A stretch of 64,000 bases of DNA from positions 1-64,000 of the forward strand of contig NZ_AODH01000009.1 of NCBI RefSeq assembly GCF_000525915.1, read 5' to 3'. The position numbers and the translations under genes were made by a program. Of this stretch, positions 1 to 64,000 are shown in pieces. The notes under the pieces are model-generated. The model did not search any database, had not been told where the DNA came from, and was given only the letters and a program-made list of their open reading frames with translations. The stretch's first letter is position 1, and each line of letters opens with the position of its first letter. The DNA is from Brochothrix campestris FSL F6-1037. GTDB taxonomy: Bacteria > Bacillota > Bacilli > Lactobacillales > Listeriaceae.

Positions 1-46
1 TGAAGCGTCACCCGCAGAAAGCGTCCTTCACATTAGGAATGACTAC

Positions 47-78
47 AAAAAAAAGCAGCTACCAAAAAAGGTAGCTGC
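47..78 (-). terminator. Rho-independent terminator
   Basis: Perfect 9-bp inverted repeat GCAGCTACC/GGTAGCTGC with a six-base loop. On the minus strand it is followed by eight T. No gene lies between it and the next terminator at 131-170, so it may be a back-up terminator for the cystine transporter or a remnant. I see nothing in bases 1-46. Confidence 0.75.
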
Positions 79-130
79 AAAAATGACTTGTTTTACTAAC
101 TTTTGAATAACAACACTATTTGACATAGAG

Positions 131-170
131 CCAAAAAAAACCTGAGTCTCTCATGTTTGAGAGACTCAGG
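131..170 (-). terminator. Terminator downstream of the tcyP 3' UTR
   Basis: A perfect 13-bp stem (CCTGAGTCTCTCA and complement, loop TGTT) is followed on the minus strand by eight T. It ends the tcyP transcript after the repeat element at 171-384. A near copy of the same hairpin without a T tract lies on the other side of that element at 385-412. Confidence 0.85.
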
Positions 171-384
171 TTCAGATTATAGACAAAGTCTAAACAGACT
201 TCATTTTCTTTGTAATGCTATTACAGTGACTTTGGCTACAAAATGACTTGACTGAAAAGAAACGGTGTTATATCCTCTCGTTCTAGTAGGCACGACGAGC
301 GAGTGACGGTGCGCGTACCGATAGTACGTAATCCCGAGCGAGCAAGTCGTAACGACCTAGTACAGCGTTTATCTTCAGTCTCAA
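171..384 (-). repeat. Intergenic repeat element, copy 1 (full length)
   Basis: This 214-bp element matches positions 39898-40110. The last 133 bases (252-384) align without gaps to 39978-40110 with about 9 differences. Its ends, TTCAGATTATAGACAAAGTC and (reversed) TTGAGACTGAAGATAAACGC, agree at about 14 of 20 positions, so they form imperfect terminal inverted repeats. An internal inverted repeat (TAGACAAAGTC near 181 and GACTTTGGCTA near 228) is also shared. It contains no ORF and lies between the tcyP stop codon and its terminator. A MITE- or REP-like element or a structured 3'-UTR RNA would fit. Strand is given as that of the transcript it lies in. Confidence 0.8.
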
Positions 385-412
385 CCTGAGTCTCTCATGT
401 TTAAGAGACTCA
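385..412. repeat. Second copy of the CCTGAGTCTCTC hairpin
   Basis: CCTGAGTCTCTCATGTTT followed by AAGAGACTCAG repeats the hairpin at 141-170 almost exactly and lacks a T tract in either direction. The two copies bracket the element at 171-384, as if the element had entered or duplicated a terminator hairpin. Confidence 0.7.
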
Positions 413-427
413 GACTGTCAGGCTATC

Positions 428-1810
428 TTATGAGGCGCTAACTGTCGCTGTTGGTTTATCTGCAGCTTCTTTATCAAAGCTACCATCAACCTTACTTGTG
501 ACAACACCAGCCACCATTGAATCGCTGACGTTTAAGGCAGTACGTCCCATGTCGATTAATGGTTCGACTGAGATTAACACACCGGCAAGACCAACAGGTA
601 AGTTTAACGCAGATAAGACGATGATTGCCGCAAATGTTGCACCACCACCAACACCTGCCACACCAAATGAACTAATTGCCACAACGGCAATTACCGTTGC
701 GATGAAGCTAAATGAAGTGACATCTGTTCCAGTTGAGACCGCAATCATAATCGCTAACATCGCTGGATAAATACCAGCACAACCGTTTTGCCCAATCGAT
801 AGACCGAACGACGCGGCGAAGTTCGCAATCCCACTCGGAACACCCATCCGTTCTTGAGCTTGAATGTTCAACGGTAAGGCACCCGCACTCGTACGTGAGG
901 TAAAGGCAAACGTTAACACTGGCATCGCTTGTTTAAGGTAGGCTTTAGGACTCATACCCGCAAAGGCTAAAATGACCAAGTGGATGATGAACATCACAAT
1001 AATCGCTGCATACGAAGCAATAACGAACGTCCCCAGTTTTCCAATCGCTGCTAAATCACTTGTTGCTGTTGTATTAGCAATAATGGCAAACACCCCATAA
1101 GGCGTTAATTGAATAATCATTCGAACGATGCGGACGATGATGGCATAAAAGGCATCAATTAAGTTCGCAAAAAAAGCAGCTTCTTTCACCTGTTTGTTTT
1201 TGACGCTTGTGTAAGCAATCCCTACAAACAAAGCAAAAACAACAACCCCTAGTGTCGACGTGGCACGAGCACCAGTAAAGTCTAAGAACACATTACTTGG
1301 AATAAACTCAACAATTTTTTGTGGTAATGTCAAATCAATTGTGGCTGCCTTGTCTTGAATTTCTTGCGCACGGGCAATCTCTGATGCCCCTTGGGTAATG
1401 CTGTTAGCATCGAGATTGAACAGTAAAGCAGCGCCAATCCCAACTGCCGCGGCAATCGCTGCTGAAACGACAAGCACCACAATGATGGTTGAGCCGATTT
1501 TAGCAACATTCGCTTTCAATTGTAAACGCGTGAACGCTGCTACAATCGATACAAAAATAAGAGGTATTGCTACCATTTGTAAAAATTTAATGTAACTGTT
1601 CCCGATAAGACCTAACCAGTCGGTTGTCATCGTTGTAATTTCGTCGGCCGATCCATAAATAAATTGCATTGCTAAACCGGCAACGACCCCAACTGCTAAG
1701 GCTGTTAAGACACGCTTAGAAAAAGACACTTTACGTTTTTGCATCACGATAAACAGACTAATAATAATGGCTGCAATAACTAAGTTAATAATGGTTAATG
1801 TAATAGTCAT
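428..1810 (-). CDS. tcyP: L-cystine/dicarboxylate:cation symporter (TcyP-like)
   Basis: A 460-residue polytopic membrane protein of the dicarboxylate/amino acid:cation symporter family. Its length and the conserved C-terminal half (a serine-rich SRTSAGALPLN stretch near residue 300, then GLSIGQNGCAGIYPAM near 335) match the TcyP/YhcL cystine transporters rather than glutamate carriers. It would import cystine as a sulfur source. ATG at 1810 is preceded by AAGGAG. It is monocistronic, with its own TTGACA/TAAGAT promoter and a 3' UTR holding the repeat element. Family is sure; cystine as substrate is inferred by similarity. Confidence 0.85.
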   Translation of the reverse strand: MTITLTIINLVIAAIIISLFIVMQKRKVSFSKRVLTALAVGVVAGLAMQFIYGSADEITTMTTDWLGLIGNSYIKFLQMVAIPLIFVSIVAAFTRLQLKANVAKIGSTIIVVLVVSAAIAAAVGIGAALLFNLDANSITQGASEIARAQEIQDKAATIDLTLPQKIVEFIPSNVFLDFTGARATSTLGVVVFALFVGIAYTSVKNKQVKEAAFFANLIDAFYAIIVRIVRMIIQLTPYGVFAIIANTTATSDLAAIGKLGTFVIASYAAIIVMFIIHLVILAFAGMSPKAYLKQAMPVLTFAFTSRTSAGALPLNIQAQERMGVPSGIANFAASFGLSIGQNGCAGIYPAMLAIMIAVSTGTDVTSFSFIATVIAVVAISSFGVAGVGGGATFAAIIVLSALNLPVGLAGVLISVEPLIDMGRTALNVSDSMVAGVVTSKVDGSFDKEAADKPTATVSAS

Positions 1811-1862
1811 GATTCACACTCCTTGTTTTTATCCCGAGTAAATTGATGAGGATTCGAAATTC

Positions 1863-1891
1863 ATCTTACCGTTTTATGCTATCCTTGTCAA
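1863..1891 (-). promoter_or_regulatory. Probable tcyP promoter
   Basis: Minus-strand TTGACA (1891-1886), a 17-bp spacer and TAAGAT (1868-1863), about 50 bp upstream of the start codon. No S-box or T-box was recognised in the short leader. Confidence 0.7.
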
Positions 1892-1902
1892 CAGGAAAAA
1901 TC

Positions 1903-1938
1903 AAAAAAACTCACTTTCAACAATCAAAAGTGAGTTTT
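1903..1938 (-). terminator. Terminator of the rbs operon
   Basis: ACTCACTTT and AAAGTGAGT pair around a nine-base loop and are followed by seven T on the minus strand, directly after the rbsB stop codon. Confidence 0.85.
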
Positions 1939-1957
1939 AGTAAGGGTGTAGCCTTTC

Positions 1958-2875
1958 TTATTTTTTAGAAGTAACTAACTTCAAATCAACTGAAATTGTT
2001 TTTGCTAATGTTTTACCGTCCGCGATTGCTGTGACAGCTTCCACTGCTTTTTGCCCAATCAATTCTGGTTGTTGAGCAATCGTCGCGGCCATTTTACCTT
2101 CTTTAACCGCCTTGAGTCCATCGTCATTGCCATCAAAACCGACGATTAAAATATCTTTGCCGGCTGCTTTCGCTGCTTCAACAGCACCAAGCGCCATTTC
2201 ATCATTTTGGGCAAAGATGGCAGTAATGCTTGCATTCGCTTGCAACACATTTTCGGCGACATTTAAGCCCTTTGTGCGATCAAAATCGGCTGATTGTTTT
2301 TCGACTACGGCCAGCTTCGTGTCGGCAACACTATGAAAGCCTTCGCCTCGTTCGCGGGTTGCAGAAGCACCTGGTGTGCCTTCAAGTTCTGCCACCTTGG
2401 CTTGTTGGCCGAGTTGGGCAATGATAAAGTCTGCCGCCATTTTACCACCTTCGCGGTTATCTGAAGCGACGAGTGTTTCAACCTTACCTTTATCAGCTGA
2501 ACGGTCAATCGCTATCACAGGGATATCAGCATCATTGGCCGTTTTAACAGCGGCTGATATTGCGGCTGAGTCAACTGGATTAACTAAGAGCATATCGACA
2601 TCTTGTTGAATTAAATCATCGACGTCATTGCTTTGTTTCGACGAATCATTTTGCGCATCTGCAATCTTAACAGTGATTCCAGCCGCTTTTGCTGCTGTTT
2701 CGATGCCCTCTTTAACGGAAACAAAGAATGGATTATTTAAGGTTGAAATCGAGACCCCGATGGTAATGTTTTTGGCATCCATCTGCCGTTCTTTTTTAGC
2801 CCAACCAGGTGCTTCTAAGGAACAGCCGCTGAGAATGACTAACGTTGCAATGAGCAAGATACTGATTTTTTTCAT
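1958..2875 (-). CDS. rbsB: Ribose ABC transporter substrate-binding lipoprotein
   Basis: A 305-residue periplasmic-binding-protein-fold lipoprotein. The N terminus has a basic start, a hydrophobic core and the lipobox LSGC with Cys at residue 17, so it should be lipid-anchored outside the membrane. The body (ITIGVSISTLNNPFF near 37, VDMLLVNPVDS near 92, IAIDRSADKG near 120) is typical of RbsB. It binds ribose for the RbsAC permease. It is the last gene of rbsKDACB, 12 bp after rbsC, followed by a clear terminator. Confidence 0.93.
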   Translation of the reverse strand: MKKISILLIATLVILSGCSLEAPGWAKKERQMDAKNITIGVSISTLNNPFFVSVKEGIETAAKAAGITVKIADAQNDSSKQSNDVDDLIQQDVDMLLVNPVDSAAISAAVKTANDADIPVIAIDRSADKGKVETLVASDNREGGKMAADFIIAQLGQQAKVAELEGTPGASATRERGEGFHSVADTKLAVVEKQSADFDRTKGLNVAENVLQANASITAIFAQNDEMALGAVEAAKAAGKDILIVGFDGNDDGLKAVKEGKMAATIAQQPELIGQKAVEAVTAIADGKTLAKTISVDLKLVTSKK

Positions 2876-2887
2876 TACTATTCACCC

Positions 2888-3823
2888 CTATGCTTTACTT
2901 TTTTTTCGATCAATTAAGACGGCAATTACGATAACGACACCTTTAACGACCATCTGATAAAAACTAGACACGCCGAGTAGATTAAGCCCGTTATTTAATG
3001 TCCCAATTATAAGCACACCGATTAAGGTGCCGATAATCCGACCTTTACCACCGGCTAAGCTCGTACCTCCTAACACAACAGCTGCAATCGCATCAAGTTC
3101 ATACGATTGTCCCGCTGTTGGTTGTGCTGAATCAAGGCGTGATGCTAAAATCGCCCCCGCCAATGCGGCTAACAAACCTGTTAACGCATAAATCATAATT
3201 TTCACTTTGCTCGTGTTAATGCCAGAAATAATTGCCGCTTTTTCATTGCCACCTAAGGCATACGTTTGGCGGCCGAACGCGGTTTTATTCAAAATAAACC
3301 AAAGGATAATGAAGGTAACAATCATCGTAATGGCAGGTACGGGGATACCGAATAAGTAGCCACGACCAAACGCTTGAAAGAGGAAGTTGTCACTTAGACC
3401 AGTAATCGGATTTCCATCTGTGTAGACGAGGGTCAACCCCCTAAAAATAGTCATCGTTGCTAAGGTTGCAATAAACGGTGCCATTTTCCCAACTGTAATC
3501 AATAAGCCGTTAACAGCACCGAGTACAGCACCGATAACACAGGCTAACACAATCGCGATAATTGGATCGACACCACTCACAATAATACCAGCCATAAAGG
3601 CGCTAGAAAGTGCCAAAATCGAACCGACCGATAGATCAATACCACCGGTTAAAATAACAAAGGTCATCCCGAAGGCAATCAATGCATTAATCGACACTTG
3701 ACGTAATAAGTTCAGTAAGTTCAATGGTTCTAAGAAGGCTGGATTCATAATGGCAACAATCGCCACGAGTAAAATCAAGCCGATAAATGGTACTAGTTTT
3801 TCTCCAAAACGTTTGATGCTCAT
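2888..3823 (-). CDS. rbsC: Ribose ABC transporter permease
   Basis: A 311-residue integral membrane protein with about eight to ten hydrophobic segments. It contains the family stretch GGIDLSVGSILALS near residue 60 and AVVLGGTSLAGGKGRI near 250. It forms the membrane channel of the ribose importer with the RbsA ATPase. It starts 2 bp after rbsA, which implies coupled translation. Length matches the family and nothing is missing. Confidence 0.93.
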   Translation of the reverse strand: MSIKRFGEKLVPFIGLILLVAIVAIMNPAFLEPLNLLNLLRQVSINALIAFGMTFVILTGGIDLSVGSILALSSAFMAGIIVSGVDPIIAIVLACVIGAVLGAVNGLLITVGKMAPFIATLATMTIFRGLTLVYTDGNPITGLSDNFLFQAFGRGYLFGIPVPAITMIVTFIILWFILNKTAFGRQTYALGGNEKAAIISGINTSKVKIMIYALTGLLAALAGAILASRLDSAQPTAGQSYELDAIAAVVLGGTSLAGGKGRIIGTLIGVLIIGTLNNGLNLLGVSSFYQMVVKGVVIVIAVLIDRKKSKA

Positions 3824-3825
3824 CT

Positions 3826-5304
3826 TTAGTTCCCCCCTGTTGCTAATGTCATTATTTTTTCTTGCGTTGCTTCTGCTCGACTGAGCTCACCCGTAAGCCT
3901 GCCCTCGTGAATAACGACAATACGGTCGCTCATACCTAACACCTCAGGAAGCTCTGATGACACCATGATAATGCCGACACCTCGATCCGTCAGCTCGTTC
4001 ATCAACTGATAAATTTCACGTTTGGCGCCAATATCGACACCACGGGTCGGTTCATCCATAATTAAAAGTTGCGGTCCAATCCCTATCCATTTGGCAATAA
4101 CAACCTTTTGTTGATTCCCACCAGAAAGTGATCCTACCGCTAAATCAAGCGAGGCCATTTTGATAGCAAGTCGCTTCGCCAACATCCCGGTAAAGGTGCG
4201 CTCGTCTTTTTCGAGCATCACACCATGTGGCGAAAAATCCGCAATACTGGCAAGGGCAATGTTATCATTAATCGAAAAATCAAGAATCAACCCTTCATCC
4301 TTACGATTTTCGGTAATAAAACCCATTCCCGCTTTTATCGCTTCTTTTGGCCCTCGTAATTTTTTACGTTCGCCCTTAATGATGACCTCACCGCTATCGT
4401 AACGATCCATTGCGAACAAGGCACGCATAATTTCGGTGCGACCCGCTCCCATTAAACCAGCCACACCGACAATTTCACCACTGTCGACCGTCAGTGAGAT
4501 GTTGTTGAATACACCTTTTTTCGTGAGGTTTTTCACTTCGAGAATGCGCTCACCTCGATGCAGTGTTCGTTGCGGAAAACGTTCGGTCAATTCACGACCG
4601 ACCATTTGCTTGACCACCGTATCAAATGACGTCGCAGCAATCGCCTCCGTGCTAACAGAAATACCGTCTCGCATAATTGTAATCCGATCACACAGTTGAA
4701 AGATTTCTTCCATTCGATGGGAAATGTAGACGATTGATACGCCACGTGCCCGCAGTTGCTGCATCACGCGGAATAAATGTTCGGTCTCTGCTTCTGTCAA
4801 AGCAGCCGTTGGTTCATCCATAATGATGACCTTTGCCTCAGTCATTAAACTTTTCATGATTTCTGCCATCTGTTGTTGCCCTACAGAGCAGTCGCCAGCT
4901 TCTTTATAGAGCGGCAATTTAATCCCGATTTCAGCACATTTCGCCTCTGCCAACTGTTGCATTTTCTTCGTTTGCAACACGCCAAACTTACTCAGCTGTT
5001 TGCCAATAAACAGGTTCTCTAACAAGGTTAAGTTAGGGAAGATATTTAACTCTTGATGAATAAAGGCGATGCCGTCAGTTTCGGCTTCTTGCGGATTTTT
5101 ATAGTTTTTTGGTTTGCCGTCAACCTTAATGTCTCCTTGATCAAGTTGATGTAAGCCGGTTAAAATATTCATCAACGTCGATTTACCTGCGCCATTCTCA
5201 CCCATGAGCGCATGTATTTCTCCATCTAACAGCTCGAAATCAACACCTTTTAGCACCTCGTTTTTGCCGAATGCTTTATGAATATTTGTCATTGTAATCT
5301 TCAT
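3826..5304 (-). CDS. rbsA: Ribose ABC transporter, duplicated ATP-binding protein
   Basis: A 492-residue protein with two fused ABC ATPase domains. The first has Walker A GENGAGKST near residue 36, signature SVGQQQMAEI and Walker B VIIMDEPTAAL. The second has a degenerate Walker A (GLMGAGRTE near 285), a good signature LSGGNQQKV and Walker B LLIMDEPTRGVD. This asymmetry is normal for RbsA, AraG and MglA. It energises ribose import with RbsC and lies between rbsD and rbsC in the operon. Confidence 0.93.
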   Translation of the reverse strand: MKITMTNIHKAFGKNEVLKGVDFELLDGEIHALMGENGAGKSTLMNILTGLHQLDQGDIKVDGKPKNYKNPQEAETDGIAFIHQELNIFPNLTLLENLFIGKQLSKFGVLQTKKMQQLAEAKCAEIGIKLPLYKEAGDCSVGQQQMAEIMKSLMTEAKVIIMDEPTAALTEAETEHLFRVMQQLRARGVSIVYISHRMEEIFQLCDRITIMRDGISVSTEAIAATSFDTVVKQMVGRELTERFPQRTLHRGERILEVKNLTKKGVFNNISLTVDSGEIVGVAGLMGAGRTEIMRALFAMDRYDSGEVIIKGERKKLRGPKEAIKAGMGFITENRKDEGLILDFSINDNIALASIADFSPHGVMLEKDERTFTGMLAKRLAIKMASLDLAVGSLSGGNQQKVVIAKWIGIGPQLLIMDEPTRGVDIGAKREIYQLMNELTDRGVGIIMVSSELPEVLGMSDRIVVIHEGRLTGELSRAEATQEKIMTLATGGN

Positions 5305-5331
5305 TCTTCGAACCTCCTCTACGAGTAGACA

Positions 5332-5730
5332 TTAAAAGTTAACGCCTGCATGTAAGATGATATTCGCATACGGGGTTGCTTCACCGGTGCGAATGACTGC
5401 CTTTGTTTCAGGGAGTGCGGCCTTTAATTGTTCATGACTAACAGTGACAATCGGTATCGCTTCACCAAATAATGCCTGAATCGCTGCATAAACGTCAGGA
5501 TTTTGCGTGATTATTTCGGTCGCAATCGTCACTTTCTCGATGACGAGATGCTCAGCGACATTTTTCAAAACCGTCATAAAACGCGGAACTCCTTGTTCAA
5601 TCGCCAAGTCGATTTTTTTGACTTCTGTGGGAATCGGTAAACCACAATCACCGATTGCGATGGTATCGGTATGTCCGATATCAGCCAGCGTTTTACTCAT
5701 GTCACTATTTAACGGTCCGTATCGTTTCAT
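5332..5730 (-). CDS. rbsD: D-ribose pyranase
   Basis: A 132-residue RbsD/FucU-fold protein. The N-terminal GHTDTIAIGDCGLPIP near residue 19 carries the catalytic histidine region and the C-terminal TGEATPYANIILHAGV is also typical. It interconverts pyranose and furanose forms of ribose so that RbsK receives its substrate. Its start overlaps the rbsK stop by 4 bp. Confidence 0.92.
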   Translation of the reverse strand: MKRYGPLNSDMSKTLADIGHTDTIAIGDCGLPIPTEVKKIDLAIEQGVPRFMTVLKNVAEHLVIEKVTIATEIITQNPDVYAAIQALFGEAIPIVTVSHEQLKAALPETKAVIRTGEATPYANIILHAGVNF

Positions 5731-6599
5731 TTTGCCAACAACTCCTCAACAGCAGCACGTGTTGGCATACCTGATTGTGCCCCTAATTTTTGGACTGAGA
5801 GTGCCGCTGCCGCATTGCCGAAACGAACAGCTTCAGCGAGCGATTGCCCTTCAGCGAGACCAACAGCAAAGGCGCCATTAAACGTGTCGCCTGCCCCTGT
5901 CGTATCTGTTACAGCCACTTTAAAAGCTGGAACGGTCGTTTCTTTGAAACACACACCGTCTGCACCTAACGTAATTAACAACTCACCTGGAAACGCCCCA
6001 AAGCTATCGGCCCGTGATTGTTGACCAAAAATAAGAGCTGCTTCCGATTCATTCGGTGTTAAGTAACTGAATTTCGCTAAGGTTTCAGGCGCGACCGTTG
6101 CCGCTGGTGCGGGATTCACGAGTAATGGTGTACCCTCGCTCTCACAGACATCTGCTAAATAGGCAATCATCGGTAACGGAATCTCATATTGTGTCAACAC
6201 AATATCTGAGGCCGCTATCGTTGCTCGTGCTTCTTCAATTAAACTAGCAGAGACACAGTCATTAGCACCCTTAATGACGATAATACTGTTATCGCCTTCT
6301 GCAACGGTAATGTGTGCCGTCCCACTCGTCTGATTAGTAAAACGTTTTACTAATGACGTATCAACCTGTTGTGACGCTAAATTTGCCACAATCATTTCAC
6401 CATAGGCATCGTCTCCAACACAGCCGACCATCGTTACATCCGCTCCTAGACGTGCGGCCGCCACAGCTTGATTAGCCCCTTTTCCGCCTGGAAACAAGGA
6501 AAGATTCGTTCCAATCACTGTTTCACCTGCTAGTGGGCGTTTAGACGCACTCACGACCAAATCCATCGATAAACTTCCAACTACTGTTATTTTTGTCAT
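5727..6599 (-). CDS. rbsK: Ribokinase
   Basis: A 290-residue PfkB-family kinase that phosphorylates D-ribose to ribose 5-phosphate. It has the N-terminal PfkB signature with GGKGANQAVAAARLG near residue 38 and the C-terminal signature DTTGAGDTFNGAF near 233, which carries the anion-hole GAGD and the catalytic Asp. It is the first gene of the operon, with the operator-bearing promoter directly upstream. ATG at 6599 follows GGAGGG. Confidence 0.94.
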   Translation of the reverse strand: MTKITVVGSLSMDLVVSASKRPLAGETVIGTNLSLFPGGKGANQAVAAARLGADVTMVGCVGDDAYGEMIVANLASQQVDTSLVKRFTNQTSGTAHITVAEGDNSIIVIKGANDCVSASLIEEARATIAASDIVLTQYEIPLPMIAYLADVCESEGTPLLVNPAPAATVAPETLAKFSYLTPNESEAALIFGQQSRADSFGAFPGELLITLGADGVCFKETTVPAFKVAVTDTTGAGDTFNGAFAVGLAEGQSLAEAVRFGNAAAALSVQKLGAQSGMPTRAAVEELLAK

Positions 6600-6618
6600 C
6601 TTCGTCCCTCCATCTTCA

Positions 6619-6672
6619 AGAAAGCGTTTTCATTTCTGCTCTAGTATATAGTAAAACGTTTTACGTTGTCAA
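6619..6672 (-). promoter_or_regulatory. rbs promoter with nested LacI-type operator and cre-like site
   Basis: Reading the minus strand, TTGACA (6672-6667) and TATACT (6648-6643) are 18 bp apart. The perfect 14-bp palindrome GTAAAACGTTTTAC (6664-6651) lies between them and should be the RbsR operator. Downstream, TGAAAACGCTTTCT (6632-6619) fits the CcpA cre consensus and would allow roadblock or repression by glucose. Confidence 0.82.
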
Positions 6673-6681
6673 TCACAAATA

Positions 6682-6732
6682 AAAAATAAAGCGTTAACAG
6701 CCAACTCGAACACCAAATGACGAGTTGACGCT
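6682..6732 (-). terminator. Terminator of rbsR
   Basis: AGCGT/ACGCT and CAACTCG/CGAGTTG pair around a loop and are followed by a T-rich tract on the minus strand. It separates rbsR from the rbsK promoter. Confidence 0.65.
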
Positions 6733-6749
6733 ACCGTTTGTGCCCTTAA

Positions 6750-7755
6750 TTACCTTTTTTCTTTCGTTTTTACGCTTTCACGTTCCTTTAACGAAATCGG
6801 TAAAATGGTGGTTGCAATTTCCACCGTTTCAGTTTCAATTAAGGCGAGCATGTGACGAGCGGCAATCGCTCCGATACGCTGGGTTGGCTGGGTAATTGTC
6901 GTTAACGGTGGCGACATGAAGTGTGCCAAATTAATGTCATCAAAACCGATGACTGAAAGATCAGCTGGCACGCTTAACCCCGCTTCTTCAGCCGCTTTAT
7001 ACACCCCAAACGCCATCAGGTCATTACAGGCAAAGATGGCGCTCACACCTTTGTTGATCAGCGCTTGTGCAGCCAAATAACCACTTTGTTCATTAACAAA
7101 ACCGGCTTCTTCTAACAATGGGGCCTGTTTGATTGCTTTCATCGCAGCCAAATACCCCTGTGAGCGTTGGTAAATATTACTGAACTGCGGTTTCGTGGTA
7201 ATACAACCAATGGCCGTATGCCCCTTTTGTAATAAGTGTTCAGTTGCTGTCATACCACCGGCAAAATCGTCAATAAAGACACCATTTGTATCGCTGTAGT
7301 CACTCGGACGATCCAACAATAAATAGGGCACACGACGACTCGCCAGTTTGCTAAGCAAATGTTTATTATCCGATACTGTTCCGGCTAAAAAAAACGCCAT
7401 CGACGAAGCGATATAACATTTCATCAACATAACGCTCTTCACGGGCCAGATCCGATGATGAGTTACAGAGCAGCACCAAATACCCTTGCTCCACCAAAAT
7501 ATCCTCTATCACCTTTGCTAATTCCGCAAAAAAAGGATTGGTAATTTCCGACACGATAAACCCAATCGTTTTACTCTTTGTTTTATTTAAATTTTTGGCG
7601 AAATAATGTGGTTGATAATTTAATTTTACAATGGCCTCATTCACCTTCGCATGTGTGTCTGTACTAAAACGCTGTCCTTTTTGATTGATGATTAAAGAAA
7701 CCGTTGTAATCGAGACATCGGCTTCACGGGCAATGTCTTTAATGGTTACCTTCAT
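6750..7755 (-). CDS. rbsR: LacI-family ribose operon repressor (frame broken)
   Basis: Two reading frames together make one LacI/GalR protein of about 334 residues. The first (7755-7366) has the HTH (IKDIAREADVSITTVSLIIN) and the start of the effector domain. The second (to 6750) has the rest, with VIGFDDINLA near the end. They join at a run of eight T on the minus strand (7394-7387): with seven, the sequence reads DGVFLAGTVS as expected. The repressor should bind the palindrome in the rbsK promoter and release it with ribose or a ribose phosphate. It is either inactive here or the extra base is a sequencing error. Confidence 0.88.
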
Positions 7756-7796
7756 AGTCTGATCACCTTCTTTTTTTGTTAGTTTCAGCTGTCGTA

Positions 7797-8336
7797 TTAC
7801 TCAGCAACAAGCACAGTTTGGACTGGCAGGTCATGTGCCTCAACAGGAAGTTCAGTCACAAGCTGTTCACTAAAGGCCAGTGAGATGGTCGTCCCTCGAT
7901 AGATGCCCAACAAACGATCATAGTAACCACCTCCAAAACCAATGCGATAGCCTGCCGTATTAAACGCAACCCCAGGGACAATTAGTAAATCAATCGTTGC
8001 TGCGTCAATCACAGCCGCTGTCGGTAACGGCTCCTCAATGCCCCTTAGAGACTGTGTCGGTGTCGACTTGGTATAGTTACAAAATAAAAGCAAACGTTCG
8101 TTAGACTGTGTTCTAGGGATGACAACACGTTTTTGTTCTGCCCAGGCTTGTTCAATGATTGGCTGTGTCGCTATTTCAGGTGCTTTACTCATTGTGATGC
8201 CGATTGTTGTCGCCTTCTGCCAGTTGGGACTAGAAAACAATTGCTGATACAGTTGCTGCTCTTTTAATAAGCGTCTATTCGGTGCCATCGTTGCTAACTT
8301 AGACAAAATCCTTTGACGTAACCTTTGTTTCGTCAT
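7797..8336 (-). CDS. 5-formyltetrahydrofolate cyclo-ligase
   Basis: A 179-residue protein of the YgfA/MTHFS family, which converts 5-formyl-THF to 5,10-methenyl-THF with ATP. Diagnostic stretches are the basic N terminus (RQRILSKLATM), LLIVPGVAFNTAGYRIGFGGGYYDR near 115-140 (the nucleotide and folate site) and the final VEAHDLPVQTVLVAE. It lies between rpmG and rbsR and near a Listeria-like block. Confidence 0.9.
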   Translation of the reverse strand: MTKQRLRQRILSKLATMAPNRRLLKEQQLYQQLFSSPNWQKATTIGITMSKAPEIATQPIIEQAWAEQKRVVIPRTQSNERLLLFCNYTKSTPTQSLRGIEEPLPTAAVIDAATIDLLIVPGVAFNTAGYRIGFGGGYYDRLLGIYRGTTISLAFSEQLVTELPVEAHDLPVQTVLVAE

Positions 8337-8368
8337 GCTGGGTAACCCCCTTTTTTAAAAAACAGTAT

Positions 8369-8398
8369 AAAAAAAGACAAAATCAAATTGACTTTGTC
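8369..8398 (-). terminator. Terminator of rpmG
   Basis: GACAAAGTC and its near complement GATTTTGTC form a short hairpin followed by seven T on the minus strand, 10 bp after the rpmG stop codon. Confidence 0.75.
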
Positions 8399-8408
8399 CC
8401 AGGTGTTA

Positions 8409-8558
8409 TTATTTTGTTTCACGGTGTACTGTTGAAGCTTTGTCACGTGGACAATATTTTTTTAATTCAACACGTTCCGGATTAGTACGTTTGTTTTTTG
8501 TAGAAATGTAGTTTTGTTCGCCACATTCAGTACATTTTAATGTAATATTTACGCGCAT
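8409..8558 (-). CDS. rpmG: 50S ribosomal protein L33
   Basis: This 49-residue gene begins [17 protein letters not shown] and ends STVHRETK, the L33 signature. ATG at 8558 follows GGAGGG. It has one CxxC pair (KCTECG) and a lone Cys in KKYCPRDK where a zinc-binding form would have a second CxxC, so zinc binding is doubtful. Paralogues of this intermediate type occur in other Firmicutes. It is transcribed alone with its own terminator. Confidence 0.95.
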
Positions 8559-8690
8559 GATTTTCCCTCCCTATTGTCTGATTAATTCAGCACAAGAATG
8601 GTTTCATAATATCATTTATTTCACCCTATTGTCAAGTCGATAACGCACAGTTCCTCTTATTTTCAGTAAATCTTTAAAAAAAATGAATAT

Positions 8691-8719
8691 ATGACAGTAT
8701 TACCGATATGCGATATAAT
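8691..8719 (+). promoter_or_regulatory. Promoter of the small membrane protein pair
   Basis: ATGACA, a 17-bp spacer and a consensus TATAAT on the plus strand, about 60 bp before the start at 8778. Confidence 0.7.
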
Positions 8720-8777
8720 TAAACTAGAATTAACAAAAAAAACTAAAACATAGGTGAAAAGAGGTGTCATTCTACAC

Positions 8778-9140
8778 ATGAGTCTTATACTAATCATCAT
8801 TTTACTCGTTCTCGCAATCGTATCACTCGTTCTTTCTTTTATGAAAAAAAGCGATACTGCTGCCTTAGAAAAAGAAGTTGACGAACGTTCTGTTCATCTT
8901 TTAAAAGAAAACAGTGCATTACGTGAACGTATTAATCGGATTGAAGATGTTTTACAGATTGATTCATCACAGTCGAACCATAACTTTGCTACCGAACAAA
9001 TCAATCTTAACGAGTTATTAAAACAAGAAATCACAGTGCTATACACAACTGGCCTCACGCCAGAAAACATCGCCATCAAAACAGCTACACCGCTTGATAA
9101 AGTCGAAAAAATCATTCATGATTATGTTCAAAATGTATAA
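8778..9140 (+). CDS. Small membrane-anchored coiled-coil protein (SwrB/DUF6115-like layout)
   Basis: A protein of 120 residues. Residues 1-22 are a single membrane segment, 30-60 a charged heptad-like region (EKEVDERSVHLLKENSALR) and the C terminus a helix-turn-helix-like stretch (TTGLTPENIAIKTATPLDKV). This order recalls SwrB and DUF6115 proteins, but I do not recognise a specific family member. ATG at 8778 was chosen because AGAGGTG precedes it; an upstream GTG at 8754 is possible. The next gene starts 15 bp later, so both are probably one transcript. Confidence 0.7.
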   Translation: MSLILIIILLVLAIVSLVLSFMKKSDTAALEKEVDERSVHLLKENSALRERINRIEDVLQIDSSQSNHNFATEQINLNELLKQEITVLYTTGLTPENIAIKTATPLDKVEKIIHDYVQNV

Positions 9141-9155
9141 CCAAGGAGGACAAAT

Positions 9156-9671
9156 ATGTCTAGAGAAGCCTATCGCTGGTTAGGAATCGGTTTTCTGATT
9201 GCAGCCATCCTTGTTCTATCGTTTAAGTTGTTTGGCACTGACTCAGAAGCAACCTCAAAAAAAGCAGTGAAGGTTGCTGAAACCACCACTTCAACTACCC
9301 CCTCAAACGAACAAGCTGACTGGAAAAAGAAATACGAGGATTTATTGGCTGAAACTGAAACAGCTAAATTAGCAAGTGAACAAGCAGCTGAAGAAAAGGC
9401 TGCCAAAAAGACCGAAACAGCTGCTAATGCTAAGAAAAAAAGTGATTCTAACAAAAACAAAGACAGTGTATCTATTTCAATCGGCGAAGGCGAACCTGCC
9501 TCCGACGTTGCTAAAAAGCTGGCTGAGTACGATATGATTAGCGATGCTGATTATTTCACTGAGTTTATGCGTAATAACGGTTATGAAAAATTCATCCGTA
9601 ACGGCACTTACACGATCAAAAAAACAATGAACCTTGATGATATTGCTAAAACAATTACCGGTCAAAACTAA
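9156..9671 (+). CDS. Membrane protein with a MltG/YceG-like N-domain fold
   Basis: A 171-residue protein. Residues 8-26 form one membrane segment and about 30-105 a Lys/Ala/Glu-rich linker. The C-terminal 65 residues (SISIGEGEPASDVAKKL, then the aspartate-rich DMISDADYF and GTYTIKKTMNLDDIAKTI) resemble the LysM-like domain that precedes the lytic transglycosylase domain of MltG, without the catalytic part. It may bind peptidoglycan or a cell-wall partner. ATG at 9156 has AAGGAGG six bases upstream. Confidence 0.75.
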   Translation: MSREAYRWLGIGFLIAAILVLSFKLFGTDSEATSKKAVKVAETTTSTTPSNEQADWKKKYEDLLAETETAKLASEQAAEEKAAKKTETAANAKKKSDSNKNKDSVSISIGEGEPASDVAKKLAEYDMISDADYFTEFMRNNGYEKFIRNGTYTIKKTMNLDDIAKTITGQN

Positions 9672-9715
9672 AAAAAAGCACTGAGCCACACAACTTGTGT
9701 GGTTCAGTGCTTTTT
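9670..9715. terminator. Bidirectional terminator
   Basis: GCACTGAGCCACAC pairs with GTGTGGTTCAGTGC around AACTT, with A-rich and T-rich flanks. It serves the plus-strand gene pair and the convergent PBP gene. Confidence 0.9.
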
Positions 9716-11848
9716 CTAGTTGTCTTCTTTTGTTATTTTCAAGGCATTGTCAGTCCCATCAGCCTTTTTAGCCCGCTCTTTTTGCAGGTTAAAGTAGGCA
9801 TCAAACACACCTTTAGCAATAATCATGTTTAAATGGTTCTCATTGTCGCCCGTGTATGCCCAAGGCACAGCTACTGATACAGCGATTTCTGGATCATCAT
9901 ATGGTGCATAACCAACAAAGGTTGTGTTCCAAACAGCCGGAGCTGCAATACCAGATGTGTAATCCCAGTCAGGTCCAGCATAAAATGATTCTGCTGTTCC
10001 TGTTTTACCAGCCACCTTGTAGTCCAAGCCGGCAAAGTAGGATGCACCTGTTCCGCCAGTTGTTCCACCAGCTGTGTTATTCATTACCTCGTAAAAACCT
10101 TTTTGCACTTGTTCGAAGTAGTTTTTTGGCAAGTCAATCTTATTTAAAATTCGTGCGTTTGCCTGCGTTTGTAACGCACCAACTTCATCATCTTCATTGG
10201 TAGCATCACGCACTTGCCCAAGAATATGTGGTGCAATTCGATACCCATTATTAGCAATCGTCGACACATATTGATTTAATTGTAACGGTGTATAACCATC
10301 ATACTGGCCATACGATAAATCGAGGTATTTACCTGGTTCTGTCTCGGTTCCAATAATACCGGTTGCTTCACCTGGTAAATCAATCCCCGTTGTCGTACCT
10401 AATCCAAACTCCGCATAGACTTTGCGCAGTTTATCAAACGCTGTCGTTGGAATATCGAGCGATCCATCTTTGACATAGGTTGCGCCTGCAATATCGAGCG
10501 CTGTTTTCATCATATAAACGTTGGATGATTGACGCAAGGCTGAAATATCATTCATTGCGATTGACCCTGTCCGGTTAAACCATGAACTTTTTTTCTCAGT
10601 CCCTTTTAACTCAATCGGCTCATCGATTTCAGTATAGCCTGGTTCTTTACCATATGTGTAACCGGCCATCACTGTTGCACCTTTGATAGCCGAACCCATA
10701 ACATAAGATGATGTAAAGGTTCCGAGTGAGTCATCTTCAAACTTGCCTTTTTTATATTGTTGACCGGCAAGTGTTAAAATTTCACCTGTTTTCGGATTGG
10801 TAATAACGACATAGGCCCGATCTAAAAAAACTGAACCAGCTGTTGTTTTCCCCATTCGAAGAGTATCTTTAATGATTTTATCTGTTTTTGCTTGCAAGTC
10901 AGCATCAATCGTTAAGACGACATCGCTCCCTTTTTTACCAGCATAATCTTCAATCGTTGAAATAACATTGCCAGACGAATCAGTCTCACTGCTATATTCT
11001 GCTTTGGCTCCTCTTAACAACGCTTCATATTGTTGTTCAACATAACTTTGACCCACTCGGTCATTACGAGCGTAACCAAGCGCCAAATAACTTTGTAGAC
11101 TCTCATCAGGCAAACCTTGTTTCTCACTTGTAACCGACCCTAAAATCGAGCGTAAGGTTGTATCACTGCGGTATGACCGCACCCAATCTTTCGCGGTGTC
11201 TACTCCTGGTAGCTCACTTAAGTTTTCACTTACTTTAGCAATTTCAATATCGGTAACATCTTTACTTTTAACGTTGACTGGTGTCAAAGCATAGCCCGCA
11301 TTAAATTGACGGTAAATAAAGGCGATATTTTTATCTTCGGTTGTCAATTCAGCCAACTGTGGTTTCGTAACACTCTCAACCTGTTTCGCATAATACTCTG
11401 CGTTTCCGATTTTTTCAGCTTCTTTATCAGTGATTTTCGTGTTTGCTTTCGCTTCTTTCGGATGTTTTATAATCCAGTAATCAATCAAATCACGTTCGGT
11501 AATATTATCGGTATCAACCGTAATCATCGTTGATAATTTTTTAGCAGTCGCAATCATTTCCGCCGTTTTGGTTGTTGATGAACGTGTATACGTAATGGTA
11601 TTTTCAGGTTTATTGGCGACTAATTTCTTGAAATTACGATCGTATATTTCACCACGCGGGACATTTTTCGTTACGGTTGTGCTATTCGTTTGTTCCACTT
11701 CATTTTTATAATCTTCACCATAGACAATCTGTAAAAAACCTAACCGTAAGATTAGGATTGCAAACAAGGTGAACACAATAAAGAATAAAATATTTAATCG
11801 TATAGGAATATGCACCTTACGCTTACTCCGGCTTTTTTTACCATTCAC
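9716..11848 (-). CDS. Class B penicillin-binding protein (PBP2/PbpA type)
   Basis: A transpeptidase of about 710 residues that crosslinks peptidoglycan. It has a basic cytoplasmic tail, one membrane anchor (NILFFIVFTLFAILILRLGF) and a PBP dimerisation domain with VPRGEIYDRNFKKL. The transpeptidase motifs follow in order: SxxK as SAIK near 385, SxN as SSN in RQSSNVYMM near 440, and KTG in AGKTGTAES near 620. The likeliest start is GTG at 11848, ten bases after GGAAGG; TTG at 11857 has no spacing. Division or elongation role is not decided by sequence alone, although PBP2-type proteins usually serve rod elongation. Confidence 0.92.
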   Translation of the reverse strand: MNGKKSRSKRKVHIPIRLNILFFIVFTLFAILILRLGFLQIVYGEDYKNEVEQTNSTTVTKNVPRGEIYDRNFKKLVANKPENTITYTRSSTTKTAEMIATAKKLSTMITVDTDNITERDLIDYWIIKHPKEAKANTKITDKEAEKIGNAEYYAKQVESVTKPQLAELTTEDKNIAFIYRQFNAGYALTPVNVKSKDVTDIEIAKVSENLSELPGVDTAKDWVRSYRSDTTLRSILGSVTSEKQGLPDESLQSYLALGYARNDRVGQSYVEQQYEALLRGAKAEYSSETDSSGNVISTIEDYAGKKGSDVVLTIDADLQAKTDKIIKDTLRMGKTTAGSVFLDRAYVVITNPKTGEILTLAGQQYKKGKFEDDSLGTFTSSYVMGSAIKGATVMAGYTYGKEPGYTEIDEPIELKGTEKKSSWFNRTGSIAMNDISALRQSSNVYMMKTALDIAGATYVKDGSLDIPTTAFDKLRKVYAEFGLGTTTGIDLPGEATGIIGTETEPGKYLDLSYGQYDGYTPLQLNQYVSTIANNGYRIAPHILGQVRDATNEDDEVGALQTQANARILNKIDLPKNYFEQVQKGFYEVMNNTAGGTTGGTGASYFAGLDYKVAGKTGTAESFYAGPDWDYTSGIAAPAVWNTTFVGYAPYDDPEIAVSVAVPWAYTGDNENHLNMIIAKGVFDAYFNLQKERAKKADGTDNALKITKEDN

Positions 11849-11960
11849 ATCAAACAATCCTTCCGTTAAAAAAGTACTTCCTTAATTTTAGTACAAATCC
11901 GATAATAATGCTAGACACAAGGGGTGTTTCTCACAATTATTCTTTTTAAACAGGAGTTTT

Positions 11961-11989
11961 TTGCAATTAGCGACTATCTTCGATATGAT
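11961..11989 (+). promoter_or_regulatory. Promoter of the DUF1189 gene
   Basis: TTGCAA, a 17-bp spacer and TATGAT on the plus strand, about 70 bp before the start at 12057. Confidence 0.65.
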
Positions 11990-12056
11990 AAACAGTAAGT
12001 AGCGTACCTCAATGTGCGCAAATCATATATTTTAAGGATAGGTGGTCACAACACAC

Positions 12057-12827
12057 ATGAAACTGTTCACACGCTTTATTAAAAGTATTTACTCACCCGA
12101 TGACATTGCCTCTTATCGCACCGTCAAAACCGGTGGCTTCATCGCACAAATCATTTTAATTGCCTGTCTCGCCTTTATTCCGACGGCGTACTTAGTAGCG
12201 ACACAGTCCACTGCTCTCTTAGCTGATGTCACTGATGTCGTGAAAAATGATTTCCCCGATTTCACCATCAAAGATGGCACCTTACAGGCAACGAGTGACA
12301 AAACCATTATGAAATCGTTAAATCAAGGTGTTCTTGGCTTTGCCACTTCTGATGACAACGCTGAATCCAGTTTATCGCAACTTACTCCTGTCACACAAAT
12401 TGGTGTTGGCTTTTTCAAAGAAGGACTTGTCGTTGAGTATTTTGGAACCTCTCAAACGATTCCCTATTCAATGATCAACTTGGAAAGCAAGGCTGACTTA
12501 GTTAAGATGCTCGACTCGACAAAAGAGTCTGCCACCTATGTTCTCACAATGATTTTCATCTTCATGTTCGTGTTATTACTCGTGATGACAACGATTAAAG
12601 TCTTCTTTTACGGCTTGTTTGCCTTCTTGCTTGGAAAATCTGGTCGTAAAAACATCACCTATTTGGCAGCTGTAAAAATTTCAGCTTTCAGTTGGAGCTT
12701 GATGACGGTTTTCACCTTCATTACTGATATAGCATCTATTTCAATCTCCTACTTATCGGAGTTCAACATCCTGATTACCATTGTGATTATGTTCCTTGCT
12801 GTAAAACGCATCCCAATGGAGAAATAA
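12057..12827 (+). CDS. DUF1189-family integral membrane protein
   Basis: A protein of about 256 residues. One membrane segment lies near residues 29-48, an extracellular region of about 100 residues follows (DITDVVKN-type start, FPDFTIKDGTL), and three or four membrane segments lie at the C terminus (LTMIFIFMFVLLLVMTTIKVFF). This matches the DUF1189 arrangement next to aspS in Listeria; function is unknown. ATG at 12057 is preferred because AGGTGG lies 11 bases upstream, although GTG at 12042 is in frame. Its 3' UTR contains the tandem repeat array. Confidence 0.8.
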   Translation: MKLFTRFIKSIYSPDDIASYRTVKTGGFIAQIILIACLAFIPTAYLVATQSTALLADVTDVVKNDFPDFTIKDGTLQATSDKTIMKSLNQGVLGFATSDDNAESSLSQLTPVTQIGVGFFKEGLVVEYFGTSQTIPYSMINLESKADLVKMLDSTKESATYVLTMIFIFMFVLLLVMTTIKVFFYGLFAFLLGKSGRKNITYLAAVKISAFSWSLMTVFTFITDIASISISYLSEFNILITIVIMFLAVKRIPMEK

Positions 12828-13331
12828 AAGCGATATCTGCTCGTTCAACAGCGTATAAATTGGAAAGATCGTGCTTGCGATTATTTACCATCGCAAGAAG
12901 CGAGCTTGAAATTTACTAGCTGTTAGCTGATTGAGCTAGACTAATAAAAGCGATATCTGCTCGTTCAACAGCGTATAAATTGGAAAGGTCGTGCTTGCGA
13001 TTATTTACCATGCAAGAAGCGAGCTTGAAATTTACTAGCTGTTAGCTGATTGAGCTAGACTAATAAAAGCGATAGCTAACCGGTAGAAGCAAACAGCTTG
13101 GAAGAAAAATGTGAGCGATTATTTACCGTCGCAATCATTTTTCTGAAAGATGAAAGCTTCTGGTTGATTGAGCTAGACTAATAAAAGCGATATCTGCTCG
13201 TTCAACTTCGAAGATATTGGAATGGAAAAGCGTAGCGACTATTTACCGTCGCTGCTTTTTTAATGAAATATCACAGAAGTTAGCTGATTGAGCTAGACTA
13301 ATAAAAGCGATAGCTAACCGATAAAAACAAA
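12825..13331 (+). repeat. Tandem array of about 119-bp structured repeats
   Basis: Four complete units start at 12825, 12945, 13064 and 13182, and a truncated fifth at 13302 (periods 120, 119, 118, 120). Each starts TAAAAGCGATA and ends TTGAGCTAGACTAA. The centre of each has the hairpin GCGAY-TATTTACC-RTCGC. The flanking arms differ between units but stay complementary: CTTGCGAT/ATCGCAAG in unit 1, AAAAATG/TCATTTTT in unit 3, AAAAGC/GCTTTT in unit 4. An outer stem does the same (AGAAGC/GCTTCT in unit 3, GAAGATATT-type arm with AAATATC in unit 4). No ORF spans it. It occupies the DUF1189 3' UTR up to the terminator. Confidence 0.9.
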
Positions 13332-13370
13332 AAAGTCCGTTGTGCAAATCAAATGCACAGCGGACTTTTT
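13329..13370. terminator. Bidirectional terminator between the array and aspS
   Basis: AAAAAGTCCG...TGTGCA pairs with TGCACA...CGGACTTTTT around AATCAAA, with A and T runs on both sides. It ends both the DUF1189/array transcript and the convergent hisS-aspS transcript. Confidence 0.9.
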
Positions 13371-13371
13371 A

Positions 13372-15144
13372 TTATTCTGCTTTTTCTGTAATATCTAGCT
13401 GCAACTCAGCCAATTGTTTCGCACTTACAGCTGAAGGAGCCTGTGTCATCGGATCACTTGCACGACCTGTTTTCGGGAAGGCAATCGTATCACGAATGTT
13501 ATCACGACCTGTCAATAACATCACCACGCGGTCAAGTCCTAAGGCAATCCCACCGTGAGGCGGTGTACCGTATTCAAAGGCATCCATCAAGAAACCAAAT
13601 TGAGCACGGGCTTCTTCTTCAGTAAAACCAAGCGCTTTGAACATTTTTGCTTGGATGGCACTGTCATAAATACGCAACGATCCTCCACCAAGTTCATAAC
13701 CATTTAAAACGACATCATAGGCTTGCGCATAAACAGCTTCTGGTTTTGTATCAAGCAATGCCACATCTTCTTCGTTTGGCATTGTAAACGGATGATGCGC
13801 TGCTACAAAACGGTTTTCTTCTTCATCGTATTCAAACAATGGCCAGTTCACAACCCAAAGGAAGGCTAACTCATCTTCGTTAATTAAGTTCATTTCTTTC
13901 GCGACTTTGCCACGTAATGCGCCTAATGATGCAGCTACAACACTTGCTTTATCAGCGACAAAGACAAACATATCACCTACATGACCGTCTAGTTTAGCAA
14001 TTAACTCCGCTTGTTTCGTAGCATCGAAGAATTTAGCGATTGGTCCTTTTAATTCCCCTTCTTCTACTTTTACCCAAGCAAGACCTTTAGAGCCATAAAT
14101 CTTCACAAATTCACCCATCGCATCGATTTGTTTACGTGAATATGCTGCGCCACCACCGACAATGTTAATCGCCTTAACTTGGCCGCCCATTTCAATCGCT
14201 TGTGTGAACACTTTAAAGTCACTCTCTGCCACAACATCAGCCACATCGACCAATTCTAACCCAAAACGAACATCTGGTTTGTCGCTGCCGTAACGCGCCA
14301 TTGCTTCATCGTATTCCATGCGCGGAAACGGTGTCGGGATATCGATCCCTTTAGCTTCTTTAACGACTGCTTTTAACAACGATTCTGTCATTGTTTGAAT
14401 TTCTTCAGCACTTTGGAAACTTGTCTCAATATCAATTTGAGTAAACTCAGGTTGACGATCACCACGTAAATCTTCGTCACGGAAACAACGGACAATTTGG
14501 TAATACTTATCGAAACCAGCAGCCATTAACAATTGTTTGTTCAATTGCGGTGACTGTGGCAACGCATAAAAATGACCAGGATGTACACGGCTTGGTACAA
14601 GATAATCACGTGCCCCTTCTGGTGTTGATTTATTCAACATCGGTGTTTCGATGTCTAAGAAGCCTAAATCATCTAACGTATTACGCACTGCGCGCTTAAT
14701 ATCATGACGTTTACGAATAATATTTGACATTTCCGGACGACGCAAGTCCAAGTAACGGTATTTTAAACGGAGGTCATCACTGACATCAACGCCATCTTCA
14801 ATGTAAAAAGGTGGTGTTTTAGCTGCATTCAACACTTCGATTGATGAAGCCAACACTTCAACCGCACCGGTTTTAATCTTCGTATTCACTTGCGCTGCGG
14901 CGCGTTCAACGACCTTACCTTTGATGGTAATGACATATTCACCACGCACATTTTCAGCAATCGCTAACGCTTCTTTTGATTCGTCAGGATTAAAGACGAT
15001 TTGAACAGCACCCTCACGGTCACGTAAATCGATAAAAATTAAGCCACCTAAATCACGACGTTTTTGTACCCAACCACTTAAAGTGACTTCTTGACCAACA
15101 AAGTCAGTTGTTACTAATCCGCAATACGTTGTACGTTTATCCAT
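13372..15144 (-). CDS. aspS: Aspartyl-tRNA synthetase
   Basis: A 590-residue class II synthetase that charges tRNA-Asp. An N-terminal OB-fold anticodon-binding domain ([15 protein letters not shown] near 20) is followed by motif 2 ([18 protein letters not shown] near 216), the bacterial GAD insertion domain (about 290-420) and motif 3 ([16 protein letters not shown] near 531). It follows hisS with stop and start codons overlapping (TAATG), so translation is coupled, and it shares the T-box upstream of hisS. Confidence 0.96.
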
Positions 15145-16430
15145 TAGTTTGTCTCTCCTTCAGCTTGTTTGCTTTGTAATGTTGCAATGAAATCAGTCAT
15201 TGCCACTTTCTCTTGCGTCCCGGTAGTCATGTCTTTGATATTGATTAAGCCTTCTGCTAATTCCTCTTCACCAACAACGACAACAAAACGGGCATTTTCA
15301 CGGTCAGCTGTTTTAAATTGACCTTTAACTTTTTTCGATAAGTAATCACGTTCCGCTGTAAAGCCGGCTTGACGTGCGGCCATCGTTAATTTCAGTGTCA
15401 CCGGTGATACCGCTTCGCCAACACCTACAACGAAAACATCGAGTGTATTTTCAAAAGGCAAGACAATCTCTTCGGCTGCAAGTGCGGCCAGTAAACGTTC
15501 AATACTTAAGGCAAAGCCAACACCTGGTGAGGCTGGCCCACCTAGTTCTTCAACTAAACCATTATAACGCCCACCCCCACAAAGGGTTGTAATCGCGCCA
15601 AAACCTTTTGCCTCACTCATGATTTCAAAGGTTGAGTGGTTGTAGTAATCCAATCCTCGTACCATCGTTGGATCTTCGATATAGGCAATCTCCAACGCAT
15701 CTAAATGACATTTAACCGCTGTGTAATAAGCCAATGATTCTTCATTTAAGAATGAAATAATCGATGGTGCAGATGCGATTAACGGATGTGCGTGATCGAC
15801 TTTACAGTCTAAAATACGCAGTGGATTTTTTTCTAAACGTGTTTGACAATCCGAACAAAATTCATGAATCGTCGGTTTAAAGTGGGCAATCATCGCTTCA
15901 CGGTGTGCGAGACGACTGTCTTTATCACCCAGTGAATTAATCACCAATTTCACTTCTTTCAAGCCTAATTCTTGATAGATGGATAAGGCAAGTGCCATGA
16001 TTTCAGCATCGATGGCTGGATCCTGAACACCAATTGCCTCAGCACCTAATTGTACGAACTGACGTTGACGTCCTTTTTGCGGACGCTCATAGCGAAACAT
16101 TGGCCCACAATAAAACAATTTTGCTGGTTGATTCACCTGTCCGAACAATTTATGTTCAACATAGGCACGCGCAACTGAGGCTGTTCCTTCAGGACGTAAC
16201 GTCATTGAACGGTCTTTGCGGTCTTTAAAGGTATACATTTCCTTAGTGACGATATCGGTTGTATCACCGACTCCTTTTTGAAACAGCTCAGTGTGTTCAA
16301 AAATAGGTGTGCGGATTTCACTGTAACGCGCACGTTTAAAGAGTTGTTGTGCCACCTGTTCGATGTACTGCCATTTTTCACTTTCTCCTGGCATAATGTC
16401 AACTGTTCCACGTGGTATTTGAATTTTCAT
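15144..16430 (-). CDS. hisS: Histidyl-tRNA synthetase
   Basis: A 428-residue class II synthetase that charges tRNA-His. It begins [12 protein letters not shown], typical of HisRS. Motif 2 is [18 protein letters not shown] near 113, the HisA motif is [13 protein letters not shown] near 258, and the C-terminal anticodon-binding domain follows from about 330. ATG at 16430 has AGGAGG ten bases upstream, directly after the T-box terminator. Confidence 0.96.
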
Positions 16431-16439
16431 CGGTCAATG

Positions 16440-16735
16440 ACCTCCTTTATAATTTTAAGTACAAAAAAAGAAAACAAACGTCACCCTGCTCTAACGAACA
16501 AGGGACGAGTGTTTTCTTATCACCCGTGGTACCACCCTAATTGAAAACACACTGTGTTTTCCACTCTCAGTTAACGCCTGATAACGTTTCACTCTACTGG
16601 CAAGCGTTCGAATGAAAACCTCCTAAGTGTCTTTCAAACAGGGTTTGGTGAAAAACCTTACAGCCACGGGTTTTTCTCTCTGAAACCAAACGATCTCTTT
16701 TACTTTTCTTAATCAACGGTATCTCTATGTTTAAT
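16440..16735 (-). ncRNA. T-box leader of hisS-aspS
   Basis: On the minus strand the T-box sequence AGGGTGGTACCACG (16538-16525) is followed by a terminator stem (CGTCCCT with AGGGTGACG, closed by GAAAACA/TGTTTTC) and seven T ending near 16466. Upstream are an AGAGAG motif near 16682 and the candidate specifier region GACAC (16631-16627), which holds overlapping GAC (Asp) and CAC (His) codons. Uncharged tRNA should promote readthrough into hisS-aspS. The antiterminator bulge reads TGGT; its last base could pair with A73 or wobble with G73 but not with C73, which favours tRNA-Asp. Confidence 0.9.
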
Positions 16736-16741
16736 ATATTT

Positions 16742-16770
16742 ATCCTATGATAAATTAAGAAATAAGTCAA
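16742..16770 (-). promoter_or_regulatory. Promoter of the T-box-hisS-aspS transcript
   Basis: Minus-strand TTGACT (16770-16765), a 17-bp spacer and TAGGAT (16747-16742), just upstream of T-box stem I. The remaining 50 bp to the bkdB stop hold no convincing terminator. Confidence 0.6.
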
Positions 16771-16822
16771 TAGAACGATTCCGTTTTTTGAGACTTTTTC
16801 AGTAAAAGACGCTTTTTATTAA

Positions 16823-18112
16823 TTAATAGACGTTCGTCGTTAACGGATCAATTGTTTCGACGCTCGTTTTTATCTCCTGTAAAAAACGTCCCGCAACGAG
16901 GCCATCTAACACACGATGATCAATTGAGAGGCAGAGGTTCACCATGTCCCGAATCGCAATCATGCCATCTTTCACTACCGGCCGTTTAACGATTGACTCC
17001 ACTTGTAAAATCGCGGCCTGTGGATGATTGATGATGCCCATCGACTGGACTGAACCGAATGATCCCGTCGAGTTAACCGTGAACGTCCCACCAGTCATTT
17101 CGTTAGCACTGAGCTTACCTGTCCGTACTTTTTGCGCCAACGTATTAATCTGTTTACCGATGCCTTTCACACTCAACTCATCTGCCTGTTGAATTACAGG
17201 TACGAACAAGGCGTCATCCGTTGCTACCGCAATCGATAAGTTAATCGCTTGGCGTTGGATAATCGCTTCATCAGTCCACGTACTGTTTAACTCAGGGTAT
17301 TTTTTCAACGCCTGTGCCACCGCCTTCACAAAGAAAGCAAAATAACTAAGACTAAATCCTTCTTTGGCTTTGAACTCATCTTTGAGGCGATTACGTGCCA
17401 CAACGAGCGCAGTAGCATCGACTTCGACCATCACCCACGCATGAGGAATTTGCTGGACGCTTTCAACCATGTGTTTAGCAATGGCCTTACGAACGGGTGT
17501 TAACGGCACTGTTTTATCGCCTGATAATATCGCTGCCGTATGAACTTGCGTCGGTGGTGGCGTCGGCGCAACACGTGGTGCAACGGTTGCTTCAGCTCCA
17601 CTTGCTGGTGCCACTTCCTTCTGAGGTGGTGCTGTCAATACGTCCTTGCGGGTAATTCGGCCGCCCTTACCAGTACCGCTTAAGTGGCTTAAATCGAGAC
17701 CACGTTCATGTGCGAGACGGCGTACAACTGGTGAATAACGGCCACGCTCTAACGGATTTATTTTAGCAACGTTCGGTTGTTTTTCTGCAACGTTCGGTTG
17801 TTTTTCTGCAACGTTCGGTTGTTTTTCTGCAACGTTCGGTTGTTTTTCCATCATTGCATTGTTGCTTGTTGGTGCGGTCTCAATCGTACAAATTACCTCG
17901 TTGATAGGCACTGCCACGTCGATAGCGGCCACTAAGTCTTTAATGACGCCTGTAAATGACGAGGGTATTTCGGCTGTCACTTTATCGGTAATCACTTCTG
18001 CAATCGGATCATACTCATTGACTTGGTCACCCGGTTGTACGAGCCAGGCCGTTAATGTACCTTCGGTAACACTCTCACCTAATTGAGGCATTGTGATGTT
18101 TTCAATTGCCAT
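16823..18112 (-). CDS. bkdB: Branched-chain 2-oxo acid dehydrogenase E2 (dihydrolipoyl acyltransferase)
   Basis: A 429-residue E2 component. The N-terminal lipoyl domain carries the lipoylated Lys in EVITDKVTAEIPS near 44. A peripheral-subunit-binding domain (YSPVVRRLAHERGLDLSHLSGTGKGGRI split around 127-155) and a C-terminal catalytic domain with the active-site SIDHRVLDG near 398 follow. The linker after the lipoyl domain has a four-fold EKQPNVA repeat encoded by perfect 21-bp units. It transfers branched acyl groups to CoA in the BCKDH complex. It is the last gene of the bcd-bkdB operon. Confidence 0.94.
   Translation of the reverse strand: MAIENITMPQLGESVTEGTLTAWLVQPGDQVNEYDPIAEVITDKVTAEIPSSFTGVIKDLVAAIDVAVPINEVICTIETAPTSNNAMMEKQPNVAEKQPNVAEKQPNVAEKQPNVAKINPLERGRYSPVVRRLAHERGLDLSHLSGTGKGGRITRKDVLTAPPQKEVAPASGAEATVAPRVAPTPPPTQVHTAAILSGDKTVPLTPVRKAIAKHMVESVQQIPHAWVMVEVDATALVVARNRLKDEFKAKEGFSLSYFAFFVKAVAQALKKYPELNSTWTDEAIIQRQAINLSIAVATDDALFVPVIQQADELSVKGIGKQINTLAQKVRTGKLSANEMTGGTFTVNSTGSFGSVQSMGIINHPQAAILQVESIVKRPVVKDGMIAIRDMVNLCLSIDHRVLDGLVAGRFLQEIKTSVETIDPLTTNVY
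17766..17849 (-). repeat. 21-bp tandem repeat inside bkdB
   Basis: Four copies of a 21-bp unit (plus strand GCAACGTTCGGTTGTTTTTC plus T) encode four EKQPNVA heptapeptides in the E2 linker. The unit length keeps the frame whatever the copy number, so changes would only alter linker length. Confidence 0.92.
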
Positions 18113-18136
18113 GTTTTCACTCCCCTATGTTTATCA

Positions 18137-19120
18137 TTAAAAGGTTGCTAATTCGCGCATTGCTGCTTCGACTTGATCACCGTTCACTAAAAAGGCTTTC
18201 TCAATCGAAGACGAAAAGGGCATTGCCGGTGAATCAGGTCCTGCTAAGCGTGCAATCGGAGCATCGAGGTCAAACAGACAATGTTCCGCCACAATCGCAG
18301 CCACTTCACCAATAATACTGCCTTGCTTGTTGTCTTCGGTTATGAGTAGTACCTTGCCGGTTTTTTGTGCGGCAGCGATAATACTCGCTTCATCTAACGG
18401 ATAAATCGTTCGCAAATCAAGCAGATGAACTGAGATACCGTCTTCGGCTAACGTTTTAGCTGCCTCATTGGCTAGCGACACACATAAGCCGTATGTGATA
18501 ACGGTTAAATCGGTGCCCTCACGAACAACATTGGCTTGACCAATTGGCACCAAGTGTTCGCCTGCTGGCACTTCTTCTTTTAACAAACGATAGGCACGCT
18601 TATGCTCTAAAAACAAAACGGGATCATTAGCTCGAATCGCTGCCTTGAGTAGCCCTTTAGCATCGCTTGGTGAAGATGGCATCACAATTTTCAATCCTGG
18701 TTGCCCCATAAAGATTTTTTCAATTGACTGTGAATGATACAAACCGCCATGAACACCACCACCATAAGGCGCACGGATAACCATCGGAACAGTCCACTCA
18801 TTATTCGAGCGGTAACGCATACGGGCCGCTTCTGAAATAATTTGATTGATGGCTGGCATAATAAAATCGGCAAACTGCATCTCGGCCACCGGTCGTTTGC
18901 CATAGAGCGCTGCGCCGATACCTACACCGGCAATGGCCGATTCTGCCAACGGCGTATCGATGACCCGTTCCGCCCCATAACGGGCATACAAACCTTCAGT
19001 TGCCTTAAACACACCGCCTTTTAGACCGACATCTTCACCAATAACAAACACATTCTCATCGCGTGCCATTTCTTCATCCATTGCTAGCGTAATCGCTTCG
19101 ATATATGATAAAACCGCCAT
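18137..19120 (-). CDS. bkdAB: Branched-chain 2-oxo acid dehydrogenase E1 beta subunit
   Basis: A 327-residue transketolase-fold subunit. It begins VLSYIEAITLAMDEEMARDENVF with GEDVG, the usual E1 beta start. FADFIMPAINQIISEAARMRY near 80 and the C-terminal swivel domain with ITEDNKQGSIIGEVAA follow. With the alpha subunit it forms the TPP-dependent decarboxylase of BCKDH. It follows bkdAA with adjoining stop and start codons. Confidence 0.94.
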   Translation of the reverse strand: MAVLSYIEAITLAMDEEMARDENVFVIGEDVGLKGGVFKATEGLYARYGAERVIDTPLAESAIAGVGIGAALYGKRPVAEMQFADFIMPAINQIISEAARMRYRSNNEWTVPMVIRAPYGGGVHGGLYHSQSIEKIFMGQPGLKIVMPSSPSDAKGLLKAAIRANDPVLFLEHKRAYRLLKEEVPAGEHLVPIGQANVVREGTDLTVITYGLCVSLANEAAKTLAEDGISVHLLDLRTIYPLDEASIIAAAQKTGKVLLITEDNKQGSIIGEVAAIVAEHCLFDLDAPIARLAGPDSPAMPFSSSIEKAFLVNGDQVEAAMRELATF

Positions 19121-20143
19121 TTAATCGCCTCCCTGTGATTCATCGTAAACATGTAAACCAAGTGTTTCTATTTGTGGCGCAGCGGCTTCTTCGGCATACG
19201 TCGTTGCCGCTTGAATTTCCAAGCGCACACGCTCAGCAATGGCAGCTAAAGTATCCGCATCACTATGACCTTCATCGAGCAACTGTGCCTCAAAAAGGGC
19301 TAATGGATCATCGAGACGGGCAGCATCGACTTCTTCACGGCTCCGATACGAACGGTCATCATCATCCGATGAATGTGGGGTGAAGCGGTAGGTGACTGTT
19401 TCTATCAACGTAGGCCCCTCACCTGCTCGCGCCCGTGTCACTGCCCGTTGAAATGCTAAATAAACAGCAGCAAAATCATTGCCATCAACTGTTTCACCAG
19501 GAATACCATAACCAATCGCACGATCAGACAGTTGTGCGGCCTTATACTGTAATTCTTGTGGCACAGAAATCGCGTACTGATTGTTTTCAATCACAAATAC
19601 CACCGGCAAGGCATGCACACTTGCAAAATTTATCCCCTCATGAAAATCACCCTGGTTTGAGGAGCCTTCGCCACACGAGGTGTAGGCCACAATCGGGTCA
19701 TTTGACATTTTGGCAGCTAACGCAATTCCGGCTGCATGCGGAAATTGTGTTGTTACTGGTGAACTTTGCGAAACGATGCGGTGTGCCTTATGCCCATAAT
19801 GTGCAGGCATTTGTCGCCCACCTGAGTTTGGATCTTCGGCTTTACCAAAGGCGGATAGTAACACCTCTTGCGCCGTCATACCAAAGGCGAGTACGACCGC
19901 TAAATCACGGTAATAGGGCAATGTATAATCAATCTGACGATCAAAGGCAAAGGCAGACGCAATTTGCGCCCCCTCTTGACCTTGACCCGAAATATTAAAT
20001 GGTAATTTGCCGGAACGATTAAGCAACCAAATGCGCTCATCTAAGCGCCTTGCCATTAACATCAGTTCATACATTTCGTGAAGTGTGTCACGTGAGACCC
20101 CCATTTCACTTAATGCCGTCGTCTTGCGTGCAGTTTTTAACAT
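19121..20143 (-). CDS. bkdAA: Branched-chain 2-oxo acid dehydrogenase E1 alpha subunit
   Basis: A 340-residue TPP-binding subunit. The TPP motif starts at CGEGSSNQGDFHEG near 157 and continues to FVIENNQYAIS, and the phosphorylation-loop region FTPHSSDDDDRSYRS lies near 257. It decarboxylates the keto acids of Leu, Ile and Val. GGAGGA precedes ATG at 20143, 12 bp after the lpd stop. Confidence 0.94.
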   Translation of the reverse strand: MLKTARKTTALSEMGVSRDTLHEMYELMLMARRLDERIWLLNRSGKLPFNISGQGQEGAQIASAFAFDRQIDYTLPYYRDLAVVLAFGMTAQEVLLSAFGKAEDPNSGGRQMPAHYGHKAHRIVSQSSPVTTQFPHAAGIALAAKMSNDPIVAYTSCGEGSSNQGDFHEGINFASVHALPVVFVIENNQYAISVPQELQYKAAQLSDRAIGYGIPGETVDGNDFAAVYLAFQRAVTRARAGEGPTLIETVTYRFTPHSSDDDDRSYRSREEVDAARLDDPLALFEAQLLDEGHSDADTLAAIAERVRLEIQAATTYAEEAAAPQIETLGLHVYDESQGGD

Positions 20144-20155
20144 CAGCTTCCTCCT

Positions 20156-21590
20156 TTAGGCATGGATGGCATTGCCATCGACAGCGAGCGCTGCTTCAGC
20201 CAATGCTTCAGATAAGGTTGGGTGTGGATGAATCGTCGTGCCAATTTCCCAGGCAGTTGCATCGAGCACCTGTGCTAAACCTGCTTCACTAATTAAATCG
20301 GTCGCATGTGGTCCTATCATCGCTACGCCCAACAAATCGTTTGTTGCTTGATCCGCGATGACTTTAACAAAACCGTCGGCCTCACCATAGACGAGCGCCT
20401 TACCGTTGCCCTTGAAGTCAAATTTACCGACCTTCACCTCATAGCCACGTACTTTTGCCTCAGCTTCGCTAATACCGACACTGGCAATCTCAGGAGCGGT
20501 ATAAATACAACGTGGCACCTGTTCATAATTTATCGCAGTCGCTTGTCCATCAACAATATAATTCACCGCTTGTAAGCCTTCATGCATTGCCACATGGGCT
20601 AGCTGTAGCGTATTGATACAGTCACCAATTGCAAAAATATGCGGTTCTGCCGTTTGATAATGGTCATTTACGTCAATGTAATCGCGGGTCGTTTTAATTT
20701 TAGTGTTTTGCAACCCAATCGTTGTCGTATTCGGTTTTCGACCGACTGCAACCATCATCTTGGCCGCTGTGTAGGTCACGTCTTTGCCTTTAACCGTGGC
20801 TGTAATACTGACCCCGTCAGCGGTAGTCTCTAACGTTTCTGCCAGAACGGCCGCCTTGGTCACGCATTTGATGCCCCGTTTCTTGAAAGTTCGGGTTAAA
20901 GCTTTGGCAATATCAGCATCTTCAGTCGGAACTAGATGATCCGCGTATTCTAGCACTGTCACCTGTACTCCGAAATCGGCCAACATCGAGGCCCATTCAA
21001 CCCCAATCACGCCACCACCAACAATCAAAATCGACTCGGGTAAGGACTCGAGTTGCAACATACCATCAGAACTGAGTACCTGTTGTTCGTCACAGGTTAA
21101 ACCCGGCAATGATGCGGGTGATGAACCGGTTGCAATAATGAGTTGCTTCGGTACAATCATCTCTGGCTCCTTGTCTGAATCATAGACGACTGAAATTGTC
21201 CCAGCCGTCGGCGAAAAAAATCGACGGCCCTAAAATCGCACCTGTGCCAGTAAAAAGATCAATCTTACCTTTTTTGATTAAATAGACAATCCCGGCCTCA
21301 AGTTGGTCAATCACCGCTTGCTTGCGTGTTTGCACTTGTTTAAAATCGATCGCTGCTGCTGCTAAACCAACAGCATTAACCCCAAACTGTGCGGCTTGTT
21401 GCACGGTTGCCAATACTTCTGCTGAGCGCAATAATGCCTTTGTTGGAATACAGCCGCGGTGCAAACACGTGCCACCGAGTTTAGCTTGCTCGACTAACGC
21501 AACAGTTTGTCCCTTTTTAGCCGCTTCAAGCGCTGCGACATAACCGCCTGTTCCACCACCTAACACAACCACATCATATTCATTCGCCAT
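20156..21590 (-). CDS. lpd: Dihydrolipoamide dehydrogenase E3 of BCKDH (frame broken)
   Basis: Two frames make one E3 flavoprotein of about 477 residues. The first part (21590 to about 21180) has the FAD motif VVLGGGTGGYVAA and the redox disulfide GGTCLHRGCIP. The second (from about 21160) has the NAD motif VGGGVIGVEWAS, the FAD site FAIGDC and the C-terminal HPHPTLSEA with the catalytic His. They join at seven T on the minus strand (21220-21214): with six, the protein reads IFSPTAGTISVVYDSDKEPE without a gap. It reoxidises the lipoyl groups of BkdB. Its start overlaps the buk stop by 11 bp. Confidence 0.9.
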
Positions 21591-22665
21591 CTAACCTGCC
21601 TCCTTCGTATGTTTTAGCTTGCTCATCACCATTTAACACGCGCTGAGCTCCTTCATTCAATGCTTCGAGTTCATCCTCACCTGGTTCGATGTAAATCGGT
21701 GCTAGCCACTGGCATTTTTTAGAAATCATCGCCGTAAAGAGGGCACTGTTTGCTAATCCCCCCGTTAGGATCACACCATCGACCTCACCATCAAGTACAA
21801 CCGCGCAGGCACCAATTTCTTTGCTTACTTGATAGGCCATTGCTTCAAAGACGACGTTAGCGGCCATTTCTCCGGCAATTACTCGTTGTTCAACGACCCG
21901 TAGATCATTCGTGCCTAAATACGACACCACACCGCCTTGACCGACCAGTTGACGGTAAAAGGCGGCAGACGACAGTTCATCCGCCAAGGCAACAGTTTGC
22001 ATCATCGGTAAACCACCTGAACGTTCAGGACTGAAGGGCCCATCACCATCAAGGGCATTATTAACATCAATCACTCGGCCATTACGATGGGCACCGACTG
22101 AGATACCACCACCTAAGTGGGCAATCACCCAGTTTTTTTGTTCGTAAGCGACACCGATTCGTTTGGCAACTTTTCGTCCCGCTGCCTTATGGTTGAGCGC
22201 ATGAAAAATACTCTTACGTTCGATGCGCGCATGACCTGATATTCGGGCAATTGGTTGCAGTTCATCGACGACGACCGGATCAACGATGAAAGCAGGAATA
22301 CTATGCAATTCGCTAATACGGTGAGCCATTAACGCACCTAAGTTTGAGGCATGTTCACCGTATGTTGCGGTTCGTAAATCCGCGAGCATTTGCTCGTTAA
22401 TCGTATACGTACCGCTCGCCATTGGAGCCAATAAGCCCCCACGACCGACGACAGCATCCAAATCTGACAGTACGAGGTTTTCTTCCGCTAATTTTGTTTT
22501 AATAAAGTTCGTACGGTAGTCGTACTGCGCAATAATTGACGGAAACGTTTTCAACTCAGTGGTCGGGTGACTGCCTGTATGTTGAAACAGACAGGTTACT
22601 CCACGATAGACCGCCATTTTAGTTGAGGTTGAACCCGGATTGATTGTTAGAATCACGTTACTCAT
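21580..22665 (-). CDS. buk: Butyrate kinase (branched-chain acyl kinase)
   Basis: A 361-residue acetate/butyrate kinase of the ASKHA fold. It has the N-terminal phosphate motif ILTINPGSTSTKMAVY, HLGGGISVGAHRNGRV near 180 and VILTGGLANS near 303. It converts branched acyl phosphates to free acids with ATP yield, after Ptb. ATG at 22665 lies inside the end of ptb, with GGAGGG just upstream. Confidence 0.93.
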   Translation of the reverse strand: MSNVILTINPGSTSTKMAVYRGVTCLFQHTGSHPTTELKTFPSIIAQYDYRTNFIKTKLAEENLVLSDLDAVVGRGGLLAPMASGTYTINEQMLADLRTATYGEHASNLGALMAHRISELHSIPAFIVDPVVVDELQPIARISGHARIERKSIFHALNHKAAGRKVAKRIGVAYEQKNWVIAHLGGGISVGAHRNGRVIDVNNALDGDGPFSPERSGGLPMMQTVALADELSSAAFYRQLVGQGGVVSYLGTNDLRVVEQRVIAGEMAANVVFEAMAYQVSKEIGACAVVLDGEVDGVILTGGLANSALFTAMISKKCQWLAPIYIEPGEDELEALNEGAQRVLNGDEQAKTYEGGRLDGE

Positions 22666-23511
22666 CAGTCAATCCCTCCTTCATTTGCTTACAATTCAGC
22701 AATGCTAATTGCAACGAAGCTTCTTTGCTAGCCATTGAATCGCTCCGTGAGGTTAAAATAATTGGCACCTTTGCCCCATAATCGCACCACTTATAACGGA
22801 AGGAATAAACCGCGTAATTGTTTTATACATTAAATTGCCACTCTCAATATTGGGCACAATTAACACGTCGGCATCGCCTTGAATCATCCCCGTGTATTTC
22901 TTTTGTGCTGCGGATGATGGATCAGTGGCAATATCCATCGACAACGGGCCTTCAACAATCGCTGCACAAGCACTCGCTTTAAAATAATCAGCGACAGCCT
23001 TTGCATCGACTGACGACTGCATCTTTGTACTCACTTCTTCGACGGCACTGAGTACGGCTACCCGCGGCTCCTTAATGCCAATAGTTTGAGCCACTGCAAT
23101 CGCATTGGCCGTAATCGCAATCTTCGTCTTAACATCTGGCATAATATTTAAACCTGGATCGCTTAGCACCCACCGGTGGCTGCCATCCTTGAACGTTATC
23201 ACGGACACCTGCGATAACACACCTTCAGTACGGAGCTGATTTTCTTTTTGTAAAACGGCCCGTAGCAACGTGCTTGTGTGTATGGCTCCTTTCATGATAA
23301 TTTGCGCTTTTTGCGTCTGTACGGCGTTAATTGCACCTGTGACTGCTAACGCATCGGTGGCACACGCCACATAATCATATGCGGCAGAGGCTTCTAACTG
23401 TTGCTTCGTGCCAAATACGATAAACTGACACAGCCCTTTCGCTTGCATCGGTATCACAAATTCATCAATTAACCGTTGATCGCCACCAGCAATCGCTACT
23501 GTTATCGGCAT
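22658..23511 (-). CDS. ptb: Phosphate butyryltransferase (3' frame broken)
   Basis: This enzyme converts branched acyl-CoA to acyl phosphate. Family marks include VAIAGGDQRLIDEF at the start, YVACATDALAVTGAI near 50 and IVEGPLSMDIA near 190. The frame ends early at 22753 after SGAIMGQRCQLF. One more G in the GGGG near 22785 restores MGAKVPIILTSRSDSMASK and a C terminus that overlaps buk at 22658, giving the usual length of about 285 residues. ATG at 23511 has AAAGG nine bases upstream. Confidence 0.88.
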
Positions 23512-23579
23512 TGTCATCATCCTTTATCTGTTTTGTTTGATCTAAGTTCACGCCCCTGTTACCTTTAATGATGACGTGC

Positions 23580-24677
23580 TTAAGACTTACGACTAATTGA
23601 CGAGTGTTCCGTTTGCAAAAAGTTGCTCCGCATCGCCTTAACTTGTGCAATCCGTTGCTCTGCTAATTCATCCGCTGCTATCGCGGGTATAATGTTTTTT
23701 GTTTTGGCAATCTCAAACACTTTACCAATTTGATTGTAAATTTCTTTTACCTGCTTTATTGCACGTGCTTCATTATAGCCACTCAATTCATCCGCAACGT
23801 TAATCACACCACCTGAGTTAACAATGTAGTCAGGCGCATACAAAATACCACGTGCTTCCAACATTTGACCATGTTTTTCGAGATCCATCAACTGATTGTT
23901 AGCACTACCACAAATTGCTTTAACACGCAGGCGTTGAATCGTATCATCATTTAAAATCGCCCCAAGGGCACAGGGTGCAAAAATATCAGCATCCACGTCA
24001 TAAATCTCATCGATGCCAACTGCTGTAGCATTTAAATTTGTGACAGCACGTGCAACAGCCACCTCATTAATATCAGTCACGATCAGTTTTGCTCCTTCGG
24101 CATGCAGTAATTCACATAAGGTATAAGACACATTACCGACACCTTGCACACTGACTTTTTTATCAGCCAACGAGTCGCTACCAAATACTTCTTTGGCGGT
24201 TCGTTTCATCGCATAGTATATTCCCAAAGCCGTTTTAGGACTCGGATTACCTGAGGATCCAGCCCCCGCGGTACTGCCTGTCACATAATTCGTTTCATTG
24301 TAGATGAAGTTCATGTCATCTTCCGTTGTGCCGACATCTTCAGCAATAATATAACGGCCATTGAGACTTTCAACATAGCGACCTAAGGCTCTGAACAGTG
24401 TTTCACTTTTATCGGTACGTGGATCACCGATAATGACGGTTTTTCCACCACCAATATTTAGACCGGCAGCAGCATTTTTATAGGTCATGCCGCGCGATAA
24501 ACGCAAGACGTCATGCAACGCTTCTTCTTCAGTCGCATAGGGCCACATCCGACAGCCTCCTAACGCAGGTCCAAGTGTCGTATCATGAATCGCGATAATC
24601 GCTTTTAAACCTGACGCTTTATCGTGGCAAAACACCACTTGTTCATACCCATCTTGTACCATCGTCTCAAATAACAT
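23580..24677 (-). CDS. bcd: Leucine dehydrogenase
   Basis: A 365-residue Glu/Leu/Phe/Val dehydrogenase. The substrate and catalytic segment is [18 protein letters not shown] near 41 and [20 protein letters not shown] near 65, with the catalytic Lys in GGGK. The NAD-binding fold has [13 protein letters not shown] near 182. It deaminates Leu, Ile and Val to keto acids and so feeds the BCKDH genes behind it. It is the first gene of the operon, as in Bacillus-type clusters; from memory Listeria bkd clusters lack it. Confidence 0.93.
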
Positions 24678-24789
24678 ATTAATTCCTCCTCAAGGTTCAT
24701 CGCTCCAGTGTCGTTTCATCTAAGGGAGAGTGGCCGGAACGTGATGTGCTGTCGACACTTTTTTGACATATTCGCTTCCCTCACCACTC

Positions 24790-24816
24790 ATTATACAAAC
24801 AATGTATGCGCTTTCA
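24790..24816 (-). promoter_or_regulatory. bcd-bkd promoter with overlapping cre-like site
   Basis: Minus-strand TGAAAGCGCATACA (24816-24803) fits the cre consensus and lies just upstream of a consensus TATAAT (24795-24790), where a -35 would be. CcpA binding here would block the promoter when glucose is present. The rest of the 389-bp intergenic region (24678-25066) shows nothing beyond AT-rich sequence and a probable weak amidase promoter near 24968-24995. Confidence 0.7.
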
Positions 24817-25066
24817 TAGTGAAAGGCGTGCGTTTTGCTTTCGTTTTGAAATGTTCTAAAATTCACTCTTTTCTGACTATTCTGTCTCTCACGTTTTTTT
24901 CATATCTTTCCTATTATCTGTTTTTACGATTATCACTAAAAAAAATCATTAAAATCAAAGGACTATTACTATTGATAGACACTAAACTATGCTAAAATTA
25001 AAGCATTACTATGCAATTATTCTTTTTTTAAACAGTTTACATTAATCACAGAATGGAAGTGTCTCA

Positions 25067-26358
25067 ATGACCGTAACTAAACGTCCGAGCAAAAAAAAAA
25101 TTAATGTTCATTTCACTCTTATCCATCCTATTAATAGCAAGTGCGATTGTTTCAACCTACGCTTTAACACAAGCGAATTCTGTCAAAGTAACGGCAGAAG
25201 TATTAAACGTCCGCAATGGTCCTGGACTTTCGTATGATATTATTTCACAATCACGTAAAAATGATCGCCTTAAGGTGATTGCAGAAGAAAATAAATGGTA
25301 TAAAGTGACTTTGACGAGTGGCGAGATTGGGTGGGTGGCCAGTTGGCTCGTTGAAAATGTTGATGTATCGGCCGCAAGTAACTCCAACGGTAAAGTAGTC
25401 GCGACTTTAGCAAATGTCCGAGCAAATGCCGACATTAACGCGACTGTACTCGATACGGTCAACAAAAATAAAACAGTCACGGTTGTTAGCTCACAAAACG
25501 GCTGGACACAGGTGACCTACGATAAAATAACCGGTTGGATTAAATCAGATTTCATTAAGGTTGAAGGGGCTTCAACCGATGACACAACCGCCTTACAAAA
25601 ACTAACCATCCGTGAAGCCAATACGAATATTCGCGATGAGGCCTCAATCAGTGGCAATTTACTCGAAACGGCGCAACCAGGGACAACTTATGACATCATC
25701 GATTCAAAAGACAGTTGGTATGAGGTCAAAAACAACCGCTGGTACAACTGGCTATGTTGCTAACTGGGTCGTTACTGTCGGTGAAAACGAGCAGGCAGCT
25801 ACACCAACTGTTACCTCATTATCTGAGGCAACAATTGTGTTAGACCCCGGACATGGTGGTAACGATACCGGTGCCATTGGCAATAATGGCACGTATGAAA
25901 AAACAATTGCTTTAAAAACAGCCGCTGCCATCAAGGCTCAAATCGAAACGACCGGTGCTAAAGTCATCATGACTCGAACCGACGATAGCTATATTGGATT
26001 GGCAACGCGAGCCAACAGCACAAACAAACATGGGGCTGATGCCTTTCTCAGCATCCACTTTGACTCAACTGAAGAACCAAACACTGCTTCTGGTACTTCA
26101 ACTTACTATTACAACGATAACGATCAAGACTTTGCCACAACGCTGAATACGCAATTAGAAACGAGCATGCCATTAGAAAACCATGGTATTAAATATGGTG
26201 ACTTTCAAGTACTGCGTGAAAATACCGCACCAGCGTTGCTGTTAGAACTTGGTTACATTAACAATGGCTACGATGAAACAACCATTGACACTGATGATTA
26301 CCGTCAAAAAGTCGCACAGGCAGTTACAAATGGCTTAATTAATTATTACGCCAACTAA
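25067..26358 (+). CDS. SH3b-repeat N-acetylmuramoyl-L-alanine amidase (two frame breaks)
   Basis: A secreted cell-wall hydrolase of about 430 residues. It has a signal or anchor segment, three SH3b repeats (LNVRNGPGLSYDII, LANVRANADINATV, TNIRDEASISGN) and an Amidase_3 domain with Zn ligands in VLDPGHGGNDTG and FLSIHFDS and the catalytic Glu in LLLELGYIN. Two runs disturb the frame: ten A at 25091-25100 (nine would join the ATG at 25067 to MFISLLS) and five A at 25728-25732 (four would join SH3b 3 to the amidase). The start at 25067 has GGAAGTG upstream. Listeria has the same gene beside hisS; here the bkd cluster lies between. Confidence 0.88.
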
Positions 26359-26404
26359 AAAAGCTAATTCTTATCGAGAATTCGATAAGAATTAGCTTTT
26401 TTTA
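26357..26404. terminator. Bidirectional terminator
   Basis: A perfect stem of about 15 bp (AGCTAATTCTTATCGA and complement) with A and T runs outside. It ends the amidase transcript on the plus strand and the relA-dtd-small ORF transcript on the minus strand. Confidence 0.92.
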
Positions 26405-26588
26405 TGGTATCGTGTTAACGCATGCTACGTTTTTTTTCTTGGAGTGACGGTAATACGTTTCAATCGCAAAATAGCACACGACTATCATGATAAACACCAA
26501 CGTCGCTTTTTTCCCAGGATACAGCATCATGAGTGTGAGACCGAAAGCAGTAATTATGAGTTTATAGACAAGTAAAAAAAAGGTTCAT
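26402..26588 (-). CDS. Small two-TM hypothetical protein (frame broken)
   Basis: After dtd, ATG at 26588 is preceded by GAGGAGAAG. As written the frame stops after eight codons. With seven rather than eight T at minus positions 26581-26574 it reads a 61-residue peptide, MNLFLLVYKLIITAFGLTLM and onward, ending TIP at a TAA at 26402 within the terminator. It has two hydrophobic segments split by a short YPGKKAT loop and a basic C terminus. I do not recognise the family. The good ribosome-binding site and fit to the terminator support a real gene. Confidence 0.6.
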
Positions 26589-26610
26589 TTGCTTCTCCTC
26601 TCATCACGTA

Positions 26611-27057
26611 CTATGGTTTTTTAGAATCAATCGTAATTGTCACAGGACCATCATTCGTCAATGACACTTGCATATCCGCTCCAAATTGACCAGTTGCTAC
26701 CGTTATTCCGGCAGTTCGCAATGCGAGATTGAACGCTTCATATAAAGCGTTTGCCTTTTCAGGCGCTGCCGCAGCGGTAAAGCTCGGCCGTCGCCCCTTT
26801 TTCGTGTTTGCAAAGAGCGTGAATTGAGAGATGGATAATACTTGGCCACCCACATCTAACAGTGAGCGATTCATCTTCCCATCCTCGTCTTCAAAAATGC
26901 GTAGGTGAATCATTTTATTAATCGTGTAGGCAATGTCTGCCGTTGTGTCATCCTCACCAAATCCGACCAACACAACGAAGCCATAATCAATCGCACCCAC
27001 TTCTGTGTTAGCAATCGTAACCGATGCCTGTAAGCTGCGTTGAATGATAATTTTCAT
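26611..27057 (-). CDS. dtd: D-aminoacyl-tRNA deacylase
   Basis: A 148-residue DTD-fold enzyme that hydrolyses D-amino acids from mischarged tRNA. It has the active-site [19 protein letters not shown] split around residues 75-95 (SQFTLF motif) and the C-terminal [10 protein letters not shown] (NxGPVT motif). AAGGAG lies upstream of ATG at 27057. It follows relA with a 56-bp gap, as in Bacillus and Listeria. Confidence 0.95.
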
Positions 27058-27113
27058 TGCAATCTAACTCCTTATTTCGTGACACGTTTAACCGTGTACA
27101 CATCGTAAATTTG

Positions 27114-29299
27114 TTACAGTTTATCAATAATGCGTTGCATTTCATCCTTGTTACGAATCATGATATTCACAACAAGCGCTGCCATCTCTTTCTTGTCAAG
27201 CCGAGCATTAACGCCTTTAATCGTTGTTTGCATGCTGTTCAAGGTTTGAATGACATCGTTGAGTAGTCCATCACGATTAAAGGCATAAATCTCGATGGTG
27301 ACCTCATATTTAGACTGAACCGTGTTTCAGCCCCAATCCACGACACATCGATTAAGCGATCTTCTTCGCCCTCTAGTTGTGCCACATTCGGACAATCGGT
27401 ACGATGGATTGAAATACCATGACCTTTTGTAATAAAGCCGACGATTTCATCACCTGGGACCGGATTACAACAGTGAGCTAAGCGTAATAGTAAGTTACCC
27501 ATCCCACCTGCCACTTGAATACCGAGGTCATTTTTAGCATTGTTTTCGTGTGATTCAATCGGTGCTACTGCACCAGCTCTTGTTTTCCCTTCAACGATAA
27601 GGTTATCTGCCTGTTGCTTCAAGGCACGTTCGCGACGGACTTTTTCAGTCAAACGATTCATTACTTGCAATGCAGTGACGCTATTGTAGCCGATAGCAGC
27701 ATAGAGATCATCATCGTCACGGAAATTAAAGCGATCGATGATGACTGCAAGTGCATCCGTTGTTAAAAACTCTTTCGGATCAAAATCATGCGCCAGTAAT
27801 TCTTGTTCGAGGGCTACTCGCCCTTTATCAACCGTCTCTTCTTTAACAAGTCGTTTGAAATATTGACGTATTTTATTTTTAGCCTGTGATGATTTCACTA
27901 ATTTAAGCCAGTCACGACTCGGTGCGGTCGCCGTTTTAGATGTTAAGATATCAACAATGTCACCCGTTTTCAATTTATAGTCTAACGTAACAATCTTACC
28001 GTTTATTTTAGCACCAACTGTGCGGTTACCGACCTCGGTATGTACACGATACGCAAAATCGAGTGGGACAGATCCTTTTGGTAATTCAATCACATCACCT
28101 TTTGGCGAGAACACATAGACCATGTCTGCGAACAAATCAGTTTTTAATGACGACATAAACTCTTGGGCATTGCTTTCTTCATCTTGAAATTCCATAATTT
28201 CACGGAACCATGACATTTTCCGGTCAAGACTGGTGCTAACATTAGCTGAATTGCCCTCTTTGTAGGCCCAGTGAGCAGCCACGCCAAATTCAGCAATTTG
28301 ATGCATTTCTTCTGTTCGAATTTGAACTTCGAGTGGCTCGCCACCCGGTCCTATTACGGTCGTATGCAACGATTGATACATGTTTGCCTTTGGCATCGCA
28401 ATGTAGTCCTTAAAACGACCTGGCATCGGTTTAAAGCGTGTATGAATAATACCGAGGACAGCATAACAGTCTTTAATGCTTTCGACGACAACACGAATCG
28501 CTAACAAGTCATAAATTTCATTGAACTGCTTATGTTGACTCGTCATTTTATGATAGATAGAAAAGATATGTTTCGGACGTCCTGAAATATCTGCTTTAAT
28601 ATTCAGTTCACCCAAGTTTTCTTGGATGTCTTCCACTAAATCTTCAAGGTAAGCTTCACGCTCACCACGTTTTTGCTTCATCAAATGCACTATGCGATAA
28701 TATTGTTGCGGATTTATATATCTTAATGCTGTATCTTCTAACTCCCATTTAATCATCGAAATACCTAAACGATGCGCAAGTGGTGCAAAAATATCAAGTG
28801 TTTCTTGGGCAATTCGTTTTTGTTTTTCGGGTGGTAAATGTTTCAACGTCCGCATGTTATGCACGCGGTCGGCTAATTTGATTAAGATAACACGAATGTC
28901 TTGGGCCATTGCTAAAAACATTTTACGATGGTTTTCAGCCTGTTGTTCTTCATGTGATTTGAATTTTATTTTCCCTAATTTAGTGACTCCATCAACGAGC
29001 ATCGCCACTTCGGGATTGAATTTATGAGCAATATCCGTTAAAGTGACGTCAGTATCTTCGACGACGTCATGCAAAAAGCCAGCAGCAATTGTATTAGGAT
29101 CCATATCGAGATCAACTAAAATGCCTGCTACTTGAATAGGATGAATGATATAAGGTTCACCTGATTTACGAAATTGATGTGCGTGCGAATCGCGCGCGAA
29201 TTCATACGCCTCTGTGATAAATTGAAGATGTTGCTCATTTAAATAGCGCGATGCTTTCGTGATGACCTCTTCAATCGATAAATTTTGCTCTTTTACCAT
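27114..29299 (-). CDS. relA: Bifunctional (p)ppGpp synthetase/hydrolase (C-terminal frame broken)
   Basis: A Rel protein of about 730 residues. The HD hydrolase domain has FLHDVVEDTD near 70. The synthetase domain follows (RFKDYIAMPKANMYQSLHTT near 285), then a TGS domain (VYVFSPKGDVIELPKGSVP near 395) and a zinc-finger/conserved-cysteine domain (LAHCCNPVPGDEIVGF near 575). The listed frame ends at 27239 in nonsense; one extra T near 27318 restores FQSKYEVTIEIYAFNRDGLL and a normal ACT domain ending at 27114. ATG at 29299 has GGGGAT upstream. If the break were real the regulatory ACT domain would be lost. Confidence 0.9.
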
Positions 29300-29330
29300 A
29301 ATGCCATCCCCTTTCAATGGATATGCATAA

Positions 29331-29372
29331 AGCTGCACCTAACAGCCACGATAATCGACCTTAGGTACAGCT
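29331..29372 (-). other. Inverted repeat in the relA leader
   Basis: AGCTGCACCTAA (29331) pairs with TTAGGTACAGCT (to 29372) with one mismatch per arm. No T tract follows, so it is not a plain terminator. It lies 30 bp upstream of the relA start, downstream of a TATAAT at about 29390. Confidence 0.5.
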
Positions 29373-29500
29373 TAATCTTATTACCAATTATAGCAGATTG
29401 ATCGTACGATAAAAAGAAAATTATATTTTTGGAAGGTCGGTCTCTTTTTTTCGAAAAACCGACCATTTAAATGCCATCAATCGCCTCTGTGTAACTTCCT

Positions 29501-29549
29501 AAAAAAAACAGTTCGCAGCATCGATTGCTTGTCGAGTGCTCCGAACTGG
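29501..29549 (-). terminator. Terminator of recJ-apt
   Basis: CAGTTCGGAGCA pairs imperfectly with TGCTGCGAACTG and is followed by eight T on the minus strand, 10 bp after the apt stop. Confidence 0.8.
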
Positions 29550-29558
29550 TTGTTTCGT

Positions 29559-30080
29559 TTAGTATTCTAATAACACTTTCGTGTCGATGTCGCCTAATTT
29601 GGCACGGCCGTTCAACTCAACTAACTCAAGTAAGAAGGCTGCGCCCACTACTTCGCCACCGAGGGCATGCACAAGTTTGATGGTAGCTTCAATAGTTCCA
29701 CCAGTTGCTAATAAGTCATCGACGATTAAAACACGTTGCCCTGGTTTAATGGCATCTTTATGAATTGTCAATGAATCTTGACCGTATTCAAGGTCGTAAG
29801 TCACTTCAATTACTTCACGTGGTAACTTACCGGGTTTACGCACTGGTGCAAAGCCAACACCCATGGCATACGCCATCGGACAGCCGATAATAAAACCACG
29901 CGCCTCTGGTCCAACAATGACATCAACTTGTTTATCTTTCGCATAATCAACTAACTGATCAGTTGCAAATTTGTACGCTTCACCGTTACCCATTAATGGT
30001 GTGATGTCCCGAAAAATGATACCTGGTTTTGGGTAGTTCTCAATCGATGCAATGTAATCTTTCAAATCTTCTGTTTTCAT
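29559..30080 (-). CDS. apt: Adenine phosphoribosyltransferase
   Basis: A PRTase of about 173 residues that makes AMP from adenine and PRPP. It has the N-terminal [18 protein letters not shown], the [12 protein letters not shown] loop near 60 and the PRPP motif [16 protein letters not shown] near 120. The second ATG (30080) is chosen for its spacing from GGGGAT. It follows recJ closely, as in Bacillus and Listeria. Confidence 0.95.
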
Positions 30081-30098
30081 AATCATTATCCCCTTTAA

Positions 30099-32408
30099 TT
30101 AACTTTCACTCCAAAACACATTGTAAAGAGCGGTGTAGTTTGAATAAATAAAACGTTGTTGTAGCGCTTCAATTGCTTCGCGTTTTTTGTATGACGCTGA
30201 TTCTGCTAATTGATGTTTCGGTGCTTGTTCGTTTATCGTCAAACAATCCTTTTCTATTTTAACAAATTCCAGCTCAAAAAACACCGTTGTCATGAAAAAG
30301 AGCTTATTTTTCGAGATGTTTAATTTTTGACAAATCGCTTGATGTTGACGCTTCACATCAACCGGTTGGAATTGCGCAATAAATTTAAAAAAGTCACCGA
30401 ATTCCTCACGACTTGGCAGTACCACCAACCCTTGTGGATTAGGGTTTTCAAGTCGGGCATAAATATTTTGTGGTTGTGTCACAGCCAGTAAGGCCTCGAG
30501 TTGTTCGGCATCGGTGGGTAGATCGACAATCACAAGACTGTTGATGCGCTCACTCGGTAATTCATCCACCGCTAAATTAAGCACGTTGACTTTATCAGCC
30601 CATTCGCTCACAAAGGCGGGATGATTAAAAACAACAAAGGCATCTGGTTGATTAAAAGGCGTAACGGTTTTACAAAATTTGCTCCACTCGGCCTCACCAC
30701 GTAAATCAAACAATTGGTTATTGGTGACTGCAATATCTTTAATTTGCAGCTGCACCATTTGTTGATTACGCCATTCATTCAGTGACAGTTCGCCAACAAC
30801 ATCAATATCGTCACTCATGTTCAAAGTATTTTTGAGAGCACCAATATTAAAACCAATCGCTTCAATCGTCGCCTCATCATCTTTAAAAGTTGCCTTAAGA
30901 TGGGCGTTATCAGCACCAATTTGACGAATGCTCGCAAGTCGAACGTTGGTAAATTTCACTAGCGGTTTTGGGTTATCGGTTCCGAATGGTTCTAAGCGCT
31001 TGACCTCGTCAAGTAGCGCAAGACTTGCCTCGGGTATCGTTAAGTTTAAATCAATCATGAGCGGCAGTTTGGTACTCGTTTCTGCTAATAGTGGTGCTGC
31101 ATAAGTATTAACAGCTGTTCGCAAAGCAGCCACATTATCGATTGGCAATGTCAGACCGGCTGCACCAGCATGTCCGCCAAAGCGGGTTAATAGCGTCGTA
31201 CTATCGTTTAAGGCATCATAAAGATTCAAACCAGGAATGCTACGACCTGAGCCTTTGGCCCACTGTTTTTCTTCATTCAATGACAAGACAATCACCGGAC
31301 GTTGATAGGCTTCAACGAGACGAGAAGCCACAATTCCTAATACACCTTCATGCCAGTCTTTGCCAGCAACAATTAAGACTTTATCTGCTAAAAACGGTTG
31401 GACTTGTTCGTCTGCAGCCAACACCAGTTCATTTACAATTGCTTTTCGTTCATTGTTGATCGCAACGAGGTCGCTAGCCAATTGCTTCGCTTCATTCACA
31501 TCGCGTGTAATTAATAACGCCAATGCTTTCTCAGCAGACCCAAGGCGACCGGCCGCATTTAAATGGGGGGCAATCTTAAACCCAACCATATCGGATGTAA
31601 CCGTTGATGTATCTAAGTTTAGTTGCCGGTAAAGGGCCTGTAAACCCGGGCGTTCAGTTACTGCTAGTCGCTCTAGCCCTGCTTTAACAAGAAAACGGTT
31701 TTCATCGGTTAACGATACCATATCACCAATTGTTCCAAGCGCAAATAAATCGAGTAATTCAACTGGGATTTCACCAAGTAAGGCGTGTGCAACTTTAAAG
31801 GCAACACCAACACCAGCTAGCTCTTTGAATGGGTAATTAAAGGCTGGATGTTTCGGATGAACAATCGCATCAGCATCCGGTAATTGTGCTCCGACTTCAT
31901 GGTGATCTGTACAAATAACTTGCAAACCAATTTCACGTGCATAAGCCATTTCTTCGATGCCAGCAATACCGTTATCAACCGTAATTAAAAGGTCATAGCC
32001 ATCTTCTTTAATTTTTTTGAAAGCGGCTTTATTAGGACCATACCCTTCAACAAAGCGATTGGGAATAAAACAACTCGGTTCTGCCCCAATGATTTGCAAT
32101 GCTTCATATAAGACCGCAGTACTTGTTACACCATCCGCATCATAGTCGCCATAAATCATAATTTTTTTATCTTCAGCTAAAGCTTCTTCGATGATTTCAA
32201 GCGTTTTCTCCATATCCGACAGTAAAAAAGGATCATGCACAACTGTTTCGGTCGGCTGTAAAAACTGTTCGATAGCTGCTTCTGAACGCAGATTCCGTTC
32301 CCATAACAGCGCTGTGATTGGCGTTGATAATTGTGTTGCCTTTGCCAATGCTAATACGTCGGCTTGATTGTTTGTTAGTTCTTGCCAGTCATAGTTAGAT
32401 GCAAGCAC
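30099..32408 (-). CDS. recJ: Single-stranded-DNA-specific exonuclease RecJ
   Basis: A protein of about 769 residues of the DHH/DHHA1 phosphoesterase group, which resects 5' ends in repair. The DHH core carries metal ligands in MIYGDYDADGVTSTAVL near 83 and LLITVDNGIAG and VICTDHHEVG near 140-170. DHHA1 follows with GSGRSIPGLNLYDAL and GGHAGAAGLTL, then an OB domain and a Firmicute-type C-terminal extension. GTG at 32408 is chosen because AAGGAG lies eight bases upstream. Confidence 0.94.
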   Translation of the reverse strand: MLASNYDWQELTNNQADVLALAKATQLSTPITALLWERNLRSEAAIEQFLQPTETVVHDPFLLSDMEKTLEIIEEALAEDKKIMIYGDYDADGVTSTAVLYEALQIIGAEPSCFIPNRFVEGYGPNKAAFKKIKEDGYDLLITVDNGIAGIEEMAYAREIGLQVICTDHHEVGAQLPDADAIVHPKHPAFNYPFKELAGVGVAFKVAHALLGEIPVELLDLFALGTIGDMVSLTDENRFLVKAGLERLAVTERPGLQALYRQLNLDTSTVTSDMVGFKIAPHLNAAGRLGSAEKALALLITRDVNEAKQLASDLVAINNERKAIVNELVLAADEQVQPFLADKVLIVAGKDWHEGVLGIVASRLVEAYQRPVIVLSLNEEKQWAKGSGRSIPGLNLYDALNDSTTLLTRFGGHAGAAGLTLPIDNVAALRTAVNTYAAPLLAETSTKLPLMIDLNLTIPEASLALLDEVKRLEPFGTDNPKPLVKFTNVRLASIRQIGADNAHLKATFKDDEATIEAIGFNIGALKNTLNMSDDIDVVGELSLNEWRNQQMVQLQIKDIAVTNNQLFDLRGEAEWSKFCKTVTPFNQPDAFVVFNHPAFVSEWADKVNVLNLAVDELPSERINSLVIVDLPTDAEQLEALLAVTQPQNIYARLENPNPQGLVVLPSREEFGDFFKFIAQFQPVDVKRQHQAICQKLNISKNKLFFMTTVFFELEFVKIEKDCLTINEQAPKHQLAESASYKKREAIEALQQRFIYSNYTALYNVFWSES

Positions 32409-32494
32409 GTCTCTCACTCCTTCTAAATAAAGTTCCACTTCATATCTTACCATAAATCGACCTTTTTAACTGGTGCCACTTGTTTTTTTTGTAT

Positions 32495-32527
32495 AAAAAA
32501 AAACTGGCAGACACTCGTCTGCCAGTT
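32495..32527 (-). terminator. Terminator of secDF-lapA
   Basis: AACTGGCAGACGAGTGTCTGCCAGTT-type stem (AACTGGCAGAC/GTCTGCCAGTT) followed by nine T on the minus strand. Confidence 0.88.
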
Positions 32528-32560
32528 CAACTTAACAAATATCACGGAGCGTCTCTACCA

Positions 32561-32870
32561 CTACTTTTTATCCGCTTGTTTAAGCTTGTTTATTTCTGTA
32601 CGTGTTGTTGCTTGTGCTAAGCGTTCTTTTTTTTTCCGCTTTTTCTGCCTGTTTACGCGTGTTTTTTTCTTTGATTGCGCGCATAAACGAAACACAGATA
32701 ACGAGGAGCGCACCGAGTAAGGCTGAGCCAATAATCACTAAAATCAATGGCCATTGCACCGTTGTAAAGATGAAGTTCACTTCGACTTTATCGACATTGA
32801 TAATCGCTAAAATGGCAATTATCAAAACCAATAAAATACTAATAAGTGTTAACCATTGTGCTTTTTTCAT
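32561..32870 (-). CDS. LapA-domain small membrane protein (3' frame broken)
   Basis: A small protein with two membrane segments (residues 5-25 and 39-63) and a basic cytoplasmic tail, the LapA/DUF1049 layout. The listed frame ends in a low-charge tail at 32580. With eight rather than nine A at the minus-strand run near 32628, the tail becomes EKKERLAQATTRTEINKLKQ and continues to a stop at 32561, which fits the charged tails of the family. It starts 22 bp after secDF with GGGATGGGG upstream. Listeria has the same neighbour. Confidence 0.8.
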
Positions 32871-32892
32871 TTATCCCCATCCCTTTCTCTCG

Positions 32893-35160
32893 TTAAACGA
32901 CAAGTTTATCCTTCTTCGTTTTGTATTTTTTCTCTTTAACCGTTTTAATTTCGCCGTGTTTATTTAATTCGCGAACTTTAAAACTATACCACATTTGCAT
33001 AACCATAAACATTGAGGTGAAAATGCTTGAAATCAACCCGATCATTAAGGCTAGTGAGAATTCCCAAATTGAGTGACTACCAAAGAGCATTAAGGCAATC
33101 ACGGTAATTAAAACCGTTGATACGGTTGTAATTGAACGGGTCAATGTTTGGCGTAACCCTTGGTTAACAGCGATTGCCAAATCTTCTTTGTTTTTGTAAA
33201 CCCGTAGTTTTTGACCGATTTCACGCACACGGTCAGCTGTTACAATTGTATCATTAATTGAATAACCAATAACCGTTAAGACCGCGGCAATGAAGGTTAA
33301 ATCAACCTTAATTTTGAAGAGACTAAAGACGACGAAAATCACAAAGCCATCGAATAATAACGATACAACAGCTGAAACAGCCATCTTCAATTCAAAACGG
33401 AAACCAATGTAGACAATAATTAACAATGAGGCAATGATTAATGCGAAGAAACCATTTTTTGCAAGTTCTTGTCCCACCGTCGGTGTCACTGTATTAATAC
33501 TTGCTTCATGGCCGTATTCAGCTTTGAAGTGATTGTTGAATTTTTTGATTTCAGCTTGACTAAAGGCACCTTTATAACTGACAACTGCGCTTTTTTGATC
33601 CTTACCGGTCAAAACAATATCGCTTGATGGCATCCCGATTGCATCGAGTTCTTTTGATACCTTAGCTGCTGTTAAAGTAGAATCAGCTGTCAATTCAGCA
33701 CGTGTACCACTTGAAAAATCGATACCTAAGTTCATCTTCAATGTTGCCAAACAAATAATACCGAGAATTGTAATCGCAGCAAAGATTGATAAGAACACTT
33801 TGCGGTGTTTCAAGAAATCGATATGGTCAAAGTTAGTCGCAAGCTTAAATGATTCGAAGCCTTCTGATAACTGATGGATACTTTTACGTTTAACCCCAAA
33901 CAAACCTGGACGTTGATCTAACGAACCACTGTTGACAAGTAAGCCCAGCATAATCCGTGAGCCATAAACAGCTGTCACGAAACTTACGAGAATACTGATG
34001 ATTAAAATAAGCGCGAAACCACGAATTGAGCTCGTACCGAATACAAATAAGACGGCAGCAACAATAATCGTTGTTAAGTTTGCATCTAAAATTGTACGGA
34101 ATGACTCTTTTGAACCTTCGATAAAGGCTTTTTTAATCGTGCGTCCGACACGAATTTCTTCTTTAATCCGCTCATACGTAATAATGTTGGCATCGACGGC
34201 CATACCAATACCGAGAATCAAACCGGCAATCCCTGGCAAAGTCATCGTTGCACCAACCAGACTAACAATTAATAATACAATGTATGTGTATACGGCTAGC
34301 GTTACTGAGGCAATCAGACCTGGTAAACGATAGAAAATCGCCATGAACACGAAGATAACGAGCAGGCCTATTAAGCCAGCAAACATTGTATCTTCGAGTG
34401 CTGATTGACCAAAGGCAGCCCCTACTGAGGTAGAATACACTTCAGTTAATTTCACTGGTAATGCCCCTGCATTAAGTAACTCAGCAAGGTTAGTTGCTTC
34501 TGCGACTGTGAAACTACCTGAAATTTCTACTTGATTCGTATTGAGTACTTGGCTGACATTTGGTGCTGATAAAAAGGCAGGATTTGCTTTAGCAGATTCA
34601 TCTAAGAATTTTTGTTTATCCTTATGATCAAGCCAAATAACAAGTTGATTATTTGGTGCTTGGTCTAAAATGTTTTTTGTTACCTTAGCAAATTTAGCAC
34701 TGTCTTTCAATTTCAAAGTAACGACTGGTTGATTTTGTTGATCGTATGATTGCTTCGCAGCACCTTGTACGAGATCGCTACCATCCATCATGAGCTTATC
34801 ATTGGCGTCACGGAATGATAATTGCGCGGTTGTTGATAACATATCACGCGCTTCATCTTGGTTTTTAATACCCGCTAATTGGACACGGATACGGTTACCC
34901 GATTCGATTGTAATGCTTGGTTCTGCCACACCTAACGCGTTAATACGTTTATCTAAGGCGACAACAGTTGATTTTAATGTTTCAGTTGTAATTTTATCGG
35001 ATTTTCCGTCTTGGGGTTTAACCTCATATAAGACTTCAAACCCACCTTGCAAATCGAGTCCTAAATTAATATTATTTAATACTGGTTTAATAGTGAACGA
35101 GATGACAGCAGCGAATACGGCTATCAAAATAAAAAAACTAACTAATTTACCCTTTTTCAT
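32893..35160 (-). CDS. secDF: Fused SecD-SecF protein translocase subunit
   Basis: A protein of about 755 residues with twelve expected membrane segments. The SecD half has NLGLDLQGGFEVLYEV near 37, LAGIKNQDEARDML near 118 and GLILGIGMAVDANIITYERI near 315. The SecF half has MNLGIDFSSGTRAEL near 480 and AAVLTVIGYSINDTIVTADR near 640. It uses the proton motive force to assist Sec export. ATG at 35160 is taken; GTG at 35172 lies too close to the GAAAGG. Upstream is an unusually long leader. Confidence 0.94.
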   Translation of the reverse strand: MKKGKLVSFFILIAVFAAVISFTIKPVLNNINLGLDLQGGFEVLYEVKPQDGKSDKITTETLKSTVVALDKRINALGVAEPSITIESGNRIRVQLAGIKNQDEARDMLSTTAQLSFRDANDKLMMDGSDLVQGAAKQSYDQQNQPVVTLKLKDSAKFAKVTKNILDQAPNNQLVIWLDHKDKQKFLDESAKANPAFLSAPNVSQVLNTNQVEISGSFTVAEATNLAELLNAGALPVKLTEVYSTSVGAAFGQSALEDTMFAGLIGLLVIFVFMAIFYRLPGLIASVTLAVYTYIVLLIVSLVGATMTLPGIAGLILGIGMAVDANIITYERIKEEIRVGRTIKKAFIEGSKESFRTILDANLTTIIVAAVLFVFGTSSIRGFALILIISILVSFVTAVYGSRIMLGLLVNSGSLDQRPGLFGVKRKSIHQLSEGFESFKLATNFDHIDFLKHRKVFLSIFAAITILGIICLATLKMNLGIDFSSGTRAELTADSTLTAAKVSKELDAIGMPSSDIVLTGKDQKSAVVSYKGAFSQAEIKKFNNHFKAEYGHEASINTVTPTVGQELAKNGFFALIIASLLIIVYIGFRFELKMAVSAVVSLLFDGFVIFVVFSLFKIKVDLTFIAAVLTVIGYSINDTIVTADRVREIGQKLRVYKNKEDLAIAVNQGLRQTLTRSITTVSTVLITVIALMLFGSHSIWEFSLALMIGLISSIFTSMFMVMQMWYSFKVRELNKHGEIKTVKEKKYKTKKDKLVV

Positions 35161-35410
35161 TGTGTTAAACACGACCTTTCTTCTGCCATTTTGTTTGAAG
35201 TAATTATTATTAGCTTTTTGAGCTACAAAAATAATCCTCTAGACTGTGAAAATAGTTATCATACGAACATACTAGTTATATGTACTACGTCTGCAGCTTT
35301 GCGAATGTTGCGTCTTAAAGTTATTAAACCCTACTTTAACAGTCCTTTAAGGTCACATCATTCTGCGTCAACACATTTCGTTAGCACTTCACAATTCTAG
35401 ATAATTATAC
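35161..35410 (-). promoter_or_regulatory. secDF promoter and long leader
   Basis: A TATAAT with extended TG (minus strand, 35407-35402) gives a leader of about 230 nt before secDF. It holds several local inverted repeats but no T-box, leader peptide or riboswitch that I can name. Such length suggests post-transcriptional control, which is inference. Confidence 0.5.
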
Positions 35411-35435
35411 CAGTTTTAGTACTTTTTTTCATTAA

Positions 35436-35475
35436 AATAAAAAAACCTTTTATGTCCGAAAACATAGCAGGTTTT
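35436..35475 (-). terminator. Terminator of the ruvAB-queA-tgt-yajC transcript
   Basis: AAAACCT..ATGT pairs with ACAT..AGGTTTT and a T-rich tract follows on the minus strand. It lies 12 bp after the yajC stop, so secDF has its own promoter. Confidence 0.75.
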
Positions 35476-35486
35476 GGTGTGTTTAT

Positions 35487-35777
35487 TTAGTTGTTATCGT
35501 CTGATTCAAACGTTTCAACTGGTGCTTCAGCGACTTCAAGTACTGTACGCACAGCTTGACGGTCAAATGTTAACAATGAACCGTGACAGTCCAAAGTAAT
35601 TTGTTTTTCGTCAATTGACTCAACAACGCCATGTAAGCCACCGATAGTTGCAATTGTGTCGCCTTTTTTAAGCGCACTTTGCATCGATTGAACTTTCTTT
35701 TGACGCTTTTGTTGCGGACGGATTAACATAAAATAGAAAAGCGCAATCATTACGACAATTAGTAACATAGAACTCAT
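35487..35777 (-). CDS. yajC: Preprotein translocase accessory subunit YajC
   Basis: A 96-residue protein with one N-terminal membrane segment (LLIVVMIALFYFMLIRPQQKRQK) and the conserved cytoplasmic GDTIATIGGLHGVVESI. It associates with SecDF. It follows tgt with a 73-bp gap. Confidence 0.93.
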   Translation of the reverse strand: MSSMLLIVVMIALFYFMLIRPQQKRQKKVQSMQSALKKGDTIATIGGLHGVVESIDEKQITLDCHGSLLTFDRQAVRTVLEVAEAPVETFESDDNN

Positions 35778-35850
35778 GTGTGATAAAACCCCTTTCGTTA
35801 TTCAATACTTTAAGTATATCAGAAAAAACTGTTAATAGACTACTAATAAC

Positions 35851-37005
<1,155 letters not shown>

Positions 37006-37015
37006 TCATTTGTTA

Positions 37016-38048
37016 TTATTTTTGTAAAAACATTGCATCACCAAAACTGAAGAAACGATACTTTTCTTCGACTGCATGGTTATAGGCATTAATAATATGT
37101 TCACGGCTTGAGAACGCAGACACAAGCATCACGAGCGTTGATTTAGGTAAATGGAAGTTGGTAATTAACGCATCACAGGCCTTAAATTCAAACCCTGGCG
37201 AGATGAAAATATCCGTCCAACCATCGTCTGCCTTAATCTCACCATCAAATTTTTGCGTAATCGATTCAAGTGTTCGCATACTTGTAGTACCGACAGCGAT
37301 GATTTTTTTTACCATTAGCTTTAACTTCGTTTAAGGTTGCAGCCACGTCTTCAGTCATACGATAAAATTCAGAATGCATCTTATGGTTGGTCGTATCCTC
37401 CACACTAATTGGACGGAAGGTACCGAGTCCAACATGCAAGGTAATAAAGACGACGTGTACCCCTTTAGCACGGATAGCATCCAATAATTCAGTTGTGAAA
37501 TGAAGGCCTGCTGTTGGTGCTGCAGCAGAACCATTTTCTTCTGCGTAAACTGTTTGGTAGCGTTCTTGATCCGCTAACTGCTCTTTAATGTATGGTGGTA
37601 ATGGCATTTCACCGAGGGCTTCTAGCACTTCATAAAAAATCCCCTCGTAGCTGAATTTCAGTTTACGGCCACCGTGTTCAAGTTCTTCAGTGCAGACCGC
37701 GGTTAGTTGGCCTTCACCAAATGACATTTTGGTACCGACGCGGACACGTTTGGCTGGCTTCACTAACGTTTCCCATTCATCGTCTAAGAGTTGTTTAAGG
37801 AGTAACACTTCAACATGACCACCTGATTCGGTTTTAATCCCATGTAAGCGTGCAGGTAGCACCCGCGTGTTATTTAATACGAGGGCATCCCCTGCTTCAA
37901 AGTAATCCAATACATCCGGAAAATGACCATCACGATAAGCACCGGTTGCCCGGTTCACCATTAATAAGCGACTTGCTGTCCGGTCAAGTAAGGGGGTTTG
38001 CGCAATTAGTTCTTCTGGTAATTCATAATTAAAATCTTCAACTTTCAC
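37016..38048 (-). CDS. queA: S-adenosylmethionine:tRNA ribosyltransferase-isomerase (frame broken)
   Basis: Two frames make one QueA of about 343 residues. The 5' part starts [19 protein letters not shown] and has [14 protein letters not shown] and [10 protein letters not shown]. The 3' part has [11 protein letters not shown] and [17 protein letters not shown]. They join at eight A on the minus strand (near 37309-37302); seven would give [15 protein letters not shown] at 38048 fits the usual family start. It makes epoxyqueuosine from preQ1-modified tRNA. Confidence 0.9.
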
Positions 38049-38068
38049 GTTTTTCACTCTTTCTCTCT

Positions 38069-39067
38069 TTAATTGTGTGGTTCTTTGCCTAAATGTTGAT
38101 AGGCTTTGGCTGTTGCAACACGACCTCGTGGCGTTCGTTGTAAAAAGCCATGTTGTAATAAATACGGTTCGTACATATCTTCAATCGTGAGTCGTTCTTC
38201 ACCAATACTCGCTGCTAAGGTATCCAAGCCGACGGGGCCTCCATTGAACATATCGATAATGGCACAAAGAATCTTTTCATCAACCTGATCAAGCCCCTTA
38301 TCATCCACAAGCAGTAACTCCAACGCATATTGCGCGATGGCCACACTGATAGTGCCATCACTGCGTACTTGGGCCACATCTCGCACACGTTTCACTAAGC
38401 GGTTGGCAATCCGTGGTGTGCCGCGCGAGCGACGTGCCATCTCATGGGCAGCGTTCCCCTGAATGGGGGTCTCTAAAATAATCGCTGTTCGCTCAACAAT
38501 CGCTTCTAACTCGCTAATTGTATAATATTCCAAGTGGTTAATGACACCAAAACGATCGCGCAATGGTGCGGTCATGTGACCGGCACGGGTCGTTGCCCCA
38601 ATCAAGGTAAACGGTGGCAGCTCCATCCGAATGGAGCGCGCTTCAGGACCTTGTCCAATCATAATATCTAAGACGAAATCTTCCATCGCTGGGTATAAGA
38701 TTTCTTCGATGACACGGCTCAAGCGGTGGATTTCATCAATAAAGAGCACATCCCCAGGCTCTAGCGCTGTTAAAATCGCAGCTAAATCCCCTGGTTTTTC
38801 AATCGCAGGTCCACTTGTCGTATGCAATTTCGCGCCCATTTCGTTGGCAATGACAACCGCTAAGGTCGTTTTCCCAAGCCCAGGTGGTCCATATAGTAAC
38901 ACATGATCCAACGCTTCATTACGGAGTCGGGCCGCTTCAATGAAAATTTGTAAATTTTGTTTCACTTTTTCTTGGCCGATATACTGGGCTAAGCGCTGTG
39001 GTCGTAAGCTTAACTCAATTGAACCATCAGCGCTGTTTTCTTCTGATGACACAAGACGCTCATCCAT
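38069..39067 (-). CDS. ruvB: Holliday junction branch migration ATPase RuvB
   Basis: A AAA+ protein of about 332 residues. Walker A is [12 protein letters not shown] near 60, Walker [11 protein letters not shown] near 112, sensor 1 [20 protein letters not shown] split around 160, and the C-terminal winged helix ends RTPRGRVAT. It drives branch migration with RuvA. ATG at 39067 has AAGGGGTG seven bases upstream, better than GTG at 39100. Confidence 0.96.
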
Positions 39068-39100
39068 TGGCGTCACCCCTTTCAAGTCAATCTCTGACAC

Positions 39101-39156
39101 TCGTTAATTCGTTAATTCGTTAATTCGTTAATTCGTTAATTCGTTAATTCGTTAAT
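39101..39156. repeat. 8-bp microsatellite between ruvA and ruvB
   Basis: Seven perfect copies of TCGTTAAT (minus strand ATTAACGA) fill 39101-39156. The first copy on the minus strand supplies the last ruvA codons and its TAA stop at 39144; the others fill the ruvA-ruvB gap. Changes in copy number would alter the distance between the genes, not the proteins. Confidence 0.95.
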
Positions 39157-39743
39157 AATTTTAAGCCCGCACGAATGTATTCATCCGTCGAACTTAAATC
39201 AACTTTTTCTAATTTAGTTTCGGCTTTTTTAATTTCACGTGCACTGTAACCTAGCGCTTCTAAGGCCAGCAAGGCTTCGGCTAAGGCACTGTGTGTTTCG
39301 ACAACAATCGTTGTTTGTTGCATCGATGGCACTAAATCATTGATTTTCCCTTTTAAATCTAAAATAATTTGGCGAGCGGTTTTTTTGCCAATCCCCGGGA
39401 ACTTCACTAAATAGCCCTCGTTTTCACCTTCAATTGCTGTAACAAGCAGATTCAAATCACCACGGGCAATGATCGCCATCGCGCCCTTTGGTCCAATCCC
39501 TGTAACACTGAGTAGTTTTTGAAATAGAAAGCGTTCTTCGCGACTCTCAAAACCAAACAAGGTAATAGCATCTTCGCGAACATGATGATGGATAAAGATT
39601 TTTTCCACCTGACCTTCGCGCGTTGTAAACGTAAAGGGATTCGGTACATGAACCAAATAGCCAATCCCTTGCACATCAACAGTAATGTATAACGGACATA
39701 TATAGGTAATCTGTCCTTTTAAATATTCAAACACATGAGCCAC
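39144..39743 (-). CDS. ruvA: Holliday junction DNA helicase subunit RuvA
   Basis: A 199-residue protein with an N-terminal OB fold (FEYLKGQITYICPLYITVDV), two helix-hairpin-helix motifs (LLSVTGIGPKGAMAII and KFPGIGKKTARQIILDLKGK) and a C-terminal domain that contacts RuvB. It binds the junction as a tetramer. It is the first gene of ruvAB-queA-tgt-yajC. A small inverted repeat ACGTCA-AAC-TGACGT lies in its 5' leader; I saw no convincing LexA box. Confidence 0.95.
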   Translation of the reverse strand: MAHVFEYLKGQITYICPLYITVDVQGIGYLVHVPNPFTFTTREGQVEKIFIHHHVREDAITLFGFESREERFLFQKLLSVTGIGPKGAMAIIARGDLNLLVTAIEGENEGYLVKFPGIGKKTARQIILDLKGKINDLVPSMQQTTIVVETHSALAEALLALEALGYSAREIKKAETKLEKVDLSSTDEYIRAGLKLLTN

Positions 39744-39869
39744 TCCTTTAGTCGAGGTGAAGTTTGGACGTCAAACTGACGTTACTTCATTTCTTTTCAT
39801 CTCTACTATAATAGCATATATACGGTCTTAAAATCATCTAAACGGTCAATGTCTCGCTGAATTGCACAG

Positions 39870-39897
39870 AAAAAAGCAACGGTTATGAAACCGTTGC
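39870..39897 (-). terminator. Terminator of the ABC exporter transcript
   Basis: GCAACGGTT and AACCGTTGC pair around a four-base loop and are followed by six T on the minus strand. It abuts the repeat element at 39898. Confidence 0.85.
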
Positions 39898-40110
39898 TTC
39901 AGATTGTAGACAAAGTCGAATTAAACTGCTTTTTCTGTGAAAAGTGGTCAAGCGACTTTGTCTACAAGATGATCAGGCTGAATAGAAACGCTGTTATATC
40001 CTCTCGTTCTAGTAGGCACGACGAGCGAGTGACGGTGCGCGTATTGATGGTACGTAATCCCAAGCGAGCAAGTCGTAACGATTTAGAACAGCGTTTATCT
40101 TCAGTCTCAA
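39898..40110 (-). repeat. Intergenic repeat element, copy 2 (full length)
   Basis: This 213-bp element is the second full copy of the one at 171-384. It starts TTCAGATTGTAGACAAAGTC and ends TTTATCTTCAGTCTCAA. It contains a perfect 15-bp inverted repeat (TTGTAGACAAAGTCG at about 39904 and its complement at about 39953-39967) and a perfect 10-bp pair AAACGCTGTT/AACAGCGTTT enclosing the inner 90 bp. It sits between the ABC ATPase stop codon and its terminator in the same orientation relative to transcription as copy 1. It has no ORF. Confidence 0.85.
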
Positions 40111-40114
40111 GCAG

Positions 40115-40802
40115 CTAACGTGCTGTCTGCTCTGTTAGTTCGCCATCTTCCATATGGAACACGCGGTCACAATAAGCAAGCATTCGTTCATCATGAGTGA
40201 CCATAATCGCGGCCTTTTGACGTTTTTTTTGTTTCATTCACTAGTAGTTGCACCACTTCATGTGCTTTTTTCGTATCTAAGCTCGCCGTGGGCTCATCGG
40301 CTAATATAACGCTCGGATCATTCATTAAGGCACGGCCAATTGCAACCCGTTGTTTTTGTCCTCCTGATAAATCTGATGGGAAATTTTTCAGTTTATCCGC
40401 TAAACCAAGCTCGGTTAATAATTCCTGTGCTTGTTGCTTATCTGCCGCGGTGACCTTCCCTTGCAATTGCTTCACTAACAACAATTGTTCTAACACATTT
40501 AAGTATGGTACTAAGTTTGAAGATTGTAAGATAAAACCAATTTCTTGTAAGCGTAAGCGTGACAGTTCTTGTTCATTGAAGCGTGAAATGTCTGTTTCAT
40601 TGATTTTAATTTGTCCCGTTGTTGGTTGTAATAACGCACCTGCAATCGACAAAAACGTACTTTTACCTGAGCCTGAAGGCCCGACGATAGCAATCAGCTC
40701 ACCGCTATTAACAGTTAAAGAGACCTTGTTTAAGGCAATGATTTTTTCACCATTGTCATCAACAAATTCTTTTGTAATATTTTTTAAAAATAAGTTACTC
40801 AT
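40115..40802 (-). CDS. ABC exporter ATPase, HrtA-like (3' frame broken)
   Basis: An ABC ATPase of about 228 residues. Walker A is VGPSGSGKSTFL near 41, the Q-loop GFILQSSNLVPY, the signature LSGGQKQRVAIGRAL near 144 and Walker B VILADEPTASLD. The listed frame ends at 40191; with seven rather than eight A (minus strand, 40230-40223) it continues KKRQKAAIMVTHDERMLAY, giving the switch His, to a stop at 40115. It forms an exporter with the FtsX-type permease whose stop codon overlaps its start. MacB/LolD-type folds are close, but the neighbours favour HrtA. Confidence 0.85.
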
Positions 40803-41920
40803 TATTCCACTCTCCCTAATGCAATTAATGGATCGATTTTTAAGATTTTGCGCACTGAGAAAACCGAACTTAAAACGCTGATAATAAATAGTAACACGGC
40901 ATACAGCACGATCATTTTAATATCTAAGGCAAAGGGCATTCCAGCTGGAAATACGAGTGCCGTTAAATATGTTAAGGCAATACCTGCCACAATACTAATT
41001 AACGAAATAATGCTTACTTGTGAAATAATCATCCGGCTAATAAAACGGTTGTTGGCACCGATTGCTTTCATCACGCCAAATTGATTCACTTTTTGCATCG
41101 TAATGACAAAGAAAAACACACCAATAACGAAGGCCGATATGACAATCAAGAAGGCTAACATCATCAAAATGGTACCGTTTTCTTCGGCATAACCAGGCAT
41201 CGCTTGTACTGCTTGAGCACGAGTCACAACTTCTGTGTCCTTAACCTTTTTTTCAACTGCTTCAGCTGAAAAAGCAGACGTCGTATCAACGACAATCGCA
41301 TTGGCCGCTGCTTTCACTCCATCATCACTACCTGGTGTTGTAAAGCGATAGTCGCGCCATTCGGTAATATTATAAATTATCGTTGGCAAATGATTGAACG
41401 TTTCACCTTTGACAAAACCAACGATTTTGTAATCACGTTTAAAACCGCTCAATTGAATCGTATCACCGAGCTTGTATCCAGCTTCTTTAATCGAAGCGTC
41501 AACAATAATGTCCCTTTTATTTGCGGTTAAGGCTTTTCCTTCAACGACCTCAGGTTCGATGAACGATCCTGGGATAATTCCCATTAACGTAATATCGGTT
41601 TTTTTATCATCTTTTTGTGATTCATTAATGACTGAGGCAATTGACGTACCTAAGGGTGTCGCACGTTTAACACCTGGCTGTTTTTCAATTTCTGCCACTT
41701 TAGTCGCCGTTATTAATGATTTAGAAAATTTATGTTCCGCCTCTGCTTGATAAACGAGATGTGAAGCTGGTAAGTTTTTAATCGTGGCCGCGTTCAAGGT
41801 CGATAGGCCATTACCTAGGCCACTTAAGATAAATACCAACCACGTAATCAGTAAGATGATTAGACCAATCATGACAAACCGCATCTTATTTCTGCTTATT
41901 TCTTTCCATGCTAACTTCAT
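40802..41920 (-). CDS. FtsX-domain ABC permease, HrtB-like
   Basis: A 372-residue permease with one N-terminal membrane segment (MRFVMIGLIILLITWLVFIL), an extracellular domain of about 200 residues and three C-terminal segments (residues about 255-365) ending in an FtsX-type domain. This four-segment layout and the start MKLAWKEISRNKMRF resemble HrtB, the heme efflux permease, more than lantibiotic exporters. Heme as substrate is inferred. GGAGGA precedes ATG at 41920, just after the palindrome. Confidence 0.8.
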   Translation of the reverse strand: MKLAWKEISRNKMRFVMIGLIILLITWLVFILSGLGNGLSTLNAATIKNLPASHLVYQAEAEHKFSKSLITATKVAEIEKQPGVKRATPLGTSIASVINESQKDDKKTDITLMGIIPGSFIEPEVVEGKALTANKRDIIVDASIKEAGYKLGDTIQLSGFKRDYKIVGFVKGETFNHLPTIIYNITEWRDYRFTTPGSDDGVKAAANAIVVDTTSAFSAEAVEKKVKDTEVVTRAQAVQAMPGYAEENGTILMMLAFLIVISAFVIGVFFFVITMQKVNQFGVMKAIGANNRFISRMIISQVSIISLISIVAGIALTYLTALVFPAGMPFALDIKMIVLYAVLLFIISVLSSVFSVRKILKIDPLIALGRVE

Positions 41921-41942
41921 TTTTTTCCTCCTAAATAAATAA

Positions 41943-41980
41943 GTTACGATAAAGTTACTATACCGTAACTTTATCGTAAC
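41943..41980. promoter_or_regulatory. Palindromic operator before the ABC exporter genes
   Basis: GTTACGATAAAGTTAC and its perfect reverse complement are separated by TATACC, giving 16-bp arms over 38 bp. Each arm itself holds GTTAC twice. It lies between tetR and the exporter start, about 20 bp before the ribosome-binding site, and is the likely TetR operator. It differs from the HrtR box I recall from Lactococcus. Confidence 0.9.
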
Positions 41981-41997
41981 CTATTTTTAGAAAGATG

Positions 41998-42558
41998 TCA
42001 CGTTCTTTTACTCGTACCATATAAAACAAGTTGGGTGAGCATCGTGAGCCACTCTTCTTTTGAAGCGCTTTTCAAATCGACCGTTTCGATAATGCCCATT
42101 ATAAATTGCGTAATCAGCTCCGTACTCAAGCCAGTATCAAATACCCCTATGTGCTTGCCCTTCGTAATAATGGCATCGACGGTCGCTGAAAAACGCCGGT
42201 GTTGTTGTTTTAGCTGATCGAGATTGTCACCGATAGAAGTTGCTTGCTCGTATTCAATGCGATATAACGATGACATCATTCGATGTAGTTCACTAAAAGA
42301 AATTAATACCGTTAAGAGGTTTTCAAACAGTCGCTCGAACGAAGCGCTCATGTCAGTCGGTAACTGCTCGCTTATTTGAAGCATTTCACTCACCATCAAC
42401 GCAGTAATCATCTCATCTTTATTGGTGAAGTGTTTATAAAGGGCAGGTCGTGTGACACCTAATCGTTTGCCTAGTTCGGCAAAGGTTAAACCATCGTAGC
42501 CACTTTCTAACAACACCATTTTGCTCTCACGGTAGATATCAGCTGTCGTTATTTTCAT
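41998..42558 (-). CDS. TetR-family transcriptional regulator
   Basis: A regulator of about 186 residues. The N-terminal HTH is LTFAELGKRLGVTRPALYKHF near residues 25-45, followed by NKDEMITAL; the C-terminal part is a helical ligand domain. It lies directly upstream of the exporter genes in the same direction, separated by the 38-bp palindrome, and should repress them until its ligand binds. ATG at 42558 follows a run of G. Confidence 0.9.
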   Translation of the reverse strand: MKITTADIYRESKMVLLESGYDGLTFAELGKRLGVTRPALYKHFTNKDEMITALMVSEMLQISEQLPTDMSASFERLFENLLTVLISFSELHRMMSSLYRIEYEQATSIGDNLDQLKQQHRRFSATVDAIITKGKHIGVFDTGLSTELITQFIMGIIETVDLKSASKEEWLTMLTQLVLYGTSKRT

Positions 42559-42660
42559 CAAACCCCCCCTTTTTTCATTCTTATTTATTTTACCATAGGC
42601 GGTTGCGAGAATGTAGTGCCATAGCCGTTAACAGTATCTTGCTGTTTGCCGGTCTTTATT

Positions 42661-42772
42661 GCTTTCCTCCGAAAGCTCTTTACGTTAAACTATGGGTAAC
42701 TCCTCGGTGGCTGGCGATACCCTACATATAGTTTAACAGCCACTATATGTAATTTAATTGAGGAGTGATGCA
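42661..42772 (+). promoter_or_regulatory. Structured cstA leader with alternative hairpins
   Basis: Hairpin 1: GCTTTC-CTCC-GAAAGC (42661-42676). Hairpin A: GTTAAACTAT (42684-42693) with ATAGTTTAAC (42728-42737), plus inner GGGTA/TACCC; its loop holds ACTCCTC (42699-42705), the exact complement of the ribosome-binding sequence GAGGAGT (42760-42766). Hairpin B: TACATATAGT (42723-42732) with ACTATATGTA (42742-42751). A and B share ATAGT at 42728-42732 and exclude each other. This looks like a translational switch. I do not recognise a known riboswitch class. Confidence 0.75.
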
Positions 42773-44597
42773 ATGAACGCGATTACAATCATGATTGGTT
42801 CAATTTGTCTTTTAGCTTTAGCTTACCGCTTTTATAGTTTATTTTTTGCCAAGAAGGTGCTTCGTTTACGAAACGATACGCCAACACCAGCTGAACAACT
42901 CGATGATGGACAAGATTATGTGCCCACCAATAAGTGGGTTACCTTCGGTCATCACTTTGCCGCTATTGCTGCCGCCGGCCCATTGGTTGGCCCCGTCTTG
43001 GCCGCACAGTTTGGCTATTTACCCGGCTTAATCTGGCTCTTGATTGGGGCCGTCTTAGGCGGCGCCGTCCACGATGCCGTCGTGCTGTATGCCTCAATGC
43101 GTCATCAAGGGCAGTCACTGAGCGAGGTCGCTAAAAAAGAAATGGGTCCGATTGCTGGCTTTTGTGCTGGGTTAGCGATGCTCTTTATTATTACGATTAC
43201 GATGGCTGGTCTTTCGATGGTCGTACTTAATGCGTTAACACATAATCCGTGGGGAACATTTACGATTGCGATGACGATTCCGATTGCAATGGCCGTCGGG
43301 CTCTACTACCGCTTCACCGGACAATTAAAACTGGCAAGCACTGTCGGTTTCAGTTGTATCTTAGTAGCAGTCGGCCTAGGCCCTTGGATTGAAACGACCG
43401 TCTTAGGCACATGGCTCAGTTTAGATTATCAAACGCTCGCCCTCATCTTACCTGTGTATGCTTTTTTTGCAGCGGCGCTCCCCGTTTGGCTCTTGCTGAC
43501 ACCGCGTGACTATTTAAGTAGTTTTATGAAAATCGGCGTTTTTTTTGGCCTTGATCATCGGTGTCTTTGTCATTAATCCCGCCATCCGCATGCCCGCTTT
43601 AACCGAATTCACAAGCGGAGGTGGACCGGTAATTGCTGGACCGGTTTGGCCTTTTATTAGTATTACAATCGCCTGTGGTGCGATTTCTGGCTTCCATGCC
43701 TTTGTCGGCTCGGGCACAACACCGAAAATGATTAACAAGTGGCGGGATATTCGCATGGTCGCCAGTGGTGCGATGCTTGTCGAATGTTTAGTCGCAATCA
43801 TGGCCTTGCTTGCTGCCACTGCGCTTCATCCAGCTGATTATTTCGCCATCAATGCTACGCCTGAAGTCTTTCGTACGTTAGGGATGTCGGTCGTTGACTT
43901 ACCACATCTCAGCCAAGAAATCGGGATGGATTTAGAAGGACGAACCGGTGGTGCGGTGACACTCGCAGTTGGGATGACCTCTATTTTCACTCGTTTGTCC
44001 TTCTTTGACACGATGGCTCCTTATTTTTATCAATTCGTCATCTTATTTGAAGCCGTCTTTATTTTAACCGCAATCGATGCAGGAACACGTGTTGCCCGTT
44101 ACCTCATCCAAGATTTCTTTGGTGAGCTTTACAAACCGCTTAAACAGGTCAATTGGCTTCCCGGTACTATCTTCGCCAGTGTTCTTGCCTGTTTTGCTTG
44201 GGGCTATCTGCTCTATTCGGGCGATATTAGCTCGATTTGGGTCTTGTTTGGGGTCTCGAATCAGTTAATGGCCGTTATCGGCCTCATTATCGGTGCAACG
44301 GTCATTTTAAAAATGGCGAGCAACAAACATTATTGGCTCACCTGTTTGATACCGTTAGCCTATTTATATGTGACGGTCAACACCGCCAGTTTTTGGATGA
44401 TGAAACAGGTTTACTTCAATCCCGCTAATGCCGGTTTTAGTATCGTCAATGGGATACTTTCGCTGATCATGCTCGTACTAGCCGTTATTATTTTAGTGAC
44501 TGCCATTAGACAATGGCGTCACTTGTGGCAGCAACGACGGACACCGCTAGGCATAGAAGGAGAAGCGTTGGCAACCGCTAAAAACACCCTCCTCTAG
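42773..44597 (+). CDS. cstA: CstA-family carbon starvation/pyruvate transporter (frame broken)
   Basis: Two frames make one CstA-type membrane protein of about 608 residues. The 5' part has FGHHFAAIAAAGPLVGPVLA near 54 and GGAVHDAVVLYASMRH near 95. The 3' part has GFHAFVGSGTTPKM, a Gly-rich core and many membrane segments. They join at eight T (about 43539-43546); seven would give KIGVFLALIIGVF. Members import peptides or pyruvate. ATG at 42773 has GAGGAG seven bases upstream within a structured leader. Confidence 0.88.
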
Positions 44598-44603
44598 ACA
44601 GCT

Positions 44604-44650
44604 AAAAAAGACGCTAAAGTCGTGTAAACACATCACTTTAGCGTCTTTTT
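44604..44650. terminator. Bidirectional terminator between cstA and lrgB
   Basis: AAAAAGACGCTAAAGT pairs with ACTTTAGCGTCTTTTT around a loop of about 14 bases. It serves the two convergent genes. Confidence 0.9.
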
Positions 44651-44657
44651 CGGTCTT

Positions 44658-45326
44658 TTATGCAATCAAAGGAATAACCACACTGGCAACAATTGCGGTT
44701 CCTGCCATTGTAATCAAGGCAATTGCACCTTCTTCTTTATTGAGTAACATTGAACGTGAAGCCCCCATAATATGAGCAACAGCAGCCATCGCTACCCCAC
44801 GAGCGATGCGATGATGAATGCCCATCGCGTTCAGGATGCGGTCGCCAAACGCGGCCCCTAAGCAACCAGATAAGACGACCCCAATTGCTACGAGCGATGG
44901 CGATGCTGCAATATCATCGGCTATTATTAAGGCCACGGGTAAGGTGACATTTTTGCTCCAAAGTGCGGTTACAACCGTTGCTGATAAGGGCAATACGTGT
45001 GAAAACAGCAGTGTCATTCCTAACGACACCGTTACGCCGATAATAATACCGAGAATGACAAACGGCAGATAACGATAAATAATACTGCGAACAGCGTACA
45101 TTGGCACAGCAAAGGCCACGATTGCTGGCCCCATCATAAAACTAAAAAAGGCGCGCGCCCCTGCATAGGCATCATAGCTCAAATCAAGACTGACTAAAAA
45201 AACAATCATCAGTGCTGAAGCTGTAAATATCGGCAATGTGAAGAACGAGGGAAAACGCCGATTAATGACATAGCCAATGCAAAAAAAGACAATTGTCATC
45301 ACAACGAGTCCGAGATTTAAAATCAT
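44658..45326 (-). CDS. lrgB: LrgB/CidB-family membrane protein
   Basis: A 222-residue protein with about six or seven membrane segments. The family stretches are LWSKNVTLPVALIIADDIAAS near 127 and GIHHRIARGVAMAAVAHIMG near 170. LrgAB-type proteins were named antiholin-like; in Bacillus and Streptococcus related pairs import pyruvate. Its start overlaps the lrgA stop (ATGA). Confidence 0.85.
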   Translation of the reverse strand: MILNLGLVVMTIVFFCIGYVINRRFPSFFTLPIFTASALMIVFLVSLDLSYDAYAGARAFFSFMMGPAIVAFAVPMYAVRSIIYRYLPFVILGIIIGVTVSLGMTLLFSHVLPLSATVVTALWSKNVTLPVALIIADDIAASPSLVAIGVVLSGCLGAAFGDRILNAMGIHHRIARGVAMAAVAHIMGASRSMLLNKEEGAIALITMAGTAIVASVVIPLIA

Positions 45327-45736
45327 TTTCCCACCTCATTTCGCGACCGTTTTTGCCATAAAACGATGAGGTGTTGAATTGCCCAACCAGTCACAAAGAA
45401 AATCACAAAGGCTGAGATGACAATGTCGAGCACAATAAATACCCCTGCATGTAGAAAGAGTGAGCCGTATGCCATGACTCCTGTCATCGATGGAATGAAA
45501 AAGAGTGGCATAATCAACAATAAGAAGCTGGCACCGAGATTAACCCAACTGACTGGAATGATTTTCAAACTTAAGCACGTAAATAATAGCACAAGCCCAA
45601 TCAGACTGCCAGGAACGATGAGGTGGAACAATTGTTGCAGTTGTACTCCCACTAAATAAAAACTAATCAAAAAGCAGATTTGAACGATGACTGTAGCAAG
45701 CCAACGTGCAAACTGCTTTATTTTTAACAGACGCAT
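45323..45736 (-). CDS. lrgA: LrgA/CidA-family membrane protein
   Basis: A protein of about 137 residues with four membrane segments and the family signature VPGSLIGLVLLF near residue 41 with PLFFIPSMTGVM near 78. It pairs with LrgB. ATG at 45736 is chosen for its spacing from AAGGAT. Convergence with cstA suggests, but does not prove, a role in pyruvate uptake. Confidence 0.85.
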   Translation of the reverse strand: MRLLKIKQFARWLATVIVQICFLISFYLVGVQLQQLFHLIVPGSLIGLVLLFTCLSLKIIPVSWVNLGASFLLLIMPLFFIPSMTGVMAYGSLFLHAGVFIVLDIVISAFVIFFVTGWAIQHLIVLWQKRSRNEVGK

Positions 45737-45804
45737 TTTTCTCACGATCCTTATCCTTTAATACCACTTATTGTACCTCTTTTAGCTCTCTTTGTATAGG
45801 ATGG

Positions 45805-47055
45805 TTAGACGAGTAAATTGTAGAGCATCGCATTATCGTTGACCGACATATACTGCGGATCGAACACTTGTAGACGCTCAATCATCGCTGCGTAATCGTT
45901 CGTTTGACCGAGTAATACGCCAATAATAACAGGACCTTGCCCGCGATTGACTTTCTTCGTGTATTCAAATTTCGTAATGTCATCATTCGGACCCAACACT
46001 TGACTGACGAACTCTTTTAGCGCTCCTGGTCGTTGGGGAAAATTAACGATGAAATAATGTTGTAAGCCTTCAAACATGAGTGAGCGTTCTTCCATCTCTT
46101 TCATCCGATTGATATCGTTATTGCCACCACTGACGACGCACACTACTGTTTTCCCTTTAATTTCAGCACGCATCTGCTCCAATCCCGCAACGCTCATCGC
46201 ACCGGCTGGTTCAGCGACAATCGCCAGTTTTGTGTACATTTCGATCAAGGTTGTACACACCTGACCTTCATGCACGGTGAGGACGTCATCGACTACGGTT
46301 TGACAGTAGTCAAAGGTGATTTTGCCCACCTCGGCGACAGCAGCCCCGTCTACAAACTTATCAATCTTCGGTAGTTTGACAACTTGACCAGCAGCGCGGG
46401 CACTTTTCATCGAGGCTGCCCCAAGCGGTTCAACTCCAATCACCTTTGTTTGAGGACTCTTTGCCTTAAAATAACTGCCTAACCCTGCAATGAGACCACC
46501 ACCACCAATCGTCGCAATAACATAATCAATCGGATCTGGCGCATCACCTAAAATTTCAACGGCGACTGTCCCTTGACCAGCGATAATATTTTCGGAATCA
46601 AATGGTGGCACAAAGGTCATACCCTCTTGAGCAGTATACGCTTGGGCCGCCTCAGAACACGCATCAAACGTATCGCCAACGAGTTTAATTTCAATGTCAG
46701 AACCACCAAAAAATTTCACCTGTGCAACCTTTTGATTGGGTGTTGTCACTGGCATAAAAATAACTGCCTTCATTTTTAAACGATCACACGTATAGGCGAC
46801 ACCTTGCGCGTGATTGCCCGCACTGGCACAGGTGACACCTTGCGCCCGTTGTTGATCGCTTAATTGACTGATAGCATAATAAGCGCCCCGCAGTTTAAAG
46901 GAGCGCACAATTTGTAAATCTTCACGTTTTAAATACACACGACAATCGTATTTTTGTGATAAGTATGGATCATATTCGAGCGGTGTATGTCGTACGACTC
47001 CAGCTAATTGTTCAGCTGCTTCTTCAATGTTAGTTGCGTGCATAACTGTCGTCAT
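45805..47055 (-). CDS. ilvA: Threonine deaminase
   Basis: A PLP enzyme of about 416 residues that makes 2-oxobutyrate for isoleucine. The PLP Lys is in [20 protein letters not shown] near 45-65, the phosphate loop is [11 protein letters not shown] near 85, and [15 protein letters not shown] lies near 190. A single C-terminal ACT-like domain (about 335-416) is the short Firmicute form. ATG at 47055 has GGGGG seven bases upstream and overlaps leuD by 26 bp. It is the last gene of the operon. Confidence 0.93.
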
Positions 47056-47644
47056 TTGTTGTCCCCCGTTCATCAACCCGTTGTTCATACGCGCGAATGA
47101 CATCTTCGTGCGTCAATGTTAGGGTGATATCATCTAAGCCCTCAACTAGTTTTTCCTTCACTTTTTGATTAATCTCAAACGGGTAGACATCCCCGTCAGC
47201 TTCAATCACTTGATTAACCAAGTTAATCGTCACCACTACATCACCCGCTAAGGCTGCCAACTGTTGGCGCTGTTCGAGTGGTAAAACAATCGGTAACAGG
47301 CGGTTTTTAGTACAATTGCTAAAGAAAATGTCGGCAAAACTACCGGCGATAATACAGTCGAAGCCATAATCAGTTAAAGCCCATGGTGCATGCTCACGAC
47401 TTGAGCCACAACCAAAGTTATCCCCACTAATTAAAATTGAAGCACCTTGACGATCTTTGGCATTCAAAGGGAAGGCCGGATTCGGTTGATGACCGGGTAA
47501 ATAGCGCCATTCATCGAATAAAAACCGTCCAAAGCCGGTTCGTTCAATCCGTTTTAAAAATTGTTTTGGAATAATTTGATCCGTATCAATATTATCATTC
47601 ATCAAGGCGACGACTGTCCCGCGATGTTGTTTAAACGGTCTCAT
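47030..47644 (-). CDS. leuD: 3-isopropylmalate dehydratase small subunit
   Basis: A subunit of about 204 residues. It has [15 protein letters not shown] near 20 and the swivel motif [18 protein letters not shown] near 75. With LeuC it isomerises 2-isopropylmalate. ATG at 47644 lies within the last codons of leuC (14-bp overlap). Confidence 0.95.
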
Positions 47645-49025
47645 GTGCAATCCCCTCCTCCAAACGGACATCCACAAAATGTCCATGTATTGCTGCTACT
47701 GCCGCCATCGCTGGTGACACAAGATGTGTGCGTGCACCTTGACCTTGACGTCCTTCGAAATTACGATTGGAGGTTGAGGCACAATGTACACCATCCGGTA
47801 CTTGATCGGGATTCATTCCGAGACACATCGAACAGCCGGGTTCGCGCCATTCAAAACCTGCCTCTTTAAAAACCTTATCGAGACCGACCGCTTCGGCCGC
47901 CTTGCGTACACCACGCGAGCCCGGTACGACCATCGCTCGAATGTGTTTCTGCACTTTGCGGCCACGTATCATTCGCGCAGCTTCGATTAAATCCGACAGC
48001 CGAGCATTCGTACACGAACCGATAAAGACGTAGCCAAGTTCGATTTCAGCAGCTGTTTGACCGGGTTGTAAATCCATGTAATGGTATGCTCGTTCATGAT
48101 TAACGTTTTCAATCGGCGGAAAAGATGCTGTAACAGGTACGCCCATTTCAGGGTTGGTCCCCCAGGTTACGTATGGCACGAGACTAGCCGCATCGAGTTC
48201 GATTATTTTATCAAACACTGCATCAGCATCTGTGTACAGGGTCTCCCAGTCTGCGATTTTTTCAGCCATGTCAGTCGGAGCATAGTCGCGTCCGTTCACA
48301 TAGGCATAAGTTGTTGCATCCGGTGCCATCATCCCCATCTTCGCACCGCCCTCAATTGCCATGTTACAGATTGTCATCCGTTCATCCATCGTCATTCGTT
48401 CGACTGTATCGCCATAAAATTCAACCGCATGTCCATTACCAAATGACACACCATTTTGAGCGATAAGCGCAAGGATGATGTCTTTAGCGTATACGCCTGG
48501 TTGCAGCTCACCTGTTATATGAACCCCCATCCGTTTCGGCTTCGTTTGCCATAAAGACTGCGTCGCAAACACATGCTCAACCTCACTGCTGCCGATTCCG
48601 AACGCTAGGGCACCAAACGCACCGTGTGTCGCCGTATGACTATCGCCACAAACAATTGTTTTACCAGGTTGTGTCAAACCGGTTTCTGGTCCAACCATGT
48701 GTACAATTCCTTGGCGGTCATTGCCCATTTCGGCTAATTCAATCCCAAACTCGGCACAGTTTTTGCTGAGGGCATCAATTTGTTTTTTTGCTACCAAATC
48801 TTGAATGTTAAAAATGTCGGAGGTCGGCACATTATGGTCCATCGTGGCAAACGTTCGATCAGGTCGTCTTACGGTCCGTTGCGTCATGCGTAGCCCTTCA
48901 AATGCTTGTGGCGATGTCACCTCATGAATGAGGTGCAAATCGATGTATAATAACTGCGGTTCACCTTCTTTTCCATACAATACGTGACGTTCCCAAAGTT
49001 TATCAAACAATGTTTGTTGTGACAT
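47631..49025 (-). CDS. leuC: 3-isopropylmalate dehydratase large subunit
   Basis: An aconitase-family subunit of about 464 residues that binds a [4Fe-4S] cluster. The Cys ligands are in [14 protein letters not shown] near 341 and in [12 protein letters not shown] near 400. [19 protein letters not shown] near 125 is also typical. ATG at 49025 overlaps the leuB 3' end by 23 bp, with GGAGTGGGG upstream. Confidence 0.95.
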
Positions 49026-50082
49026 TCGCCCCACTCCTTTCAATCAGTTCACTTATTTTTGCACCAAATGCGCGCGTACTCGTTTGTCCCCCTAAATCCT
49101 TTGTTAAAAAGCCTGCTGCCAATGCGGTTTCGACGGCTGTCTCAATTTGAGTCGCCTCCGCTTCGAGTTGAAATGACTGCCGTAACATCATAGCCGCTGA
49201 CAGTAACATCCCGATTGGGTTAGCACAATCTTGACCTGCAATATCCGGTGCTGAACCATGAATCGGTTCGTATAGCGCCGCCCGACCAGCTTGCGCATGC
49301 GAGCTTGATGGTAATAAGCCCAGCGAACCGCCAAGCACACTCGCCTCGTCACTTAAAATATCACCAAACATGTTCTCAGTCACAATCACATCAAATTGCG
49401 CTGGCCGTTGAATCAAATGCATCGCGGCCGCATCGACATATAAGTGAGTGACGCGTACCTCTCGATAAAGCGGTGCAATCTCTTCAACAGTTTGACGCCA
49501 TAATTTACTCGATGCCAACACATTTGCCTTATCGATACTCGTTAATTCACCTTTACGTGTGGCTGCGAGTTTAAAGGCGTAATGCACAATCCGTTCGATG
49601 CTCGCCTTGTCATAACGTAAGGTATCGACGCCTTCTTTTTCGTTGAAGTACTTCGGTTCACCGAAATATAAGCCGCCTAGTAATTCACGCACAACGACGA
49701 AATCGACAGCCTCTAAACGTTCTTCACGTAAAGGAGATAAATGTTTTACCGCCGAAAAAATTTTAACGGGACGAACATTGGCAAATACACCCATTTGTTT
49801 ACGTAAGGCGAGTAAGCCTTGTTCTGGTCGTTCAGTGGCTTCATCCCATTTCGGGCCACCGACCGAACCAAGCAGAACTGCATCAGCCGTTGCTACGGCC
49901 GCCTGTGTCGCTGGCGGAAACGGCGAACCTGTCACATCAATCGCCGCGCCACCAAACAACTGCGCGTTAAATTGAATCTGCTGCTCTGATTGTGCGAGTA
50001 CTTGTGTTAAAACGGTTTGCGTGACGGCCATGATTTCTGGTCCAATGCCATCACCTGCTAAGACGGTTACGTTATATCCCAT
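49003..50082 (-). CDS. leuB: 3-isopropylmalate dehydrogenase
   Basis: A 359-residue NAD-dependent beta-decarboxylating dehydrogenase. It begins [24 protein letters not shown] near 133, [15 protein letters not shown] near 238 and the NAD motif [12 protein letters not shown] near 280 are present. It starts at the leuA stop codon. Confidence 0.95.
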
Positions 50083-51615
50083 TACACCTCAACCTCACTT
50101 GTGTTTAATGTCGCATGACGCTGTTTTGAAAAAGCTTGTATATAAGCTCGAGCAGAGGCGTTCAATACATCATGATCGATGCCAACACCATGATAAATGC
50201 TACCGTCCGCCGTTGCAATCACTGTATGTACTTCAGCCTGTGCATCCATTCCTGGTGAGATTGACTGAATACGATAATCTTTTAAGGTCACCGATTCGCC
50301 CATTAACTTATCAATCACATTGTAAACCGCTTCGATACTACCAGCACCTGTGGCTGAACCACTGAGACGCTCACCCTCGGCTGTTCTAATTGTAATATCG
50401 GCTAATTGTTGCGCAGCAGAATTATAATGCACATCCAACGACTCTAAGTGACAAAAACTCTCGTCACTGTATAGATGGCCTGACATCATTGCTCGGAGAT
50501 CGTCATCGCTGACTTCTTTTTTAACATCAGCTAATTGTTTAAAACGTTCAAACAGTGGTTGTTGCTCCTCTTTTCAATTGAAAACCAATATCCGCGAGTC
50601 GTGTAAAGAGCGCATGACGTCCAGAGAGTTTTCCGAGTACAAGGGTTGATTGTGAAACACCAACAAGCTCAGGTGTAATAATTTCGTAAGTGCTTGGATT
50701 TTTCAAGAAACCATCCTGGTGAATGCCCGATTGGTGTGCAAACGCGTTGCCGCCAATCACTGCCTTATTTCGTGGTACCGCCATGCCCGATAAATGACTG
50801 ACGAGATCACTGCTGCGTTTCAGTTGATTGAGCACAATGTTTGTTTCTGCTTGATAATGGTCTTTACGAATATGAAGAGCCATCGCGACTTCTTCCATTG
50901 CAGTATTGCCCGCACGCTCGCCAATCCCATTAATCGTACATTCAATCCGTGATGCCCCGTTTTCAATTGCAGCTAAGGCATTAGCGACCGACATCCCTAA
51001 GTCATCGTGACAATGTGATGAGAAAATCACCTCATCAAACCCACGAATCTCTTGGCGTAAATAGCGGAATAACGCACCGAACTCGGTTGGATTCGTATAG
51101 CCGACTGTATCGGGTACATTAATTACTTTGGCGCCGGCATCAATGGCTGTTTGGATTGCCTTAACTAAAAAGTCTGGTTCAGTTCGGGTTGCATCTTCAG
51201 GTGAAAATTGCACCATATTGACAAATTGCTTCGCATAGCGCACATGATGATCAATCGAGGCGAGTACTTCGGCTTGCGTCATTTTGAGTTTGAATTCACG
51301 ATGAATCGGGCTTGTCGCTAAAAAGGTATGGATTTGGGGTGCAACCCCACCTTTAACCGCTTCATAAGCCCGACTAATGTCCGCTTCGACGCAGCGGGCG
51401 AGACCCGTAACCGCACTTTCTTTTACAATCTCAGCAATGGTTTTGACACAGTTAAAATCACCCGGGGAAGCGATTGGAAAACCAGCTTCAATGACATCGA
51501 CACCAAGGGTTTCAAGCTGCTGTGCCATTTGAATTTTTTCTTGTAAGTTAAAGCTCACCCCCGCTGTTTGTTCGCCATCTCGTAATGTTGTATCAAATAT
51601 TTGGATTTTTCTCAT
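50082..51615 (-). CDS. leuA: 2-isopropylmalate synthase (frame broken)
   Basis: Two frames make one LeuA of about 511 residues. The catalytic TIM barrel ([17 protein letters not shown] at the start, metal-binding [18 protein letters not shown] near 200, [12 protein letters not shown] near 315) is in the first. The regulatory C-terminal domain that binds leucine (from [12 protein letters not shown] to the end) is in the second. They join at four A (minus strand, near 50571); three give [23 protein letters not shown] at 51615 has GAGAGGGG upstream. It condenses acetyl-CoA with 2-oxoisovalerate. Confidence 0.9.
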
Positions 51616-51986
51616 GCCTGACACCCCTCTCATTATTTTATTAGTAACGCAATTATGTTCAAATTTAAAGTGAGGCACACCTCAAATTGAGATGTGCTCA
51701 CTGGTCATTCTTTTAGTTAATAGCTGCTAACACAATGTTAGTCTTTTATAACAGTAAGTTTTATCGCTTGTCACTTTATTGTATCGCTACTTTTTTCATC
51801 GAAGTGCTTGCTACTTAACGTTTACCCTTTTAGTTGCCTTTTGCCTTTTGCAAGTTGTATTCACTTTCTATTCTCCAGTTACTCCAACTAAAGGCTGTCT
51901 AAATTTCGCTGTTTCGTTCCGACAAAAAGCGTCGAACCCTCAACACCTCCAATTTAGTTGCCTTTTGCAAGTTGTATTCACTTTCT
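51616..51986 (-). other. ilvC-leuA spacer with duplicated segment and hairpin
   Basis: This 371-bp gap inside the operon holds no convincing gene. A segment of 41 bp (51829-51869) recurs as a 34-bp form at 51953-51986, next to the ilvC stop; they differ by one 7-bp duplication (CCTTTTG). Nearer leuA a strong hairpin (GTGAG...CTCAC, 51670-51701, with CTCAA/TTGAG inside) is followed by TTTAAATTT on the minus strand and could be a weak internal terminator. A smaller stem CTAACA/TGTTAG lies near 51729-51744. Confidence 0.7.
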
Positions 51987-53012
<1,026 letters not shown>

Positions 53013-53043
53013 TTATAGATAAGCCTTGCGGCGAAATCATCAG

Positions 53044-53514
53044 TTATGCTGTTTTGACAAAACCGGCAATGCCGGTTCGTGTTAATTGTGTGATGTTGTA
53101 TGGTTTTAACAGTTCAATAAAATCATCAATTTGATGATGCGATCCGGTTGCTTGAATGACTGTGTGATCGGCTGCCTCGGTTAAAATCGCGACTTGGAAA
53201 GAAACCAACAGGTCAGCTACCGCCGAATAATCAACTGCCACATCGACAATTGCCAATTCACGTGTTACCACATTTTCATCGGTAATGTCACGTGCTTCCA
53301 TCACATCGACCTGCTTATTCAGCAGTTTGACCAAGTGTTCACAAGAGCTAATGTCGTCAACATGCACGACTAAGGTGAGCTGTGACTGATTGACTTCGGC
53401 CGTTTGACCGACCGCGATACTTTCAATATTAATAAAACGTTTTGAAATAGCATTGATGGCCCGGTTCAAAACACCGGGTGAATCGGATAAACGAGCAATT
53501 AAGATACGTTTCAT
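53044..53514 (-). CDS. ilvN: Acetolactate synthase regulatory (small) subunit
   Basis: A 156-residue ACT-domain protein. It begins RILIARLSDSPGVLNRAINAI, the valine-binding ACT, and has a C-terminal domain ending ITQLTRTGIAGF. It regulates IlvB. Start and ilvB stop overlap (ATGA). Some annotations call it ilvH. Confidence 0.94.
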   Translation of the reverse strand: MKRILIARLSDSPGVLNRAINAISKRFINIESIAVGQTAEVNQSQLTLVVHVDDISSCEHLVKLLNKQVDVMEARDITDENVVTRELAIVDVAVDYSAVADLLVSFQVAILTEAADHTVIQATGSHHQIDDFIELLKPYNITQLTRTGIAGFVKTA

Positions 53515-55207
53515 TGACCAACAACCCCCTCCATTTGATGAATGCCTTTCCCCGGTGGTACCATCGGTGTAACGGTCTCCATCTGAGCAATATGAACATC
53601 GACGACAACTGGACCTTCGATCGCAAACACCGCTGCCAGTTGCTCAGCAAGTTGCTCGCTTTGTGTAATCCGCTCGCCCTGAATACCGTACGCTTCGGCG
53701 AGTTTCACAAAATCAGGTTGGCCGTCAAACACGGACTCGCTGTATCGCTCATCATAAAACTGTGTCTGCCATTGTTTCACCATTCCGAGTGAGGCATTAT
53801 TGAGAATAATCACTTTTATATCTAACTTAAATTCTGTTAATAACGCTAATTCTTGCAACGTCATTTGAAAGCCACCGTCACCAACAATCGCAACCACCTG
53901 ACGATTAGGTTGGGCAAACTTCCCACCAATTGCAGCCGGTAAGCCGAATCCCATCGTGCCCAAACCACCACTTGAGATGAGCGCATGTTCTTCTTTAAAC
54001 TGATAATATTGAGCCGTCCACATTTGATGTTGCCCGACATCGGTGGCTACAATCGCTCGGCCCTCCGTTAAGCTACTAATCATTTCAATCACCTGTTGTG
54101 GTTTTATCGCGACGCTATCATTGGTCGTATAGCCATGTGGATGCTGTTGGGCATACGCTTGTAAACGACTGACCCACGCTGTATAATCAGCGGGTTGCTC
54201 AACTGCAGCCAACAAGGCTTGTAGGCTTACCTTGGCATCAGCGACAATCCCGATGTCAGCTGTAAACACTTTGTTGATTTCTGACGGATCAATATCAATA
54301 TGGACAATATTAGCATCCTTCGCGAAATGCGCTTGTGCCCCGACTAAGCGGTCATCAAAACGAGCACCGATGGCGATTAGGAGGTCGCATTCATATATCG
54401 CACGATTGGCCGCATAGCCCCATGCATTCCCGCCATGCCAAACGCTAACGGCTCAGATGGGCTAATGTTCCCTAAGCCTAACAGTGTGTTCACGACCGGA
54501 ATGTTCATTTTGTTAGAAAATTCGGTCAATTCAGATTTGGCAGAGGCAAAATTAATGCCTGCACCCGCTAAGATTACCGGTTGTTTGCTCGTTGCTAACA
54601 GTTGTGCCACTGCTGCGATTGCTTCCACAGGTGGTGTTGTTGCCACCTCATAGGTCGCTAACGCTTGCACCTGTTTAATCTGTGAGACGACTGCGGTCAT
54701 CATATCTTTTGGAAAATCAATTACGACTGGCCCTTTCCGTCCGGTTTCAGCAATCGTAAACGCCTGTGCCACAATTGTTGGAATATCGGCAGCGTCACGG
54801 ATTTGAAAACTATGTTTCGTAATCGGTGAGGTCATATTCACAACATCGGCTTCTTGAAAAGCATCAGTGCCAATGACTGAGGTTGCCACCTGACCAGTAA
54901 TAACGACGAGTGGTAAGGAATCAGCTAAGGCATCCGCTAAGCCGGTGACGACGTTAGTTGCCCCTGGTCCACTTGTGACGACGACAACACCGGCCTTGCC
55001 CGTAATACGAGCATAACCTTCAGCGGCGTGGATTGCACCTTGCTCATGTCGGGCTAAAATGTGTTTCACACCACTATCATAGAGGGCATCATACAAGGGT
55101 AAGACTGCACCTCCCGGATAGCCATAGATGATGTCAACCTCTGCTTGTTTAAGACTCTCGATGAGCCATTGCGCTCCATTTTTCAGCTTTACTGCTTGCT
55201 CAGCCAT
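53511..55207 (-). CDS. ilvB: Acetolactate synthase catalytic subunit (frame broken)
   Basis: A TPP enzyme of about 566 residues in two frames. The first part has the catalytic Glu region IIYGYPGGAVLPLYDAL near 22 and GKAGVVVVTSGPGATN near 70. The second has the TPP motif VAIVGDGGFQMTLQELALL and NNASLGMVKQW. Between them, one missing base near 54417 (GGGGCTATG) breaks GMHG-YAANRAIYECDLLIA; restoring it reads on to FTADIGIVADA without gaps. It makes acetolactate and acetohydroxybutyrate. Confidence 0.9.
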
Positions 55208-55222
55208 TTATTTCACCCTCTC

Positions 55223-56914
55223 TTAAAGTAGTTCATCCGGAATCTTCATGATGCCTCCGGTACTGGCACTCGTTGTTAGTACTGAGTAACGTGCTAACCA
55301 ACCGGTTTTCACCTTTGGTTTAAATGGTTTTAGCTGTGTGCGACGTGCCGCTAACTCATCTTCTGAAACGAGTAGTTCCATCGTCCGTTCCGGTAAATCA
55401 ATCACAATCGTATCGCCATCTTTAATGAGGGCAATCGGGCCACCTGCTGCCGCTTCAGGCGATACATGACCAATCGCAATACCACGTGTTGCACCAGAGA
55501 AGCGACCATCCGTAATGAGGGCGACATCTTTGCCTAAGCCTCGTCCAACAATTGACGATGTCGGTGCTAACATTTCTGGCATTCCAGGCCCACCCTTCGG
55601 TCCTTCGTAGCGAATAACAACAACGTGCCCTTCACCGACACGGTGATCATCAATCGCCGCCACTGCTTCATCATGTGAGTCAAAACAAATGGCCTCGCCG
55701 ACAAACTTAGTGACACTCGGATCAACACCGCCGACCTTAATCACAGAACCATCTGGCGCAATATTACCGTAAAGAATTGATAATCCACCCGTTTTACTAT
55801 ACGGATTCTCTTTAGAATGGATCACGTTTTCGTTTAAAATTTTCGCATCCGCCACATTCTCTCGTAATGTTTTACCCGTTACAGTAATGCGGTCGGGATG
55901 AATCGCATCGCCTTTATCAACCAACTCTTTAATGATTGCTGAAATGCCACCGGCTTCATGCACATCATGCATCGAGTATGCTGAACTTGGAGCGATTTTT
56001 GATAAATACGGAATGCGTTCGGCAATCTCATTGACCGATTTCAAATCGTAATCAATGCCTGCTTCATTCGCGATTGCTAATGTATGTAGTACTGTATTAG
56101 TTGAGCCACCCATTGCCATATCGAGGGCAAACGCGTCATCGATGGCTTCTTTGGTAACGATATCCTTTGGCTTAATGTCTTTTTTTACTAAGTCCATTAA
56201 GTGAAAGGCTGATTTTCGAATTAATTCGCGTCGTTCTTCTGAGACAGCTAGTGTAGTGCCGTTTCCTGGTAGGGCCAGTCCGAGCACTTCCATCAAACAG
56301 TTCATTGAGTTGGCCGTGAACATCCCTGCACAAGAGCCACAGGTTGGACATGCCTCTGCTTCAAGTTCTAAAAATTCTTCTTTACTCATTTTCCCTGATT
56401 TAAAGGCACCAACCCCCTCAAACACTGACGATAAGGTGAGCGCTTTACCAGTTGAAGATAGGCCTGCTTTCATCGGACCACCTGAGCAAAAGATGCCCGG
56501 TACGTTCGTCCGCATGGCCGCCAATAACATTCCTGGTGTGATTTTATCACAGTTTGGAATATAGAAAACACCATCAAACCAATGAGCGTTAATAACGGTT
56601 TCAGCCGCATCAGCGATAATCTCACGACTCGGTAATGAATAGCGCATGCCGATGTGTCCCATCGCAATCCCATCATCAACACCAATCGTATTGAACTCAA
56701 ATGGAATACCGCCAGCCTCTCGAATCGCTTCTTTGGCAACATCGGCTAGTTCACGCAAGTGTACATGTCCTGGCACAATATCAATATATGAATTACAAAT
56801 TGCAATAAAAGGCTTACGCATGTCATTATCGCTTCTTACTTGTCCAGTTGCTCTAAGGAGGCTACGTGCCGGGGCACGATCGTCACCTTTTTTGATTTCA
56901 TCACTTCTCATCAT
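55223..56914 (-). CDS. ilvD: Dihydroxy-acid dehydratase
   Basis: An IlvD/Edd protein of about 563 residues with an Fe-S cluster. Cys ligands lie in [13 protein letters not shown] near 120 and [20 protein letters not shown] near 190. [25 protein letters not shown] near 440-465 is typical. It is the first structural gene; ATG at 56914 has AAGGAG five bases upstream, just after the attenuator. Confidence 0.95.
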
Positions 56915-56950
56915 TAACACTCCTTAGCTCTTCTGTAATTTTCCAATTAA

Positions 56951-57040
56951 AAACCCCATTCAAGGAATGGGGTTTGAAGCCCCAGTCAAACGCAATCGGG
57001 ACTCAAGTAACAATCGCACAAGACGATGTTCCGAGTCCTA
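56951..57040 (-). terminator. ilv attenuator: terminator and competing hairpins
   Basis: On the minus strand the terminator is CCCCATTC-CTT-GAATGGGG followed by TTTTTAATT. Upstream, GTTTGACTGG (near 56985-56994) can pair perfectly with CCAGTCAAAC inside the leader-peptide gene, and GGGG-CTTCAAA-CCCC would use half the terminator stem. A central hairpin GGACTC/GAGTCC (about 57040-57000) lies between. These exclusive pairings fit ribosome-stalling attenuation. Confidence 0.85.
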
Positions 57041-57091
57041 GCTAAGTAATAAAATGACTAAGCGTGATTGGTTTGACTGGCTACGTTTCAT
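57038..57091 (-). CDS. Leader peptide of the ilv-leu operon
   Basis: A 17-residue ORF, MKRSQSNQSRLVILLLS, starts at 57091 with AAAGGAG eight bases upstream. Six consecutive branched-chain codons (Leu-Val-Ile-Leu-Leu-Leu) lie at positions 11-16. Ribosome stalling there when branched-chain aminoacyl-tRNA is scarce should change folding of the downstream attenuator. Related ribosome-mediated attenuation is known for Lactococcus and for the Rli60 leader in Listeria. Confidence 0.88.
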   Translation of the reverse strand: MKRSQSNQSRLVILLLS

Positions 57092-57137
57092 AATGAAAAA
57101 CTCCTTTTGTTTTTTTATTTAATAAGATAATTTATAT

Positions 57138-57182
57138 ATTATAGGACATTTATCGATTAGTCAATTGAATATTCAGAAAATT
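57138..57182 (-). promoter_or_regulatory. ilv-leu promoter with CodY box
   Basis: Minus-strand AATTTTCTGAATATT (57182-57168) matches the CodY consensus at 14 of 15 positions. It lies four bases before TTGACT (57164-57159). The -10 is TATAAT (57143-57138, 15-bp spacer) or TAATAT (57141-57136, 17-bp spacer). CodY bound here should repress when branched-chain amino acids and GTP are plentiful. Confidence 0.85.
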
Positions 57183-57237
57183 CTAATTATGATATTGTTT
57201 CGTTTGTTTTTTTATTAAATCTATCTCATATCGATAT

Positions 57238-57267
57238 AAAAAAAAACGAAACCGGTTAATGGTTTCG
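57238..57267 (-). terminator. Terminator of the GshF-like gene
   Basis: CGAAACC-ATTAACC-GGTTTCG followed by nine T on the minus strand. Confidence 0.88.
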
Positions 57268-57320
57268 TTTCAGCTTGTGAATCATCTTCAATTCTGTCTC
57301 ATTCTATTACAGTAACCTCA

Positions 57321-59168
57321 CTATTCGTTTAATTCAGGAAATAGTTTCATGAGCAACAACTGGGCTAATGGTCGGCCTGTCCCTTGATAAGGAAACATGT
57401 GCATGTGAATGGCTGGGTTATAATTAGCCTCAATAATCCCGTAGTTAGTAGCTGCTTTCGTCGACGGCACCCTGTTATCAGTGATCATCAAATCGATACC
57501 TGACACAAACGCACCCAGTGCGGCAACAGCTTCAACTGCAATTTGTTTATAACTTTCATCCATTTCATCAGTCATATCAATCGAATCACCACCAGTACTA
57601 ACATTCGAGTTTTCCCGTAAATAAATACGTTGCTCCTTGGCAGGAATATCATCTTCGCTGTAACCTTGTGTTTTCAATAACAACCGTTCAATTGATCCAA
57701 TTACTATACGTTGTAACGGTTTGCGGTAATGTGTCCCCCGTAACGGATCTTCGTTTTTGAATGCCACTAACTCCGCAATCGTATGAATGCCATCGCCAAT
57801 AATGTTTGCGGGCACGCGTAAAATAATGCCTTCAACCTTGCCATCAAGGACATAAAAACGATACTCAGTACCCGCGATAAATTCTTCAATGAGCACATGA
57901 GAATCCTGCTTAAAGGCAATTTCAACCGCTTCTTGAAAATGAGTCCGTGAGACACCTTCTTGAAAAATCGAAATTCCCAGACCAAAATTAGTCGACTTCG
58001 GTTTAACAACAAAACCACTTTCGCTAAAATAGTCATACATTTGCATCGCTTCGTCCACAGTGGCAAATTCTTCGCCGCTAGGCACACGAAAACCGGCCTG
58101 TTTTAAAATTTTCTTTGTTACCGTTTTATTTTCCATAATGAGCGGTGCAATATAGGTATCAAGACTTGTCATATTCGTATTTTTTATATATTCAGTATGA
58201 TTGCCGACGGTCAGTTTCAAAAACTGTTCCGCTTCATCTAGCACCTCGAAGGCAATACCGAGTTCAATTGCATGCACTATCACTAGCTGTGTCGATAGCT
58301 CCATCTTATCGAAGCCAGCTAAGGCAAAGGTGTTTTCCCAGGCTTGTTGTTGAAACAGCTGTCCTTGTTGGCAATTGTAGGTTGCTGCTGTTACTGTATC
58401 ACTATCTTGCCTAAATGCGGATGAACTTACTTCGCGCCAACAGTGGGTAATGATGTCTCGATCGCTCTTACTTAAGTGTAAGTCATTCGCCATCGCAGTT
58501 AACGCTTCAAATAATTGATCGACTGTTTCAATATTAGTCGCTGTATAAGCTGACAGTAGCGTTAGCAGTGTATAAAAACGTAGTGTTTCGCTTGTTATTC
58601 CAAAACGTGCAGTCGCATCTAAGGGCACACCAACTAACGTAAGCTCCGCTTGCGTAGCTGAATTCGTTTCACTAGAAACGAAGGCAAAGCGAGACTGCAA
58701 CTGTGAAGCAAGCATGACTTTGTATCCTGCTAGGTTCAGCCTCATTTGGTGAGACAATCCGGTCCGCGTTTCTGCAACTGTCTGCTTCATTGCTTGCGCT
58801 AAGTCATACACAAATGTTTCTGAGAAGATGTAATGCAGTGTAATCGCACCATTAAACGTTTCATCAGGCAGTGTTGAACTTGGCCAGAGCATTTCTGTTG
58901 ACGGATGTGTACGCATCGCAACCTCTTGAATGGCACCAAAATACTTTAATGCCTCTTTTTCGGATGAGACAAACGGTGTTTTCATCACCAGGCTGTTATG
59001 ATTTGTATACTTAAGCATCGGATGCTCTGCTCCTAATGCCAATCGATTGACTGGGCATTCAATCCCAGCTGTTGTTGTAAAATGACTTTCTCGTTCTATC
59101 GAAAGGAGCATTTCTTGCAACCGCTGTTTTAATCCCGGATTATGTTTTAAGTGTTCTGTGACATTCAT
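57321..59168 (-). CDS. GshF-like protein with degenerate gamma-GCS domain and intact ATP-grasp
   Basis: A 615-residue protein. The C-terminal half (about 345-615) is a good GshF-type ATP-grasp: SGFVVKPKSTNFGLGISIF, VLIEEFIAGTEYRFYVLDG, IIEANYNPAIHMHMFPYQG. The N-terminal part matches gamma-glutamylcysteine synthetase only in outline: IERES near 25, MLWPSS near 93, ITLHYIFSE near 108. It is about 150 residues shorter than bifunctional GshF (about 750). The acidic stretch usually read as DFSESQLELITP is here TNHNSLVMKTP, and a usual E-R-x-D-x-N-P segment is LVGVPLDATARFG. Ligase chemistry is probably kept only in the ATP-grasp half. It has its own promoter and terminator. Confidence 0.75.
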   Translation of the reverse strand: MNVTEHLKHNPGLKQRLQEMLLSIERESHFTTTAGIECPVNRLALGAEHPMLKYTNHNSLVMKTPFVSSEKEALKYFGAIQEVAMRTHPSTEMLWPSSTLPDETFNGAITLHYIFSETFVYDLAQAMKQTVAETRTGLSHQMRLNLAGYKVMLASQLQSRFAFVSSETNSATQAELTLVGVPLDATARFGITSETLRFYTLLTLLSAYTATNIETVDQLFEALTAMANDLHLSKSDRDIITHCWREVSSSAFRQDSDTVTAATYNCQQGQLFQQQAWENTFALAGFDKMELSTQLVIVHAIELGIAFEVLDEAEQFLKLTVGNHTEYIKNTNMTSLDTYIAPLIMENKTVTKKILKQAGFRVPSGEEFATVDEAMQMYDYFSESGFVVKPKSTNFGLGISIFQEGVSRTHFQEAVEIAFKQDSHVLIEEFIAGTEYRFYVLDGKVEGIILRVPANIIGDGIHTIAELVAFKNEDPLRGTHYRKPLQRIVIGSIERLLLKTQGYSEDDIPAKEQRIYLRENSNVSTGGDSIDMTDEMDESYKQIAVEAVAALGAFVSGIDLMITDNRVPSTKAATNYGIIEANYNPAIHMHMFPYQGTGRPLAQLLLMKLFPELNE

Positions 59169-59235
59169 CTATTTTCCGTCTCTCTATTATCAACGAACAG
59201 CTTGGCTGTCGTCAATCTATTTTTAAGTACGATTC

Positions 59236-59264
59236 ATTTTAAAGTCCCACGTCTATTTTGTCAA
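59236..59264 (-). promoter_or_regulatory. Promoter of the GshF-like gene
   Basis: Minus-strand TTGACA (59264-59259), a 17-bp spacer and TAAAAT (59241-59236), about 70 bp before the start codon. Confidence 0.75.
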
Positions 59265-59307
59265 ACAGGTTGATTCTTGCGACAGCAAGGCAGTCTCGTC
59301 TTTTTAC

Positions 59308-59345
59308 AAAAAAACAAGTGACGACAGCTGTCAGTCACTTGTTTT
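59308..59345 (-). terminator. Terminator of csp
   Basis: CAAGTGAC/GTCACTTG with an inner GACAGCTGTC palindrome, followed by seven T on the minus strand. Confidence 0.88.
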
Positions 59346-59348
59346 GGA

Positions 59349-59549
59349 TTAAAGTTTCGTTACATTTTCAGCTTGCAATCCACGTTGTCCTTCAACGATT
59401 TCGAATTCAACGTCTTGCCCCTCGTCTAATGTTTTAAAACCTTCACCTTGGATAGCACTAAAATGTACAAAGACATCACTGCCACCTTCAACCTCAATAA
59501 AACCAAAACCTTTTTCTGAGTTGAACCATTTCACCTTACCTGTTTGCAT
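59349..59549 (-). CDS. Cold-shock protein (CspA family)
   Basis: A 66-residue single cold-shock domain that binds single-stranded RNA or DNA. RNP1 is KGFGFIEV near 13 and RNP2 VFVHFSAI near 25; it ends [13 protein letters not shown] at 59549 has GGAGGG eight bases upstream, so a longer in-frame N terminus is rejected. It corresponds in position to the csp gene near dapF-ileS in Listeria. Confidence 0.96.
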
Positions 59550-59616
59550 AGTATGAACCCTCCAAATGATTTCTATAATATGGGTTTCCATATCGTTGAT
59601 ACAGATGACATCACAT

Positions 59617-59646
59617 ATTATAAATGAAGTTCGTTTACTTTTACAA
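59617..59646 (-). promoter_or_regulatory. csp promoter
   Basis: Minus-strand TTGTAA (59646-59641), an 18-bp spacer and TATAAT (59622-59617). The leader is about 60 nt. Bases 59650-59790 show nothing further. Confidence 0.6.
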
Positions 59647-59793
59647 AACAAAATCCATTTATAACATGCGAAATACCTTTTTATATTTTTTATTATAAGG
59701 GCTCTTCCTCACCTTTGCAAGCCCTTACATTTATCTTTTTTGGAACAGTTTACCCACATATATCTATTGATTATAGAAAACAAAGGAAGGCTA

Positions 59794-59997
59794 TTAACTA
59801 TCTGCCATTATGTCTAATCCTACATATGATGTGTTTTCTAAAAAAAAGGAATAATCCCCCTCAATTGTTTTGTAAATAATTACAGCAGAGCCTCTATGAG
59901 ATTGTTCACTGTTTTTTTCATAAGCGCCCCTAATAGAACAAAAAGCGCTCATTTTAATTGAGCGCTTGAGACTGAAGATAAACGCTCGTATCTTCAA
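59794..59997 (-). CDS. Small hypothetical ORF, possibly a gene fragment
   Basis: An open frame of 67 codons ends VIIYKTIEGDYSFFLENTSY then VGLDIMADS, which looks protein-like, but its 5' third runs through the PAP2 terminator hairpin and the repeat element. There is no clear ribosome-binding site. An internal ATG at 59952 would give 52 residues but lies in the hairpin loop. I do not recognise it; a decayed fragment is likely. Confidence 0.3.
   Translation of the reverse strand: MKIRAFIFSLKRSIKMSAFCSIRGAYEKNSEQSHRGSAVIIYKTIEGDYSFFLENTSYVGLDIMADS
59940..59967 (-). terminator. Terminator of the PAP2 phosphatase gene
   Basis: AAGCGCTCA pairs with TGAGCGCTT around a seven-base loop and a short T run follows on the minus strand. 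Confidence 0.7.
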
Positions 59998-60163
59998 AAT
60001 TTTTGCTGGCGATGGTCAATAATCGCTTTTTTGTTCTATATTTAACTTCGCTAGTAATTCGTCTCAGCAAGCGTCTAACGGTGTAAAACGCACGGTACGC
60101 TCGTTTATTTAAGTCGCTTTATTCCATTGTATCAGGCGGCGTATAGGCGTAGTCTTTACTGAA
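59966..60163 (-). repeat. Diverged intergenic repeat element, copy 4
   Basis: The end next to the terminator reads TTGAGACTGAAGATAAACGC on the plus strand, identical to one terminal repeat of copies 1 and 2 but inverted relative to transcription. The interior has diverged. On the minus strand (about 60034-60011) it holds GCGATTATTGACCATCGC, one or two bases different from the array hairpin at 12825-13331. A degenerate far end may be near 60150-60163. It fills the 3' UTR of the PAP2 gene. Confidence 0.6.
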
Positions 60164-60177
60164 AACAAACCGATCGT

Positions 60178-60834
60178 TTAAGCCTTTTCAATAAATAACT
60201 TTTGAATACGCGGACCGAATTGTCTGAATAGCGTCGTACTTACAATCATATAAGTACTGGCCAATAAAAAACCACCGATAATATCACTTGGATAATGAAC
60301 ACCTAAATAAATGCGCGTATAGCCAATAAAACTGATGAGACAGGCTGTGATAATCAAATATGTTTTTCGATGATAACGCTGATTGACTGTTAGCATAAAA
60401 ACAATACTTAACGTAAACGTTGTAATCGCCATTGTATGCCCACTCGGAAAACTAAAGCCACCTTGTTCAATTAACATATTCACCGGACGCTCCCGTTGAA
60501 AGAGCGATTTAAACACCCAGTTAATCCCACTAGCACCGACAAGCATATTAACGCCAAGCCAACATGCCCATAAAAACTGGCGGTAACAGGCCATAATAAT
60601 AACGATTATCGCTGTAATGACAATCATGCCTTTAACCCCTGCAAAGTCAGTCGCTAGCGTGATGACTTTGGTTAGTCCAACCGGTTGAACAGCTTGACAC
60701 ATTGTTCGTATTGTCGAATCAAATTGTTTTACCCACAGTGCATTGGCCGAAACAGCTGCAGCCACAAACAGAAAGAGGATAAAAATAATAGCTACGACAC
60801 TATAGCGCAAAATCGTTTGCTTTTTCGTTAACAT
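60178..60834 (-). CDS. PAP2-family membrane phosphatase
   Basis: A 218-residue protein with about six membrane segments. The acid phosphatase motifs are in order: KSLFQRERP (KxxxxxxRP) near 108, FPSGHTM (PSGH) near 129 and TRIYLGVHYPSDIIGG (SRxxxxxHxxxD) near 172. It may dephosphorylate phosphatidylglycerol phosphate or undecaprenyl pyrophosphate; substrate is not decided. Confidence 0.92.
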   Translation of the reverse strand: MLTKKQTILRYSVVAIIFILFLFVAAAVSANALWVKQFDSTIRTMCQAVQPVGLTKVITLATDFAGVKGMIVITAIIVIIMACYRQFLWACWLGVNMLVGASGINWVFKSLFQRERPVNMLIEQGGFSFPSGHTMAITTFTLSIVFMLTVNQRYHRKTYLIITACLISFIGYTRIYLGVHYPSDIIGGFLLASTYMIVSTTLFRQFGPRIQKLFIEKA

Positions 60835-60939
60835 TTCGTCACCTCTTCATTAGATTACATTACACTACATTTTAGCACATCATTAAGTTTACAACATCTA
60901 ATTACCTAAAGGCTCCGTCTTTAGTCTGAATTGATCCTT

Positions 60940-60980
60940 AAAAAAAACGTTATTTCACTGGTGCTGAAATAACGTTTTTA
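60940..60980 (-). terminator. Terminator of dapF
   Basis: AACGTTATTTC pairs with GAAATAACGTT and eight T follow on the minus strand. Confidence 0.88.
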
Positions 60981-60982
60981 TC

Positions 60983-61963
60983 TTAAATACTTGATTGAGC
61001 CTCTACAAATTGAGCCGCTTGTTGCGCCATCCGTTCATAGGCTATTTGTTCAGCTGTCGTCGTTTGTGACATCACTGTCACGGCCTTGGCATCGGCGGAA
61101 ATCACTAACTCAGCCTCAAATACAAAAGTGGCATTCCCAATTAAATCAATCCGATAGGTATCCGCTTCACGATAAACCTGACATTGCACACGACCCCCAG
61201 GATTATACACATCGATTTTACGCTCAAAATCACCACCATGAATGAGACGCGCCATTAAACTGCTGGCTGACATCGCAGTACCACAAGCGTTCGTAAACCC
61301 TACACCACGCTCATATGTTTTTACAAAGATGGCATCTTCGCTAAAACGGCGGACGTAACTAACGTTAACACCGTCTGTAAAATAGGGATTATCACTGTTC
61401 AGCCAGCGCGCTAATTTTTCTTGGTCTGCAAAATCAGCTCCTTCAACAAAGCTAATTAAGTGAGGATTTGGTACGGCTACTGCCGAATAATGTAACTGCT
61501 CTGAAAAAGCTGGCACGCGCTCATCGTATAGCTGTTCACCATCAATCACTAACGGCAAAGTCTCTTTAGCAAAGGTGACCGGTGAAATTTCAACGCGATA
61601 GGTTGGAATCCCTTCGGCTAGCGGTTCATCCTCAGATACTTTTAAAATCGCCTTCATTGTTTCGACGGTGAAATCAGTTAGCTGATGTTTTTCTGCCAAA
61701 TAACGAGCAACTGTGCGAAGTCCGTTACCACACATCGAAGCCTCAGAACCATCTGAATTAATAACACGCATACGTGCTAACGCTGTTTTACTCGGAGAGA
61801 CATATAAAACCCCATCTGCACCGCCCAAGGACTGCTGACGATCACACAAGGTCAATGCTAATTGTCGACGCTTTTCTTCTGGCAGTGCTTCACTTAACAA
61901 CATTTCATCGATAATATAAAAATCGTTCCCGGAACCATGCACTTTTTTGACCGTTACTTTCAT
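60983..61963 (-). CDS. dapF: Diaminopimelate epimerase
   Basis: A 326-residue enzyme that converts LL- to meso-diaminopimelate for lysine and peptidoglycan. The two catalytic Cys are in ASMCGNGLRTVARYL near 78 and FTNACGTAMSAS near 228. It begins VKKVHGSGNDFYIID. The C-terminal tail past residue 290 is longer than the usual 275-285 residues. AGAGG precedes ATG at 61963. Confidence 0.94.
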   Translation of the reverse strand: MKVTVKKVHGSGNDFYIIDEMLLSEALPEEKRRQLALTLCDRQQSLGGADGVLYVSPSKTALARMRVINSDGSEASMCGNGLRTVARYLAEKHQLTDFTVETMKAILKVSEDEPLAEGIPTYRVEISPVTFAKETLPLVIDGEQLYDERVPAFSEQLHYSAVAVPNPHLISFVEGADFADQEKLARWLNSDNPYFTDGVNVSYVRRFSEDAIFVKTYERGVGFTNACGTAMSASSLMARLIHGGDFERKIDVYNPGGRVQCQVYREADTYRIDLIGNATFVFEAELVISADAKAVTVMSQTTTAEQIAYERMAQQAAQFVEAQSSI

Positions 61964-62049
61964 TCTGCCATAACCTCTTTCTGTTGATTAACGTTTATTT
62001 TTATTGTAGCACATTTTATTTTGAAACCGATGATTGGCTTCTTAGACAG

Positions 62050-62088
62050 AAAAAAAACCGGTATCGACGTTACACGTCAATACCGGTT
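62050..62088 (-). terminator. Terminator of ileS
   Basis: AACCGGTAT pairs with ATACCGGTT, with an inner GACGT/ACGTC, and eight T follow on the minus strand. Confidence 0.88.
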
Positions 62089-62130
62089 CAAATTGTAGAC
62101 AAAGTCTAAAGAGACTTCATTTTTCTTCTA
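62087..62130 (-). repeat. Fragment of the intergenic repeat element (copy 3)
   Basis: TTCAAATTGTAGACAAAGTC followed by TAAAGAGACTTCATTTT matches the first 40 or so bases of copy 1 and abuts the ileS terminator, as in copies 1 and 2. The rest of the element is absent; the ileS stop codon follows within 20 bp. Confidence 0.75.
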
Positions 62131-62147
62131 AACAGTTGCTTTCACTT

Positions 62148-64000
62148 TTAAGCTTCTAAGTCAATGTCGCCATAATGTTCAGTCACAATGTCAGCACAGT
62201 GAGCACATAAGGTTGGATGAGCAGCGTTTGAGCCAACGTCTGTTTTCACGACACGGCAACGTTCACATGTGTCACCGTCGGCAGCAGTGACAGCAACAGC
62301 AACTGTTTCTGTTGCAATCGCATCAGCTGGCGCGTTATCTTTACCCACAATTAACTCAAAGTCACTAACGATTAACAATTGTTTCACATCGTTGTTAATT
62401 GACTTGATTAAGTCAACCGTTGCTTGATCAGCATAGATTGAAACTTTCGCCATCAATGATTTCCCGATTAATTTCGCATTACGCGCTTCTTCTAATGCTT
62501 TTTGAACAGCGTCACGGATAGTCATGAACTGTGTCCATTTTTCAAGTAAGGCTGTTTGTTCTGCTGTCTCAGTCGCAAATTCAAAATCAGTTAAGTGAAC
62601 ACTCTTAGCTGTTTCAAACTCAAGATAAGACCAAATTTCATCAGCCGTATGTGGTAATAACGGTGCTAATAATTGTGTTAAACCTTTCGCAATCGTGTAG
62701 AATACTGTTTGCATACTACGACGAGCCTCACTCGCTGCCGCTTCAATGTAAACAACATCTTTGGCGAAGTCGAGGTAGAAGTTACTTAAGTCAGTCGTTA
62801 CAAAGTTGTTAACCGCACGATAAACAGTTGAAAACTCATATTTATTGTACGCTTCATCAATTTGATGTGCTAGGCGGTTATATGTTGTTAACATGTATTG
62901 ATCAGCTTCTGACAATTTGTCATACGCCACCATATCTGTTGTTGGATTAAAGTCTGATACATTTCCTAATAAGAAACGGAAAGTATTACGGATTTTACGG
63001 TAGACATCTGAAACTTGTTTTAAAATATCATCTGAAATACGCACATCCGCTTGGTAATCTGATGAGGATACCCATAAACGTAAAATATCGGCACCCATTT
63101 GGTTCATGATTTTTTGAGGATCAACTGTATTACCAATTGATTTACTCATTTTACGCCCTTTACCATCTAAGACCATCCCGTGGCTTAAGACACCTTTATA
63201 AGGTGATTTCCCTGTGATGGCAACACTCGTTGTAATTGACGAGTTGAACCAGCCACGGTATTGATCTGATCCTTCGAAATACAAGTCAGCTGGACGGCTC
63301 AAGTAATCACGTTCTTCAAGCACACCTTGGTGAGATGAACCTGAATCGAACCAAACGTCCATAATATCAGTCTCTTTTGTAAACGTTCCGTTCGGGCTTG
63401 ATGGATGTGTAAAACCTGCTGGTAATAAATCTTTCGCTTCACGGGCAAACCAAACGTTTGAACCATGTTCACGCACTAATTCAACAAGATGAGCAATTGT
63501 TTCTTTCGTAATAATTGCATCGCCATTTTCACCATAAAAGATTGGTAACGGTACACCCCACGCACGTTGACGTGAAATAACCCAATCGCCACGGTCACGA
63601 ACCATGTTGTGTAAACGTTGTTCTCCCCAAGCTGGTGTCCATTCAACCGTTGCAATCGCATCAAGAATATTCTCGCGGAACGCATCAATTGATGCAAACC
63701 ATTGTGGTGTCGCACGGTAAATAACAGGTTTCTTCGTACGCCAGTCATGTGGGTAACTATGTGAAAAGAAGTCCAGTTTCAAGAGACGACCTTTTTCGGT
63801 TAATAAATCAGTAATCATTGGATTCGCTTTATCATAATAGATACCTTCAAATCCTGGTGCTTCATCAGTATAAATACCGCGACCATCCACTGGTGAAATA
63901 ACTTCTAATTTATAAGCTAATGAGGCAAAGTAATCGTCTTCCCCGTGTCCTGGTGCTGTATGAACACAACCTGAACCAGCTTCTAGCGTTACATGGTCAC
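62148..64000 (-). CDS. ileS: Isoleucyl-tRNA synthetase (5' part outside the window)
   Basis: About 617 C-terminal residues of a class I synthetase; the frame is open to the window edge. It has [12 protein letters not shown] in the editing domain, [14 protein letters not shown], the signature [12 protein letters not shown] and a C-terminal zinc finger [10 protein letters not shown]...LCAHCAD. The anticodon-binding helical domain lies between. The upstream T-box often seen with ileS would be outside the window. Confidence 0.95.

Follow-up and report, generated by a model that had tools for sequence, protein, structure and literature searches.

Tandem array downstream of a DUF1189 gene

The window, i.e. 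the whole stretch of 64,000 nucleotides from Brochothrix campestris FSL F6-1037 that was analyzed here, carries a DUF1189 gene on the forward strand (12042..12827; Pfam PF06691, E-value 1.3e-39) with a tandem array immediately downstream. A sequence-only reading had placed four full units and a partial fifth in the 3' UTR of this gene, which was confirmed by the PF06691 match and by Tandem Repeats Finder (12823-13312, period 120, 4.1 copies, score 409). The array comprises four units of ~119 nt and the 5' stub of a fifth unit, and it extends from the DUF1189 stop codon to an intrinsic terminator. The TAA stop codon itself falls within the AATAAAAG start motif of unit 1.

All parts of the array are on the forward strand. 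Unit 1 (12830..12949), a type a hairpin module of 120 nt including its linker, scores 123.6 bits with R1. Unit 2 (12950..13068; 119 nt, 112.3 bits with the covariance model) is also of type a and almost identical to unit 1, with a closing stem that has lost one base (ACCAT-GC). Units 3 and 4 diverge from these in their arms: unit 3 (13069..13186; type b, 118 nt, 90.6 bits) retains the same internal loops, and unit 4 (13187..13306; 120 nt, 108.8 bits) belongs to type d. The terminal 5' stub, designated S (13307 to ~13331), is type b-like. The terminator, as read from the sequence, spans ~13330..13372 and has an A-tract and a T-tract that make it usable from both sides, with aspS located opposite.

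Searches against Rfam 15 returned nothing credible on the array and none on five relatives; a known Rfam family was therefore rejected as an explanation. The sole match in the window above the gathering score was a T-box leader elsewhere (16498-16725, reverse strand, 144.5 bits), ahead of the hisS-aspS genes.

Structure and covariation of the module

The sequence-only reading had proposed folding each unit as a check, and each of the four folds as a single long hairpin (shuffle z-scores of -4.2, -3.0, -2.8 and -4.9, respectively). The module is an imperfect hairpin of ~107-120 nt whose anatomy is shared by all genera. The outer helix P1 is followed by a 5' bulge around (C)CGUU, then by P2, an internal loop and P3, and next by a UUGGA/UGAAA loop, P4/P5 and an apical loop; on the 3' side come an (A)GCUAGA-like sequence and then a linker ending in AAAAG. 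The UUGGA/UGAAA loop is mostly constant while both helices adjoining it vary. The constant loop and closing GCGAY/RTCGC described earlier hold inside the DUF1189 array, apart from the base lost in the closing stem of unit 2, but not across the family, where the loop and the closing stem vary (TATTTTCC, TATTTCCC and others).

In a MAFFT alignment of 28 copies, 90.1% of paired cells pair. The covariation score reaches 0.498, compared with 0.168 in shuffles, and none of 500 shuffles attained the observed value; sliding the partners gave scores of 0.06-0.16. RNAalifold alone recovered 22 of the pairs from this alignment, 16 of them with double changes. The initial impression that the arms and an outer stem change in step was thus borne out, and so was the suggestion of selection on an RNA or cruciform structure, since covariation persists in a larger alignment of 150 copies (score 0.717 versus 0.234; 91.2% of paired cells pair; double changes in 30 of 31 pairs), which was fitted to the model and is hence biased towards it. 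Selection on the secondary structure is strongly supported.

G-U plus U-G combinations outnumber A-C plus C-A combinations by 240 to 51 in the 150 copies and by 30 to 8 in the unfitted alignment, and folding therefore matters on the strand that follows the gene. Such an excess fits folding of that strand equally well as RNA or as single-stranded DNA. A DNA-level site with no RNA role, either a cruciform or an attC-like single-strand recombination site, would thus accommodate both the excess and the arrangement of discrete modules in a hairpin array. We consider such a site very unlikely: no genes lie between the units of the DUF1189 array, where gene cassettes would be expected between attC-like hairpins, and the sense orientation of the arrays past stop codons (see below) suggests a link to transcription.

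Copy number and phyletic distribution

The host genome (127 contigs totalling 2.37 Mb, about 85% complete) contains about a hundred copies, which led us to reject a unique local RNA gene. Using blastn, 30 places were found in this genome, and a covariance model, which the sequence-only reading had also proposed and which we built from 28 copies, yielded 102 matches at E <= 1e-3. Many contig ends (e.g. those of C12, C17, C42 and C9) have arrays and repeats of another kind, termed AC (see below), within a few hundred bases, and the true copy number is therefore probably above this count.

A second copy in the window is a single unit with a short stub (51870..51981, reverse strand, 72.1 bits with R2), which begins a few nucleotides past the stop codon of a gene that reads like ilvC and itself lies ahead of a leuA-like gene. 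A solo stub S without a full unit (62126..62148, reverse strand) lies directly past a stop codon (GCTTAAAAGTGAAAGCAACTGTTTAGAA) and is followed by a terminator. The window also contains an array of seven perfect copies of the 8-mer TCGTTAAT (39101-39156) between ruvA-like and ruvB-like genes; it abuts the listed start of the ruvB-like open reading frame, and a change in its copy number would alter the ruvA/ruvB spacing. Four perfect 21-bp repeats (17766-17848) are found within a gene on the reverse strand (16823-18112), an E2-type acyltransferase by sequence, in which they encode a repeated QPNVAEK linker between the acyltransferase domains.

The sister genome has at least 47 copies. Copies were found in every sampled genome of genus g2, and the covariance model found none in the sampled genomes of genus g3. 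With a second model, built from 150 copies, matches were obtained in 47 of the 396 genomes sampled at the order level and in 39 of the 399 sampled from the class Bacilli, where they belong to many families. Distant members of the family also form tandem arrays with a period near 120. When 299 genomes were drawn from the phylum, only the host genome and one Bacilli genome matched, with no match in the approximately 290 phylum members outside Bacilli; this nearly matchless scan doubles as a false-positive control. Overall, the distribution over Bacilli is patchy, even inside families. Units of the window and of genus g2 had no match in sequenced phages or plasmids. One weak match of the family (27 bits) lies on an Anoxybacillus amylolyticus plasmid, and no viral contig matched the single pattern searched. 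Carriage by sequenced phages or plasmids was rejected.

Position relative to genes

When AC-carried arrays are left out, 29 of 40 arrays in the host genome and 15 of 22 in the sister genome begin no more than 20 nt from a same-strand stop codon, compared with 5.7% when intergenic points and strands in the window are picked at random; gene ends in this test are those of the longest open frames rather than the output of a trained gene finder. The corresponding binomial P values (~1e-27 and ~1e-14) treat copies as independent, and the effect size is therefore the safer number. An intrinsic terminator lies within 170 nt downstream of 26 of 39 arrays in the host genome and 7 of 22 in the sister genome, versus 3% in shuffled sequence. 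In genus g2, nearly every array preceded by a sense gene starts 2-12 nt past the stop codon of that gene, and many other arrays are located in front of divergent genes, not behind stop codons. In three related genomes (L252, L253 and L257), units are found between a riboswitch-like terminator and a metN-like gene, i.e. in a 5' UTR.

Sense orientation and a site between stop codon and terminator are consistent with a 3' UTR element that serves the host, its hairpins protecting the upstream mRNA from 3' decay or recruiting an RNA-binding protein, and its dispersal being a by-product. Conservation over a class of a structure with constant internal loops points in the same direction, as does the finding that bcr3-bearing transcripts of Bacillus cereus have longer half-lives, which is a correlation only (PMC3446304). 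Nevertheless, the orthologous DUF1189 gene of the sister genome (70% protein identity) lacks the array, its 3' UTR being short and plain and containing a terminator but no unit; the distribution is patchy even within families, with no copies in the sampled genomes of genus g3; and copies also occur ahead of divergent genes. A host-serving element is thus improbable as the primary explanation, and the pattern suits a spreading element better than an RNA dedicated to the DUF1189 gene.

Array architecture and modules that appear to come and go

Arrays take the form S(XS)n, where the 25-nt stub repeat S alternates with bodies X of ~95 nt. Most arrays of the host genome finish, as the DUF1189 array does, with a ~25-nt 5' stub (TAAAAGYGAAATCAACCGNTTAGAA and variants) ahead of the terminator, and a pattern search identified further stubs without a full unit, several of them directly past a stop codon. 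Pairs of units from the same array with body identity below 70% have junctions that are 88% identical (17 pairs), whereas pairs from different arrays with bodies at least 85% identical have junctions that are 77% identical (209 pairs). In the host genome, junctions are array-specific and bodies are common to different arrays; this pattern is weak in the sister genome. Furthermore, the sequence flanking the stop codon reappears in the last linker, for example as AACATTAAAAG in L058 and AGATTAAAAG in L107. The shared suffix amounts to 7.55 versus 5.17 nt in the host genome (0 of 5000 permutations) and 4.74 versus 3.08 nt in the sister genome (4 of 5000); no such repeat of the flank in the linker was seen in genus g2.

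The AC repeat is a separate family in the host genome, with the ends AGACTGAAGATAAACG and TTTCTATTCAGTCT. Its left end occurs ~47 times and its right end ~46 times in this genome, frequently just past the stem of a terminator and frequently where a contig ends. As a carrier of units it has the inverted-repeat ends AGACTGAA/TTCAGTCT. Its empty form (CTACTAGAACGAGAGGATATAAC) is represented by six aligned copies, and the window contains two AC elements without a unit, both on the reverse strand: one at 250..380, with inverted-repeat ends (AGACTGAAG...TTCAGTC), and a second one at 39976..40106. In the filled form, a module of 107-109 nt of either of two different unit types occupies exactly the same point, at which 2-4 nt are repeated. 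These empty and filled forms are the cleanest evidence that the unit is a discrete module. They may reflect a few old events that were later amplified together with the AC repeat, and they could record loss as well as gain. Overall, it appears that the repeats are gained and lost as discrete modules.

Another account is that an element inserted once was multiplied only by replication slippage or unequal exchange, which would make the repeated linkers and stubs breakpoints of duplication rather than target duplications. The partial last copy, the S repeats and the near identity of units 1 and 2 fit this account, and a solo S fits recombinational loss. In its simple form, however, slippage yields near-identical units, which is at odds with divergent bodies that share junctions within an array while near-identical bodies elsewhere have different ones, and it does not readily explain a single AC site that has an empty form and two module types. 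We regard slippage alone as a possible but rather unlikely explanation.

Proposed origin of the array

We conclude that the DUF1189 array probably arose by local expansion of a modular, non-coding repeat that is dispersed in Bacilli, is structure-dependent and BOX/MITE-like, and has spread through 3' UTRs. Judging from the positions of the copies, a module would mostly lodge just past a stop codon in the sense direction and would then be transcribed as a 3' UTR ahead of the terminator. Some machinery may read the hairpin as RNA or as single-stranded DNA of this strand and insert modules; an array would grow when a new module is inserted where a resident one begins, and it would lose units through recombination between its 25-nt S repeats, with a solo S as the remnant. 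Once transcribed, the array might act on the host mRNA mainly as a structural barrier at its 3' end, and by analogy with bcr3 of B. cereus, itself a correlation only, it could plausibly influence mRNA stability as a side effect. A more far-reaching version, with class-wide mobile structured modules that use an RNA or single-strand intermediate and undescribed machinery targeting the site just past stop codons, and with site duplication giving rise to CRISPR-like arrays of the S(XS)n form in 3' UTRs, appears unlikely to us.

Searches for Y1 transposase and reverse transcriptase families revealed no autonomous partner. The Y1 transposase (PF01797) has no match in the sister genome or in any of the sampled copy-rich g2 genomes, and no reverse transcriptase occurs in the sister genome or in two g2 genomes. 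Thus, a Y1 transposase as the current driver and a reverse transcriptase as a required present partner are not supported; these absences exclude both as partners needed at present, not as past ones.

If the proposed origin is right, a large, old and structurally conserved family of Bacilli repeats, with approximately a hundred copies in some genomes, is missing from the curated RNA library. It would provide a test case for the multiplication of non-coding hairpins and for the reasons why they settle past stop codons, with implications for mRNA stability and for the annotation of 3' UTRs in these bacteria.

Comparison with known repeats

The sequence-only reading knew of no described class with this unit. 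This agrees with the lack of a matching Rfam family and with literature searches, largely of openly accessible papers, in which no description of the repeat was found; an earlier description is possible. With respect to MITEs, the unit is one imperfect hairpin with no separate terminal repeats beyond P1, and inverted-repeat ends were found only on the AC carrier. Possible signs of target-site duplication are the flanking sequence in linkers of the host and sister genomes, not of g2, and the 2-4 nt at the AC insertion point.

REP and BIME palindromes are repeated extragenic hairpins that form tandem clusters, often behind genes, and in these respects they resemble the present repeat. REPs are tied to Y1-type transposases, whereas the sister and g2 genomes have no such (RAYT) transposase. 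Moreover, REPs measure 20-40 bp (PMC3733652), unlike the 107-120-nt unit described here.

The bcr1-bcr3 repeats of the B. cereus group are likewise short, hairpin-forming, MITE-like and often transcribed in UTRs (PMC3446304); bcr1 is set apart by its description as specific to the B. cereus group, which is given in the title of a reference in that paper. Efa-1, Bhal-1 and Sta-1, from a 2008 survey of low-GC Firmicutes, are also families of intergenic stem-loops, but they were defined species by species, at 74-163 bp, without a structure shared across a class, and the text of the survey nowhere uses the word "tandem" (PMC2267715). The present family was compared with these three by their descriptions and may be identical with one of them.

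BOX elements of Streptococcus pneumoniae and S. suis, which have an A-Bn-C organization and are thought to be MITE-like, share with our family a dispersed intergenic location, RNA-like stem-loops, modularity and a variable number of tandem inner units (PMC3049150). Some copies of the present family lie between A and C modules, and most tandem arrays have neither A nor C. By its description, BOX is built as boxA-boxBn-boxC, whereas here a complete hairpin of 107-120 nt is repeated, its internal loops being constant; arrays begin at stop codons, and members occur in many Bacilli families. Compared by description, the nearest kinds are BOX, the bcr repeats and the stem-loop families of the 2008 survey, and we do not regard the repeat as categorically new.
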